Below are positions 1 to 64,000 of a stretch of DNA of 64,000 nt, piece after piece. Location: contig JAULSN010000002.1 in the NCBI GenBank assembly GCA_033439765.1, forward strand, positions 2,666,001 through 2,730,000, in the 5' to 3' direction. The translations under genes were made by a program, and so were the position numbers. Below the pieces are notes generated by a model. The model worked only from the letters and a program-made list of their open reading frames with translations, made no database searches and was not told the origin of the DNA. Origin of the DNA: Lasiosphaeria ovina. Lineage: Eukaryota; Ascomycota; Sordariomycetes; Sordariales; Lasiosphaeriaceae. The first letter of the stretch is position 1, and every line of letters starts with the position of its first letter.

Positions 1-2260
1 GTCTTCTCGACCGACATCGCTGTATCTTCGGCTTTGGTCTCGCCGTTCGTCGCAAACTTTTCCGCCTCGGCTTCTTGGTCCGCCTCGGCATCCTTCAGCT
101 CTGCGTTGCCGTCGGCGGTCTTGAGGCTTCCGCGCTTTACAAGCTCGGCTTCGACGTATTCGCGAGCTTTCTGCTTGCCCAGGGCTTCGACCAGCTCGGG
201 GCGCAGCACTGTCATACGGTGGGGGTATTCGGCGCCCTCAATAGCGGTCTCCTCCATCCAGGCGATATCTAGGGGCGTGATGCGGTAGAGATCCAGCACG
301 TACTTTCTGCCGTCGGTACCAAGCAGACCCTTCATTTCAACGCTGGCTTCGAGATCGAAGCGCTTGTTTTCCTTGTCCCACACGGCGTGCTTCTTGACCC
401 TCAGGGCCTGTGCGACCTTGGCAAAGGTAGACGCAAATCGCTCATCGGCGGCGACGTTCTCCTTGCCGTCGACGGCTCCGTAGTGGATCTGGTTCTCGCC
501 AGGCTCGGGCTGCTTGAAGATTCCGGGCACGATGCTCTGGCCGACGATGCGCTTGCCCAGGTAGTCGACAACCACGGTTCCCGGGGTGTACAGGCCTTCG
601 ATGTCAAGCTGGTTGACGAGCTTGACGCCGAGGACATCCTTGCCCGTTGCAACTCTGGCCGCCTCGTCGCCGCCCTCGCTGGTAAAGGTACCGACGCCGT
701 CGGCACCAAACGAAAAGAAGACGTTGTTGTAAACAAAGATCTGGGCGTCGCGGCCCTCGGTGGGGTTGAGGGGCGCGACCTCGCCACGAGCAACCAGAAC
801 GGCTCCGCGCGTAGCAGCGTCGTTGTAGTCGGCATAGAGCTTGCAGAGTAAACGTTCTCGGAAGAGGCGGTCCTGTATCGTGTCCTTGGGCAGTTCCTTG
901 GCCGACTGGAACTCCTCGTTCCAGTCCCTCAGCGTATCTGTGTTCTCGGCGCCACCCAGCAGAAAGGTCTCCTGGACCCGGGTGGGGTCAGCGCTGTGGG
1001 CACACAGCGGCGACGAAGAAGACGGAACCAGCCACGGGGCCGAGGGGAACGTGTTTCCAACCTGGAAAGTAGCCAAGGGGTCTTTGCGGTTGGTGAACTC
1101 CTGGAACTCGGCGTAGGATGCGGCAAACGACGGCGATATCTTGCCGAGCAGGGTGAAGAGGGAGTGCGCCGACGTTTCCTTGGGGCCAGCCTTGGGGAAG
1201 GGATCAAACTTGGCATTGGTTGACTTGTTGACGAAAAAGCCGCCGACATGGGCAGTGATTTGGAACTGCTCGCCCTCATTGGTCAGGACCAGGAGGTAGA
1301 GCAGGTGGCCCCTCTGGCGCAGGGGAGCGGGCGGGGGGTTCCACGGGGACAGCGAGATGCCCTTGACGGATTTGGGTGCTGGCTCTGTATCTCGGGGGAG
1401 CAGGATCGACAGCGAAGGGGGGGCGTTGAAGTCATACTCGGCGACCTTGGCGTCGGCGTCGGCGTCGGCGTCGGGTCCCAGAGACAGGAGGTGTTCGGGC
1501 ACGACGTCGTCGAAAACGGAGGTTCCAGCGAGAATGCCCTGGATGGTGTCGGTGCGGTCTCCGGCGGCTCCGATAAGCTCCCTGATGCGGATCAGGTGGA
1601 TGCGGGCCTCCTTCTCTGTGTATGGGTCCTCGACAACATGTAGCTCGGAGCCGTGGACGAGGCCATTGACCTCGGAGACCTGAAGGAAGTCGTTGAGTCG
1701 CTCGCCCTTGTGTTCGAGGTGGAAGCACGAGTACTGGATGGCAATGGGGTGCTCGATTATCGACTGGCGAATTTCGTGGATGGGTTCCAAAGGAGATACC
1801 TGCGCTGTCTTAGAACATATGGCCCGGTCTTGGGGTTCTCTCGGCCTTTCCCAGCAAGCCGGTGGGGGGGGGGGGGGGGAGCGAATCACGTACGGGCAGC
1901 TCAAATGTTTTGGAGTCGTGGGGGAGGACGATTGTAACGACGAAGGGGACGTCTGGTGGTCGAGATTCATGTTAGACAGCGTCTTCCTGCTGCACGACAA
2001 GGGACTTGGACCACGGGACTTGGACCCCCCGAGGAGTACGCACCATCTTCGACCTGTTCCGCGCCGTCGTCTGGCGACTGCTTCGTCGTTGCCGTCTCAG
2101 TGGACAAGTCCTGACTTATGGGGGCATCGGTTGCCGGGCTGGCTGTTTGGCGGGAGCTAGGTCAGTCGACACAGGGCAGGGCCATGGGAGAAGGAGACGT
2201 TGCAGCATGCAACGTACTAGGTGTGGCATTGGTGCCGTTTGTTGAAGATGTCGCAGCCAT
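1..2260 (-). CDS. CLU1: CLU1/CluA clustered-mitochondria protein, 5' part (runs off left edge)
   Basis: Model: complement(join(<1..1799,1894..1952,2044..2142,2218..2260)). The protein starts MAATSSTNGTNATP and has a low-complexity leader. It then reads VPFVVTIVLPHDSKTFELP, a ubiquitin-like CLU-N region with HEIRQSIIEHP and VEDPYTEKEARIHLIRIREL, and later GTDGRKYVLDLYRITPLDI of the Clu domain. These blocks are characteristic of Clu1/CluA. Family role: cytosolic, binds mRNAs of nuclear-encoded mitochondrial proteins, needed for normal mitochondrial distribution, and copurifies with eIF3. All three introns are GT-AG and keep frame; intron 2 has a CTAAC branch point. Intron 3 holds a 16-nt homopolymer (1864-1879). 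A short GTCGGC run near 1447-1473 encodes an Asp-Ala stretch. The C-terminal TPR part lies outside the window. Family call is firm; the two small 5' exons are inferred from frame and splice signals. Confidence 0.9.
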
Positions 2261-3098
2261 TATGCTTTTTTCCCTTGGTGATTGATGGACACTCCCGGGC
2301 GAAAAAAAAAAACCGCGTGCTATTGGAGAATGAACAGAAAGTACGGGGTGGAGATAAAAATGAACGGAGAGAAAAGAAACCTCCAATTAGATGAGTAATT
2401 AGTAGTTAACCCGTAGCACGCACTCGTTATCTTGTCGAACACGGGAAAGGGAACGACTGCGAGGGTAGTAGGTATGGGCAATGGCTGGCGGGCGGACTCA
2501 GGGCATCCAGTGACTCTATAAATTTTTTTCAGATCTTTGCGCGAGCACCGTCCCAACTTTTTTTTTCTATGATGCCCGCAGATTTTCGCGCGGGAACAGC
2601 CGGCCCCATTGGCGAGTTAAGCACCTTGACGGGGACCTGGGTCGGAGCGAATCGGGGGGACCGCCTTGAAGCTCAGAAGCCGACCAATCCGGGCGAGACA
2701 CCCCAGACAAGCTATGGGTCTGCGAGGTTGCATGGGTCTGACTCCCCACCATGCAGGCGGCTAGGCCCAAAGCGGCAATGCCAGGTAAACATCTAACAAA
2801 GAAAACATGGAATTCGCAACTCATCTCATAACAGCGACGACGACGGCGGTGACTTTTTTTTTTTTTTTTTTGCGACACGGTGCTAACGCCCACGGCTTTT
2901 TCAACGATTATTGCATGCATGATACGAGACATGGTATAATCTGACTTTGCTTCCTTCTTTGTCATTTTTCTTTGCCTTTTTTTCTTTTCATCCATGTCGC
3001 TATTCTCACGCCGAGCACTGGCCTGACAGCTTGTCCCGTCACCCATCATATCATATTGCATACACTACTCGATATCCAATTGCTCCCCACCCATAGCA
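2261..3098. promoter_or_regulatory. Divergent intergenic region between CLU1 and the 3099 gene
   Basis: This 838-bp spacer must hold both promoters because the genes are transcribed away from each other. It contains an 18-nt T tract (2854-2871), shorter T/A tracts near 2301-2311 and 2522-2569, and pyrimidine-rich stretches before the 3099 start. No coding region is recognised. Confidence 0.5.
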
Positions 3099-5521
3099 AT
3101 GGAGCAGCAATCACGAAGATGGGGCACCGGCCCCGAGTCAACACAGTCAACACAGCCACAATCACTATCACAGGCCCAGCCATGGACAGCGACGAGATGC
3201 CACCGCCTACTCCGGCCGCTACTCGCACACATCGCGGCGCTGAGAAAGGAGAAGGCGCGCAGCCACACGACTGGCCTCGACGGCACATTCACAACGACGT
3301 CTTCCGGCCCCGCAACAACAACAACAACATCATCATCATCATCAACATCAACAGGCGTCCCGGGCAACAAGAGGCACCATCCAGAGTCTGAGCCCGGCCT
3401 GCCCGACAATAGAAAGAAGATCCGCCACAAATACTCCAGCAAGCCATCCCGCAGAGCAGCAGCGGCAGCAGCGCGCCACGACACCGACGACGCCGTGTGC
3501 ACGCCCCCGCTGCGGCGGCAGCGCCGTCTGGCCGGTAACAGGCCAGCTGCCCAGGACGCGGTGCTGCCGACGCCCTTCCTACGTCGCGTGCGGAACCACC
3601 AGCTCTCGTCGCCAACGCCCAGGCCGCAGTCTGGGATAGAGACGACGTGCAACAATACGGGGCGAAAGTGTACTGCTGCTGCCGCACCGGCCCCTGAGCA
3701 ACACCAGCAGCAACACCAGCAACACCAGCAGCACCAGCAGCACCAGCGTTACAAAGCGTCGTCGGACCCGACAGGCCGGGCCGTGGGCGCGCTGGACGCT
3801 CTACTGCGGGCGACGAGCCGGCAGCGCAACGCGCGCGTGGCCGGGCCGCGGTCGCTGCTGGCCATGTGCCTGCGGCGGGTGCCCGAGTACGTGGCGGCGC
3901 TGGAGGCGTGGGAGCGGCGCGACGCCGAGGCCAAGGCCAAGCACGGCTCGCAGTCAACCCTACACAAACCCGACCTGTCGTTTGAGGTGTACTCGGACCT
4001 CGAGGCGCTGGGCGTCGCCGACGGCTGGCGCCATTTGTGTTTGGTCGTGCGCGCCCACGGCCTGCGCGTCGTCGCCGAGGCCGTCGCCGAGGGCCTTTTC
4101 CAGGATGACGCCGCTGCCGCACTGCTGCGCCTGTGCCGTCTCGAGCATGCCGTGCCGCGCGCCGAGCTCGCGGGTCTTGTCGACGCTTTTGTCTCGCGCC
4201 AGTACCCGCGCCCGTCGAGCCCGCACGAGAACCTGTTCGTGTCGCCAGACCTCGAGCCGCTCCGCGCTCTCCGGGCGCTGGAGGAGGAAGACTCAGAGGA
4301 TGGGGGTGGGGGCGGGGGTGGGAAACCGCTGCTGCTCGGCAGGCTCGCGGCCCTGCTGTCCCGCGGCCTGCTGCCCGCCGACTGGATCCTGACCAGCCAC
4401 TTCCGGGCGCTGTTCTCGGCAGCCGTGCGGCGCGTCGCCGACCGCCAGCCCTGCCAGCACGCGGCCGACTTCGTCGCCAGCACGCTCGAGCAGCTCTGCC
4501 GGCTGGCGTCGGCCAGGCGCCGCAGGGGAACCGTTGAGGGAGAGCCCGGCGACAAGGCCCAGAAGCTTCTGGTCACGTGGGCCGCCGCGCTCGGGTCCAT
4601 GGTCCTGCTGGGCCGACGGGACGGTGGTGTTGGTGGTGGTGATGGCGGTGCAGAGGGCGCCGAGGGCGGGCCAGGAGGCAGACATGATGTTATCAGTAGC
4701 CGAGTGCGGTGCATTATACGTACGTGCAGTGACAGACTGCAGAGCCGACGCACAGTGGGAGCCGCTGCCCAAGACCTCGGCACGTACATCATGAGTCTGC
4801 TCGAGGTTCTGTGTTTCGAGCCCGGGGCTTCGGCAGACTCGGGCCCGGCGGCCGTGGTCGAGGGGGCGTGGAAGGGCGTGGTGGACTGTCGGGGCAACGA
4901 CAGCGTGATGCGGCGATACGACGCCACCGTGGGGCTCGCCAGCGCGCTCGCGCACTGCTGCAGCCGCGGCACCGGCACGGCCAGCAGCAGCAGCAGCTGC
5001 TCGCCCAACGACCACCTCGCGCAGCTCTGCGACAGGCTGGCCACGCTGCGCCTGCCCGCCAACGCGCTGGCCAACATGCGCGTCGACGGCGCCTTCTACC
5101 TTGCCGAGCACACGGGCGACCTGCGCCACCTCGCCTTTGCCGAGAGCCTCAAGGCCCAGGTCCAGGCCGGCGCCCTTGGAGACGGCGCCGGGACGAGGCA
5201 GAGCACGGCAGGCGACAACGAGAAAGGGGAGACATGGTCCGCCGGGTTCCGCTGGGACGACGGCATCAGCGAGTGGGTTGCCGTCGCCAGCCCTGTCGGC
5301 CCAGCACGGCCGCTCACCAGGCAGCTGGCCAACACCAGGAGTCATCCAGTCCGTGCGGCTGTTGGCAGCAGCCAGCTCCCCGCGGCCGTGACGCGCGTCC
5401 TGAGACTCAGGGCCAGGACCACGTCACGGGAGCGTCGTCAGTCGCCGGATAGCGAGGCCGAGGCCGAGGCCGAAAGCAAGACCGAGAGCGATACTGCTAG
5501 CAGCAGCGTCAACTCGGAGAC

Positions 5522-5558
<37 letters not shown>

Positions 5559-6083
5559 AGGCCATCCCAGTCGTCGCCGCCGAGCACTGAAACGTCCATC
5601 GTCTCTGCCCCGGACCAGGCACAACCAGCATCCACGCTGTTCTCCTCGTCACGGGCAGCGGTAAACCACGGTCCTCGTCGGCAGCAGCGGCGGCGGCAGC
5701 GGCAGCAGCAGCAGCAGCGGAGACATGGTCGGCCACTCCCTTTCAGCGAAGATGAAACCAGCCCCGACGAAGACGAGGACGAAGACGAAGACGAAGACGA
5801 GCTCTCCTTCCACGAACCCCCCGGCCGCACCAAGGACAGCAAGCGGCCCGCGAGCAGCAACAATAGTAGCAGACGAGTTTCCCTGCGCGCTTCCACGTCG
5901 TCGGGCTCGCTGCTGTCCCTCCCGCCGAGGAGGGGCCGGCTGTCCGCTGCCAACACTCACACAGCCACCATTGCCAAACCACTGCATTGCCATCATAGCA
6001 GGAATAGCAGCGTTAGCCTCAGCAACAACGCCACGAGTAGCCACTACGAGTCCAGCGGCGACGAGCTCAGTCTCGTCTACTAG
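3099..6083 (+). CDS. Large conserved fungal protein with poly-Q/H, poly-D and acidic low-complexity regions
   Basis: Uninterrupted 994-codon frame with an ATG start. Residues 1-230 are basic and low complexity (Thr/Ser runs, poly-Ala, a Gln/His run encoded at 3701-3748). Residues about 235-720 look globular and helical, with blocks such as LLAMCLRRVPEYVAALEAWE and WRHLCLVVRAHGLRVVAEA. The tail has about 12 consecutive Asp (near 5523-5558) and a Asp/Glu alternation (5761-5802). The central blocks resemble an uncharacterised family found across filamentous ascomycetes, sometimes automatically labelled protamine-like; that label rests only on Arg/Ser composition. No catalytic motif is visible. 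A Gly-rich insert at about 4621-4680 followed by a weak segment could hide an intron, but none is required to keep frame. A nuclear or chromatin role would be a guess. Confidence 0.7.
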
Positions 6084-7272
6084 CCCGCCGCGCTCCTCTC
6101 CTTTTCCCGCATAGCATAATACAGCAAGGAGCATAGTTATACGAGCCCCCTGAGCATCGCAACAATAGCAACATTTTCCAAGCCCCTTTAGCATCGCAGC
6201 AATAGCACACACAACCGGCCGCACGCACGCATTAGCAAGTGGCAGGATTGAGAGGATTCAGAGCACTTATGAAGACGGAAAGAAAACTTGCACACACCTA
6301 CATCGCATACATACCATACCTATCATCTTCCTACCTTACTGGGCTGTCGACATCTCCATCCATTCACAGCAACGAATGAATAACAAAAAAAAAAAAAAAA
6401 CGCGTGGCCTGTCTGTCCGTTAAACGCTAGCACGCATGAACGGTCGTGTCATGTCGTGCGTATGCGGGGATTCCCATGGGAAGGAAGATACATGCACGGA
6501 GTCAGTACATGGATTAGGCCATGGGCAGCGTGCTTGCTTGACTATCAAGGAGGATGTGGAGAGGAGAAGGAAGAGCAAAAACGAAGGACAGCAGCCTCTG
6601 ACACTGAAACCTACACTATGCTATTCCAAAGCATATTCATTCTCGCCCCTGTTTTCCCGCCACGTTTATTTGCATTTGCTACCTAGGCGAGGAGAGGAGG
6701 GTTTAGGTATAGGGGAGTGTGGGGAATAAAATACATGTGTAGTGCATTGTACATATAAGAAGAAATGTTGATATACGGAATACTTGCTCATTATTCCACC
6801 AATCTACCTACATAGAATGTACTGTGCGAGTGTGTGCGCGCGTGTGTGTGGTCAGTTCGGAAGCAAGTCCCGGCCTGTTGCCTCCCGCATTTCCGGGTCG
6901 GGTTTAGGGTGACTCCGGGAGGCGGACGGACGGCATTGTTGGCGCGGAAGATCAGTGACAATTATAGTAGATTTGGAGTAGTCTACATGCTACGTGCCAC
7001 TCCCGAGAAGACTGCCTCACCTTGACTACCCGAGGTATGGTGTGATAGATAAGGTATATATGGCATGACAAGTCATGGTGTATGGGGACAAACTGCATGT
7101 CTCTTCAAACTACATATACCAGCAAGAAGAAACAGCGACAAGCATGTAATGAGCGAAAAATGGCAAATATTATTGTTCTTGATCTTACACTGTAGCAACT
7201 TCTACCCAAATAGGAACATGCAAAAAGGAAATGGCCAGGCTGTTAACGCCATCCACCAGCGAGCGCATAGAG

Positions 7273-7306
7273 CCTTATTAAGACCAAGGCCTTATTAGGA
7301 CCAAGG
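7273..7306. repeat. 17-bp direct repeat, two copies
   Basis: CCTTATTAAGACCAAGG is followed immediately by a copy with one mismatch (G for the second A of AAG). Too short to imply function. Confidence 0.7.
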
Positions 7307-7752
7307 TGTAAGAACGCCCGGCAGCTACAACTTGATGGATGAGCGTTTTACATCGCATCCTGGCGATGTGTCGTTGGTTAAAATCCTCGACCGCACTTGC
7401 ACTCGAACCAGAGACCTTTTTAAACTACGTTCCTCCGCAACCATTTTCAAGGTGTATGGCTATTTGTGAGTCCAATAGACGGCACTACCGTGATTCCACA
7501 CAGCCAATGGATTTTACTTGGATATAGTCGGTGGCAAATGGAAAAGAAATAACCGTGAGGGAGGAAGAAAGAAAGAAAGAGTGGAGAAAAGGGATCTTCT
7601 CCTATCATCCCACCACCTAATTCAGAAACCCGCACAAGTTTGAACAAGGTCCAGGAAAGAGCACATTCCTACCTGGGGGATCATCATCATCTCCATCACC
7701 ATCGCCGGCACGACATGCCCTCGCTCAATGTGGGGCGTATATACCTAGGTAT

Positions 7753-7800
7753 ATGGTAGCCAAGATAGATGGTAGCCAAGATAGATGGTAGCCAAGATAG
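7753..7800. repeat. 16-bp tandem repeat, three perfect copies
   Basis: The unit ATGGTAGCCAAGATAG is repeated three times without mismatch, just after the palindrome tacctaggta. Minisatellite-like. Confidence 0.85.
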
Positions 7801-10800
7801 ATACGTACGTACGCAGTTAAACCAAGCTAGCGAACGATGAAACGGCCTCGCTGCTGCTACCTCCTCCGCGTGGAGTTGCCCCCCAAGGAATGAATTAGTT
7901 CGCTTGTTCATCATGCAGTGGCCGCGTGGTGATGCTCCCACGCCCACCCCCAATATCTCCATCTCCATCTCCACCTTCATCTGATACCTACCGCCATTTG
8001 ATACCGAACTAGTGGTGGGTGGTGGATCGCTCTTGGTCTTCTGTAACTAGCTTGGAAGAAGAAAAGAAATCCATAAAAAAGTAACCCTGCGAGGAATCTA
8101 GTGTTTTACGTATGTTTGTTTTTGCAGGACTTAACTACAGTCCCCGTGGGGACTCAGTCGGCGACTCTGGACGGGGCGGTAATCGGCTGCTGTGATAGTG
8201 TCTATTTACACTAAGGGATGGATGTGAAATTCTGTTTTCCCTCGATATGACATTGCTTGTTTTCCACCTAAAGAGAAGGGGCTGTGACAGTCGACGTGCG
8301 TGTTGGGTTTTCCTTCTTTACTTACTTACTTACGCGTCTCGGCTGGGGCAACAACACAGCGCCTCAACCATCACCACTCTCCTCCCAGTCGGCGTAGTCA
8401 GCGGCTTTGACTCGACCGCTTCCATCCCCAAACGCGGTCCCATTCTTTTAGCCAAACACAACGATCCCCGCCGTCTGGCTAGGTGGTTGGCATATGCCGC
8501 AAGCTTGCACATGCACACAGCTGGGGGGGTTTCGGAAACCGATGCGATGACGCAAGTACTTCCCTGCGCATGTGCCATGTGGATTCTGGACAGATAGACA
8601 GACAGAACGGACGGACGGCGAACTGTTTCAACGCCGTCGACGCATTTTGGGGCGAGGCGGTTATCTGATCTCTTCTGGTTCCGGGGAGCAAGCACGCACG
8701 CACGCTGCCTTCTCCAACTCCCGACTCTGTTTGGAAATCTCCAATTCACTGCCGGGCACCCGCACGCCGGCAAGGTGGGGGGAGTTAGGGGTGGGTGTGT
8801 TCGTGTCGGAGAAGTCCCACTTGGCTTCGCAGCGCATTTCTGGCTATTTGCGGCTCTGTTTCAATGCAGAGAATCTCCAACATGATGGGTTTCCATGGAT
8901 GGATATGCCGTCGGTCGGTAGACTTATCCCACACACTCGTTTGTAGGCGTGGTGTCCTCTTCTCGCTGCCAGCATCCATCATCGGGCCCGAACTAGACGA
9001 CGCCTCTGCCGGAGGATCATCAAGGAAAAAGGTAAACGGCCACCAGACCTCACCTCGCTCGCTGTGCCTCGTCCGCGAATTGCGGAGGTCACATCGAACC
9101 TCGCCGTACCCGCTGCATTGACGAGCAGAGTGGGGGGCGCTGGTGATGTGCACTACGAGGCACGCACGCACGCGATGCCTTGCCTTACCTCCCTGGTAGC
9201 CAGTCTGCCAGTCTACAAACAATGATACCTCCTTACCTTGGCTAGGGGACGTCTTGTGCGGCACCGAGAAACCAGAAAATGCCTACCCCCATGCAATGGC
9301 TGGCTGCCATTGCTTGCCATTGCCAACCGCCCCCCGTTCTCTTGGATCTTCCGATTTCCAGTCCGACCACAGACAGGACAGGCCCGTGTGGTGCGGGTGT
9401 GGTCGCACGAGGAATGATCGCCGACGCCTGGCCCTGGCAAACACGCGTCGCCCTGGCCAGAAGAACCAAAATGGAAGAATTGCAACGACCGCCCAAAAAG
9501 AGCAGCGGACGTGACCTGTGAAACTGACAGGGGGAGAGAAAAAAGATCAAGTCATCTTCCACCAGTCGGGACTCGGCAGGTTCAAATCTTGGTGTCAGTA
9601 ATAATTCTCCCCGGGCAGTTGAGAAGGTATTTGTCTTTTGTATTCTAGTTTTTGCTACCTTTGCGCCCTGTAGTTTTAGACCTGTCGTGTCGTCGTGAGG
9701 CGGCATATCCTTCCGACTTTTCCTCGGGCAAAGAACCTGAGAACCCCTATTCGATTTTGATGAGTAGCTTCCTGCTGTGCCCCAGGAGAATTTGAACTTT
9801 TGAAGGGTGGCAGCTGGCCCGGTGAGCGCGGTGATTGGTGGGGCAGCGGCCGATCCTAGGCGGTGGGGAGAGCTTCTGGCGGTCCTTCTGGACTCGAGTG
9901 GCTGATGACGGCCAAGCATTTGTGGATACTTGCGGATGGGCGGTTGGGATGCGCTAAGATCTGCCAAGGGGAGGGGCCCCCCCTGATGACCCGAAAGGTG
10001 CGTCGTTTCAGAGCTCTGCCCGTGCATGGAGCTCAGTTGCCCCTCGATTCGACAGAAAAGCCTCTCGAGTCTTGGCGATGAGATCCGTTTCCGCGCCAGC
10101 GATTCGCCATTCATCTCATATGGCCGCCGTGGAGTGGTCCGCTGCAAGCCAGACGACTGGCCAGGTTTCTCACCGGGCAGCTAACGTCGCTTCCAAGACG
10201 CGAACAGCAAATAGAGCCGGGGACTTCCCGGGGTTGCTGCGCCGTATTGCCGTGGTTCGCAAGGACGATCCGCATGGCATTTTGCTGGTCAACGGGCAGC
10301 GAGAACGGTGAACCAGACCGCCATCGATCCTGGAACCCGACTCTCCGAGGCATTCAGTAGGTTGGCGATCCACATACTTACGCATTCCAAGCATTTCTCG
10401 GCTCTGTGAAGGGTTTTCCTGCGGAGGCAGAGGTAGACGTAGATACTGTATTTCATGTCTCTTTTGGGTGCGGATTGTGGATGGATCCTGGATGCTATGT
10501 ACATTCCGGGCATGAATCCCCAAGCGGTTAGGTGCAACGGTTTAGGTGCTTCGTGCTGCCCTTGACCTAGCTACCAAGGCTGTCGCCGCTAGCCGCTCTA
10601 TCCGCCACAAACGGAGCCAGAGACGGTGGTAGTCAGGCCTTGGGGTTGTCTAGTCAGGGACTACGTACTCGGTAAGGTGCTGGACGATAAGCAGAGCTGC
10701 CCAAGCTGCCTTGCATGCAGTGATGAGTGACGCGACGCCGTCAGGAAGCAAGACAGAAGCAAGCCACGCATCTCATGCCGAGTGGGCCAATTTTCCGTCC

Positions 10801-11727
10801 TTTCGAAAAGGGGCAGCTGCCCCGGGATTATAGGGGAGGGGTCGAGGGGAGGGGCCTGGGGGCGCTGGGGACCCCCTGGGCGTTCTTGGGGCGTTTTACG
10901 CGACCCGAGCACTGTTTGGTGGCGTACTGTAAGCCGGGAGCTAAGGAGGGGCGCTCATCTCCACTCCACCTCCCTCCTTGGGCCTATTCCGACGTGCGAA
11001 ATAGGTACTTGCAGGTCCGTACCTCCTCCCGCCTAACGTGCGTATCTGACCCAGGATAATACTCAGGTAAGGGAGTCACTCATATTACCCAGCCTCCCAG
11101 GCCTCTTCTTCCTTGTTTGACCAAGTTTTCCTTCAGTTTGGCTGACGAGCCTCTTTTCCATTCCATCGTCCTTCCTGCACCTTCGCCGTGCTTTCACGTC
11201 AGTCCTTTAAACCTCTGTTTACTTACCATTTCTGAACACCCCACCAGGGTTTCAACATCTACTTCTCGTTCATTCCGTGTCCTACCAGCAACTGTGCAAC
11301 ACCAACTCCACAAACTAGTAAAAAGAAATACAAACCCCTTTGCAAGGACCTCGACGACAAGAACTCATCCGCTGGACGATATTTTTTTTCTTCTCAATCC
11401 TTCAGTAAACCCGACGATCTATCTGGACGATCTAAGCGCACCTGAACCAGAGAATCGAGGATTTGCCCGATTTGGACAAGACATATCGAGCGGCCTCTTG
11501 TCGACACTCCGCGCTGGACTCGGAGGGCGAACAGGAGCACCGTGACGCACAACACCCATTTCAGCTGTCTACTGCAATACACCAGCGCATCTACCGCCAA
11601 CCACGACACATGACTTAGATCGGGATCTGAGACGTGCCGACATCGTCGATTTTTGTTGCAGCCGACCCACGAACCACCGCACACTGCGGTTTCGCTCTTT
11701 CTTTTCTTTCTCTCCACGAGGGCTAGC

Positions 11728-13542
11728 ATGTCTTCCCCATCGAACTCGACCGCCGGCGGAAATGGTACGGCGGGTGCAGGCGCGGGCGCAGCGACGGGAG
11801 GAGCTGCAGCAGGGGCGGCTGCCGGAGCAAAGGCAAGCGTGGACCCCGATGTCGTGAACGTCATGCTCTCCAGCTACCTCCTCGTTGTCCTGGGCTCCAT
11901 ATCTGCGGCACTCCTCGTTTGGAGACTCACCACGGTGCTTGTCAGATACATCCGGACCGTGTCGTCCCTGAACAACGATACTCAGCGATATTTTGCGATG
12001 CCCTCGCATAGGTTTGCCTGGTTCAAGCGGAACATCCAGTATGCGCCTCTGTTCAGGAAACGGCACAATCGCGAGTTCCAGCTCAGCTCTGCCCTGAATG
12101 TTGGCACCCTGCCGTCGCGGCTCCAGTTCGTGTTCCTCGTTGGCTACCTCGCCACCAACGTCGCCTTCTGCGTCATCACCATTGACTTTTCGGGCCCCAT
12201 GAGGACAGTCGCGGCCCTCGTCAGGAACCGGACGGGCGTGCTGGCTGTTGTCAATATGATCCCGTTGTTCCTCATGGCCGGCAGGAACAACCCGCTCATT
12301 AACCTGATTGGTATCTCGTTTGATACTTTCAACCTCCTCCACCGATGGCTGGGTCGCATCGTCATGCTCGAGTCCGTCGCCCACGCTCTTGCTTATCTCG
12401 TCAGCAATGCAGCAAACGGTGGATGGAACGCTGCTTTCCAGAAGACCATCAGCACTCCATACTTGATGTGGGGGTTTGTCGCAACCTGCGCGTTCATCGC
12501 CATCAGCATACAGGCGGCGAGCATCTTTAGGCACTCGTACTACGAGACATTCAAGCTGGCCCATATCGCTCTCGCTATCCTCTCGATCATTGGGGTATAC
12601 TATCATTTGGACATTAAGAAGCTGCCGCAAATTCGATACCTCTTTCCGGTCATTCTTCTCTGGGTTGTTGACCGTGTTGCCCGTCTCATCCGTCTCGGGT
12701 ACCGCAATATTGGCGCAGGCGGCACCCGGACACTGGTCGAGGCCCTTCCTGGCGGCGCTTGCCGCGTAACGGTAACGATGGCACGCCCGTGGGAGTTTAA
12801 GCCGGGACAACACGCCTACCTCTACATGCCTTCGGTTGGCTACTGGCAATCGCACCCGTTCACCGTCGCCTGGAGCGACGAGACTGATGCGGCTAGCGGC
12901 GAGAAGCTCCCCATGGACCGACAAGACGTGCTATCCATGAAGAAAACCACCGTGTCCTTTATCATCCGCGGCCGGACCGGATTCACTGGTGCTCTTTACA
13001 CCAAGGCATCCGCCAGCGTGGATGGCAAGTTTTCGACAAAATGTTTTGTCGAGGGTCCATATAGGGGTTCGCACCGGCTGCACTCGTACGGCACGGTCAT
13101 GCTCTTTGCGGGGGGTATCGGCATCACGCAAGCTGTGCCGCATGTGCGCGACCTGGTTGCGGGCTACAGCAACGGCACGGCGGCGACGCGGAAAATTGTT
13201 TTGGTCTGGATCATTCAGACCCCCGAGCACCTGGAATGGATTAGGCCGTGGATGACGGAGATTCTGGCCATGGAGAAGCGCCGCGAAGTGCTTCGCATCA
13301 TGCTCTTCGTCAGCCGGCCGCGGTCGACCAAGGAGATCCACAGCCCCAGTTCCACGGTCCAGATGTTCCCGGGACGTCCCAATATCGACAGGCTGCTCGG
13401 CATGGAGGTGGAGAACCAAATAGGCACGCTCGCCGTGACCGTGTGCGGCCCTGGCGCGCTCTCCGACGACGTGCGTAGCGCGGCAAGAAACCGGCAATAC
13501 CAGGGCAGCGTTGACTTTGTCGAAGAGGCGTTTTCATGGTAG
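11728..13542 (+). CDS. Ferric-reductase-type transmembrane metalloreductase (FRE/NOX superfamily)
   Basis: 604 aa from an ATG whose N terminus is an Ala/Gly-rich leader; upstream in-frame codons lack an ATG. Order: one hydrophobic segment (about residues 45-70), a multi-TM ferric-reductase domain with paired haem-ligand histidine regions (LLHRWLGRIVMLESVAHAL and YYETFKLAHIALAI), a FAD-binding domain with HPFTVAW, and an NAD(P)H-binding domain with FAGGIGITQAVPH and terminal CGPGALSDDVR. Family reaction: electrons pass from NADPH through FAD and two haems across the membrane to reduce Fe(III) or Cu(II) chelates before uptake. NADPH oxidase is less likely because the layout and length fit fungal FRE proteins. 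No transporter or ferroxidase gene lies beside it, so the substrate cannot be inferred from context. Intronless. Confidence 0.9.
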   Translation: MSSPSNSTAGGNGTAGAGAGAATGGAAAGAAAGAKASVDPDVVNVMLSSYLLVVLGSISAALLVWRLTTVLVRYIRTVSSLNNDTQRYFAMPSHRFAWFKRNIQYAPLFRKRHNREFQLSSALNVGTLPSRLQFVFLVGYLATNVAFCVITIDFSGPMRTVAALVRNRTGVLAVVNMIPLFLMAGRNNPLINLIGISFDTFNLLHRWLGRIVMLESVAHALAYLVSNAANGGWNAAFQKTISTPYLMWGFVATCAFIAISIQAASIFRHSYYETFKLAHIALAILSIIGVYYHLDIKKLPQIRYLFPVILLWVVDRVARLIRLGYRNIGAGGTRTLVEALPGGACRVTVTMARPWEFKPGQHAYLYMPSVGYWQSHPFTVAWSDETDAASGEKLPMDRQDVLSMKKTTVSFIIRGRTGFTGALYTKASASVDGKFSTKCFVEGPYRGSHRLHSYGTVMLFAGGIGITQAVPHVRDLVAGYSNGTAATRKIVLVWIIQTPEHLEWIRPWMTEILAMEKRREVLRIMLFVSRPRSTKEIHSPSSTVQMFPGRPNIDRLLGMEVENQIGTLAVTVCGPGALSDDVRSAARNRQYQGSVDFVEEAFSW

Positions 13543-15314
13543 ATGGTAGAGTTGACATTCTGAATTTGATCTGGTTTGGCGTTGCATAAAGACGTCGGCG
13601 TGTTTTTCGTGTGTATATATTCATGCCGCCGCCTCGCGTTGCACAGGCCGGCGGCGTACATATCTGGCCATGCTGTCAACTGTTTTTGGGGAGATCTGGG
13701 GAAACCTGAGCACTTCTTGTACATGTTTTGAACTGTTTTGAACGGGGCGGCCGGCATCTCGGAATAGACGCGTTATTGTTGTCAAATCCAAATATATGGA
13801 TAAAAATCATTTTCATTCATCCCGTTCTGTTTCAAGCCAGCCAAGACAACATCGGCTGGTGATCATGGAATTCAGCTTTAATGCTCTCCAGATAAATGCG
13901 TAAGCTCTTGTTCTTTCTTTATCAACAAACGGTATCGGAAGTTGAGAAGCACGTGGAACATCACCTCATTGCCTTGCCCACAGTGGCCAAGTGGGCCGCC
14001 TATGACTGTAAGACACCCCGCCGCCACACCTTATCCGTATTCCGTGATTTCTTTAGTAGTCACTGCAACTTGGTCATGACAGAACCGGCCTATTTAACCA
14101 GTCATGTTTTGGTTTGCACGTCCGATAGAAGCGCATTGCCGACTTGGTAACCATCCCGAGGTTGCGGGCTTTGTTGGGTTGAGGAATTGGACGGTTGGGT
14201 AAGGTTGTTGAATGACACTCCTAGCATTGGCTCAGCTGATTGCTCGCAGCCTCACCTGCCCCCACCCTTTAACGCCGGGCCAATCAGGAATGGAGGCGTG
14301 GTCTAGGCGGGCCTTCCTCATGCCTGCCACTGCAGTTGTTGGCACGGTCATCCGCCTCCACCCGACCTTAGTCGCCCGCCATGGACCTAACCTAACCCCG
14401 CCTCGCACCCCCATCCGTCATCGCCCAGTACCTTAGCCCAGCCCATTAACAGGCCCCAAGTTGACCGCTCGACCGACGCTGGGTCGCGCCTCGTGGCGGC
14501 TTATGTTCCCTCAGCTCCGTGCCTCCTTCTAGTAACTTTCAACAAAGACCCGACACGAAGCAAGCAAGCAGAGAAAAGGTCCATTGCACCTTTACTGATA
14601 GAAACACCCACCTACCTTAATTGTATGCTACTTCCAGTTCCCGTCCTGCGGCTTTTCGGCCAGCTCCCCGCGACCTCCTCTGCATTGCCTTTGGTGCCTT
14701 TCCTCGAGACGTAGGTACTGCCCATACCTTATCTTTTAAGTTTTAGAGTTCCAAGGAGAGCCCAGCCCCTTGAACGGAGCGAAGCAGGTGCCGACCGAAG
14801 CATCGATCCCGTGCCTTTCTGCCTTGTCTCTACGTATCTTGCCTCTTTTGCTGCCTGTCCCCCACCCCCGCCTTCAATCCTACTCTCCGTACTGCCGTAC
14901 TGTACACCACAAAGCCGACGAGTCGTATCCGACCGTCTTCCAAACGACAGTCTATACCACATCGCCCTCGCACGACCGGTGCCACGGCTGTCTAGACTAT
15001 CGAGCAACCGAACGAACCAGTGACAGATACATAACGCACGTACGAAGAGCACACACACATACACACACCCGAGTCGCCGCACAGGCGTCCCTCGTATACA
15101 TACCAAGTCGCGGCTTAAATAGCCTCGCAAACCCCGGCTACTCTCCCGCCTCATTCCGCACCAGTTGAAGGGCGGCACCCACGGTGCGAGGCGGCGGAGA
15201 GCAGCAGCGGCAGCAGCAACAGCAGAACCCGGGCAGGGACAAGAACCAGGGCCTGAGCCAGAGCCGGAATCGCCACGAGCGGCCGAAGCAGCAGCAGCAG
15301 CAGCAGCAGCGGCC
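13543..15314. other. Intergenic, 1.8 kb
   Basis: 3' UTR of the reductase gene followed by the promoter and leader of the Yippee gene, pyrimidine-rich from about 14480. No other gene recognised. Confidence 0.5.
15289..15309 (+). repeat. (CAG)7 in the leader of the Yippee gene
   Basis: Seven CAG units end 5 bp before the ATG. The frame upstream of the ATG is open back to about 15165 and would encode an Ala/Arg/Pro-rich extension, but it contains no ATG. Confidence 0.85.
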
Positions 15315-15722
15315 ATGGGTCTCAAGTACAACACGTACCTGGACGGGAACAAGATATACGGGTGCAAGAACTGCAAGGCGCACCTGGCGAACCACCTGGA
15401 CATTATAAGCCGGGTACGTTACGTTGCGTTTGAATGTCATATAGCGGGGATTCTATGTTGGAGAAAGACAACTAACAGACAGCGGCAGAACTTCCGTGGC
15501 CAGCATGGCAAGGCATACCTGTTCAACAACGTCGTCAACGTCGACGCGCTCGACCCCGACGAGCGCCACATGACGACGGGTCGGCACATTGTGCGCGACA
15601 TCAAGTGCCGCGAATGCAAGGACATTGTTGGCTGGAAGTACGACAAGGCGTTTGAGAACGCCGAGAAGTACAAGGAGGGCAAGTTCATCCTCGAGGCCGA
15701 GCTGCTCTGCAACGTCGTCTAG
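15315..15722 (+). CDS. Yippee-family zinc-binding protein
   Basis: join(15315..15413,15489..15722), 110 aa. The intron is GTACGT...CGGCAG with a CTAAC branch point. The protein begins MGLKYNTYLDGNKIYGCKNC and has the Yippee zinc site formed by two CxxC pairs (C17/C20 and C73/C76), with the conserved NFRGQHGKAYLFNNVVNV and GWKYDKAFENAEKYKEGKF blocks. The length matches family members such as yeast Moh1 and animal YPEL (about 110-140 aa). Family members are small intracellular zinc proteins of the beta-tent fold; fungal ones have been linked to stationary phase or GID-type E3 ligase complexes, but the exact role here is not shown. Intron phase and both exon ends are unambiguous. Confidence 0.93.
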   Translation: MGLKYNTYLDGNKIYGCKNCKAHLANHLDIISRVRYVAFECHIAGILCWRKTTNRQRQNFRGQHGKAYLFNNVVNVDALDPDERHMTTGRHIVRDIKCRECKDIVGWKYDKAFENAEKYKEGKFILEAELLCNVV

Positions 15723-18045
15723 TTCTGTTGGTCATGTTTTTCTTTTTTTCTTCTTGAATCTTTTCTATTTTCGGTATCCTTGGGGTTTGGGGCTAGGGGT
15801 TGGGGGTTGGCTTTTATTTATTTTTTTGGAGGGGGATCAGCATATTGTCGCTATGATTCTTGCGACGGGGGCCGAACTTTGGCCCCTCCCCTGAGCGCGG
15901 CCGGCTCCCGAATATCTGGCTGGCTCTTTGGCTTAGCGGGTGGGAGAGCGAGAGACTTAGAGCAGCGATGTGAGGAGCACGTTAGGATGTGAACTGTGCA
16001 GTAGGGTTCTACTTGTTTTCTGGATTTGGAAGAGAGACGGGAATCAGTGGCCGCGGTAGGCTATCTCTCTGTCTCCTGCCCCATGAAGCGGATGTTTGTA
16101 CGTACGTCTCGCACTCTGGCCAAGTTTTCTTTCTCTTCTCGCTCCTTCGTTTCCTATTGTTTGTTCATAAGCTCTGGCGCTGAAGGGGGGGTGGGTTGTT
16201 GTGTTACAGGGGCATGACAGGAGGAGGGAGGGCAAGCATGCATGCATTACTTGGGGGCCTCACACACGACGGGGAGGGAAGGAGTCATTGAAGGCGGCGG
16301 GCAGAGGAGTTTTACTGGGGTCGTGGCTTTCTATTTCCTTTGTATACTCTCTCTCTCTCTCTCTCCTTCTTCCCTTCTCCTTTCTGGTTCCCTCTCTCCT
16401 TCATGTCTCTCTGGCTGGTACCCGGCTCTACGAGCACGTCGCTCGATTTCCTCCCCCCTTTTTACCGGGGGGGAAACACCATGTCCATCCGCCCGGTCAC
16501 CCGCCACAATACAATACACACTTTAGATAACGCGCCCGGTTTGCATTTCCTTCTTTACATATTTTTGTGCTTCATTTTCCCAAAGTGCCAGTGGTCAGCT
16601 ACCTCGGTTATATTTCACAGTCCAACGAAATCAAAGTTTTACAAATCCTAGACAAAATCTTTCCGTCAGCGTTTACATCAATCAGTGGCGACGGTTGTCT
16701 GTATTTAGTACGGCAGGTAGGTATCTTCCTTGCGAATAGGTTAGGTGCATATATTTGGCACTCGAAATGGGGAGAAAGGAGTGGCGGATCAAACTCTGGT
16801 CTCTATTTTGTATGTTTTTCTCTTGTCTATCTAGATGCCAGTGTAGCTACGCAAGATAAAGTAGGATGGTCAAAAGAAGCTAGAGGCAGGCAGTGCTACT
16901 GTTTCTCCTTTTCTGATTCTCCTTTACTTCCGCTGGAGGGAAATACCAACTCTGCAAAAGAAATATCTGGAGGGAGGGCCATCATGAAGGAACTTGCCAC
17001 AGATGCCAGCACATGAGCGGAAGAGAAAAAAACACTGCGAGATACCAGGTCCTCACTAAGCATGAAAGCCAAGCAAATATGCTTTCCTTCTCTTGCGAAA
17101 GTGGCACAAAACAAGCTGGACAAGCTCTCTTTCACCCAAGTTTGTGTTTATATTGCAGAATACAAGACACGGGTGTGGTTTCGTGTAGATACCTCACTGT
17201 GACTATTCCCATGAGCGGAAATGTGATCCAACACTGATCGAGCCCCTCTGCTATGTATATGTACCCAAGACATATTGTGTACGTGGAGATGCGTATAAGC
17301 CATTTTCACTTTGGTGAAAGATCTAGCTGTGGAAGTCGCTCCTTGAGTAGTGGAAAGAAAATAACATATTCAAGACACATGCGGCCTGTAGTGAGAGAGA
17401 TACCTTGATATGTGGTGCAACGTGCGGGCAGACAAGACGAGACAAGACAAGACAAGGCAGAGAGGGATATAGATGGAGATTGATAGATGGATACGAAGTC
17501 AAGAGAAGACACAGATTGCGATATATACCTACCCCCTAGCTATCGGGACTGACCACATAAACAGTCCATGCGAACAAGAGGTCTGGAAAGAAAAGCACGT
17601 TTACCTAAGTACCTTACGTACCTGACGGCTCGAAGACCACACGAGCTCGCACATACACGTACACGGACGCAAACAGACAGAGACGACGACACACGCGCAC
17701 ACATATATACTTATACAGTATGTGTATCTCCTTTTTCCATCAGAAACAGAGAATGCGGTGTTCTGGCCGCCCAATTTGGCTGGCGCGTGTCGCCATTTTC
17801 GGTGGCTTCGACACCAAGTGCACAAGTCTCTTACAAGTACCGTATAGGTACCTGCATCATAGCAGCCTTTCTAGCGCGCATCCATGGAATTGATGGATGC
17901 ATAGCCCACAACAAGGGGCCTGTACTGTAAGGAGCCTAGCCCCCCAGTTGGCTTATGCCACATATCTCCGTCACGGTCTTCCGTAAGTGGTTGGCTAAGC
18001 ACGAACTCTAAGAGAATATTTCAACATAGTTGATCACCAGGCAGT
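15723..18045. other. Intergenic, 2.3 kb
   Basis: Contains a CT repeat (near 16350-16366) and the 3' end of the Yippee transcript. No supported gene. From about 17940 the sequence grades into the transposon-derived island. Confidence 0.45.
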
Positions 18046-18267
18046 CTATTCGGACAGCAACGGCCGTCTTCCCGGACAGTACTGTTCGATAAGCTGAAAA
18101 ATGTCACTATTCCCGTCGACAACAAAGCTCTTGAGGTAACGGTTAAGAGCCTCAACAAGGGATGTAGTGCAGTGGCCAAAGTTGAGGCGCTTGTCGATGC
18201 AACACGTTGCCCACTGCTCACGCAAAGGCATCAGGCTCTCAATGTAAGCTAGTATGCCGGACAACAT
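18046..18267 (-). mobile_element. MULE-type transposase relic
   Basis: A 73-codon fragment includes YIESLMPLREQW, DKRLNFGHCTTSLVEALNRY and LKSFVVDGNSDIFQLIEQ. The pattern (H-x-TTS-x-VE-x-x-x-x-x-LK) matches the region after the catalytic core of fungal Mutator-like transposases. It has no catalytic DDE residues, no zinc finger and no start context, so it is a dead fragment. It lies about 100 bp beyond the 3' end of the HET-s homologue. Called from remembered family pattern. Confidence 0.55.
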
Positions 18268-18363
18268 AGAAACGGGGAGAGCACTGCTGCTCCCGGCGCT
18301 CTAGGGTCTTGCTGGGAATCCTGCGGTGGTCCTCCGATCTGTCAAAAATGAATGGTCCACCGT

Positions 18364-19230
18364 TCAATCGAGAATGCCCCGGCCGCCGTAATTGTTTCCG
18401 ATATGAACCGCTGATGAGCCCGTCGCGTCGACCACACCTGCAGAGTTTGTCGTCTGATCCGCAACGCCCCAACCATGGCCGAGAACTTTCTCCGCATATT
18501 CGTTGCCGACCCGCACCCGCGCATCCCCCTGCGCATTAATTTTCCCTGCGCGATTCTTCACCGCGATCCCTTCGGCCTTCTGCGCAGCAGCGGCGGCGAA
18601 GACGCTGTCGACTCCGCTAGCGGCGTCTGAGATTGCCATCAGGCCTGGCTCGTCGTCAACCTCCTCGATCTCCACCTGAACCAATTGGCGACAAATTGCT
18701 TCGACAGGGCATATCTTCTCTAGATCGTCGACGAAGCCCGTGATCTGCTCGACCAGCCTGTCAAAGTTCTTCCCGTCGTACAACACGCACGCCGCCTTCT
18801 TCACGAGGCTCGTCTGCTTCTGCCTCTGGCGGACTACGCTCTCGAGATGTCTGCACAGCCGCTGGAAGACCGGCTGCATTTCTCCATCCCGAAACTGCAC
18901 CAGGTCTTCTGGCTTTGCGCCCAGTTCGTACTGCTTCGACGTCTTCTGAACCGACTGGAATAGCAGATCAATTTCCCTGAGCACCGACTGGACCTGCTGA
19001 GTTGACGCATCAGTCGGCGACGTAGTGGCGAACCGAAGATCCTCGTTGATGGCGATCGCCTCGCCCCACCGACTCAGTCGCAACTGGGCGACCTTGAGCT
19101 TAAGCTGGCACCGCTCGTAATCCCGACCGAAGTGGCGTCCCATCTGGACGTACTCGAAGCAGTCGACGCAGTTGTTGAAGAGATCTACCACGCCCAGCGC
19201 GCCTACCACGGTACCGAACATCTCCGCCAT
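18364..19230 (-). CDS. het-s: HET-s/HET-S homologue: HeLo domain plus C-terminal prion-forming domain
   Basis: 288 aa, intronless; start chosen at MAEMFGTVVGALGVVDLFNN, which matches the family N terminus (the frame is open upstream but passes through the MITE). Residues 1-about 222 form the HeLo pore-forming cell-death domain (NNCVDCFEYVQ, FGRDYERCQLKLKVAQLRLS, RQKQTSLVKKA). Residues 226-246 and 262-282 are the two pseudo-repeats of the beta-solenoid amyloid, with ladder Asn at 226 and 262 and Gly-containing turns. These numbers coincide with the Podospora protein (289 aa). In that species the protein is either a prion (HET-s) or a toxin that inserts in the plasma membrane when templated (HET-S), and it is activated by the NLR NWD2. 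Here position 33 is His and 86 is Glu. The C-terminal loop reads GGRGILD, without the aromatic pair found in Podospora. The partner-like gene lies head-to-head. The frame looks intact. Confidence 0.95.
   Translation of the reverse strand: MAEMFGTVVGALGVVDLFNNCVDCFEYVQMGRHFGRDYERCQLKLKVAQLRLSRWGEAIAINEDLRFATTSPTDASTQQVQSVLREIDLLFQSVQKTSKQYELGAKPEDLVQFRDGEMQPVFQRLCRHLESVVRQRQKQTSLVKKAACVLYDGKNFDRLVEQITGFVDDLEKICPVEAICRQLVQVEIEEVDDEPGLMAISDAASGVDSVFAAAAAQKAEGIAVKNRAGKINAQGDARVRVGNEYAEKVLGHGWGVADQTTNSAGVVDATGSSAVHIGNNYGGRGILD
18385..18555 (-). other. Prion-forming domain: amyloid repeats R1 and R2
   Basis: R1 is encoded at 18493-18555 (residues 226-246) and R2 at 18385-18447 (residues 262-282), joined by a 15-residue linker containing GHGWGVADQT. 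Both repeats have the N-x-A-G...G...V-x-x-G-N-x-Y pattern of HET-s motif amyloids. Confidence 0.93.
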
Positions 19231-19594
19231 ATTCTCAACGACGATTCGTATACTGGCCGATGATGGAACGATTCGGGTTTTTGACGCTGATTGATGATAT
19301 TGCTCGGGTACAGAAACGACACGGCAAGATGAGAGAATTGCGGCTGACAGCCTGGCCAGCCTCGTTCGTCCTCTAAGCGCCGCGGAAGGACCAAGCCTCG
19401 CTACTGTACATACAGTGGGCGGCAAAGAGTTTAAATCCAGCACTAAGTACATGTAAGCCGCTAGCCGTATACGCGGTACAAGATTTGGATTCAATTTTTT
19501 TGCCGCCCACTGTACGGCATCCCCTCCGATTGACAACTGATAAGATCCGTCTTCAACAGCCAAAACGACAATATCCATCCACGACAGCCGAACG
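19231..19594. promoter_or_regulatory. Shared divergent promoter of the HET-s homologue and NWD2-like gene
   Basis: Only 364 bp separate the two start codons, so both 5' UTRs and promoters must lie here. A 100-bp MITE fills positions 19413-19512, leaving about 180 bp on the HET-s side and about 80 bp on the NWD2 side. No TATA box is obvious. Confidence 0.7.
19411..19514. mobile_element. Tc1/mariner-type MITE (100 bp) with TA target duplications
   Basis: The element spans 19413-19512 and is flanked by TA on both sides (19411-19412 and 19513-19514). Its ends are inverted repeats starting CAGTGGGCGGCAAA on each strand. The match extends to about 27 bp (…AATCCA) with four mismatches. The CAGTG terminus and TA duplication are typical of Tc1/mariner. 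It has no coding capacity, so it would be a non-autonomous element. Both termini and the duplication are read directly from the sequence. Confidence 0.88.
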
Positions 19595-20035
19595 ATGAAC
19601 TCCGCTGGACATATCAAGGCCAGCGGCCAGGCGAAGGTACATATTGGGGATAACTACTCGATCGACGTCTCCACTGATCTGAACCGCAACCGCTGCCTTG
19701 CCGATCTTCGTCTCGCCGACCCCCGCGAAGAGAAGGCACGCATCGAGCAGACGAAAGGTGGCCGCTTCAGAGACTCATACGAGTGGATTCTTGACAATGA
19801 CGAATTCCGCCGATGGCAGCACGAGAAGCGCAGCTGTGTGCTGTGGATCAAAGGCGACGCTGGCAAAGGCAAGACCATGCTCCTCTGTGGCATCATCAAC
19901 GAGCTGTCGCAGTCTGCGCCGAACTCCAAGACGGGCAAGGAGAAAAAACGTAAAACAGGTATTATCAACAAGCTATCGCATTCACTCAAGGGAAAATCCG
20001 CCTCCTCCCGCCCAAAGGCATTTGTAGCGCCGTAA
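19595..20035 (+). CDS. Truncated NWD2-type NLR: N-terminal HET-s amyloid motif plus start of NACHT domain
   Basis: 146-aa frame with ATG. Residues 2-22 (NSAGHIKASGQAKVHIGDNY) are a HET-s amyloid motif, identical at 12 of 20 positions to R2 of the neighbouring protein. Then come RFRDSYEWILDNDEFRRW and VLWIKGDAGKGKTMLLCGII, the typical entry into a fungal NACHT domain, with Walker A GDAGKGKT at 87-94. The family is normally over 1000 aa: motif, NACHT, then WD40 or other repeats that sense a ligand; oligomerisation then templates the HeLo effector. Here the frame ends about 50 residues after Walker A, with Lys/Ser-rich sequence and no Walker B, FFCQ block or repeats. GIINELSQS (99-107) is echoed by GIINKLSHS (122-130). 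Either a stub pseudogene or a short motif-plus-P-loop protein; the sequence alone cannot say which. Confidence 0.8.
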   Translation: MNSAGHIKASGQAKVHIGDNYSIDVSTDLNRNRCLADLRLADPREEKARIEQTKGGRFRDSYEWILDNDEFRRWQHEKRSCVLWIKGDAGKGKTMLLCGIINELSQSAPNSKTGKEKKRKTGIINKLSHSLKGKSASSRPKAFVAP

Positions 20036-20401
20036 TTGACCAATAGCCCACGATCGACAAATTAGACGCCACGAGAGACGCCGCGATGGTGATGTACAGC
20101 TTCCTTGGTATGATGGAAACAGCCTCAAAACAAGCTGATAAACGAACGAGCGTGATGACGCCAGGCACTAAGTAACGGACAGAACAGCTTGAATAGCACA
20201 AGCTTCCTGACGTACCGCTGAGAGCGTCCTGTAAATCCAGAAAGCATTGACGACATTCACGAGATCAGCCCTCGTGACCCGCAGGCCCTCTTGCGTGCGC
20301 CCCAAGCTGCAAAAGAGAAGGCCAGATGTGATAATTCCGAATAGTGTTTGGCAGGAAGCGGGGGCTACATGAAGCCAAAATAGAGGTTCTGGGTCGAGCA
20401 T
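19986..20401 (-). pseudogene. Candidate membrane-protein relic, frame broken once
   Basis: On the minus strand an ATG frame from 20401 reads MLDPEPLFWLHVAPASCQTL and ADLVNVVNAFWIYRTLSA, then stops at 20168. A second frame, open from about 20201, continues as GVITLVRLSACFEAVSIIP and LYITIAASLVASNLSIVGYW. The two together give four or so hydrophobic segments, as in a small fungal integral membrane protein. No consensus intron joins the two frames in phase, so a 1-nt frameshift or a missing exon is likely. It overlaps the 3' end of the NWD2-like frame antisense. No family is recognised with confidence. Confidence 0.3.
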
Positions 20402-21607
20402 GATGGAATGGAGACGTGATGATCAGATTTCCATCCCGAGCAGGTCGAAAGTGCACTTCTTATGTGTCGGGGCCATAATATGGTCAGAGAACGTGCCGAC
20501 TCGTCCCTTGCGATAGATCAGCGATCCAGGCCGCCAACTTCCTTGAAAAGCAATGGTTATTGGATGTCTGTTCCTCAGCTCCCATAATCCTAACCTGGGA
20601 GAACTCATGTGGGTCACCGGGATATTGGACGAGCTGGGAGGGCAAACAAGGTGGCTTAATAAAGCGAAGGCCAGCTTGCCTGCCTTGTCTGCCCACCTTA
20701 TCCTACACACTTTGTCCGCCTACCTTGCGCCTTATCTGCCGCGAGTCTAGTGTACAGGGTGTGGATACTACGTAAGAACTGTTGAACTGCGTGTAGCTGG
20801 CGGAGCGGAAGCGGTAGCGAAGGCGGGAGTTAAGTGCAGAGTAGGTCGATGAGTGCAGGGTAGACTATAGGGAACTGTGCCCTTTAGTTCGGTACAACAG
20901 TGCTCTGTGTAGGGCACTAGGGAAGCAGGTTGACAGCAACAGGTCTGTAGAACTCTGCTACAGGCCTGCATATATGCACTGGCCATTTTTGTAGCGGGTC
21001 CGCTGCAGCCGCAGTAGGCGGGTGTTTTCTATAAAATTAATCTGCGATTACTCCATAACGACTACGCCAACAAACTATCTGACCATCTGACCTAGCCGCA
21101 CGCTTCGCACGCGGCGGGCTGGCGCACAAAGGAACGTCTATAATTAGAGACTATTCCGAGCCTCGTTCCGTAAAAAGGGGTACACAATAAAGTTATTGGT
21201 TAATAATGTAGGCGGCTGGTCAATTAAGGGGTAATCTAGCGTCTCCCTTCTCTTTTCCCGGATCCATATCCATCCCGGGTTGTCGTGACAAAGCGGAGTA
21301 AAACCATCATGGCCGAGACTCCCCGGACCGCCGATTCACGGCCGATTCTCGGCCCACTTACAATCACCTTTACTCCGCCGGCGCCCTGTCTCGTGCCCGT
21401 GGGACTGTGCACCACCTGCACCGAGGCATGGAACGGCCAGGAGGGCGTCAAATCCGGAGCGTGCAGCACCGTGTTCGCTATTACTTTTTCCATTTTCCAT
21501 TTTTGAGATCATAATATGATATATATAAAAAGAAAATAGTATTATACTACATACGCGACTTTTGCAATTCAAGCCGGTACGCAAAGTAAGCAAATCCCAG
21601 CCACCAC
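20402..21607. other. Intergenic with AT-rich relic
   Basis: No gene recognised. The part from about 21020 to 21240 is visibly more AT-rich than its surroundings, with fragments such as ataaaattaatctg and ggttaataatg around a GC-rich patch; it looks like degraded repeat DNA. AT-rich again at 21500-21560, just beyond the DUS1 stop. Confidence 0.4.
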
Positions 21608-23547
21608 TCACCCGCTGACGAGTTCGCTGCTGGGATATGCCGTCGTCTTGTCCAGGGCGGCGGCGAGCGTTTCCGTTTCGTTGTCGACGGCTGCTGCTTG
21701 AGCCGTCACAGGAACTGCCGTGGCAGCGCCATTCACATTCTGCACAGACACAGACGCCGCCGCCTTGACACCACCGCCATTGGTATTATTACAATTGCTA
21801 TTCCCCCTGGCCTTCTTGGGCTGGATGGCGCCCTTGGCCAGGGCCTCGCTGGGCAGCGGGCGGATGACGGGCTGGACGACCCACCAGGGCCGCTTGCAGC
21901 GGCGGACCGTGTGCAGGGAGCTTTCGCCACCGTTTTCCTCTTCTTCTCCTTTCGGGCCTTCGTGGTCCTTCTTCTTATTCCCAAACTTGAGCTGGATCTC
22001 GTCGTCCATCTCGCGCTCGATGGTGGCGCCGCCCGACCGCTCGTCCTCGAGCAGGCCCTCGGCCACCTTGCGCTCGACCATGTCGAGCACGGCCTCGAAC
22101 TTGCCCATGTCGGCGAGCCGGGCGCGCGCGAGCGCGTCGCGCACGTCCGTATGCCGCGTGACGAGGTGGCGCAGGAGGTGGAACAGGTGGCCCTGCATGC
22201 CGGCGTAGTTGGTGGTGGGCAGGTACTTTTCCGGCTTCTTCGGTGCCTGCTGCTGCTTTTGCTGCTGCTTCTGCTTCTTGGTTGGCGGTTCGTCGTCGGC
22301 GGCGCTAGGAGTGGTGAAATCGGCCGCCCGTTTCGCGCTCGCCTGCTGCTGCAGCTGCGACTCGGTCATGGGCACCAGCGCGGCTGCCGGGGGGGGCGGC
22401 GGCGGCGCTGCGAGCCAGGCGGTGTCGTCGCCGACCACGAACAGGGGTCTCCGCGCGGGCGGCTCCTGATCGCGCACGTACCGGTACATGATGTCGAGGT
22501 AGCGGCGGAAGACGGCGTCGACGCGCCAGCCGCCGTCGCGGCCGTCGCGGGGCCTCCAGTATTCGCGGCCCTCGTCGCCGGGGGCCGGGGCCGGGGCGAA
22601 GATGGCCGGGTTGCTGAGGTTGCCCTCGGCGCTCATGACGCCGTCGGCGCCCGTGGCGGCCAGGCACGCGTCGACATCCTCGGGCAGCAGGATGTTGCCG
22701 TTGGCGAACAGCACCGTGTCGGGCGGCAGGTTGTCGCGCAGGTAGCGGATCATGTCCCAGTCGGCCACGCCCGTCAGGTGGCCCTTTTGCTCGCGTAGGC
22801 GGCCGTGCACCGTCAGGATGCTGGCGCCGGCGCGCAGCACGTTCTGCGCGTACTCGAGCGTCGCCTCGCGCGTCTCGAGCATGCGGATCTTGGCCGTGAC
22901 GGGGATGGACAGCTTCTCGTGCAGCGTGTTGATCAGGCGGAAGATGAGGTCCTGGTCCTCCTGCAGGAAGGCGCCGTAGTGGCCGCGCTTGGCGATGCCC
23001 TGCGGACAGCCCAGGTTGAGGTCGACGGCGTCGCAGTAGGGTGCAACCATCTCGGCCGCCGCGAGGAGTGCGTCCGGGTCGTGCGAGGCGAACTGGACAA
23101 AGAGCGGCCGGTCGATGGCCGGGTTGCCGTCGAGGAAGGGCGTGAGCGCGGCCGCGGGGTCGAAGCCCTCGCCCGCCCAGGGCTCGCGCGTCGGCTGGAA
23201 GTGCGTGTCGCGGTACTTTTGGCCGCCCGCGAACAGGCGCGAATGGAGCATGGGCGAGTAGGCGAGGATCGAGGACCGCTGAGACTCGGGCAGGAAGGAT
23301 CGCGAGAGCATGCGCCAGGCCTAATTAGACCACGGGCGGGCGTATTAGCATTGTATGCCTCCCGACACGGACAGGGCCTTGAACATACAAATTCCGACTG
23401 GTCCACCATGGGCGCCACGATGCACTTTGGGCTGCCGATGCTCTCGTAGAAGGCGCGGCCGTGCAGCTTCTTCTTGGGCGCCGGCGCCGTCGGCGGTGCA
23501 TCGGCAGCACCCGTCGACGAGCCCGGCGTCGCGTTCACAGCCGCCAT
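21608..23547 (-). CDS. DUS1: tRNA-dihydrouridine synthase, Dus1 type
   Basis: complement(join(21608..23320,23389..23547)), 623 aa; the 68-bp intron is GTATGT...TTAG. Reaction: FMN- and NADPH-dependent reduction of uridine 16/17 in the tRNA D-loop. Motifs in order: YESIGSPKCIVAPMVDQSEF at the barrel entrance, YCDAVDLNLGCPQG with the likely catalytic Cys at about 158, PVTAKIRM, ILTVHGRLREQKG, and DTVLFANGNI with the FMN-binding ANG. The start is the ATG giving MAAVNATPG. The C-terminal half (after about residue 330) is a long, poorly conserved tail with poly-Gln/Lys and Pro/Ala runs, longer than in the yeast protein (about 420 aa) but common in filamentous fungi. Confidence 0.93.
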
Positions 23548-25230
23548 CTTCCCCAACAGAGGAAACCTCGACAGAAGTCGTCGCCCGCGGAATATCGACG
23601 GCCGATACGCTGCGAGTCTGGAAAGGAATGCCAGCGTAGTGGCGGGCCGGTGAAAGCGGGCGGGCGGGCGGGAGAGGTGGAGTGCAGCTAATTAGCTCTC
23701 CTCGTATTGGCTGAGAAGTCGTCGCTTGCCGTGGTAGTTCGTCGTCAAGTCTTTTTTTTTTGGGGGGTTCGGTGGTGGCTCAAAATCAAGATCGTCAAAT
23801 GGCAACGTCCGAAAACCCGAAAAAAGAAAAATCCTCAAAAATGCCAATTCTCGCGACGAGGCTGAGAGCTGACTGGCCACTTCCCCCCCTTTCCCACCCC
23901 CCCTCACCCCCAAAAAGGCCACATGAAATCCCTGATTGGTCTAATCGGCGCGGGATGAGGCTAATGCCCCGCAGCGGGGGTTGAGCACGCTAAAAGTCGC
24001 GGCGCATGCAAGGCTATCGGTTTGGCGTGCCGGGCCCCCACATTACCTCCAAAAGAGGAAACTAAAAAAAGGTTGTTGGAGAACAGGAACATCAGATTAA
24101 CTAGCGCACAGTGCAACAAAAGCGCCATTTCGCTCAAGTCCCGTCCGTCTCACATCTTCCGAGTCCCCGTTCGCCTCAACCTTTTGACAATTATCCGAAC
24201 CCCCGCCAACCAGCCGTTTGCAGGCAATAGGTACTCCGTATTGTTGGGAACCAGCCTGCTCCGCAGTGGATTTATCCCCTCTTATCCCCTATGCCAAGCC
24301 ATCTTCGTGGGTTCGAGAGCGGGTTGATCCCAAAACGCACGTCATTCACCAACCGGTCAAGAAGTCGCCTTCGGAATGCCGTTGCTTGGCAGCAAAAGAC
24401 GGAAACAAACCCATCTTTGCCAAGAAACATCTTGGGCACCAGCAACCGGGAAACTATAGTTGAAGCCAAGGACGCATGCCTCTTATTTCGAGACATCCAG
24501 CCCTGTATCATATTTAGTAACGCTCGAGCTGCTCGCCGGACTGACAACGAATCGACTAGATATAATGAATAGACCGTGAACCACAAACAAGACAACGATT
24601 CTAGAAAACAACAATGTAAAAAGTAAATAAAGATTAAGCCCCCTCAACCTCCCCTAAACATCGCTTGTACCCCTCATTTGGCTCGAACACTGTCGCCCAA
24701 AACTTTTGTCGCTATAAAAAAAAATACAAACCGCTCAGAGTTGTGTCTTTCGGTACCGTTGCCTCTTGTCTGGAATAAGAAAAACGTCGCCAAGTCCGGA
24801 TAAAACAGTCCATTGCTTCCAAGAACAGCGAGCTGCCGTCTCGCCGATGCTCGCCTCTCTGCACCGACCAACGTCCACGACATGGCCACTCTCTGCTCGC
24901 CAACTCCCTAATCTCTCTCCGCAATTCTGTCCCTCCCCACTTCGCCTAGCACCATGAGGTACCCCTCCAATCATCCAATTAATGGTGGCTGATGACAGGG
25001 ACGCGAGGGAGGAACCGATCTTGTGTCTCTCAATATTAAGCTGCTTTGCCAAATTCGAGACACAGGGCGGTCGAGATCGATGCGAAGAAAAAACGCCGCG
25101 ACACCGCACTATGCTGTCCCCTAAACGCCACTGAAATGTGAATCCTGGTTAAATACATGTCTGGGCCAACGGGACCCTGTATGAAACGAAACCGGCCGAG
25201 ATGTAGGTTGCACCTTGTCTTTAGTCGTCA
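23548..25230. other. Intergenic, 1.7 kb
   Basis: DUS1 promoter followed by the 3' flank of the BNI4-like gene. T and A tracts at 23752-23761 and 24716-24726. No gene recognised. Confidence 0.45.
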
Positions 25231-28093
25231 TCAGAAGAAGTGCGTATAAATCTTTGAGTTCTCGTGAACCTCCATTTCCTGTCAGGCAACAAATGTCAGC
25301 GTCTTGGCCAGAATCAAATGCCTGCTAGAGGTGCGCGCGTCTTACCATCTTGAAGGTATTCAATTCCTCCTTGATTTGCTGGGCCAGCATGGGTGTGAGG
25401 CGGTTGCACGTCGCAATTTCACCCCTGCGGTCATACTCCTGGCTCGGCCACGTCTCATAAAAGGCGAGACGGGGGCTAAAGGTCGCGTTGCGCTTTAATG
25501 TTCCCTGCGGCGTGCCCGGAGCACTCTTAGTGTCCTGGCGCAGCCGGAGGGCAGACACAAAGTAATCCTCGTGGCCAATCGAGATAGGCCCGGATCGCCT
25601 GTGTCCTTGAGACTCCTCGTTCGGGGTGCTGGGGGCACTCGAGTTAGGCGATTCGGTGAGTGTGGGAGCAGTCGGCATGTCGAGGGCTGGGGCCTTAGCC
25701 TCCGCAGGTGGTCGAGGGGAGGGAGTGGCGGAAGCGCTGGTGTCTAGAGTACAGAACTTGTTAGTCAGGTGCCCAACATAACATGCAGTACAATACGTCA
25801 GGGATAGTCTTACTCTTCAAGATTCCCTTGCGAACAGCGGCAAGAACTTCGGCTCTTTCCTTCTCGCTTCCAACAATGCTCTTCCGAGTGGACGACTCCT
25901 CGTCAGTTCCCGAACTGCCTAAGCGCTCTGGCGCGGCGCTCAGTTCCCTGACGGCTTCGACCGAGTTTCTCTCCAGATGAGGAAAGCCAGTGCCGCCCGC
26001 AGCGTGAGAGTGGACATCACCGCTGACGTTTACGAGCTCACGTTCAGCCTCAACCGTGACCATGGACACGGTAGCCTCCGAAGCCTCGGGCAGTTTCGAA
26101 TCCGCAGCCGGCACTCCAATAACAGACTTGGGCCTGAATAGCCCAACAAGAGATCGGGTGCCCTTCTTCATGCCACGGCCCATCTTTCGAATCATAATCG
26201 AAGCGGATGACGCGGTAGAAGAAATAGAGATGTTGTCCGTCGACCCGGAGAAGATCTTGCCACCGGAGTAGATATTGTTCCCGATACCTGCCGCCTCCTG
26301 CCGCTGGGCGATGCGGTCTTGCTCGGCATTGTATGCGTCTTCGGGATCTCGCTCCTTGTGCAGTTTGGCGTGTGCTCCTGCAGAATTTGCGGCGTCGGCC
26401 GCTTCGTTTTCGTGGGCGACTTTCCGGAATTCCGCAGCACTGCTGAACGAAAAGGCGCGTCGAAGTCTTGACGTTTTGCTCTTCGGCCTGTTCCCTTGCT
26501 CATTGATAGCAGACAACTGCCGGACTGCAGGGCTCTCGATCCGCGGCGACGCAGGGTTCATTGGCGATGTAGGAGCGGCCACGGCGGCGACAACGACAGC
26601 GGTGGCGCCCGCCGCCTCGCTGTTTGCTGCCTCCGTATCCATCGCCACTGGCTTCGAGAGGGGAGAGGGATTGCTGGGCCGCTTCGTGTTGGCGGCATCG
26701 GAAGAGGAACTTCGCGGTGGAATATTTACGAGCCGGGGATAGTCTTGGCTGTTGCTCGCTTGTTCAGAAGAAAGCTGGGCGGGGTTGCCAGTGGGGCTGG
26801 ACCCATTGACGCTGCGGTTGGCGGACTAGAGGGCAGGGGAAATAACCTTGTGTTAGCAATTGCGCATTGGAGATGGAAACATGGTTTGCATGTGATGCAG
26901 ATAATCCCGACAAGGGCCATCCATGGGTAATTGGCAGCGACTAGATGGACAAGGCAGAACTCAAAGGCTAAGACAGAAAAAAGAAAGTCACTCACCGAAG
27001 ACGATCGTGGGCTGCTTCCGCCGCTTCGAGCAGAAGAACGGCTGTCAGAGCTGCCAGCGCGGCCGTGGGCGGGGTTAGTGCTTCTGTCAACAACAGCCAG
27101 GTTATTCGAAGCCCCAGCAGGTTTGTACTCCGCGTCAGCGCTCTTGGGGAATGTTGATGGTTCTAGGCGGGTCGATTCTTCCGGCCGCTTAACTTCGGGT
27201 GGGGTCAGGGGTTGGGAAAAACCGGCAGAATCCAATGCAGGCATGCTCCGCCTCCGAACCCTCTTCATCTCCTCCTGCGATTGACCTGCCGGGAGCTGCA
27301 TGTCATCGATTGCTGAACCCGACAGCGCTCCGACGACGCTGTTTGGTCTATTCAGTTGGGCTGCGTGGGGGTTCCGTAGCACGTTGTTCTTCTGGTCTGC
27401 TCGGGAACCATACGTGTGCGCCATCCCCTGGCCCGTTATAGGATTGGCAGACGCCGGCCCGTGTGACTGCTGTCCTGACATCGGGGCACCCGAGTCGGAG
27501 CTTCGCATCGCAACTCGCCTGTATCTTTCCGGCGATACCCTAATAGGAGCCGCCGGCGCCAGCGACGACTGTGACGGCGTCCCATTGGTGTAGGACACCT
27601 GTGGCCGAGGCGCCGTGGCAGCCCGCCGCGTGCCGGGCACTGGGAGAGCAGAATCATCTCGAGAGAGGGCACCTCCCTGCAGACCAGTTGTAGCACCAGA
27701 GCTGGGTAGATTTGTCATCGAGACACTAGCCGAGTAACGGGGACGACCCGCAGGGATCTGGTTATAGTCAAAAGTTTGCATGGTAGGGACGGCGGGCGAG
27801 GACGTTGTCCGATACTGTCTAAACTGCTGCCATTGTGCGGCCGGCGTAAGGCTGGGCGTGTTGGTGAAGGCATATGGTTGGATGGGAGTAGAGCTTCCCC
27901 GGTATACCATGGGAGTAGCCGCTCCGTTTGAGAAGCCATGCCCGGCGCTCCTCTGTTGGGGGTTGGAATGCCCGTACTGAGGGTTGGCCTGGGCCTGGAC
28001 AGTCTGAAGCATGCCCGATGCAGATGTAGGGCGCGTCTGCAACATCGTCACGGTCCCCGACGGCTGAGGATAGCCTTGCACTAGAGCAGCCAT
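25231..28093 (-). CDS. BNI4-like scaffold with C-terminal PP1 (Glc7)-docking module
   Basis: complement(join(25231..25278,25346..25743,25814..26825,26996..28093)), 851 aa. All three introns have good donors (GTGAGT, GTAAGA, GTAAGA) and keep frame. The first 700 residues are Ser/Pro/Gln-rich and probably disordered. The conserved part is the extreme C terminus: NATFSPRLAFYETWPSQEYD, RRGEIATCNRLTP, QIKEELNTFKM, and across the last intron EMEVHENSKIYTHFF. This spacing (hydrophobic-x-F docking, EYDRR, LTP, I-K-ELN-FK, EMEVHE-S) matches the PP1-binding end of Phactr proteins and of yeast Bni4, which recruits Glc7 and chitin synthase III to the septin ring. By analogy a septum or cell-wall site role is likely. 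The final exon is only 16 codons and completes this module, which supports the model. Confidence 0.75.
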
Positions 28094-28887
28094 GGTCGAA
28101 GCAAAAACACTCCCCCCGCACCAACCTGGGTAAGAATTTGTAGTTGTAGCTCCGCGATCGCCGGAGGAAGAGGCACTGAAGAGCGATTAAGACGTGGAAA
28201 AGGAGAATGTAGATGCAACGAGAAAATTAGGGGGACTCCAAACAGGAAGCGATCTATCAAACCGAGAAAAGAAGTTAGCAATCGTTGAACGGTTTTTGAG
28301 GATGTAGGCATGAAGATGCCTGGAGAGTCCGATCTTTGACAAAGTGTTGGTTGGTGGGCATGTCGTCTTGTGTTTCCCGACGCGAGGCAGTGCCGTTCGT
28401 GTTGTCAAGAAGGAATTGAAACAACTTACTTTGCCGGGTACGGCAGAGCGATTGTGACCCGCAAAATACGGTCGGGGCAGAAGAGATCTGGAATAAAGTC
28501 GATCCCAAGACTTTAACGATTGTTGTCTTTTTTATAAAGAATCGAAAAGGACGCCTGCGGCCAATGCAAGAAGAAAAAAGATGGGTTGCCCGGTTTTTTC
28601 AACAAGAATGCCCACTGTCACCGTGGACGGGTTTGTTTGCTGGGTGGCAGTTCCCGGGTTCTGTCACGACTCGTCGAGTCTCACAGCAGGTAAACAGCCG
28701 AATTCAGGCAGTGCCACAACTGACACCTGCAAAAAAATCCGTCCGCTATTGAGGCGAGGACATGGGGAGTGACCAGTCGTATTGATCTCGCGGCAGGGTT
28801 TTGGGTAGAGGACGAAAAAGCGAGCGAAAGTGGGCGAGATCGGGGATGCTGGGCTGGGTCGATCTGCGCTGGGCGGCGTGCAACTGG

Positions 28888-28914
28888 CTGCTGCTGCTGC
28901 TGCTGCTGCTGCTG
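28888..28914. repeat. (CTG)9 upstream of the BNI4-like gene
   Basis: Nine uninterrupted CTG units about 800 bp upstream of the BNI4-like start codon (CAG on the sense strand of that gene). Confidence 0.9.
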
Positions 28915-31900
28915 TCGAAAGAAGACGCAGAAACGCGGAGACAGCAAAGTGCACGACAGAATAGCAAGGGACGAAAGACGAGATGGTCGGATCAGAGGTC
29001 AGGTCAGGTCGGGTCGAGGCCAGACGGGAAATGCCACAGGAGGCAGAGGGGGGCCGAGAATCGAAAGAAGGGGCGTCCCGAAACGAGGCCAGGCCAAGCA
29101 ACGAAGAACGAGGCGCCGCGGCGTGGGGATTAGCAAGCGGGAGGGAGGGAGGGAGAGAGGGACGCGGCTTTTCGAAGGCACACGTTCTCTCACTCTTTCT
29201 CTATTTCTTTCTCTGGGCTGGTGGGAAAACAGCCCTAGGGAAGTCGAATTGGTGAGCCCGACACACTGGGTACCTTGAAGGGGGGAGAGGGAGAGTACAG
29301 AAAGAAAGAATGCTAAGATTGGAAATCGGAAGGGGTGAAGAGAAGGGCCGGCGAGTTGTTCGGGAAGTCTTGGGGAAGTCTTGTGGTTTGGTCGGTCTTG
29401 GACAAGCCTGCCAGAGACACTGGGCAACGGCGGTGCAAGCCAGACACCCCCCGGACCCTCTTGCCATCTAATCGGGCTAGCCACCCCCAGGCCGACACGC
29501 GCCTAGCCTAGGCCCGCAATACAATACCGTACACTACAGACACCAGACAGAAACGCATGAAGACACCAGTGCACCTCCACTTTGATATGTCGACACTCTG
29601 CAGCAGCCACAGACTAGAGCTTTCCAGTGATCGTGAGTTCCTTGACCTGCGGCCAATAGGCTGAGGGGTTTGCACAGTCTGGTGTTTCGCCCAAATTATT
29701 TCTCTAGATTATGTTCCGTATTCCGGTCCAAGGCACGGTAAGGCATGTATGTACATATACGTTATACGTACGGTATGATAACCGTCCCCAAGGTCAGGTA
29801 TTCATTCGTAGATTGCCCATGAATAGCACCCCAACAACCTAGACCTAGCGAGCGGCGGCGAGACACTGGTTCAGGCCGTCTGCAGGTCTGGGCAGCAGCC
29901 AGCACCACCCGTTTGTTCACGCAACCAACCTGCCGCTGGCTGATAAACCCGAGCCCCAGAATGGGAGGACAACTGACAGCTCAGGCCGCAGTGGCCTGGG
30001 GCACAGGCGGAAGAGCACGACCATCATCCCTCCAGAATTCCCACCGGGCCTGGGCGGCGCATCTCAGGTCACAGCTTCCCTCTAGGTTCATGTGAGCTCT
30101 TTGTGGGAAAAAAGAAAACAAAGACGCTTCTCAGTGAGCTCTGGCCGCCTCGTCGCCCGCTGCCAGCAGCCATCAAGCCTCGCATGACGTCTAGGGCTTT
30201 TTTGATGAGGGGCATCTTTCGCGTCACTGGTTTTCGCGGTTTTACTTTAGCAGCCTTTTTTAGTTTTCTTTAGGCGTGCATGTTTTTGATGGAGCCAGCC
30301 CATCGAAGAAAATGGCAGGTGTAGCTAAAAGGTAGGGATTGGACGGCGTCGCCATGGGATGGCATTGATCCAAGCTAACAAGGTTTGGTCCTGCAGAGGC
30401 GCAGGGCCGCTCCATGTTTTTTTATCTGCCCCTCGAAAGGTGGTAGTGGCCCCCCCTTCTTCACCCCTCAGCCGGACCGTGCAAATGGCACAGTGACGGA
30501 GAGGAAACCTACCTAAGGAAGCTAGCAGGTAAAATGGCCCGTCTCGTCGAACAGTCCGCATATTTCCTTAATTATTTATTTGCTTGGGACTTGGGAGCTG
30601 AGTCTTGGTGTTATTACCTGCCCGGCCGCCCTGCCTGCCCAGTGCCCGGTCTAGGCCTAAAACAACTGGGGGGAAGCTCCGGGGCGGAATCGTTAATTTG
30701 GATCTTCGTGCAGGCTCGAGCCGTCCGAGTCTCACACATTCGGTTTTGTTTTCGGACAGAAACGGAGAAACCGACAGGAGACAAGGCCGAGAGCGAGAGA
30801 GAGAACTCAACATTCCACAGGTGATGTGGGGGAGCCAGCCCGACAGAGTTGAGTCTGTCACTTTCTCATTCCGTAGACCTGAACTAGGTGAGGTACTCCG
30901 TACTGTGGTAATGGGGGATACTCTGGCTAGGGAGGCGATGGGAGGAAACACGGACGAAGGCTCCCCATCCTGGGTTGGCTCTGACTCGGGAGCGCGGGCG
31001 GTCAGTCACTCACAACGCAGCACGGCACGCCTGTCGGGCTCTCGGGCTCTGATCTAGGTAAGGTAAGGTAGCTACGGCATGGGCTACGTAGCTCCTTCCC
31101 CCCACTTCTCCAGACGGCACCTTTCGTATTTATTATTATTGCGGGCTTACTATGGGGTATTATTGTTGCTCGCGTGAAAAGCTGCCGGGTATTTGTCCCT
31201 GTTGTTGGTTGGCGGTATCGACCTTATGTATTACGCATTCTTCATTTACATGTCCAACGATTTACACGTGGTGCTCTGTCATGGCAAGGAGAGTCGTGTC
31301 CAAGTGCCTGGACAGTGCAGAGTAGAATTACGCGAATGGCCAAGCCTCTGGGCATTTTTCCTTGGTCCGGTCCGATCTCCAAAAGGGCCCTGGTTTTTAA
31401 TCTGAAGCCCCAATCAGACGCCATCCCGACCAGACGCATGGAAAGGGGGGCTCAGGTACCCACAAACAACCGCCGCCTTGCCTGTGAAGAACAGCATCGA
31501 AAAGCAAGCCTCTCTGCAACAACTTTAGTCCCCGAGCTAGCAACCAACCGCCTGCGATACCCTATTATCTGCAGCAGCGCCATCTCCCTACCATCCTCAT
31601 TGTGTATTGGCTGCAGGCGACCGGGTGGTGTTTTCTTCGAGAAAAAAAAAAGCAAACGGATGCGTTCGTTTCCCCCCAACTTGAAATCGGCGCCGCGCTC
31701 CACATGCGGACCTGGCTGTAAGTCAACGGGAAGTGTTACAGTACGACAGCGCCGGCTCACCGATCAGGCCCGGATTAGGTTTAGCCGCTGCGATTTTAAA
31801 TTCCGGCCGCAATGTTGCGATGGAAGCACTCAAAAGGTGTAGCGTAACGACGGATTGGATGAATGACGGGAGACTGTCACCGGCTAGGTTGTTTAAAGCA

Positions 31901-33111
31901 TGGTATTCCCAGCTACCGTATTCCGGACCTCGAAAACGAGCATCTACATACTATGGTAAACTCTCAAAGTCCCTGTTGAAGATTCAGCACAATGCGTATT
32001 TATCTTCCTTTACCTCCTCCTTTGATTAATTACCCTAACCCAAGACAGCCGCAGTGGCTTGTTTTTGTTATTGCAATTCCTTTGGCCGAGATCTCAGCTG
32101 TCCGCTGTAAGATTATCTATAACGTATCGTGGAGGCACAGCCAGCGCGCTTTACAACACACACAAACAAGGAGGCACTGTAAGTACGTCCAATACAAGCC
32201 ATTCCACGCGCAGGAGGCACCATCGCGAAATAATAGAACATTCCAACCACGTCTGGTTTTGGTATTTCCCTCCCCCCCTCTCCCGCATGCAGTTTGATTG
32301 TCGCTCCTGATAAGGAAAGGAAACCAAAGGTTCTAATACGTCTGGTTTCCCCCGCCCCTGCTCTTGCCTAACCCCCTTTCGACGAGTTTGGACAAGACGC
32401 CGACGACGAGATCAGACCGTCGCGGAAACGCGACTTCACGGCTGCGTCAAGATATCCGTATGTTTTGTCGTAATGATCCTCCCCCCCGGCCGCCCCCGCC
32501 GTACGTGTTTGTATGCACATCGCAATGTCTGGGTGCCCGGATGATGACATCTGCTGCTCTGTGGATAGTCCGGCGTGATCGCCCGACGCATGTCTTTCGG
32601 TGTCGGTGTCGCTGACACATGTTTGTCCGAACCCCCTGATCAAAAAAGTCTCCGTCGAACCCGGACGGAGTGCGGATTACGGATTACAGATTGCGGCGGA
32701 ACCCTGAAATATGGGGCGGCGTGTGTGTGTCTGTGTGCGACTGTGTGAATTGTGTACTGTGCGAGTAGATCTTTGGTGAGCGACGGTGTGGGGGGAAGGA
32801 AGTGTTTCTGGAAGGGTTCCATCTCTTGGGTCGCCTCTACGTATCCGTACTTGGTTATATCCCTGGACTCGAGTCACAGAAAACGATGCTATTCACGCCC
32901 TCTCATCCTTCTTTCGTCCAAAATAAGGAACCTCGTGAGGCGACAATGGGGAGACTACTATCTTGTTGCCGCTTCACAGCCTTTCTTTGCTGCAAATAAT
33001 TAAATATTCCGTGCATGCGACGGATGCGCTAGAGCTCATCCGGGCATGGTGAACGCAACGCGCGAGCGATGGAAGACGAGGGCGGCGGCGACAATAATAA
33101 TGGCCGCTCAG

Positions 33112-33113
<2 letters not shown>

Positions 33114-33149
<36 letters not shown>
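33114..33149. repeat. (CTG)12 in gene-free sequence
   Basis: Twelve uninterrupted CTG units. A frame across it encodes poly-Leu but has no other coding support, so it is treated as a microsatellite. Confidence 0.9.
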
Positions 33150-33153
<4 letters not shown>

Positions 33154-36071
33154 TGTTTGCTACTGCATGCAGGCGGCTGCGGGATCCGGACGCCTCTCGT
33201 GTTGCACGTACGGCGCACGCACGCACTCTGCCTGCATTACGCCATCGTATGGACCTCGATGACCTCGACGCCTCTGGAAAGGAAAAAAAAGAAAAGAAAA
33301 ACCGTTTGTCGCTCCTCGTTCCTCTTCAAGCTCTTTTATTTCCTTCCCCCCACTTGACCGAAACTTCATATCCATCCTCTTCTTCCCGAGTCCTCGCCCA
33401 TTGATCTACCTGCTGGCTAGAATTGAAACACCAGATCGGTGGCGCTGGGCGAGGCACAGACGGAAAAGCGGCAGCAGACACCAGAGTTGGATGCGAAGAG
33501 TGGGGTGAGCAGCTCTAGGACGCGGGACAACCCTTCCCTCAGGGTCTGTCTGGCGCGAACGAACCTTGTGGGGCTAGTCGACTCGGTACGACTTTCCGTG
33601 ACGTTGGTGCTGCGGTTGCGTCCACGAACGTTTCCAGACAAGAGAACAATACCTTAGTTACCTAGGTAAGGAAGACAGACGGGAAGACAACCTAGTTATG
33701 TTTCCGGGTATACAACATTCACACACAGCATGCCTTGCCTAGTAGGTATGTGCCTTACGAATACCTGCCTTCCATATACCGAAGCGGTATTGCGGCGTGG
33801 CCGCGCGCCTGGTGGAGTAGCATGGCATGGCTGGATGGATTGAAGCAGCCAAACGCTTGTCTCGACGCGGTGCACGCAGGGCGGCGGGCATTTTCAAGAC
33901 CAACCATTTTGCTAGTACCTAGGTGTCCGTAGGGAAGATAGAAGAGGCGAGTGAGAGTTGTTCCACAGCAAAATCGGGCTGTCTGGCCATCTGCCCGTCC
34001 GCCCGCATGCGATTATCGTTCGGCTCGGCCGTTGTCCGGCGATGTCGTCGCACTGCTTTTTTTTTTGTCTCTTTTATTTTTACTCTCTCTCCCTCCTCCA
34101 CGGCACGCAGGGAGAGATGATGCGGCCGCAGAACGCCGTGCAACAGGGACAGACTCCCCTTGCTTCCGACTCTCTGAGACGGACTTACACGACTTGGCCC
34201 CGGTCCCTCACCGCCCTCATTCGGACGGACTGGCCGGTCACTGCTTTTTTTCGGAGGATCCACGGTTGTCTAACTTGACTGCAAAAATAATAAAAACAAC
34301 AATTAACTAAGCAAAATAAAAACTTGGATTGTCACGGGCGGCTTATTAGTGAGACCGGGATTGACAGACAGGACAGCCCATGCGGGGAGGGATATGCTGT
34401 CGACATCCATACGGATACGTCTTTATTTCATGTTTTTTTTCTCGCTCGGTTGCCGGTTGATAACCAAGCGCCGCCCGCCGTTAGTATCGGCATGGCCCCC
34501 AAAAACGGGGTTTCCTCATGATGCGATTCCTGACTGGATGACAACTGTTGAGTCTACTCCCACCATGCCTTGGGAGCCATTAGTATAGTACTAGTAAATA
34601 GCGGAGTTTGGAAAAAAGGCCGGTCGACGGCATGACCTCTCAATACGAGGGCACACTCACACACACCACTACTTCGTACTTATTACCCAATTGCCGGCCT
34701 GGACCCTACATACTTTTAACCCACCATACGGATAGACATTATAGCATCCCGACGATGAGGTTTTCTCCTCCCGTGTCTCGCCATCATGATCTTTTTTTTT
34801 CCCTCTCTTGCCCTTTTTTGCCAGCCATCTGCCGTGCAATACGGGATGCAGGGAGGGGCGGGGGGGGGGGGGGGGTCGCGGGGGAAGGTCGGGATGCATT
34901 CCCGGGAATTCCTTTACGGAGTGGTGGAGTTGAGGTTGTATGTACTGTAGGTATTGGAGCTCCTCGTCTACAGATAACCTAGAAAGTCTACGGATGCCTT
35001 GGCTGTCTCCTTCTCACTGCAGATATGGGCCGAGCAGGGAGGCCATTACATTGCCTTTACCGCCCGCAGCGCCGATGCCAAGAGCGCGGCTGCCTTGGCT
35101 CAATCAAGGCAGTGCGACGTGCTCGATGGTGTCACGCTTTGTCTCGGAAATATTTTAGTTGGGTCCTTTAGGGGTTTTTTTGTGTTCCTTGCGGGGATTT
35201 ATTTGCGTTTTTTTTTTCAACCTTTTGTTGATTTTGTGCCGACTGGCTGGCTGGCTGGCTGTCGTACCGTGGCCTGAGGTGATACAGAGCGGGCATCCAA
35301 TACATGTGGACGAAGGGAGTGGGAAGTGACCCAACCCACATACCTTGACCTATGCTAGCTCTTCCGAAGATGGGTCAAGTCAGGCCAGGTCTGCAGCAAC
35401 TTTGTGTGACTCAAAACAATAAGCCTAGAGGGTACAGCACGATACCTTCCCGTATCTGGAAGGAGAGCAAAAAGTTTGGCAACACAAAGTGCCTTTCCCG
35501 TCCCGTCCCCCCCTTGGATCAAAACAAAGGTCGCCGGCCACAAGGTAGGTCCCAGGCCCCTTTCTGGAGGGGAGAGAGCAGAGGACCCGACAGCGTGGTG
35601 CCGCTCTCGCTGTGATAATTACCTTGCCTTGGTGTCGAGTGCACCCGGTCGTTTCCTTTTGTCAGCAAACCCCTAAAACCTCCACGTCATCGCCTGTATC
35701 AGTATCAGTATCAGTATCATAGAAGGTGAATGGTGAATGGTCCGCCGTGTCGTTTCTTTTTTCTTCGGCGGAGAATTGAAATGGAGATCGAGCATGAGAT
35801 CTGGCCAAGACCCTAGCCTCTCCGCCCGCCCCAAGCCCCCCAAGCCCCCCCCTCCCCACCCTGTCTGTGACGCTCGATTGATTGGCTTCTGGCCGGCGTT
35901 GGATTTCAGCCTCACGCAGCCTTGGCCGTTTCTGGCCGACGACGTGCGTGTACCTGTACCTGTACCTGTACCAAAGAGACAAGATGAAGCGCATCAACGA
36001 TTTGCTCCATCCCAAGCCCGGCTCAAACTCGAAGTGACTCAGGATACCGATTCGGAATCTTGAGTGGCAGC

Positions 36072-37903
36072 ATGGTTGGAGTGCCTCGCAGCGCCGGGTG
36101 CCTTGCTTGTGTAAAACGGCGGGTAAAATGCGACCAGGCGAGGCCCGGCTGCGGCAACTGCGCCAGACTCGCCAGGTCAAGGTCCAAACAAGGCAACGAC
36201 GACACGGACACCAGAATCGCATGTCCGGGCTACGACCGCGGTTTCAAGTTTGTGGCCGGGAAGCATCAAGTGCGTAGCCGTGGCGGGGCGGGTCGTGGTG
36301 GTGGTGGTGGTGGTGGTGGCAGCGGCGGCCGGGATGGCGGTGACGGTGAAAGTGACGGTGACGGTGACGGCTGGCCCGTCGCGACCCTCTCCAGCCTCGA
36401 ACTCGGCCCGCAGCCACCCCGGTCCGGCCCAGGCCACAACCAAGTCCGCGACCTTGATCGTGCCGGGATCCGAGCTGTGGGGGAGCTGCAACTGCGACGA
36501 GCATCTCAGGGCCAACATCAAGCCCAGAACATCCTCCAAATGTGTCCCACCCCCGCCCCCAACAGGGCCCAGCTCATCGGAAACACCATCCAGGCCCTCT
36601 GCGGCGCTCAGCAAGGCGGCGAGATCATGCTCTTTGCGCCCTGGTTCAACTCGGTCCCCCAGAAACTGGGCAACAAGCCCTCGCTGGACTACGCCATGGC
36701 CGCCTTCACCATCCACCTGCTGGGCAAGGCTGAAGGCTCGGCCCATCTCATTGCCGAGAGCCTGTCGCTATACGGCCAGTCCCTCGCCGCCCTCCAGAGA
36801 GCCTTGAAGCACCCGGTCGAGTGGAAGGCCCCCGAAACACTCTGCGCGACCATGCTGCTTACTTTTTACGAGGTTGGTCTGCTCTGCCTATCTGAGTGTT
36901 TGTTGCTGGCGCTGATATCGGCCACGTCGGGTGGCGGCCAGGCGTTTGCGGGAACCAGCGACGGCAACGAGCGGGCCGTCAACCCGAGCAGCTGGATGAA
37001 GCACGCGAAGGGCGTGTCGATGCTCATACAGCAGAGAGGAGCCGACGCCTACAGGGATCCTTGGGATCGCTCCATGCTGCTCTCGTTCCGCACCTTTATA
37101 GTCAGTACTAACCATTGCCATCTGCCTGCCCTCCGGCCATGGCTACCCCTCTATGCTCTTCTGGTCGGCCTGTCTAACACCAAACCAAACCACAGATTAT
37201 GCACTGCATGTTTTCCGACGAGGATTGTTTTCTGGCCAAGAAGAAGTGGCAGAACGTCATTGCCGCCGCGCAGCCTGCCCAAGACACGTCGGCCATGTCG
37301 GCCACTGCCGTGATCGCCGCCGCACATGTTGATGCTTACTTCAACCACCTGGCCAAGGTGCCGGGCCTTTTACACCACGGCATGGCGCTGCGCGAGGCCA
37401 CGCGGCGGGGCCTGCCCATCGACATGCCGCGCGTCGTGCTGCTCGTCAAGTCCACGGCGCAGCTGCACGGCGAGCTGGGCGCCTGGCTGGACGGCTTTAT
37501 GAAATTCACTCCCGGCCCCGTCGAGAAACCGTCGCGCGACCCGGACTCCATCTTTGACTCGGCGCTGCACTACGAGAGCCCGTGGTACGGCGCCGTGTAC
37601 ATGAGCTACTGGGCCACCATGTTGATTCTACAGGAGATTCTCAACCTCTGCCACTACCCAATCAGCTACGCCGCCAGCAACAGGCAGCTGGCCGACAACA
37701 TCTTCCGCTCCATCGAGACGGTGCACCCCGGCTACATGGGCCCGTACCGCGTCGGCTACCCCGTGCGCATCGCCTACGAGTTCGCCGACGTCAGCACCCA
37801 GGTCTGGCTCGCCGCCGTCTTGGCCAAGACAGAGAAGCACTATGCTGCTACTAGCCCCACAGGATACCCAGAGCCCGGGACCACCAGCCCCATGTCCGCT
37901 TGA
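36072..37903 (+). CDS. Zn2Cys6 fungal transcription factor
   Basis: join(36072..36872,36942..37100,37196..37903), 555 aa. The N terminus GCLACVKRRVKCDQARPGCG is a binuclear zinc cluster with Cys at 10, 13, 20, 27, 30 and, after a long gap, 51 (IACPGYDRGFKF). A Gly/Asp-rich linker follows (GGT repeat near 36297-36320), then a fungal regulatory domain (EIMLFAPWFNSVPQKL, LCATMLLTFYE, WMKHAKGVSMLIQQRGADAY, IMHCMFSDEDCFL). Intron 1 (69 bp, GTTGGT...GGCCAG) is in frame and inferred from alignment with the family; intron 2 (GTCAGT...CCACAG, CTAAC) is required. Such proteins bind CGG-type sites in the nucleus. The adjacent convergent gene is a CE5 esterase, but no regulatory link can be shown. A 39-nt GT...AG segment (36176-36214) lies inside the last zinc loop; see findings. 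Confidence 0.88.
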
Positions 37904-38229
37904 CCGTCGGAATACGTAGTCGCATACTGTCTAGGCCGTGATACAAGAGAAACGTGAAGCATCAAGTCATTATCGATTATGTGCCCCAGCGTCTGCCTGC
38001 TAAACGCGGGGATGGTGTAGTGAGTATATACAAACGTATGTACAGTATATAAGGGGTGCTCCCCCCCTCCCCCCTGTGACGCTTTCACGCTGCTTATTTA
38101 CCAGTAAGCCAGCCGGTGACTTGAGACTATGTGCCCGCCGTTTGCTTGGGACACCATCATTCATGGGTATCTCTTTTGGTCCCCTACTAGAGCAAAAAAG
38201 AAACAAGGCTTACCATCGCCCACTCGGCC
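37904..38229. other. Convergent 3' intergenic region
   Basis: 326 bp between the stop codons of the transcription factor and the CE5 esterase. Both 3' ends must lie here. No terminator-like element recognised. Confidence 0.5.
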
Positions 38230-39263
38230 TCAGCTGGACGTCAACATCTTGCTGACGACGAAGATCAGCGCGTCCCTGCCGTACTCGCGCCCGTAGCCCT
38301 GGTGCGTCGCCGGGTCGGTGCCGTTGCTGCAAAAGGGGTCGGGCGAGTCGCAGTACGCCTGGAGCCGCTTCTCGAACTCGGGGCACTTGAACCCCGCGGG
38401 CCGAGCGGCGAACTGTTGCGGTTAGGACACACAAGCTATGAAGGAGAGATGGATTGGGACAGTCAACCCACCCCGCCCGCCGTCGCGTTGCCGACGTTGA
38501 ACGGCAGCCCGGCCACGTGCCGCGGGTTGCCCATGAGGATGATGGCCGCCACGTTGTTGGCTACGGCCGGCGACACCAGCGACACGCCCGACGAGTTGAG
38601 CTGCGGCAGGTCGGGCCCGCCACAGAAGGCGTCGTCCATGATCTGCGCGCCCTTGAGGTGTGAGAGCAAACAGGGTCAGCCAACGGAAAACCTCCTCGTC
38701 GTTATATATCCCCCACCCCAACCCATCCCAACCCAACCCAACCCAGAATCCAAAAAGGAAAAAGGAAAAAGGAAAAAAAAGGGAATCCTCACCTGCGAGT
38801 ACCCGTGCATGACAATAATGGACTCGGGACACCGCGCCGCGAACCGCGCCGTCTGCGCGACCACCGCACCAATGCCCTCGGCCACGCTGGCGCCGTAGTC
38901 GGCCCCGCCCGCCGCCGGGTACGTGATGGCCTCGGCCGTGGCGCCGGGGAACGTGCGCGCCAGCAGGTCGACCAGCGTGCGCGCCGACCCGAACCCCGGC
39001 GGCGTCGTCGTCTCGCGCGCCGCGATCACGTGGACCAGCGGGCACGCGTCGCCCGGCGCCGGCTCTGCTGCTACGCAGGCGTCGATGGCGTTTGTGTTTG
39101 CGTTTGCGTTTGCGTTTGCGTTTGCGTTTGCGTTTGCGTTGGTTGTGTTTGTGTTGCCGACGGTGGCGGCGGTGCTGCCTTGGCCTGCTGCCAGTAGCAA
39201 CAAGAGGGATAGGAAGAGAGGGGTGGTCAATGGCGATGATGGCTGGGGGCGTGGGAGCTTCAT
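38230..39263 (-). CDS. Secreted CE5 esterase (cutinase / acetylxylan esterase family)
   Basis: complement(join(38230..38412,38472..38651,38793..39263)), 277 aa. An N-terminal signal peptide (hydrophobic core PLFLSLLLLLAAG) is followed by an Asn-Ala repeat (about residues 41-56), then the CE5 alpha/beta-hydrolase fold: CPLVHVIAARETTTPPGFGS, AITYPAAGGADYGASVAEG, nucleophile motif HGYSQ (Ser156), GPD and ILMGNPRHVAGLPFNVGNAT, and YCDSPDPFCSNGTDPATHQ with probable catalytic Asp242 and His254. Family reaction: hydrolysis of acetyl esters on xylan or of cutin outside the cell. HxxE...GFG and the paired cysteines favour the acetylxylan-esterase side of CE5, but substrate is not decided. All introns are GT-AG and phase 0; the third exon's acceptor has CTAAC. 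Confidence 0.92.
39097..39138. repeat. (TTTGCG)7 coding hexanucleotide repeat
   Basis: Seven perfect units inside exon 1 of the CE5 gene. On the coding strand they encode Asn-Ala dipeptides between the signal peptide and catalytic domain. Hexamers keep frame, so copy-number change would alter linker length only. Confidence 0.95.
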
Positions 39264-42200
39264 CGTTTCGGGCGGGGGGGCATGGCCGACGGGGGACCAG
39301 AGGGAGATGACGAGAACAAAGGGAATTTGGTTCAGGGTAGGAAAGGTGATTTGTTTATTACTCACACCCGTAAGGACACGAGTGGGGGGGGGGGGAGAAA
39401 GTAGACGACGAGAGAGGAAAGAAAGAAGAAACGGCCAGACGCTCTTCTCTTTTTTCCATCTCTTGGCGGAAACAAGTTTGAAATAAAAGGAACACACACG
39501 CACAGATGGGGCCAGCTAACTAACTGCCTACCTACTTACTTACTTACCGACCTTGTCTACCGTGCAATCAGCCCGCGCGCCAGGTGTGTTTCTCTCGCTC
39601 GCACAGCAGCGAAGATCCCCTTCTCAGCCGGCACAGATACTAGTACTTACTCACTTGGTGTCGGATGCCAGTATAATGGTAGCTGATATGAAGGGTGGGT
39701 GATAAGTAACAAGGGAGAGACGGGGGGCGACGTCTGAAGAAGCCAGAGAGGAAAGGTGATCTTCCGGCCGGCAGCACGGCCATTCCATACATAGCGTCCC
39801 TACGGCATCGTGCCCTAGGACGGAGAAGACAGGTAGGTAGGTAGGTAGGTAGGTAGGTAGGTACCTAGGCAAACACGGGCGAGCGGCAAAGAGAGATACT
39901 CCGTGGATATAGGCGGTTTGTTTCACGGTTCATTCTTTTCCTCTTTCCCTTTTTTTCCCTTTCTTTCTTTGCTCTCTCTTAGAGCCTTACCCATGTATCA
40001 CCTCACTGCCGGCCGGCTGCTGAGCTCGGGTCAAATCAATCACGTCTGGCGACCAAGGGGAATATTCTTGAATACCTAATGCTGCTACGGCGGCGGGTGC
40101 GGGTGTGTGGAGCATGAGGAATATCAGATACATCCGAGTCGCAGATCATCGGCCGGGGACGCGTGGGGATTGTTTTAGCTGCACCGCACCGCAGCACACG
40201 GGTTCCTGTGTCATGTCGTTGAGGCTGAGTGTTGTGTTGTGTTGTGTTGTGTTGTGTTGTGTGTGTGTGTTTATTTGAGAGATGACGGAAAGAAAAGGGC
40301 TGAGTTTGTGGGAGGGAGTAGGAGAGGGAAAGGGGCAGTAACTTGGGTGGGTTCTTTCAAAGACGATGGAGACCTTCCAAAAACCAAGCCCCTAAAAACG
40401 GATTTGGTGTCCCAGCAGGGGTGCGCAATTGTCCGAACTCTCCATGTTTCCGTACCTGCATTCCAGATAGGTACCTAGGTACTATGCCCCGACAATGGGA
40501 ACATCAGACGACATGGAAGGAGACTTGCTTGCCCGAGGGAGGTGCCAAAGCTGAAGCCTCGACGTTTTGGAAACGATTCGGCACTCTGCAGCCGGACCAT
40601 GACCCCTGATCCCTGGACCGCTAGGAGGGGCCTCGACGGATTTTGCGGGGTGCAGCACGCTAAGGGGCCCCCCTAAAACGTGTCAGCCACAGCACAGCAG
40701 CAGCACAAGGCGGGCAGCACGATCACCTTCGACGACATATCGTTACTCCCAAAATCTACCTTATTATGTAGGGCTGTGTGATTTTTATGAGCGGATGGAT
40801 GTGGTCATCTATGCGAGACGCGAATGCAATTCGACGTTGTCTTTTCTCTCCACTTTTCACCCTTTTCTTGTTTGTTCTGTCCCTCCTTTTTCGACCCTTT
40901 TTCTCCTTGTATTCGAGGTGCTGTCACTCCAATACGACGACGGGACTGCCCGTTCACCGTCTGTCCTCCCTACACAGACAACGACACGAGATAAAAAAAA
41001 AGACACATTTTCTGCAATAACTCCAAGAGGGGCCCTTCACGTAGCAGCAGCAGCAGCCCAGCAAAACAACCCGACGCAGACTTGGACCTGGTCAACACGC
41101 TGCCCAGCCCTCAACCAAAGATCCCCATCCGAACTCTCCCTGGCCCCGGGGGCTGTGAGGTTCCATTACCACTCGGATCGCGGACGTGCGGCCTGCGTTC
41201 TGGTGTCGGTGCGCAGGGCAATCAATCCGTAGCAGAGCAAGCGTCTCGGTCCTGGTATCTCCAAGGCAAGGTAGGTATTGTGAGAGGACGCGCCGAGGTG
41301 GTATTTCCCACCTATGGGTAACTAGACAACACAAGTTTGATGCCAGACTCGCTCTGCGTTCTTTGTCGGCTTACTTCACTTCATTCCCCCCCCAAGCATT
41401 AGTCCAACGGCCACGTCCGCACTATAGAAACCACTTTTGGTTTCCGACTTATTGTAGTTGAGACGACAAAGCTGGTTGTGTGAACTACTATAGTAAACAT
41501 GGAAAGAAACAGCACGGCTGATTCTACCAGACAAGACGAGACAAGACATCAGAGACTCCACAACAAAGCTTTCTTACGCCGCCCACAACTACTCACCCGG
41601 CAGCAAGTCCAAAACAAGTTCACCGCACGGGTAAGATGAGAATCAGCATACGTACGTACATACACACCAGATCGGCCATATAGGATATGTAGTTGGATGC
41701 GGAAACAAATAACATCGGCGCCAAGAAACAAGTGCGCCCACAGCCCATTTGTTTATTCGTTCATAAATCTGTCCGAGGCGGCCATCAGAGATAGAGAAAG
41801 AAAAACAAACAAGAAAGCAACCCATTACCCAGGCCGCCAGTACGACATAGTACGTTGATTGGCAGGGTAGAGAGTCCCGGTTGAGGGGAGGCCTCGCCTG
41901 TCTGCTGACCTTTGTTCCGGATATATTAACCGCCCACAATTACAACAACACGATAGCGAGTTCATGTTTTTTATTTGTTTGTTTCGTTTCGTATTCTTTT
42001 GCGAATATATTCTCTAGACGGTGTGCTCTTTCCTGGCGCCACCTGTGACGACACTCTGTTTTGGTGCTGCCTGTTTCTTCCCAGCCTAGCTGAGCTGGCA
42101 AGTTCATTACCCCGGGATTTTACATCAATGGAAGAAGAAAAGAGAAATGGACAAGCCCGACCGCACCAGCCTAGACAGGTCTCCGTGCCCAGCATTACAC

Positions 42201-42577
42201 AGCCGTGCCGCGTCCTTGGGGACGTGAAAACGTGCAATGTTATTCAAACCATGGTAGTACATCAATAGATTTCTTTTTTCCGTCGCCGCCAAGTACCCTT
42301 ATCCAAAAAGGGGGAGAAAAAAATAAAAGTATTGCTCTGTAGTTCCGACAGGCCTAGATGCATACCCGCCATACTCCCATCATACAGAAGGTATATCGCA
42401 AAAATAAAGTTGGATTTTTCAAGATTTCCATCGCTGGCAGGTGTTTTAGGGCAAATACAAAAAGGGACCGGCCAGGGGGGGTGTCTATGTATAATACAAT
42501 ACCTCCCATATCTACACTGTCCTGCTAAAGAAGCCAAATCACCAAGTAAGCACTTCCGAACGAAGCTCTTCTCCTTG
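39264..42577. other. Intergenic, 3.3 kb
   Basis: CE5 promoter, then sequence with a GGTA tetranucleotide tract (39832-39863), a TGTTG pentanucleotide tract (about 40231-40261), a GT run, and several tacctaggta-type palindromes. No supported gene. Confidence 0.45.
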
Positions 42578-43807
42578 TTACAGCACAAGGCTCGTCGATA
42601 GAAGCACCATGGTCGAGATCAGCACCGACGGTATCCAGGCAGCTAGGCTTCCCCGGCTGCTGCTGGTGGTGGCGCTGGCGTTGCTGCTCCGGGGTCCCTC
42701 GTTGTTCCAGAGCATGACGGGCTGGCCCTGAGTCGGCGTCTCGTCGATGCTACAGACCGCGTTGCAGGCGGCGGCCGCTTGGTCTCTCCCGAACAAGGGG
42801 CTGGCTGTGTCGCCGTCGCGCTTTGCCGACGACGGCGGCGGGGGCTCGGCCGTCGAGTTGTAGATGAGGTCGAGCCACTGGACCTGGAGGTAGGCCGAGG
42901 CGTTGACGCTCATGTTGCCGGTCCACTGGCCGCCGTCGCTCCAGGCGTTGAGGATGACCTTGCAGCCGTCGCGGGGCGTCTGGAAGGAAATCTCGGCCAC
43001 CTCCTGCTCGTTGACGAACCACACCGACTTGGTCGGGGTCCAGTCGAGGCGGTGGACGGCCCAGTCGGTCCACTGCAGGCCGTCGGGCATGGTGGCGTTC
43101 TTGGTGGCCTGGTCGACCGTGTTGCCGTCGGCCGTGTAGGACGGCTGGTTGGTGTAGTGGATCAGGTTCTTGGAGTCAAGCGTGCGCACCTCGAGGTCCG
43201 ACTCCTGCACGTCGGCCAGATTCTTGCCGCCGCGGTACGTGAACATGGCCGTGATGGCGCCGCTCGCGCCGACGGTGCGCGCCAGCATGCGCATCGAGAG
43301 GAACTGGAAGCCCATGGACACGGACTCGATCTCGGCGGCCGTCTGGAAGGCCGCCAGGCGCTGGGTTCGCAGGGTGAGCCACGTCTGCGAGCTCGGGTTC
43401 TTGTCGCTGTTGGCCTCGATGTAGACGTTGTTGGGCGAGTTGACCATATCGGTGCTGGCATCGCTGCGCTCCCTTCCGCTGTTGTTCCAGCTCCCTGTCA
43501 ACCATGTGTTGGACCACTCGGTCGATGAAAAGTACTGGCTCGAGGGCGACGCCGCAGCGTTTTCGTCCCAGTCGGTGATAGTAGCCGGGACGCCTGCATA
43601 CTGGGAGAGGTTTCGAAAGTCGAGAAACATGTGCTTGGAGAAGAAGCTGGGGTCGGTCCCGTTTGTCAAGTAGCACCCACATTGCGAGTCCTGTGTCAGA
43701 GAGGGCCCGGCGGCAGCCAGCGGGACCGAAGCAGAGAGTAGGATGATGAGCGAGGACAGAGTGGCGGGTAGGCGCATGACCAGCCGTGACAGCTCGTCTC
43801 CAGCCAT
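42578..43807 (-). CDS. GPI-anchored GH16-like glycosidase/transglycosylase
   Basis: 409 aa, intronless. The first ATG gives MAGDELSRLV; a second Met at residue 11 begins a cleaner signal peptide (MRLPATLSSLIILLSASVPL), so 43777 may be the true start. The body is a concanavalin-A-like fold of GH16: VYIEANSDK, VSMGFQFLSMRMLART, the catalytic ExDxE as ESDLE at 202-206, WTDWAVHRLDWTPTKSVWFV, and ILNAWSDGGQWTGN. A Ser/Ala-rich segment and a hydrophobic tail (AWIPSVLISTMVLLSTSLVL) with no residues after it fit a GPI attachment signal. Family role: hydrolysis or transfer of beta-glucan at the cell surface; the exact substrate is not evident. Many N-glycosylation sequons are present. Confidence 0.9.
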   Translation of the reverse strand: MAGDELSRLVMRLPATLSSLIILLSASVPLAAAGPSLTQDSQCGCYLTNGTDPSFFSKHMFLDFRNLSQYAGVPATITDWDENAAASPSSQYFSSTEWSNTWLTGSWNNSGRERSDASTDMVNSPNNVYIEANSDKNPSSQTWLTLRTQRLAAFQTAAEIESVSMGFQFLSMRMLARTVGASGAITAMFTYRGGKNLADVQESDLEVRTLDSKNLIHYTNQPSYTADGNTVDQATKNATMPDGLQWTDWAVHRLDWTPTKSVWFVNEQEVAEISFQTPRDGCKVILNAWSDGGQWTGNMSVNASAYLQVQWLDLIYNSTAEPPPPSSAKRDGDTASPLFGRDQAAAACNAVCSIDETPTQGQPVMLWNNEGPRSSNASATTSSSRGSLAAWIPSVLISTMVLLSTSLVL

Positions 43808-43820
43808 GGCTGCTCTCTTT

Positions 43821-43852
<32 letters not shown>

Positions 43853-45755
43853 GTGCTGTCCTTGGGCAGAATAATATCGGGCACGTGCAGGACTCTCGTG
43901 AAATTAAGTGAGGCTGCTTGTAGATGTTATCGAGGTTGGCCGGGAAATTCGAATATCCGTTTGTTTCAAAGATTTCGATCTCTCAAATGTGGTGACATTA
44001 ACAGCTGCCGTATTAGACCTGGTACGTAGCGAACATGAAAGCTATAAGTCGAGGAACGGTCGAGAAATCCCGATTAACCCGCACAGGGGGAGTGTTGCTC
44101 AAATAGCGATGACATCCATGATCAACAGGACCGACTAAGAGCCAGCCAGATACTACGGGCGGGCGGCAAGGGAAGAACTGGACATGGCGGGCTGCTTATA
44201 AGTGCAAGGTGCAAGGTTGCAAGATGCCGAGTGCCAGTGCCAGCCCAGGCCAGTACCAGTGGTCATGTCATCGTGGTCTGTGTTATTAGGTGCTCAAATC
44301 AAAATCACGTCCAAGACTGTTGAATCTATTGGTCAATGCCTTGCTTCTTGGGAGGCGGCGGCGGCGGCGGCGGCGGGAGCATGGAGATGGATCCGGGCGC
44401 AGCAGGAACAGGAACCTAACAGAAGACAAAAAGAGGGCAAACCAGGTGTCTCGACGGTCGACATGGGTTGGGGACTGGGCTGCCTTGGGCCCCGCTAGCC
44501 GCATCAGGGCACCTTGGGCTGGCGAATCAGGGCGAACCGGGGCGGGTGGCCTGGCTAGCAACGGCAGGCGCGACATGACTTTGGTCAGGGATCAGCATTT
44601 TGCCATATAACGTGTCTGTAATTGAGGGCCTCTGCTATCCGGCTAAAGGCGGCGTCGCCAGGCCGAGTGCTAAAAATGGAGGGACGACCGGAGGCACGGT
44701 GGAGGCTCTTGCCTGGTGTCTGTGTCTTTGTGTTATTGTCTCGGAGCCGAGTGGCAGGGTAGGCACCCAAGGTTCCTACACGAACTAGCAGGAACTTGGA
44801 AGCAGGTAGGACCAGCAGCACATCCCTTTCCGTCCCAAGCTGCCGGTCTCTGATGTGCAGCAGTCTGCAGTCTGCAGCAGTCCCAGACAGCGGTGCCTTT
44901 TATATTGTCGAAGGGTGCTAGAAGCACTCTCCATGCCGCGTCGCCGGACGCTAGGATAGGCCGCCTAAGAGATGTGGTGCTCTCGTTTAAAGCCCTGCAG
45001 AGGAGACAGTTCCACGCCGATACCTTCCTGTTTCTAGTGATGCGGAATGAAACATCAAGAAGCTGGGAGAGACGCGTAGGCAGCGATTACGTTGCCCTGC
45101 CGGCGGCGATGATGGCACGTTTTCGGAACTGGTTTACGGAGCACCGACATGTCGTTCTTAGTTTGGTTACAGAAGCGACTCGATTGTCCTCTTTCAAGTC
45201 CCAGCCTAACCCTAACCCTTCAGATGATGGCCCATGAGCTCCTTGAACTTGAAGTTGGAAGACGAACTTCCATTGCTTATTGTTTCAACTTACTACACGG
45301 TCTCATGTCCTATAGAAGCAGCTTGCGTATGACTGGACTTGCATAAGTTGAGATGTGCTACTTTCGACTGGTGGTCTCCACCTCAGCTGCCAGCCCTCGG
45401 CGCCTTTCTCTTATACGTCAATGGCTGGCAGATGCGAGAAAAGGGGGCCTGCAAAGTCGAGGTGTCACCGTAATAGACTGGAACAACCCTAGGACGCTCA
45501 AACTCACAATTCCTAGTGGCACCACCACCGCACTGCACGCCGGCCCGAGACTTGTGATTCATCGAAAGAAATAAAGAAATAGAAAGCTGCCACGAGCCGC
45601 AAAACTGCATGCCACCTGAGCGATAGAATTAGACATGCATTACAGACCTAAGTAACCATCTACATAGCATGCCTACAAAAGTACCTAAGGTAGTTGCCGA
45701 GATTCAAGAAGCAAAAGGAAAAAAGAAACAGATGCTTGCACGCCGAGATTGGAAA
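43808..45755. other. Intergenic, 1.9 kb
   Basis: Starts with the GH16 leader, which contains (GTC)11 at 43821-43853. No gene recognised before the tRNA. A short run cctaaccctaaccc at 45205-45218 resembles telomeric repeat. Confidence 0.45.
43821..43853. repeat. (GTC)11 in the GH16 gene leader
   Basis: Eleven perfect units end about 13 bp upstream of the GH16 start codon on the transcribed side. Confidence 0.9.
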
Positions 45756-45827
45756 AGTTCCGAAGGCGATTTGAACGCCTGACCTACCGGACTGCAGCCG
45801 GTTGCTCTACCCCTGAGCTACCAGAAC
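45756..45827 (-). tRNA. tRNA-Cys (anticodon GCA)
   Basis: On the minus strand the 72-nt sequence folds as a cloverleaf without an intron. The acceptor stem GTTCTGG pairs with TCGGAAC (two G-T pairs). The A-box region reads TAGCTCAGGGGT. The anticodon stem ACCGG/CCGGT encloses CTGCAGT with anticodon GCA at 45793-45795. The T arm is AGGCG-TTCAAAT-CGCCT. The discriminator is U, the known identity base for tRNA-Cys. TTTT follows immediately, a Pol III stop. Confidence 0.96.
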
Positions 45828-47236
45828 AGTTTTCTTGTTTCTGATTGTTGAGGTTCCAATCTCCAAACTCTCCACAAGAAAGGGGAGAGTGGCCCGGTGT
45901 GCGGAAGGAGTGAGTGGATGAAGTGTGGATGAAGCTGTCCACCGCCAAGAAATTGGGGGGGAAGGGGGTCCCAGACACGATAAAGTTCCCGGTTCCTCGG
46001 CCTCTACCTACCTAGATCTAGGAAAAGACATGTATGCAGGCAGATGTGGGTAAGGTTAGGTAGGCAGGCACGACCCAATGAACTAATTAGATCACCACTT
46101 CCCAAAAAAGAAAGACTCAAAAAGCAACCTGTTCCCCTTCCCTTTTCCTTTGGCGATCCCAGTCGCGGGCCAGACCGACGGGATCTACGCATCACTCGGC
46201 AGCAACACGAAGAAAAACACAAGGCCCACCCCACCATATTGCGCCTCCAAAATAATCCAAGATACCTACCTTGACTAGCTCGGTGAGATGGGAAGCTAGG
46301 GATGGAGTGATAGTTTCCACTCAGGAGAGGGGAAGGAAAACCAAACACGTCGGCAACAAGACCCTTGGATAGGACAAAACGCCGTTGCTCTCTAACCGAG
46401 GTATTTGGGCCAAAAAAACCGAAACGTTAGATAAGGGATGATCGATTCTGAAGCTAGCAAGAACAGATGACTTTCCTTTGTTTTGTGTTTTTGCAAAGAA
46501 AAGAAAATCGATGACGGGTGGGATGGGAATTTCGGCTCGATTTTGCCTTTTTCGTCTTTTTTGTCTTTTCTTGTCTTTGCAAAATAAGAGCTACGAGAAA
46601 GCGCCCGCTGGCTCTCTCACCGACTATCCATATTTGTATCGTTCGGGTATTTATATGTACTTCGGGTGTATGTAGGAGAGGCGATGTCTGGGAGAACAAC
46701 ATTGCCGGGGCGGCAGCAAAGTTGAGATGGTTATTTCGTGGTATATAAGGCCGGAGAAGACCGGTATTGCCCCGGCCCCGGCCGGGGTCGTCATCGGCCC
46801 CATCACCGAGGAGCTCTCTTACAGATACAGACAGGCGGCTGTCAGACGGGCACAGTACATGCACGTACGCTCTATTCCTATCTCAAGAGAAAAAGAGGTG
46901 ACATTTCGTTTCGGCGCCATGGCGCTAGTATCAAGTATCAAATGATGATACACAACCGTCTTTTGACTGAACTCTAAATGGCGTTGTCCCCGCCGGGGGA
47001 AGAGGGGAAGAGAGCAGCACGACATTACCATGTGGGCATTTTCCTCGGGTCGTTTGACGTGATTATTTAGGTGTGCGTTTCCCCAGGCTGCAGCGGGACG
47101 CTCTCCGTCGTCTTTCTTTCTTTTTTTCTGCTCATCATCCTTTTTCCACTCTCGGAATTATATCCCCCCTATTTCACTCTCACCCCCTTTTCCCCCACCC
47201 GTAAGTGGTGGTGTGTTGGACAGGAACAAAGCAGAC
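45828..47236. other. Intergenic, 1.4 kb
   Basis: tRNA upstream flank and permease promoter. C/T-rich just before the permease start. No gene recognised. Confidence 0.45.
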
Positions 47237-49249
47237 ATGGTCTCAACTCGATCCCCGTTTCCCCACGGGCCGGTGGAGGACGCAGAGTTCGGCAAGGTGA
47301 TAGACATGTACGGCCGCAGCGGCACCTTCGCCGAGATTAGGCAGCCAGACGCCGAGGCTGGCGCCGCCGCCAAAACACCGCCCCAGACCCAGCCGCTCAA
47401 GAAGGCCCTCCGCAACCGGCACATGCAGATGCTGGCCATCGGTATGAGTTATCCCTTCTCCTCGGGGTGACTGCCGCGTCGAACTTGTGAGACTGACCGC
47501 CGGCCGGCGTTGTCGACAAACAGGGGGAGCAATCGGAGCCGGTCTCTTCGTCGGTTCGGGCTCTGCCTTGGCAAAGGGAGGCCCGGCCTCGTTGGTAAGA
47601 AGAGTGCCTCCTTTCGTTGACGCGCTAGTGCCAGCGTGTACGGAGCCGGGGGCATCCCGTGTGCTGACAATGACCTAGATTATCTGTTACCTCGTCATTG
47701 GAATCATGATACTGTTCATGTGCCAAGCTCTCGCCGAGCTGGCGGTGCTGTACCCCGTCAACGGGGCTTTCTTCACGTACATTGTCCGGTTCCTGGATCC
47801 CTCTTGGTATGTATAGTCTTGTCTCCTACCCCCTTGGCGGCCTGGTGTTTTAACAAAGAGGGTACAGGGGTTTCGCCATCGGTTGGGAGTATACCTTTGC
47901 GTGGCTCTCTGTTCTCCCCTTTGAGCTCATCGCCGCGTCTATCACCATCGATTTCTGGCGACAAGACATCCACATGGGCGTCTGGGTAACCGTGTTCCTG
48001 GTCGTCCTGGCGGCGACTCAGCTGTTCGGTGTTCGCGGCTACGGCGAAGGTGAGAGACATCGTCTATATACACCGAGCCCCGCGCTTTTCTGCTAACGAG
48101 TTGAGGGAAACAAAGTCGAGTTTGCGCTCAGCATCATCAAGATCCTTGCCTGCGTGGCGTTTATCGTCATCGGCATCGTCATCAACTGCGGCGCCGTAGG
48201 CAAGCAAGGATATCTCGGCGCCAAGTACTGGCAGGACCCCGGAGCGTTCAGGGGCGGGTTCCACGGCTTCGCCAAAGTGTTCACCGTGGCCGCCTTCTCG
48301 TTTGGCGGCACCGAGCTGGTCGGGTTGGCGGCGGCCGAGTCGGACAACCCGCGCAAGGCGATCCCATCGGCAAGCCGGCAGGTGTTTCTGCGCATCACCT
48401 TCTTCTACATTGTCAACCTGTTAATCATCGGCCTCATTGTCCGGTCCGACGACCCCCGGCTGCTGAGCGCGAGCGGGAGCAACACCAAGGCGTCGCCCTT
48501 TGTGATCGCCATCCAGGACGCGGGCATCAAGGTGCTGCCGCACATCTACAACGGCGTCATCACCATCGCCGTCATCAGCGTGGCGAACGCGTGCACGTAC
48601 GGGTCCAGCCGGACGATGCAGGCGCTGGCAGCGCAGGGCATGGCGCCGTCGTTCCTGGCCTACATCGACCCGAAGGGGCGGCCGCTGTGGTGCGTGCTGA
48701 TCCAGCTTGCCGTCGGGCTGCTGGCCTACGTGGGCGAGGTGGGCAAGACGGCGACCCTCATGACGTTTGAGTGGCTGCTCGCGCTGACGGGCCTGTCCTT
48801 CTTCTTCGTGTGGGGGTCCATCTGCCTCGCACACATCCGCTTCCGCTACGCCTGGAAGGCCCAGGGCTTCACGCTCGACCAGATCCCGTACAAGCCTACG
48901 TGCGGCGTCTATGGCAGTTGGATCGGGCTGCTGATCTGCGTCATGAGCCTCATGGCTACGTTTTACACCAATCTTTTCGTGAGTCTTTTCTCTCTCCCTC
49001 CTCTCTAGAGTCTCTTATCTTCCGTCTTCCAAGACACGCCGAGAGAAGAGAACAGATATTGACCTGTTTCCACAGCCCGAGGAAGGCAAAGGACCAAATG
49101 TGGAGAGTTTCTTTAAGGCGTATCTTGCGGCGCCGATTATTTTCCTTCTCTACCTCGGGTGGAAGATTCGCACCGGGAACTGGAGACTGTATATCCCAGT
49201 CCACGAGATCGACCTCAAGACGGGGCTGACGGACTTGACGCTCCACTAG
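47237..49249 (+). CDS. Amino-acid permease, YAT/Gap1-like
   Basis: join(47237..47441,47524..47594,47679..47806,47868..48049,48116..48978,49076..49249), 540 aa. All five introns are GT-AG and keep phase. After a hydrophilic N terminus (LKKALRNRHMQMLAIGGAIG) the APC-superfamily core has about 12 membrane segments: GAIGAGLFVGSGSALAKGGP in TM1, CQALAELAVLYPVNGAFFTY, GWEYTFAWLSVLPFELIAAS, FSFGGTELVGLAAAESDNPR (substrate-proximal block of TM6), YGSSRTMQALAAQGMAP, and a C-terminal tail after VESFFKAYLAAPI. Family role: proton-coupled uptake of amino acids at the plasma membrane; specificity cannot be read from sequence here. Length is close to the usual 540-600 aa. Confidence 0.94.
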
Positions 49250-50702
49250 GCAGAGGCCAAAGCTAAGGTAGCCTTGCCACTGAGCACGGGGAGGCTTTTG
49301 CTGGCCCGTCTTTTCAGGCGCAAGTAAGGCTTGGGCATTGAATCGGCTTCTTTTGTCAGGAGAGGTGAGAGGCGGATGTGTCTATGCAGTGACGTCCTTG
49401 ATGTTCTCGGTCCTTGTTATTTGATGATATTTATTTGTGTTGTCTTGAAGAGTTATCGGCGCTAGGGATTTGCATGTTCATGTATTTTTCCTGTTTTCTG
49501 TTTTCCGTGGCCTGGACTGGATCCAGCGTTTGCCTGCGTGTCTATCTTGTTGTTTGTCGTCCGAGATTGGACCTGGGAATTGGGATTCTGTTTAGGTAGG
49601 CACCTAGTTCTAGGTAGGTGCCTAGGGTATCGAACGTATATGACTGATTTACTTACATGGTACTTACTGTAAGGACAACATTTCGGTTCCAATCCATGTG
49701 TGCCGAGATAAAAAAATTCAATCTCGTCGCGACGTATCTCTCTGTGGGCGTTGACATGTAGTGTTGCCAGCTGTTCAGTCGGTTAGTCTCGACTCCAAGA
49801 AAGGCGGTTAGGCAGCGACCGAGCACTCTAGTTTCCAGCGAGGACGTGGTCGCTGGGCGAACTCTGTAGCGTCAAAGGACGAAAAGTGGCATCAATCCAA
49901 AAGCTCAACGTCAGCTAGGATGAAGCAGGGATGCAAAGCCAAGGCAAACGTGGGGTTGTGGGGCTGGCTACCTAGGTGTTCCCCGCTGTGGTCGCCAGGT
50001 GGCAGACACCTGGCCAGGACGACCCAGCGGGTGTTTCGCATTGTGGAGCTGCCATTTGCCATTTGCCATTCGCCGATTCGCGGTACCTGAACCGGCGGGA
50101 CAAGACAAGGGGGGCTCACTGCCTGCAACCACAATCGCCCGCACCTGTAACCGCAACCGCACTGCAACTACAGAACTGCACATCGAAACTCAGCCTCCCA
50201 ACTACGAATCCGCCGCCGTCACCACTCCCCTGCCAGCCTGGGACCCAAAAAGAAAGGCCTAACCCAACTGCGACTTGGCCTTCAATTATTGCGTCTCACG
50301 TCTTGCGTCCTGCGACTTTCGTCCTGCTGAGGTGGCTACCCGGGACAGAGCTGAGAGCTGCGGCCATGCGTGGCTTATTATAGACGGATTCGCGCGAACC
50401 ACGTCTCCCTCCCCTCTCGGCTTTCCTTTCCGGCATTTGGATTCTCGGATGCCTAGTCACTAGGATCAGGATCACTGGCCGTCCTTTTCGGGTTTTGCTC
50501 AGCGAAAGCCTGTCCGAATACGTATACCCATTACTGCCACCGACCGACGACCGATCGACCGACCGCTCATTTCCCTCGACACCTCCTTCCTCAGCCCTTT
50601 CCCCAATTAAGGCGCAGATACACTCCCCGACCCGACCCCGACCCGAAAGATACGACGACCATTTGGATACCAAGCTTCTGCCGACCGCCCCCGCATCTAC
50701 AC
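49250..50702. other. Intergenic, 1.5 kb
   Basis: 3' flank of the permease, including the inverted repeat at 49598-49623, then the kinase promoter with a long C/A-rich leader from about 50400. No gene recognised. Confidence 0.45.
49598..49623. repeat. Short inverted repeat downstream of the permease gene
   Basis: AGGCACCTA (49598-49606) pairs perfectly with TAGGTGCCT (49615-49623), an 8-nt loop between. It could form a hairpin in RNA or DNA, or be a derivative of the frequent acctaggt palindrome. Confidence 0.6.
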
Positions 50703-53700
50703 ATGGCTTCGTACGGCCAGGCCGTGCCGCCAGGGGCGTCGCCGCGGCCCGCACCGTACGGCGCAGCGTACGGAGCGCCCCTAGCCATGGCCCCTCCCGG
50801 CGTGCCCGCGGGCACCTTCTCGCCCGGGACCAAGATTCAGGTCGGCAGCCACCGCGTTGTCATACAAAAATACCTCTCCGAGGGCGGCTTCGCCCACGTC
50901 TACCTCGTCAAGCTGCCCTCGGCCATCAACGGCACCGACCAGGCCGTACTCAAGAGGGTCGCCGTGCCCGACAAGGAGTCGCTGCGCGGCATGCGCACCG
51001 AGGTCGAGACCATGAAGCGTCTCAAGGGCCACAAGGCCATCGTCACGTACATGGACTCGCACGCGTCGGAGCTGCGCGGCGGCGGCTACGAGGTCTTCCT
51101 GCTCATGGAGTACTGCAACGGCGGCGGCTTAATAGACTTTATGAACACGCGTCTGCAGCACCGCCTCACCGAGCCCGAGATCCTCAACATCTTCGCCGAC
51201 GTTGCCGAGGGAGTCGCCTGCATGCACTACCTCAAGCCCCCGCTGCTGCACCGCGACCTCAAGGTCGAGAACGTGCTAATCACCACCAGCGCTTCGGTCC
51301 GGAAGTTCAAGCTCTGCGACTTCGGCTCAGCCGCCCCGCCCCGCCCCGCGCCCACCACCGTCGTCGAGTGCCGCCTGATGGACGAGGACGTGCAGAAGCA
51401 CACCACCATGCAGTACCGCAGTCCCGAGATGATTGACGTCTACAGGAAACAGCCCATCGACGAGAAGTCGGACATCTGGGCTCTCGGCGTCCTGCTCTAC
51501 AAGCTGTGCTACTACACCACCCCCTTCGAGGACCAAGGACAGCTCGCCATCTTGAATGCCAGTTACAAGTTCCCCGCCTACCCCGTCTTCTCGGACAGGC
51601 TCAAGAAGCTCATCGGTAAGGCCCCGAGACAGATTCTGCCCGAGCCCGAGCGGTAGCTGATGTTGCTCTAGCCTGGATGCTGCGTGAAAACCAGCAGGCC
51701 AGGCCGAATATCTACCAAGCCCTCCGGGAGGCTTGCGTCATGCTGGGAAAAGAAACGCCCGTGAAAGACGTGAGTGCTTGCGAGCTGCGTGGCCCTGCAG
51801 TTGGCCAAGTCGGCGCTTACCTTTTGCTCTTCTCAGATATACGCTGGCACGTCTCAAGGTGATGCGCTGTTGTCTTCGCCCGAACTGAACGTCAAGTCTC
51901 CACCTGTCGTCGGCGCTGTCTTTTCCCCGCCCGCACCAAAGCAGCAAGCGGTTCCTGAAGTTGAGCGCATGAGGCGGGGGAGAGTGCCCGTTGCCTCGTC
52001 GCAGGTCACCGCCCCGCCACCGAAGCCCAGCCCATCGCCTAATATAGTAACCAACGGCGACCCCTTTGCCGCTCTCGACGCCAGGCCTACTGTCACCGAC
52101 GGAGACGAGCTGTCGTCTAGGTTCCCGACGCTCGATCAGTTCTCGCTACTGCATGACCACGGGACCAAGTTTGATTTTGACAGCGCCTTTGCGCCGCAGC
52201 CTCAGCCCGCTCCACCACCCAAGGACCTGTCTCAGCGAGTGGCCGAGAGACTGGCAGATGAAGCCTTCCAGGTGAAGCCATCTCCATCGCCCGCGCCTCC
52301 GCAAGCAATCCAGAGACAGTCGGTCGAGCTGAACCGGACAAACCCATACTCGGCGGCTTCGCCAGACGCGAAACAGGCGTCACCACCGCTCGAGCCCGCC
52401 GCCGCTCCCCCGAAAAAGGCCGAGATGAGCCGCGCATCTGCTATCATCTCCAACATTCCCGAATTAAAGGCAATATCCTCGCAGGCCTCACAACCCACGT
52501 ACCAGCCCACCCCTAGTAGACCGACCATGGTCTCCACTGGAACCATGACATCGACGCCACCTCCCGAGAGGCAGACACCTCAGTTCCAGCCATACCGGTT
52601 CCCACCAACGGAGCGCGACCGAGAACCCAGCGTGTCCCGGCAGCAAGATGCCGGCGCTAAACCCCTGGTTCGTGGGGAAGCACCGAATCCGTCCCGGCCT
52701 GGCGCCATTCCGTCGCGGTCGCCTTTGTTCCAGGGCCAGCCTAATCAACCACACGTGCGCCACCCATCGTCTTCCAGACCTTCGCTGGAAGGCGGACGTC
52801 CGAGCTTTGATCTCCTGGAGCCTATTAGCAAATCAAAATCGCAGGGCGCCGCACGGCCGAGGCCCGTCAGTACTCATCTCGAGTCCAACATTGACTATCT
52901 CCGCGAGCGAGAAGGATCGAAGCCCCCCCCTTCCCCCGGTCTACCTTCTCCCAGGTATTCGATTGAAAAGGATCTGCCGCCTTCGCCAGATCCTGAAGAT
53001 GAAATGAATATCGAGTCCAACGTGGAATTTTTACGGTCAATGGAGGATTCGGATCCGAGGAGGAAGGACAAAAGCCACAAGCATGGCAAGCGGTCGAGCC
53101 TTACGTCCTTAGGGGCTGGAACGAAGAGCATTTTAGCTGGCAAGTTTGGCGACGCCTTTAAGAGATTCGAAGGGAGCTCGAGCGGGCCACCTCCGCCAAG
53201 GACGCCGTCGCCCCTCAAAGACCTGGAGCGGCGCGAACTCACGCCCATCGCTGGATCCGAGGCGACCGACGGCAGGAGTGACGATGGCCAAATGCGCGAC
53301 GGCGAGGATTTGACGCCCGAGATGCGCCGAGAGCAAGAGTCGCTGATGCTGGCGCAGGAGGAGGCCCGCGTCGCAGCCGCACAGGCAGAGTATCGCCAGC
53401 GCGTGGCGCAGCGCGACCAGGGAGGATCCAGTCCGGGCCCGGGAGCGCTGCCAAAGAGCATCGGCGGCGTCTCTCGCGCAGTGTCGATCCAGAACAAGGT
53501 TCAGAGTTTGCTGGGCGAGACCACCCGCTCCTCTACCACGGTAGCTCGCACGGCACAGGGATACGGCCGCTACGCAGACGCGGCTCTGGCTGCCCGACTC
53601 CCGTCTAGCAGTGACGGGCGGCCGCTGATCCCGCGAAAGCCCATAACCGGTCCTCAGCCGGGTGGGTCAGCGCCTCCGCGAGGCTCTTATGATGGAGGTG

Positions 53701-54140
53701 GAGGCGTGCAGCGGGCCCCGACGGCACCAGTCGGGAACACGAACACGAACACGATGGAGCCGGCGGGGCGGGTCATGTCCATGGGGACAGGGAGACCCAC
53801 GGCGCCGCCCAAGCCCACACATCTAAATAAAAACCCAACGGCCAGTGCCATGTTGCCGCCCACAGGAGGGAGACCAGGGTCCCCGCCCAAGCCGTCGGTG
53901 CCGAGCAGCAGCAACAACATTAATGTGCCGAGATTGAGACCGGCTGGGGGGGCGTCGGACGTGCTCGTCGCTGTCGAGCTCCCCGGCCAGCCGGCGCTGC
54001 AGATGACAGCGGCGGAAAAAGACGACTATATACACGACTTCCAGAAGCGGTTCCCCAGCTTAACATCGATCGAGATGGTGGAGCGGGACCTCGACGCAGA
54101 AGCTGCAGCAGCAGGTGAAAGCGGCAGGCCGGCAAGGTGA
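50703..54140 (+). CDS. Ark/Prk (NAK) family serine/threonine kinase, actin and endocytosis regulator
   Basis: join(50703..51615,51672..51769,51837..54140), 1104 aa. The kinase domain covers about residues 45-350: glycine loop LSEGGFAHVY, VAIK-type lysine in QAVLKRV, LLMEYCNGGGLIDFM, catalytic LLHRDLKVENVLI, LCDFGSA, activation-segment MQYRSPEMIDVY, and DIWALGVLLYKL; it continues over introns 1 and 2 (LIAWMLRENQQARPNIYQAL). This pattern is that of yeast Ark1/Prk1/Akl1 and animal AAK1/GAK. Those kinases phosphorylate endocytic adaptors and restrain actin-patch assembly. The rest is a long Pro/Ser-rich tail with a conserved end (DDYIHDFQKRFPSLTSIEMV). Both introns are GT-AG with correct phase. 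Target recognition cannot be read here. Confidence 0.93.
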
Positions 54141-55099
54141 GGGGTTGCTGTGGCGAATAGAACAACATTTGCAATGGCTTGAAAGCCGGCGCCTCGTGTA
54201 TAAAGAAAGCTGTCTCCTTGCCGTACTGCGGCGGCGCGGGCTCAAGAGCATAATAGACACAACACAGCTGGCAAATGGGTCCTAGTAATCTGACGCCTTC
54301 GTTCCGGGCGAGGGCGGGGTGCGGAGGGCAGAAAGGGCAATCGTGATGGGCGCATTCAAGAAAAAGAGAAAAAATTCCATGTGGTGTGCTGGCACGGGGG
54401 AAACCGAATAGTTGAAGAGCACGCGCACGTAATTACATGCAATCCTGTAGGGTAGAGTCAAGTCTAGTAGAGTAAAGGGCCTTAGAGAGGGACTAGTCGT
54501 CTGGTTTGATTGAATAAAGAGCCGTGGGGTGAAGGAGTAGCCGGGCTGGGTTGTCTTTCCAGAGTTGATCCATAGCTGCCTAGCTAGGTATTCTTCCTGT
54601 CGACGGTGTCCGCTGGCTGGGGGGGAGGAGAGTATAGTATATATATAGAGACAAAGTACACGTAAAAATACAGACATGTATGCTTGTGAAAAAGAAAAAG
54701 GAGAGAAAGAAAACGTGAAAGAAAAAGGTGATTATCCAGCTACCTACCTATTTAGGTAGGTAGGTATCCAGATATATGTGGTTGAAATGGTTGGTTGTAA
54801 GTAAACTGGGAAGAGAAGTCAGTCGCTGGAGAAAAAGATGGACGATGGAAAGGGGGCGGTGGTAGGTCAGGCACGTATTGGCACCTTACTCCTTGTACTG
54901 CATGTACCCCATAACCACGGTGTGTGTTTTAATTCGCCGAAGAGTGAATGAGTGAGAGGCATGACGAAACACTTTGCATTTCCACTAGAGAAGGTTGTTT
55001 TTCGTTCCCTGTCAACCCTCGGCTTATTTGCATAGGTTACCTTACCTTGACTTCCTTTCGAAAAGCAAAATTCACATACATACATCCGCAGTTCAAGCC
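54141..55099. other. Intergenic, 1.0 kb, with a perfect hairpin
   Basis: The 3' flank of the kinase includes an 11-bp inverted repeat CTACCTACCTA/TAGGTAGGTAG at 54740-54750 and 54753-54763 with a 2-nt loop. Promoter of the DUF1749 gene follows. No gene recognised. Confidence 0.5.
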
Positions 55100-56212
55100 A
55101 TGGCAGACAGCAGTAACAACAACGACATATTCCCCGTCACGGTCCACCGGTACCCAGGAACTCGCAAGCCGTGTGCGTTCGAGCACACCACCACCACCGC
55201 TTCACCGTCACCACCACCAACAGGAGGAGCACAGGCACAGACACAAGCGCCGCGCAACGCGCTCGTGTTTATCGGCGGGCTCGGCGACGGGCCGCCGGCC
55301 GCGGTGCCGTACGCGCGGGCCATCGCCGCCAAGCTCGCCGCCGCTGGCGGGGGCAGCACGTACTCGCTATTCGAGGCGCGACTATCAACAGCGTTCACGG
55401 CATTCGGCTACGGCAGCCTGGCGCAGGACGTGGCCGAGCTGGCGGCGCTGGTCGCGTACCTGCGCGCCTCCTTAAAGAAGGAGCGTGTAGTCCTGCTGGG
55501 CCACTCGACCGGCTGCCAGGACTGCTTGGCGTATGCTGCTGCTTCTGGATCTGATGGGTCTGGTGGTGTTGTTGGCGATGTGGATGGGTTCATCCTGCAG
55601 GGCCCCGTCTCGGACCGCGAGGCGGTCGCCATGGACGTGTCTGCCGCCGACCTGGCGAGGAGCGCCGAGTGCGCGGCCGCCATGATTGCGCGCGGCGGCA
55701 AGGATGATGCCATGCCGCGCGACTTGCTCCCCGAGGGGTTCCGCGCGGCGCCCGTGACGGCATATCGCTGGTTCTCGCTGGTGGGGGTTGGGTGAGTTCT
55801 ACTCTTTGCTTGGTATTGTTTTGTTTTGTTTTGTTTTGTTTTACTGTCTCTACCAAGTCTACTTCCTACCTTGCGTGTGTGTACATAGCCCGATTACTGG
55901 GTGGGCGATTGCTGAAATCAACAAAGGGGCGACGATGACTTCTTCTCGTCGGATCTGCCCGACGACAAGGTCGCGGCCATCTGGGGCGGGCTCCGGCAGC
56001 CGGTGCTCATCGCGCCGTCGGCCGAGGACGAGTTCGTGGCCGGCCACATCGACGTGCCGCAGCTCGTGGACAAGTGGAAGAAGGCCTGCGCTCCGGGCAT
56101 CGCCAGCGACCTCTCGGGCCTCATCCCCGGCGCCAATCACTCGGTTGACAGCCCGGACGCGCAGGAGTGGCTCGCCGACCGCGTGGTGCGCTTCCTCGCC
56201 GCGCTGGGCTGA
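55100..56212 (+). CDS. DUF1749 alpha/beta-hydrolase (SidJ-like family)
   Basis: join(55100..55791,55927..56212), 325 aa; the intron is GTGAGT...CAAAG. The N-terminal half begins MADSSNNNDIFPVTVHRYPG and has NALVFIGGLGDGPPAAVPYA and the nucleophile elbow LLGHSTGCQDCLAY. The second exon has PVLIAPSAEDEFV (acid residue region) and SGLIPGANHSVD with the likely catalytic His. This layout matches the DUF1749 alpha/beta-hydrolases. One characterised member, Aspergillus fumigatus SidJ, hydrolyses siderophore-breakdown esters in the cytosol. There is no siderophore cluster beside this gene, so that function is only a family possibility. Confidence 0.88.
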
Positions 56213-56796
56213 CGCAAAGCTAAAGCCGCACCTTAATAACCTGACTTGGAAATGCGGACATTGGAGGTGCGCGAGGATGCGGGAGGTGGCGTGGCGTCCC
56301 CTATATCGCGGCGGCTCGGGGACCGCTGCCTTGGACCAATGGAGGGGCAAAATGCCGAGCTGTCAGGGAGGTCCCCGCCAGCATCAGCGGCGTTTTGCCT
56401 AGCAGCAACTCCACATCGCCGTCCGCCCCAGGTCGGCGACCTCTAGAACCTTTGGAGGGAGCAGGCCGGCGCTTCCTGCCGTCTCGGCGACCCCCTTTTC
56501 TTGTCTGAGAATCCGGAATCCGGAACACGGGATTCCATCATAAGTCATGATAATTGCCGCATCTTTGCTCTCCCATGGTTTTTCTTCAAAAAGGGCCCCG
56601 TTGCCTAAAAAAGCTTTGACGTTTTGACTTTCACCCCGCCACTCCTTGTCTTGTACCTCCCCTTATCCACCATCCCACTTATATCCAACCTTGCTGGTTG
56701 GTAGGTTCGGTTACCCGCTTTAAAGCAACAGGACAAAGACTTCTTACACCAAAGACCAAAAAGACCAAAAACAAACTCCCCCAAAAACCAGAAAAA
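56213..56796. other. Intergenic, 0.6 kb
   Basis: 3' flank of the DUF1749 gene and promoter of the small cysteine-rich gene, which has an A/C-rich leader from about 56723. Nothing else recognised. Confidence 0.5.
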
Positions 56797-57127
56797 ATGT
56801 GCTACTCAGCCTCTTGCTCAGCCTGCAGTATGTTTTTTTTCTTCTCTGGGTTTTTGTGAAATAATTTCGAAGGACTGACACGGGCTGCGAAACCCCTCAG
56901 CCAAGACGTCGTGGCGCGGCTGCGGAAGCCACCTCTCCAACGTCTTCGCCGACGTGCCCGAAGAGGAGCGCTGCACGTGCTCGCCCAAGGTCGAGGTCGA
57001 CGGTACCGAGTACCCTCCGCAGGCCAAGTACGCGGTACCCTCGGTGGCGGGCTTCGTCAAGAACTGGCTCGGCGGTGACAGCACCAACAACGACGTGGAC
57101 GAGCCCAAGCAGGCCGCCCAGGCCTAA
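56797..57127 (+). CDS. Small cysteine-rich protein (85 aa)
   Basis: join(56797..56827,56901..57127). Exon 1 encodes MCYSASCSAC; the intron is GTATGT...CCTCAG with a CTGAC branch point; exon 2 continues TKTSWRGCGSHLSNVFADVP, then EEERCTCSPKVEVDG. The six cysteines (C2, C7, C10, C17 and the C-x-C pair in RCTCSP) and the K-T-x-W-x-GCG-x-H core match a small, widespread fungal family of unknown function. The pattern looks like a metal-binding site; there is no signal peptide, so the protein is probably intracellular. Neither exon forms a long frame alone, which explains why it is easy to miss. Start context AAAAAATGT is favourable. Confidence 0.82.
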
Positions 57128-57685
57128 GTCTCTATCTACGTTTAGGCACCTGAGGACTATTATGGAAGTCGGACAGCATCGAGATAGCCGACGAAATACA
57201 CAACTTAACTCGCAGTTTTGAAAATGTCTCCCGATAGTGATGATGCGTGCAATGCAATTAGTACCTCACATGCCCATCTAGGTAGGTTGGTTGTGGCGTT
57301 GCAAAGTGGCAGGGCGTGACTTCCTTCTGGACCTACATGATACACCCATTAGCCTTTCAGATATACTTTTTGCAGATTGGCCCAAGCAATCAACTCGTCC
57401 TCGGAGGAACAGAGAATACCTCACCTTGGGTTAGACTCTCGGGTTTCTGCTCCTGGCATCGGGGGGCATGCCATCCCATCCCCCCGCACAGTAGGTATCC
57501 CCCGCAGTGCAGTGGCCCGATCCTTATCGTCAACAGAACCGGGATGCATGCATGACATGGGTAGCTACGATATGTATCTTGGGCCGATGGGATACGTGAT
57601 AAGGTTCAGCGTAGCATCTTTCCTTCCACCGTCGAGATAAATGCACGACAGCAACCCATAAGCCAAGGTAAGGCAAGGTAGGAAC
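57128..57685. other. Intergenic, 0.6 kb
   Basis: 3' flank of the small gene and promoter of the P450. No other feature seen. Confidence 0.5.
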
Positions 57686-59613
57686 ATGGTCGTGTCTCCG
57701 GTGCTCGTCGCCTGCCTCGGGCTCTCGGCGCTGCTGCTCGTGGGCGACGCGCTGCTGCGGCGGACTGTCTTGTCGCCGCTCAACGGCATCCCGGGCCCGG
57801 TTCTTGCCCGCTTCACGTCGCTGGTGCTCAAGTGGCACGAGTTTAGCGCCCGCCGCACCGCCTACGTCCACGGGCTGCACCGCCGCTACGGCCCCGTCGT
57901 GCGCATCGCCCCCAACGAGGTCTCGTTTGCCTCGGCGGCGGCCGTCAAGGAGATCTACTGCTCCGGCGGCAGCGGCTATGACAAGACCGAGTTCTACGAC
58001 TTGTTCAAGGTCTATGGTAGGAGGTACATATACCTATGTCTTCCCCTTTTTTCTTGGAATAGAACGTCGGGATTTGACAGCCACGGCAGGACCATGTTTA
58101 CCACGTTGAACAAGGAGGATGTAAGTCGAGTCCCATATAACACTGTGTAACATCCCGCAACGTAACGGTATTAACCTCTGCACGGCAGCACGCCCGGAAG
58201 AAGCGCATCCTCGCCGATCGCTATGCCAACACCAACGTCGTCCGCCAGCCCTCTCTCGACGGCATCGCTGAGCGGGCTGCCAACTTTGTCAAGAAGTGCT
58301 CCCAGTCCGTAGGCGGAAGCCTTGATCTTTACGTACGTACTTGTACATACATAACTTTGTGGTCCGCTGGGGCATGCCACCCGAGACATGTTGTGTTGAC
58401 CGGATCTACTTACTACAGATTTGTACGTCCCCTCTCCCGAGACAGAGACACCACCTAGTTCAACCGTCGGTCGTATGATCTGACCCTCGGCCTGCGCTTC
58501 AGACCTCCACTCGTACGCCTTTGACTGCGTAACCCACCATCTGTTCCACCCGTACGGAACAGACTCGCTCCAGACGGAGCAGGACGAGGCCATCATGCGC
58601 GAGGTGACGTTCGACGACAGCCTGCAGAGTAAGCCCCGGGCCAACCAACCGCGGAAGCCAGTCCCGTCCGTCCTTTTTGAGAAACTGACTCCCGGGCTAA
58701 ACAACCAAACATAACAACCCCGGCTGCAGACCGTCTTGTCGGATACTACAGCCCTACGCTGCACAAAGTCTTGGGGAAGCTGCTGTACTGGCTCGCCAAG
58801 CCCCGCCAGACGCCCCTGGCCGACAACTTCGTGCTCGGCACATGCTCCAAGACGGACGCCGCGCCCTTCACGCTCCTCGACCGCATGCAGGGGCCGAGCT
58901 CGGACCTGGACCAGCTCGACGTCGCCGCCGAGTGCCTCGACCACATGGTGGCGGGCATCGACACGACGGGCGACGCGCTGTGCTTTTTGATGTGGGAGCT
59001 GTCGCAGCCGCGGTCGCTGTCGCACCAGGCGCGGCTGCGGGCCGAGCTGCTCGCCAACCCGGGCGCCGCCTTCGACAGGTTGCCGTTCCTCGACGCCGTG
59101 GTCCTCGAGGGCCTCCGCTGCTTCCCGCCCATCCCCATGTCGCTCCCGCGGTACGTGCCGCGCGGAGGCCGCGCCATCGGCAGCTATGCCGTGCCAGAGG
59201 GCACCGTCGTCAGCTGCCAGGCCTACTCGGTGCACAGGATTGACCAGGCCGTGTTTCCCAAGCCCGACGTCTTCTACCCGGACCGCTGGTTGCACCCCGA
59301 CGGCGACGCCGAGCGGAAGCGCCTGTTCTTTGCCTTTGCCAGCGGCGGCCGCGGCTGTGTGGGCAAGCAGTAAGAAAAGCCCCCCTTTTTTTGGTAAATC
59401 AAACCCTTCGCTAACAGCGCCGCCAGCCTTGCGCTCGCCGAGATGAAGATCCTGCTGCGGGCCGTGTACACTAGCTTCACCACGCTCCCAGACCCCGCCA
59501 TGACGGCCGAGTCGATGGACATGTCGGACCAGCTCATCTCGTCGCGTCCGCTCGGGCAGGCGTGTCTGCTCGCCTTTAGCCCCGCCGCCAGTCAGCCTTT
59601 GTCAACAGACTGA
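57686..59613 (+). CDS. Cytochrome P450 monooxygenase
   Basis: Model: join(57686..58023,58090..58120,58189..58336,58503..58628,58730..59369,59427..59613), about 489 aa. An N-terminal membrane anchor (VLVACLGLSALLLVGDALL) precedes the proline-rich hinge NGIPGP. Motifs: HGLHRRYGPVVRIAPNEVSF, C-helix region HARKKRIL, LHSYAFDCVTHHLFHPYG, I-helix oxygen-binding AGIDTTGD, K-helix ExxR in LEGLRCFPP, PERF-like YPDRW, and haem loop FASGGRGCVGKHLALAE with the Cys ligand. Substrate unknown; there is no backbone gene nearby to suggest a metabolite cluster. The join between exons 3 and 4 is ambiguous: the donor at 58337 is weak, and an alternative with a 4-nt exon at 58419-58422 gives the same length (see findings). 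Confidence 0.9.
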
Positions 59614-62139
59614 CTGACTGACTGACTGACTGACTCACTAACTGACGGCAAAAGGAGGCCAAGCGAAAGTGAAACTGGGCTGGGCTGAGCTGATTCGCGT
59701 CTTCACATCTGACTGCACCTGACTGGCGGCCCTGGCTCTGACTCTGACTTTTGGGAAACTCCGGGGCGCCGTATGACTGACTACGAACCGCGCCGCCAAC
59801 CACCCCCCCCCTCCTTACCAAAAGCCCCGGCCGCGGGAAATATGTCTGGGGAATGCCACGTCCGAACGGACATATACGTGTATTTATTATATCACCAGCT
59901 ACACCCACTCCCCACTCCCAGTCAGTCAATGATAGAGAGAAAGAGGCAATGCAAAAGTTAGAGCTTGCGCGCCGCACACCCTGCACGGAAGAAGATGGAT
60001 GGGTTCCGGATGCGTGTCCGTCCACTGTCCACTGTCCCCGTCGTCAGGTTGGTTGTTGGGCGAGCTTGTGCCCAACCAACCCCGTTTCGGACGGGCGAGA
60101 AACCCCCCCTTTTTTTTATTCTGCAATGGGGTAGTATGTATGTGTGTGTGTACTTGATGCCCACTGCTGCAGAGGTAAGTAGTTTATTTTCTATTTTATT
60201 TTATTTTATTTTGATTCATTTTATTTCTACATGGAAGGAGCCCAAACACGCAGTCGCCGTTCTGTAATAGAATACTGCTAGGCCAGGTATTTCAGCACAG
60301 CTTTCGGAGAGAGAGAGAGGGTTGGTAACTTTGGAGAGAGAGCCCCCAGAACCGGGGTGCTTTCGATTCGGGTTGTTTGAGGAAGCGAAGCTCACAAACT
60401 AGACAGGAAAGTTGTGGAATTCTAGAATAACAGTGGTTGGGATGGGAGGGTTCCCCGTGGCAGAGCAGTGGGTGTGTGTCGCAGGGCCGTCAGTCAGGTC
60501 AGTTGGGCCGATCTGCGCCGTCCCTCTGTGTTTCGAGTTGGAGAGCGAGAACCCCCTACTTGCCAGGTTTTGCAGGCAGGCCACTCAATGCTCACCTACT
60601 CAGTAAGTCGGGCATGTCTGGATGGACATCGAACCAGACCGATAATTGTTTCCCCGCGCCTGGCGTAGAAAATAGGCTGCCTGTTATTATTATTGAAGGT
60701 GTTCTAGTCTGGTACCAACCTACCTTGCCATAAAGTATCCAAAACGAAAGTAGTAGTACTCATTAGAGGGAAATGTAATCAATCACTAGTGAAGACGAAA
60801 ACGCCGTAAAAAGTATATACATATTCAGTAGGTAATGCACCGGTTTTAGACAGCCGAGGCTAACCTTGCGGAAACACACACAATTGAAAAACAATCGAAA
60901 TACTCCGTAGAATCGAAAATTTGATTTACCCACGGCTCGGCTCTCACAAACAACGGGCACGGGTACGCCGGCAACAAAGGGCTCGGGAGCCTGGCGAATC
61001 GCTGCGAGCCTTGCCGCTCGCTTTGCCTCGAGATGGGGACGAGCTAGAGCTTGTCGGGGATTGGGGCAAAAGTCACGTAAGGCTTTTGCGACTTTGCGCC
61101 TAGCCAAGAGAAACATGGGGGGTGCCAGGAGGCGGCTAGCGTAGTGGGTCTCCGCACCAGGTCCATTAACAGACTCAGAAGCATACCGCAGGCGCACAGA
61201 CCGAGCGACTTGTCGTGTCGGCCTGACAGAGTGAACAATGCCTTCCCCATCTCGAAGACAGCTTTCCTGAATAATTTTCCCCTCCAAAAAAAAAAATCCT
61301 TCTCCTCAACATCCACATCTCTCGCAAATCTCTTTCTAGGTATTTGACCTGGGCCGCCCGCCAGACTCGCATCTGTCATTGGATTTTGCAAAAGGCGACC
61401 TTGACTTCGTCCAGTTGAGAAGCAGAACCCTGTCTCGCGCTTTCTCGATTAGCTGTCTCCTCTCTTCCCGGGCAATCGTCCCCCCCGGTCTCCACCCATC
61501 CTGGGCTCATCCACCAGACTCGACTCCTCCCCTCCCCGAACGACAGAAGACGGAAGTGTGAAAAAAAAAAATCAATCCGCACTTGATCGCTCGTCACACA
61601 TCCGGTTGTCTTTGCCCCGCCATCCAGACCCATCCTCTCCGGGGAACCCAAAACACCACACAACACATAAGAACGATACGCAGCAAGGCGTTGTTTATGT
61701 ATCAGCACGACCAGAACTCCGTCTTCCGACACTCAGCTCCAGTCAAGCTGCATCCGTTTCGCATAGCGCGGAAACCTTGTAGCCCCGAACTCAGTCCCGA
61801 CGGTTGAAGCATCGCCAGATATCGACGCCCAGCGTTAATGCCTACCCCCGATAACCACCACCCGGTTCACCCTATGTCCACGCAAAGCCCGGTTCTCTAC
61901 TGACCCTGTGTGGCTCGTCCCGCCCGTTTTCCTTCTTCGCATCTCCTCCCTCGCTGTCGCCAACGTCTAAATTCATGCTTCGCCAACCCAGTCAGCTGCT
62001 CTACTAGACTTGACTTCCCGAGACGTCCTTCGCCTCTCTTGAACAACACGCCGTCATACCGCGCCTCGCCGTCCACCCCAGACCATTCTTCGCCCAACCT
62101 TCCTTCTAGTTACCCGCTAAACAAGCAACCACTGCCATC
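59614..62139. other. Intergenic, 2.5 kb
   Basis: Begins with a (TGAC)6 tract that starts at the P450 stop codon (59611-59634). Also a TTTTA repeat near 60189-60211 and A tracts at 61286-61296 and 61561-61570. From about 61380 the sequence is C/T-rich and is probably the leader of the eIF5 gene. No gene recognised. Confidence 0.45.
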
Positions 62140-63466
62140 ATGTCTCTCGTCAACGTTCGCCGGGACAACAAGGATCCCTTCTATCGCTACAAGATGGAGC
62201 GGATCCTGACCAAGATTGAGGGCAAGGGCAATGGCATCAAGACCGTTGTTGTCAACCTGAGCAGCGTTGCCCAGTCTCTGGCTCGCCCGGGCTCCTACCT
62301 GATCAAGTATTTCGGCTTCGAGCTCGGCGCCCAGACCAACATTGATCCCCCGGATGACCGCTGGATCATCAACGGCGCCCACGAGGCCAGCAAGCTCCAG
62401 GAGCTGCTCGACGGCTTCATCACCAAGTTTGTCCTCTGCCGCGAGTGCAAGAACCCCGAGACGGTCGTCAACATCAAGGACGGCCGCATCTTGCTCGACT
62501 GCAAGGCCTGCGGCCAGCGCTCCTCGGTCGAGCCCCAGCTCAAGCTCACCGGCTTCATCCTCAAAAACGTGCCCAAGAAAGGCAAGAAGGACAAGGCGGA
62601 GCGCAAGGCCGCCCGCAAGGCGAAGCAGAACGGCGGCGGCGGCTCTGGAGACAACTCGGACCAGGCTTCCCCCAATGGCGAGGACAAGTATGGCGATATT
62701 GTCAGCGACGACGACGACCTTACGCGCAAGATCAAGACCGAGGCTCAGGATCTGAACATCAAGACGACTGCTGTCAAGGACGACGACTGGGCTGTCGACA
62801 TGAGTGCCGAGGCTGTCAGGGCTCGCCAGCAGCAGCTGCCCGGCGATTTCAAGGCGAAGCTTGTTCTCAACGGCGACGACGAGGAAGAGGAGGGCGAGGG
62901 CGTTGGCAGCACCGTCTACGACGAGTTCGGAAATTGGATCCAGGAGCAGGCTAAGGAGAAAGGCGGCGTTGACAACGTCGATGGCGTCGAGATTTATCTC
63001 AAGGCGAAGGATCTCGGCATCGATACCAAGCACCGCACCGTTGTCGTTCTCGTTCAGACCATCTTTGACGAGAACATCATCTCGCAGATTGCTAAGCGTG
63101 CTCCCATTCTGAGACGGGTAAGTTTTTCTTTTTGCCCTGTTGGTTCGTGATTTGGTTGCTGACGGTCTGTTCTAGATTGGTGACTCGGAACGCCACCAGA
63201 AGGCTGTTCTCGGCGGCACCGAGCGCCTCATCGGCCAGCTCAGCGCCGACAATGCCGACATCTACGCGCAGGTTCCCAAGATTTTGGAGCTCTACTACGA
63301 GTCTGATATCGTTTCCGAGCCCATCATCATGAAGTGGGGCACCAAGGCTTCCCGCAAGTACGCCGATCTGGCCACGTCCAAGAAGGTCCGCAAGGCTGCC
63401 GAGCCCTTCCTCAAGTGGCTGGCCGAGGCGGAATCGGAGGAGGACGAGGAGGAAGAGGAGGAGTAG
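62140..63466 (+). CDS. TIF5: Translation initiation factor eIF5
   Basis: join(62140..63117,63176..63466), 422 aa, the usual length for eIF5. The N terminus [20 protein letters not shown] contains the conserved Arg16 corresponding to the GAP arginine finger that stimulates GTP hydrolysis by eIF2. A zinc ribbon follows (C100, C103, C121, C124 in LCRECKNPE and DCKACGQRS). A Lys-rich linker ([17 protein letters not shown]) leads to the W2/MIF4G-like HEAT domain, ending in aromatic-acidic boxes ([20 protein letters not shown]). It also binds eIF3 and eIF2-beta in the pre-initiation complex. The single 58-bp intron is GTAAGT...TTCTAG in phase 0. High codon bias fits a highly expressed gene. Confidence 0.97.
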
Positions 63467-64000
63467 ATTGTTTCGTTGCCAAGCCATTTCTGTTCCTGCG
63501 TCTTCTCGCTGGAGATGGAGTCTGTCTTGCCGAAAAGCTGACGAGTTCACGGGACTTTGGGTTGCTTTCAACGGCGATTCCTCTTTTGGTACTGCTCATT
63601 TTTGCGATTATCTCGTTCGTTTTGCTTCGGGGAAGGTGCGGAAAACGCCGGGAGTCCCGAATTGCTTCCGGCTCGTAGAGGCTGGCTGCTTTTCTTTCAC
63701 CTCGCCAAAAAGGAGTATATTGCGTTGTTTACCAACAACTTTGCATTTTTTGCTCTTTCTCTGAGAAGTGGAAGTGGGTACTCTTTCCTTGACCTGGCTG
63801 CCTACCTCTCTGCCTGTCTCTACCTTTTACTTTGCCTGGTAAAATGTTGCTAGTCTAGTATTGGATCCACCAGTTTAGAGGAACCGATCTTGTGGCTTGG
63901 CTTGCCTGTATGGTGCGCTAGCTTATATGATGCTGTTTCTCGTGCGAATGGTTACGGTTCTTGTGTCGCGGCGTGCGAGACTGGCTGGAAAGGGGGTATC
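63467..64000. other. 3' flank of eIF5
   Basis: T-rich 3' UTR-like sequence with no recognised gene to the window end. Confidence 0.5.

Follow-up and report, generated by a model that had tools for sequence, protein, structure and literature searches.

What is left of a two-component cell-death system when its receptor gene has been cut short and its effector gene stands intact beside it? In the intact system, as known from Podospora, a ligand bound by NWD2 clusters R0 motifs into a β-solenoid that templates the R1-R2 repeats of HET-S, and the HeLo domain of the templated protein goes on to act on the membrane. The question is raised by a window of 64,000 nucleotides (the whole stretch analysed, to which all coordinates refer) on a contig of 7,339,101 bases in the genome of Lasiosphaeria ovina (51.7 Mb, 32 contigs), a Sordariales fungus. 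The structure of the locus is known from one assembly of one strain. A preliminary description had seen in it a HET-s homologue and an NWD2-type gene sharing an amyloid motif, and had taken it for a locus that was, or still is, an incompatibility or defence switch. The families and the hedge stand, but the receptor is truncated and its remaining parts were not found, so that the receptor-driven pathway is apparently broken here. The likely reading is that of a HET-S/NWD2 two-component cell-death locus which has lost its receptor half and kept its effector.

The association of HET-s and NLR genes is as such already known, from putative pairs in other genomes (see following) and from a published survey in which 98 of 155 HeLo-related proteins have an adjacent motif-bearing NLR (PMC4518210). 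L. ovina has 162 NLRs, the largest set among the Sordariales genomes of a 2025 survey (PMC12258605). No paper describing its HET-s/NWD2 locus was recognised in the literature searched, outside which lie supplements and most subscription papers. Within this literature the words "Lasiosphaeria", "het-s", and "prion" were found together in one paper only (PMC9262711), and "Lasiosphaeria" is absent from the main text of PMC9815663.

Table 1. Features of the L. ovina locus, in window coordinates
Feature	Coordinates	Strand	Evidence
HET-s/HET-S homologue, 288 aa, single open frame, intact	18364..19230	-	profile, sequence, and structure matches
Amyloid repeat R2, residues 262-282	18385..18447	-	gapless alignment; strands predicted at 261-269 and 274-277
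Amyloid repeat R1, residues 226-246	18493..18555	-	gapless alignment to HET-s 218-289; strands predicted at 225-233 and 238-241
HeLo domain, residues 6-199; D23, H33, E86; private A16D, E85R, R100Q, W148C	18634..19215	-	Pfam and homologue alignment
Intergenic region common to effector and remnant, 364 bp	19231..19594		start codons at 19230 (-) and 19595 (+)
Miniature inverted-repeat transposon, 104 bp, 29-bp arms (86% complementary), TA at both ends	19411..19514		arms and copies
NWD2-type NLR gene remnant, 146-aa ORF	19595..20035	+	profile match and relatives
R0 amyloid motif, residues 2-22	19598..19660	+	identity to R2 (see text)
Walker A / P-loop GDAGKGKT	19853..19876	+	profile match and relatives
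Break: homology to relatives fades; stop codon 20033-20035	20008..20035	+	tblastn alignments end at 20023-20029 at furthest
Possible inserted element (candidate), TIR-like arms 20030-20051 and 21208-21229 (17/22 paired)	20030..21229		arm pairing
Dispersed repeat, ~178 bp	20792..20969	+	at least 42 other genome matches, some partial

The effector gene

The minus-strand gene codes for a member of the HET-s/HET-S family, as defined by its HeLo domain and its C-terminal pair of repeats, and it may be able to form and template amyloid. Its frame opens with a conserved ATG. The HeLo domain announced in the preliminary description matches the Pfam profile with 178 bits (E 2.8e-52, cut-off 23.2), and the C-terminal region, for which a profile search had been proposed, matches HET-s_218-289 with 78.6 bits (cut-off 32.2). 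In a sequence search of solved structures the protein finds HET-s/HET-S 1-227 at ~2e-83 and HET-s 218-289 at 1.6e-8. Because the alignment to the solved HET-s structures is gapless, R1 and R2 fall exactly on their positions in Podospora, as had been claimed. At E ≤ 0.001, the effector is the sole match to PF11558 in the L. ovina genome, which also contains 16 matches to PF14479 (HeLo), the translations of seven of these loci having been inspected.

The effector was compared with 119 other HET-s homologues (the best listed of 216, its own copy excluded, from a list of the best 120). Its identity to the 12 closest relatives is 65-71%. Among the 119, G242 is invariant, and G278, N226, and N262 are found in 116, 110, and 109 proteins, respectively. 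The 21-residue consensus of the HET-s repeat has N at positions 1 and 18, hydrophobic residues at 3, 6, 14, and 16, G at 10 and 17, and preferably a positive charge at 13 (PMC3321046). Both repeats of L. ovina fit it, with A at position 3 in each and no positive charge at position 13 of R2. The predicted structure has four strands in R1-R2 (block-mean pLDDT 61-83), within a model whose mean pLDDT is 63.4, with residues 1-35 below 50 and modest confidence for the HeLo part. A Foldseek search with this model gives first the HET-s/HET-S HeLo structures 2wvo, 2wvq, and 2wvn (E 2.5e-12 to 4.6e-11, TM 0.44-0.60), followed by weak matches to the HET-s amyloid models 2lbu and 2rnm (E 0.03).

The protein database carries the same effector under L. 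ovina as a model of 254 aa (P0002) that omits 34 residues (~69-102). These correspond to 18925-19026 (-), that is, 102 bp, a multiple of three. The gap is probably a wrongly called intron, since the frame is open throughout and 113 of the 119 homologues are near full length.

The receptor remnant and the search for its missing parts

As described earlier, the two genes stand head to head, 364 bp apart, and the second protein starts with a motif in common with R2. This motif, R0, is identical to R2 at 12 of 21 residues and to R1 at 10 of 21; when the 146-aa sequence was shuffled 20,000 times, the highest score with R1 or R2 was 9. By itself R0 is below the Pfam cut-offs (19.8 bits for PF11558, 16.6 bits for PF17108), and it is called because of the shuffles, its position, and the presence of the same motif in full-length relatives. 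It keeps N1, the hydrophobic residues at 6, 14, and 16, G10, G17, and the positive charge at 13 of the consensus, and has A at position 3 and D instead of N at position 18. Its greater closeness to R2 than to R1 is shared with the HRAM1 class (PMC4518210), that is, the canonical HET-s motif, and the HRAM1 HeLo/NLR pairs of Fusarium, Colletotrichum, Monosporascus, Chaetomidium, and others have the same domains.

R0 is followed by a linker and by the P-loop that had been attributed to a NACHT domain. The P-loop is confirmed by a match to NPHP3_N (50.1 bits, E 4.6e-13), but this match covers profile positions 2-50 of 164 only, and the one to plain NACHT, with 22.4 bits, is under the cut-off of 26.7. 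The idea of an NWD2-type receptor fails on the remaining parts: the 146-aa ORF has the N-terminal R0, but neither a complete NACHT nor a C-terminal WD40 domain, and in the assembly the effector therefore has no adjacent cognate receptor able to oligomerise on a ligand. Relatives starting with R0 (e.g., P0123, P0125, P0177, and P0184) continue past the break point into an FFCQ motif, and the long ones also carry the rest of NACHT, with Walker B, and WD40-type Pfam domains.

The same contrast holds with Podospora anserina het-S/nwd2. Both loci have a HeLo effector with H33 and equally spaced R1 and R2, and a divergently transcribed NLR gene starting with R0, but the NWD2 protein of Podospora has NACHT and a WD-repeat domain, whereas the L. 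ovina frame stops after the P-loop. The gap between the genes is also shorter, 0.36 kb against 0.6 kb (PMC4344463). For 10 of the 119 listed HET-s homologues, a listed relative of the remnant (long NLRs being represented by the best 120 of 458) lies on a contig of equal length, as matched by eye, 4 of these putative pairs having consecutive locus tags. The partner NLR has 803-1350 aa in 8 of the 10 pairs, so the ancestral partner in L. ovina was probably long as well. In the other two it has 137 aa (P0132, Colletotrichum spaethianum) and 256 aa (P0133, Fusarium oxysporum), and these short R0 proteins may be true truncations or split or artefactual gene models.

If the truncation came from the assembly or from an exon structure that escapes detection, the pair might still be intact and working. 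The motif pair and the gene order are conserved and the frame of the remnant is open, but the searches make this reading highly improbable. The 64 kb were compared with 14 relatives of 771-1350 aa, WD40-bearing ones included, at E values up to 0.01. Every one of them matched the remnant alone, to 20023 at furthest, and no WD40 repeats were found in the window. Up to five of the longest ORFs were also taken from each of 11 NLR loci in the L. ovina genome. They gave nothing below E 0.027 in the region 20036-23600, and ORFs of all 11 did match the remnant, which serves as a positive control. Hence, no Walker B, remaining NACHT, or WD40 was found 3′ of the remnant in the window. An intron carrying the NLR frame beyond the stop codon was rejected, as there is no NLR-like exon downstream (the best match of a short relative in 20036-23600 has E 0.023, which is at chance level). 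The sequence is free of gaps up to the downstream neighbour, a Dus tRNA-dihydrouridine synthase gene at 21608-23311 (-).

Relocation of the missing part within the genome was rejected as well. A query with the second half of NACHT has 20 genome matches, of which 13, at 39-68% identity, lie at most 1.2 kb from a P-loop half, and the remaining 7 have 36% identity or less. No strong orphan second half was thus found in the L. ovina genome, and the 3′ part of the receptor is apparently missing from the assembly and not displaced within it. At one NLR-like locus of this genome (G000:C32:996365-997867), ~0.9 kb separates the P-loop half from the second half, and the second half contains a single stop; this is perhaps another interrupted receptor.

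A six-frame search of the genome with R2 and its tail (E up to 10) returned R2 itself and R0 only, and none of the other 19 genome matches of the 146-aa query starts before query residue 15. PF17108 (E up to 10) has 6 matches, of which two are R2 and R0, already known. The other four fall in short frames (29-148 aa), and in the sequence retrieved around them three NLR relatives find no match. These searches therefore revealed no further NLR bearing the canonical HET-s motif in the genome, though other HET-s-related motif classes could escape them.

Reduced to R0, linker, and P-loop, the NLR stub would be expected neither to sense a ligand nor to oligomerise via NACHT, and the effector, its receptor gene ending after the ATP-binding loop, seems to have lost its known trigger. 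One could suppose that the stub has a function of its own and, as an R0 protein free of ligand, seeds or modulates the effector. In Podospora, NWD2(1-30)-GFP needs no ligand to induce the prion and propagate it (PMC4344463), and P0132 and P0133 are short R0 proteins predicted on contigs matching in length those of HET-s homologues, but the latter may be gene-model artefacts, and a constitutive seed next to a toxic effector would be expected to be self-lethal. The D at motif position 18 also speaks against a working stub, as the NWD2 mutant N20A at this position lowered propagation to 1/15, while leaving induction unimpaired at 49/59 (PMC4344463). Finally, the remnant is among the most departed of 38 relatives, with 7 departures at 48 conserved positions and severity rank 2, behind a single outlier that has 31. 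Relaxed constraint would lead one to expect this. A functional stub is accordingly very unlikely. The predicted structure of its piece is unfolded and of low confidence (pLDDT 48.6, 16 sequences), a weak argument for the loss of the receptor.

Some doubt also attaches to the preferred reading of receptor loss. The truncation may reflect a local assembly error or a strain polymorphism, and the open frame and mostly kept R0 consensus may mean that the loss is recent or the stub still active.

Transposon debris and possible causes of the break

Repeated sequences are found on both sides of the remnant (Table 1). The 104-bp element lies between the start codons of the effector and of the remnant and has 14 further copies in the genome, at 89-94% over most of its length, the ends having been compared in 7 of them. 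Another dispersed repeat, at 17733-18255, lies 0.1 kb 3′ of the effector stop codon and has many partial genome copies, the best at 88% over 285 bp.

At the break itself there is a hint of an element inserted at 20030, with its left end coinciding with the end of the homology. The pairing of its arms was reached by none of 60 mononucleotide shuffles and by 5 of 500 dinucleotide shuffles, or by 1 of 500 when the left arm was confined to 20026-20056; it was also reached at 6 of 300 random places of the window, and the site at 20030 was chosen after being seen. Apart from the nested repeat and one piece at 69%, the genome yielded no second copy of this candidate. Simple insertion of a transposon at 20030 was rejected as the cause of the break: the NLR sequence does not continue beyond 21229, and an insertion by itself would therefore not account for the missing part of the receptor.

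Repeat-induced point mutation (RIP) was rejected by the dinucleotide indices. TpA/ApT is 0.48 in the remnant, 0.72 in 20036-20791, and 0.77 in the window, and the corresponding CpA-type indices are 1.41, 1.32, and 1.15. TpA/ApT is high only in the 178-bp repeat, which is too short to be read.

The wild het-s isolates of Podospora that were analysed have only a pseudogene of nwd2, scarred by a transposon, and het-S strains keep nwd2 (PMC3321046; PMC4344463). The L. ovina locus resembles the het-s haplotype in its intact effector frame, receptor pseudogene, and transposon debris. The two differ in the nature of the damage, as the Podospora gene has a repa scar of ~0.5 kb and premature stops (PMC4344463), whereas the 3′ part of the L. 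ovina receptor was not found at all, and also in residue 33 of the effector, P in Podospora het-s and H in L. ovina.

Elsewhere in the window, a tRNA gene at 45756-45827 (-) is the sole Rfam match over the gathering score.

The state of the HeLo domain and the fate of the effector

The loss of the receptor does not in itself show the present role of the effector. Under the receptor-loss reading, the effector would now be an orphan, to be activated only by amyloid of its own kind, e.g., after fusion with another strain, or else left to decay, and the HeLo protein may still act when driven by a prion or by some other trigger. In Podospora, H33P alone converts HET-S into HET-s, the reverse change requires both D23A and P33H, and replacement of E86 by K disrupts HeLo dimerisation (PMC3531502). 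The L. ovina protein retains E86 and H33. By the published rule for position 33 it would be HET-S-like (PMC3321046), and its D23, where Podospora HET-S has A, leaves the rule incomplete: the combination of D23 and H33 is that of a HET-s protein carrying P33H alone. These are also the commonest states among the homologues (D23 in 76 and H33 in 83 of the 119 listed), none of which has P33.

Four other residues are private to L. ovina. A16D lies in a stretch predicted as a hidden membrane helix, at a position with A in 100 of 119 homologues and a charge in none; E85R adjoins the dimer residue E86, and E is found there in 112; R100Q and W148C replace residues present in 115 and 117 homologues, respectively. 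All four differ from the 12 closest relatives wherever the residue is present, one relative having G16 instead of A16. The severity score of the HeLo domain is high (rank 3 of 114), and the amyloid domain has no departures at its most conserved columns, where the median of the 114 is only 1.

Such a pattern could arise if L. ovina had converged on a het-s-like state, in which the receptor is gone, HeLo pore formation has been lost without H33P, and R1-R2 still propagate, giving a prion that is harmless by itself and lethal only on meeting a HET-S-type allele. The pairing of a broken nwd2 with an altered HeLo domain is that of the Podospora het-s isolates, and the need for D23A in addition to P33H for HET-S behaviour is consistent with it, as are the severe private changes next to an amyloid domain without departures at its most conserved columns. 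Several observations point the other way. The tree gives the HeLo branch no acceleration over the amyloid domain (ratio 0.69 for a median of 0.81, 47th of 67 from the top), and its branch lengths lend no support to a general relaxation of HeLo. Three other homologues have at least 11 HeLo departures with none in the amyloid domain, a single charge within residues 6-22 also occurs in 14 of 119 homologues, and the N-terminal segment, though low in hydropathy, is no outlier (of 116, it is the 26th least hydrophobic on one scale and the 8th on another). The frequency of D23 and of H33 among the homologues also counts against it. Overall, we consider a het-s-like state rather unlikely. The stronger statement, that a het-s-like system originated a second time, independently and outside Podospora, with HeLo disarmed (candidates A16D, E85R, and W148C) and the amyloid kept as a prion triggering toxic alleles in other strains, is more doubtful still.

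It is also conceivable, if unlikely, that the whole locus is a relic whose effector is dying too and has no function. The loss of the receptor, the transposon in the intergenic region, and the severe private HeLo changes would all suit a decaying locus, but the frame is full length, the identity to the 12 closest relatives is 65-71%, the amyloid domain has kept its conserved columns, and there is neither overall acceleration nor a RIP signature. Both the relic and the het-s-like state are sub-cases of receptor loss, and not alternatives to the truncation.

The order of events is of interest, as for the Podospora het-s strains Daskalov et al. 2012 (PMC3321046) could not decide which came first, the inactivation of nwd2 or the mutation of HET-S. 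The L. ovina locus, in another family of Sordariales, would be a natural example in which the receptor is lost and the H33P step has not been taken. If its effector is toxic, the loss of the receptor came here without the loss of toxicity; if it is a harmless prion, the state of Podospora het-s arose twice.

A homologue of 272 aa in Gaeumannomyces hyphopodioides (P0029) has HeLo without the HET-s domain in its precomputed Pfam list, possibly by loss of the amyloid half.
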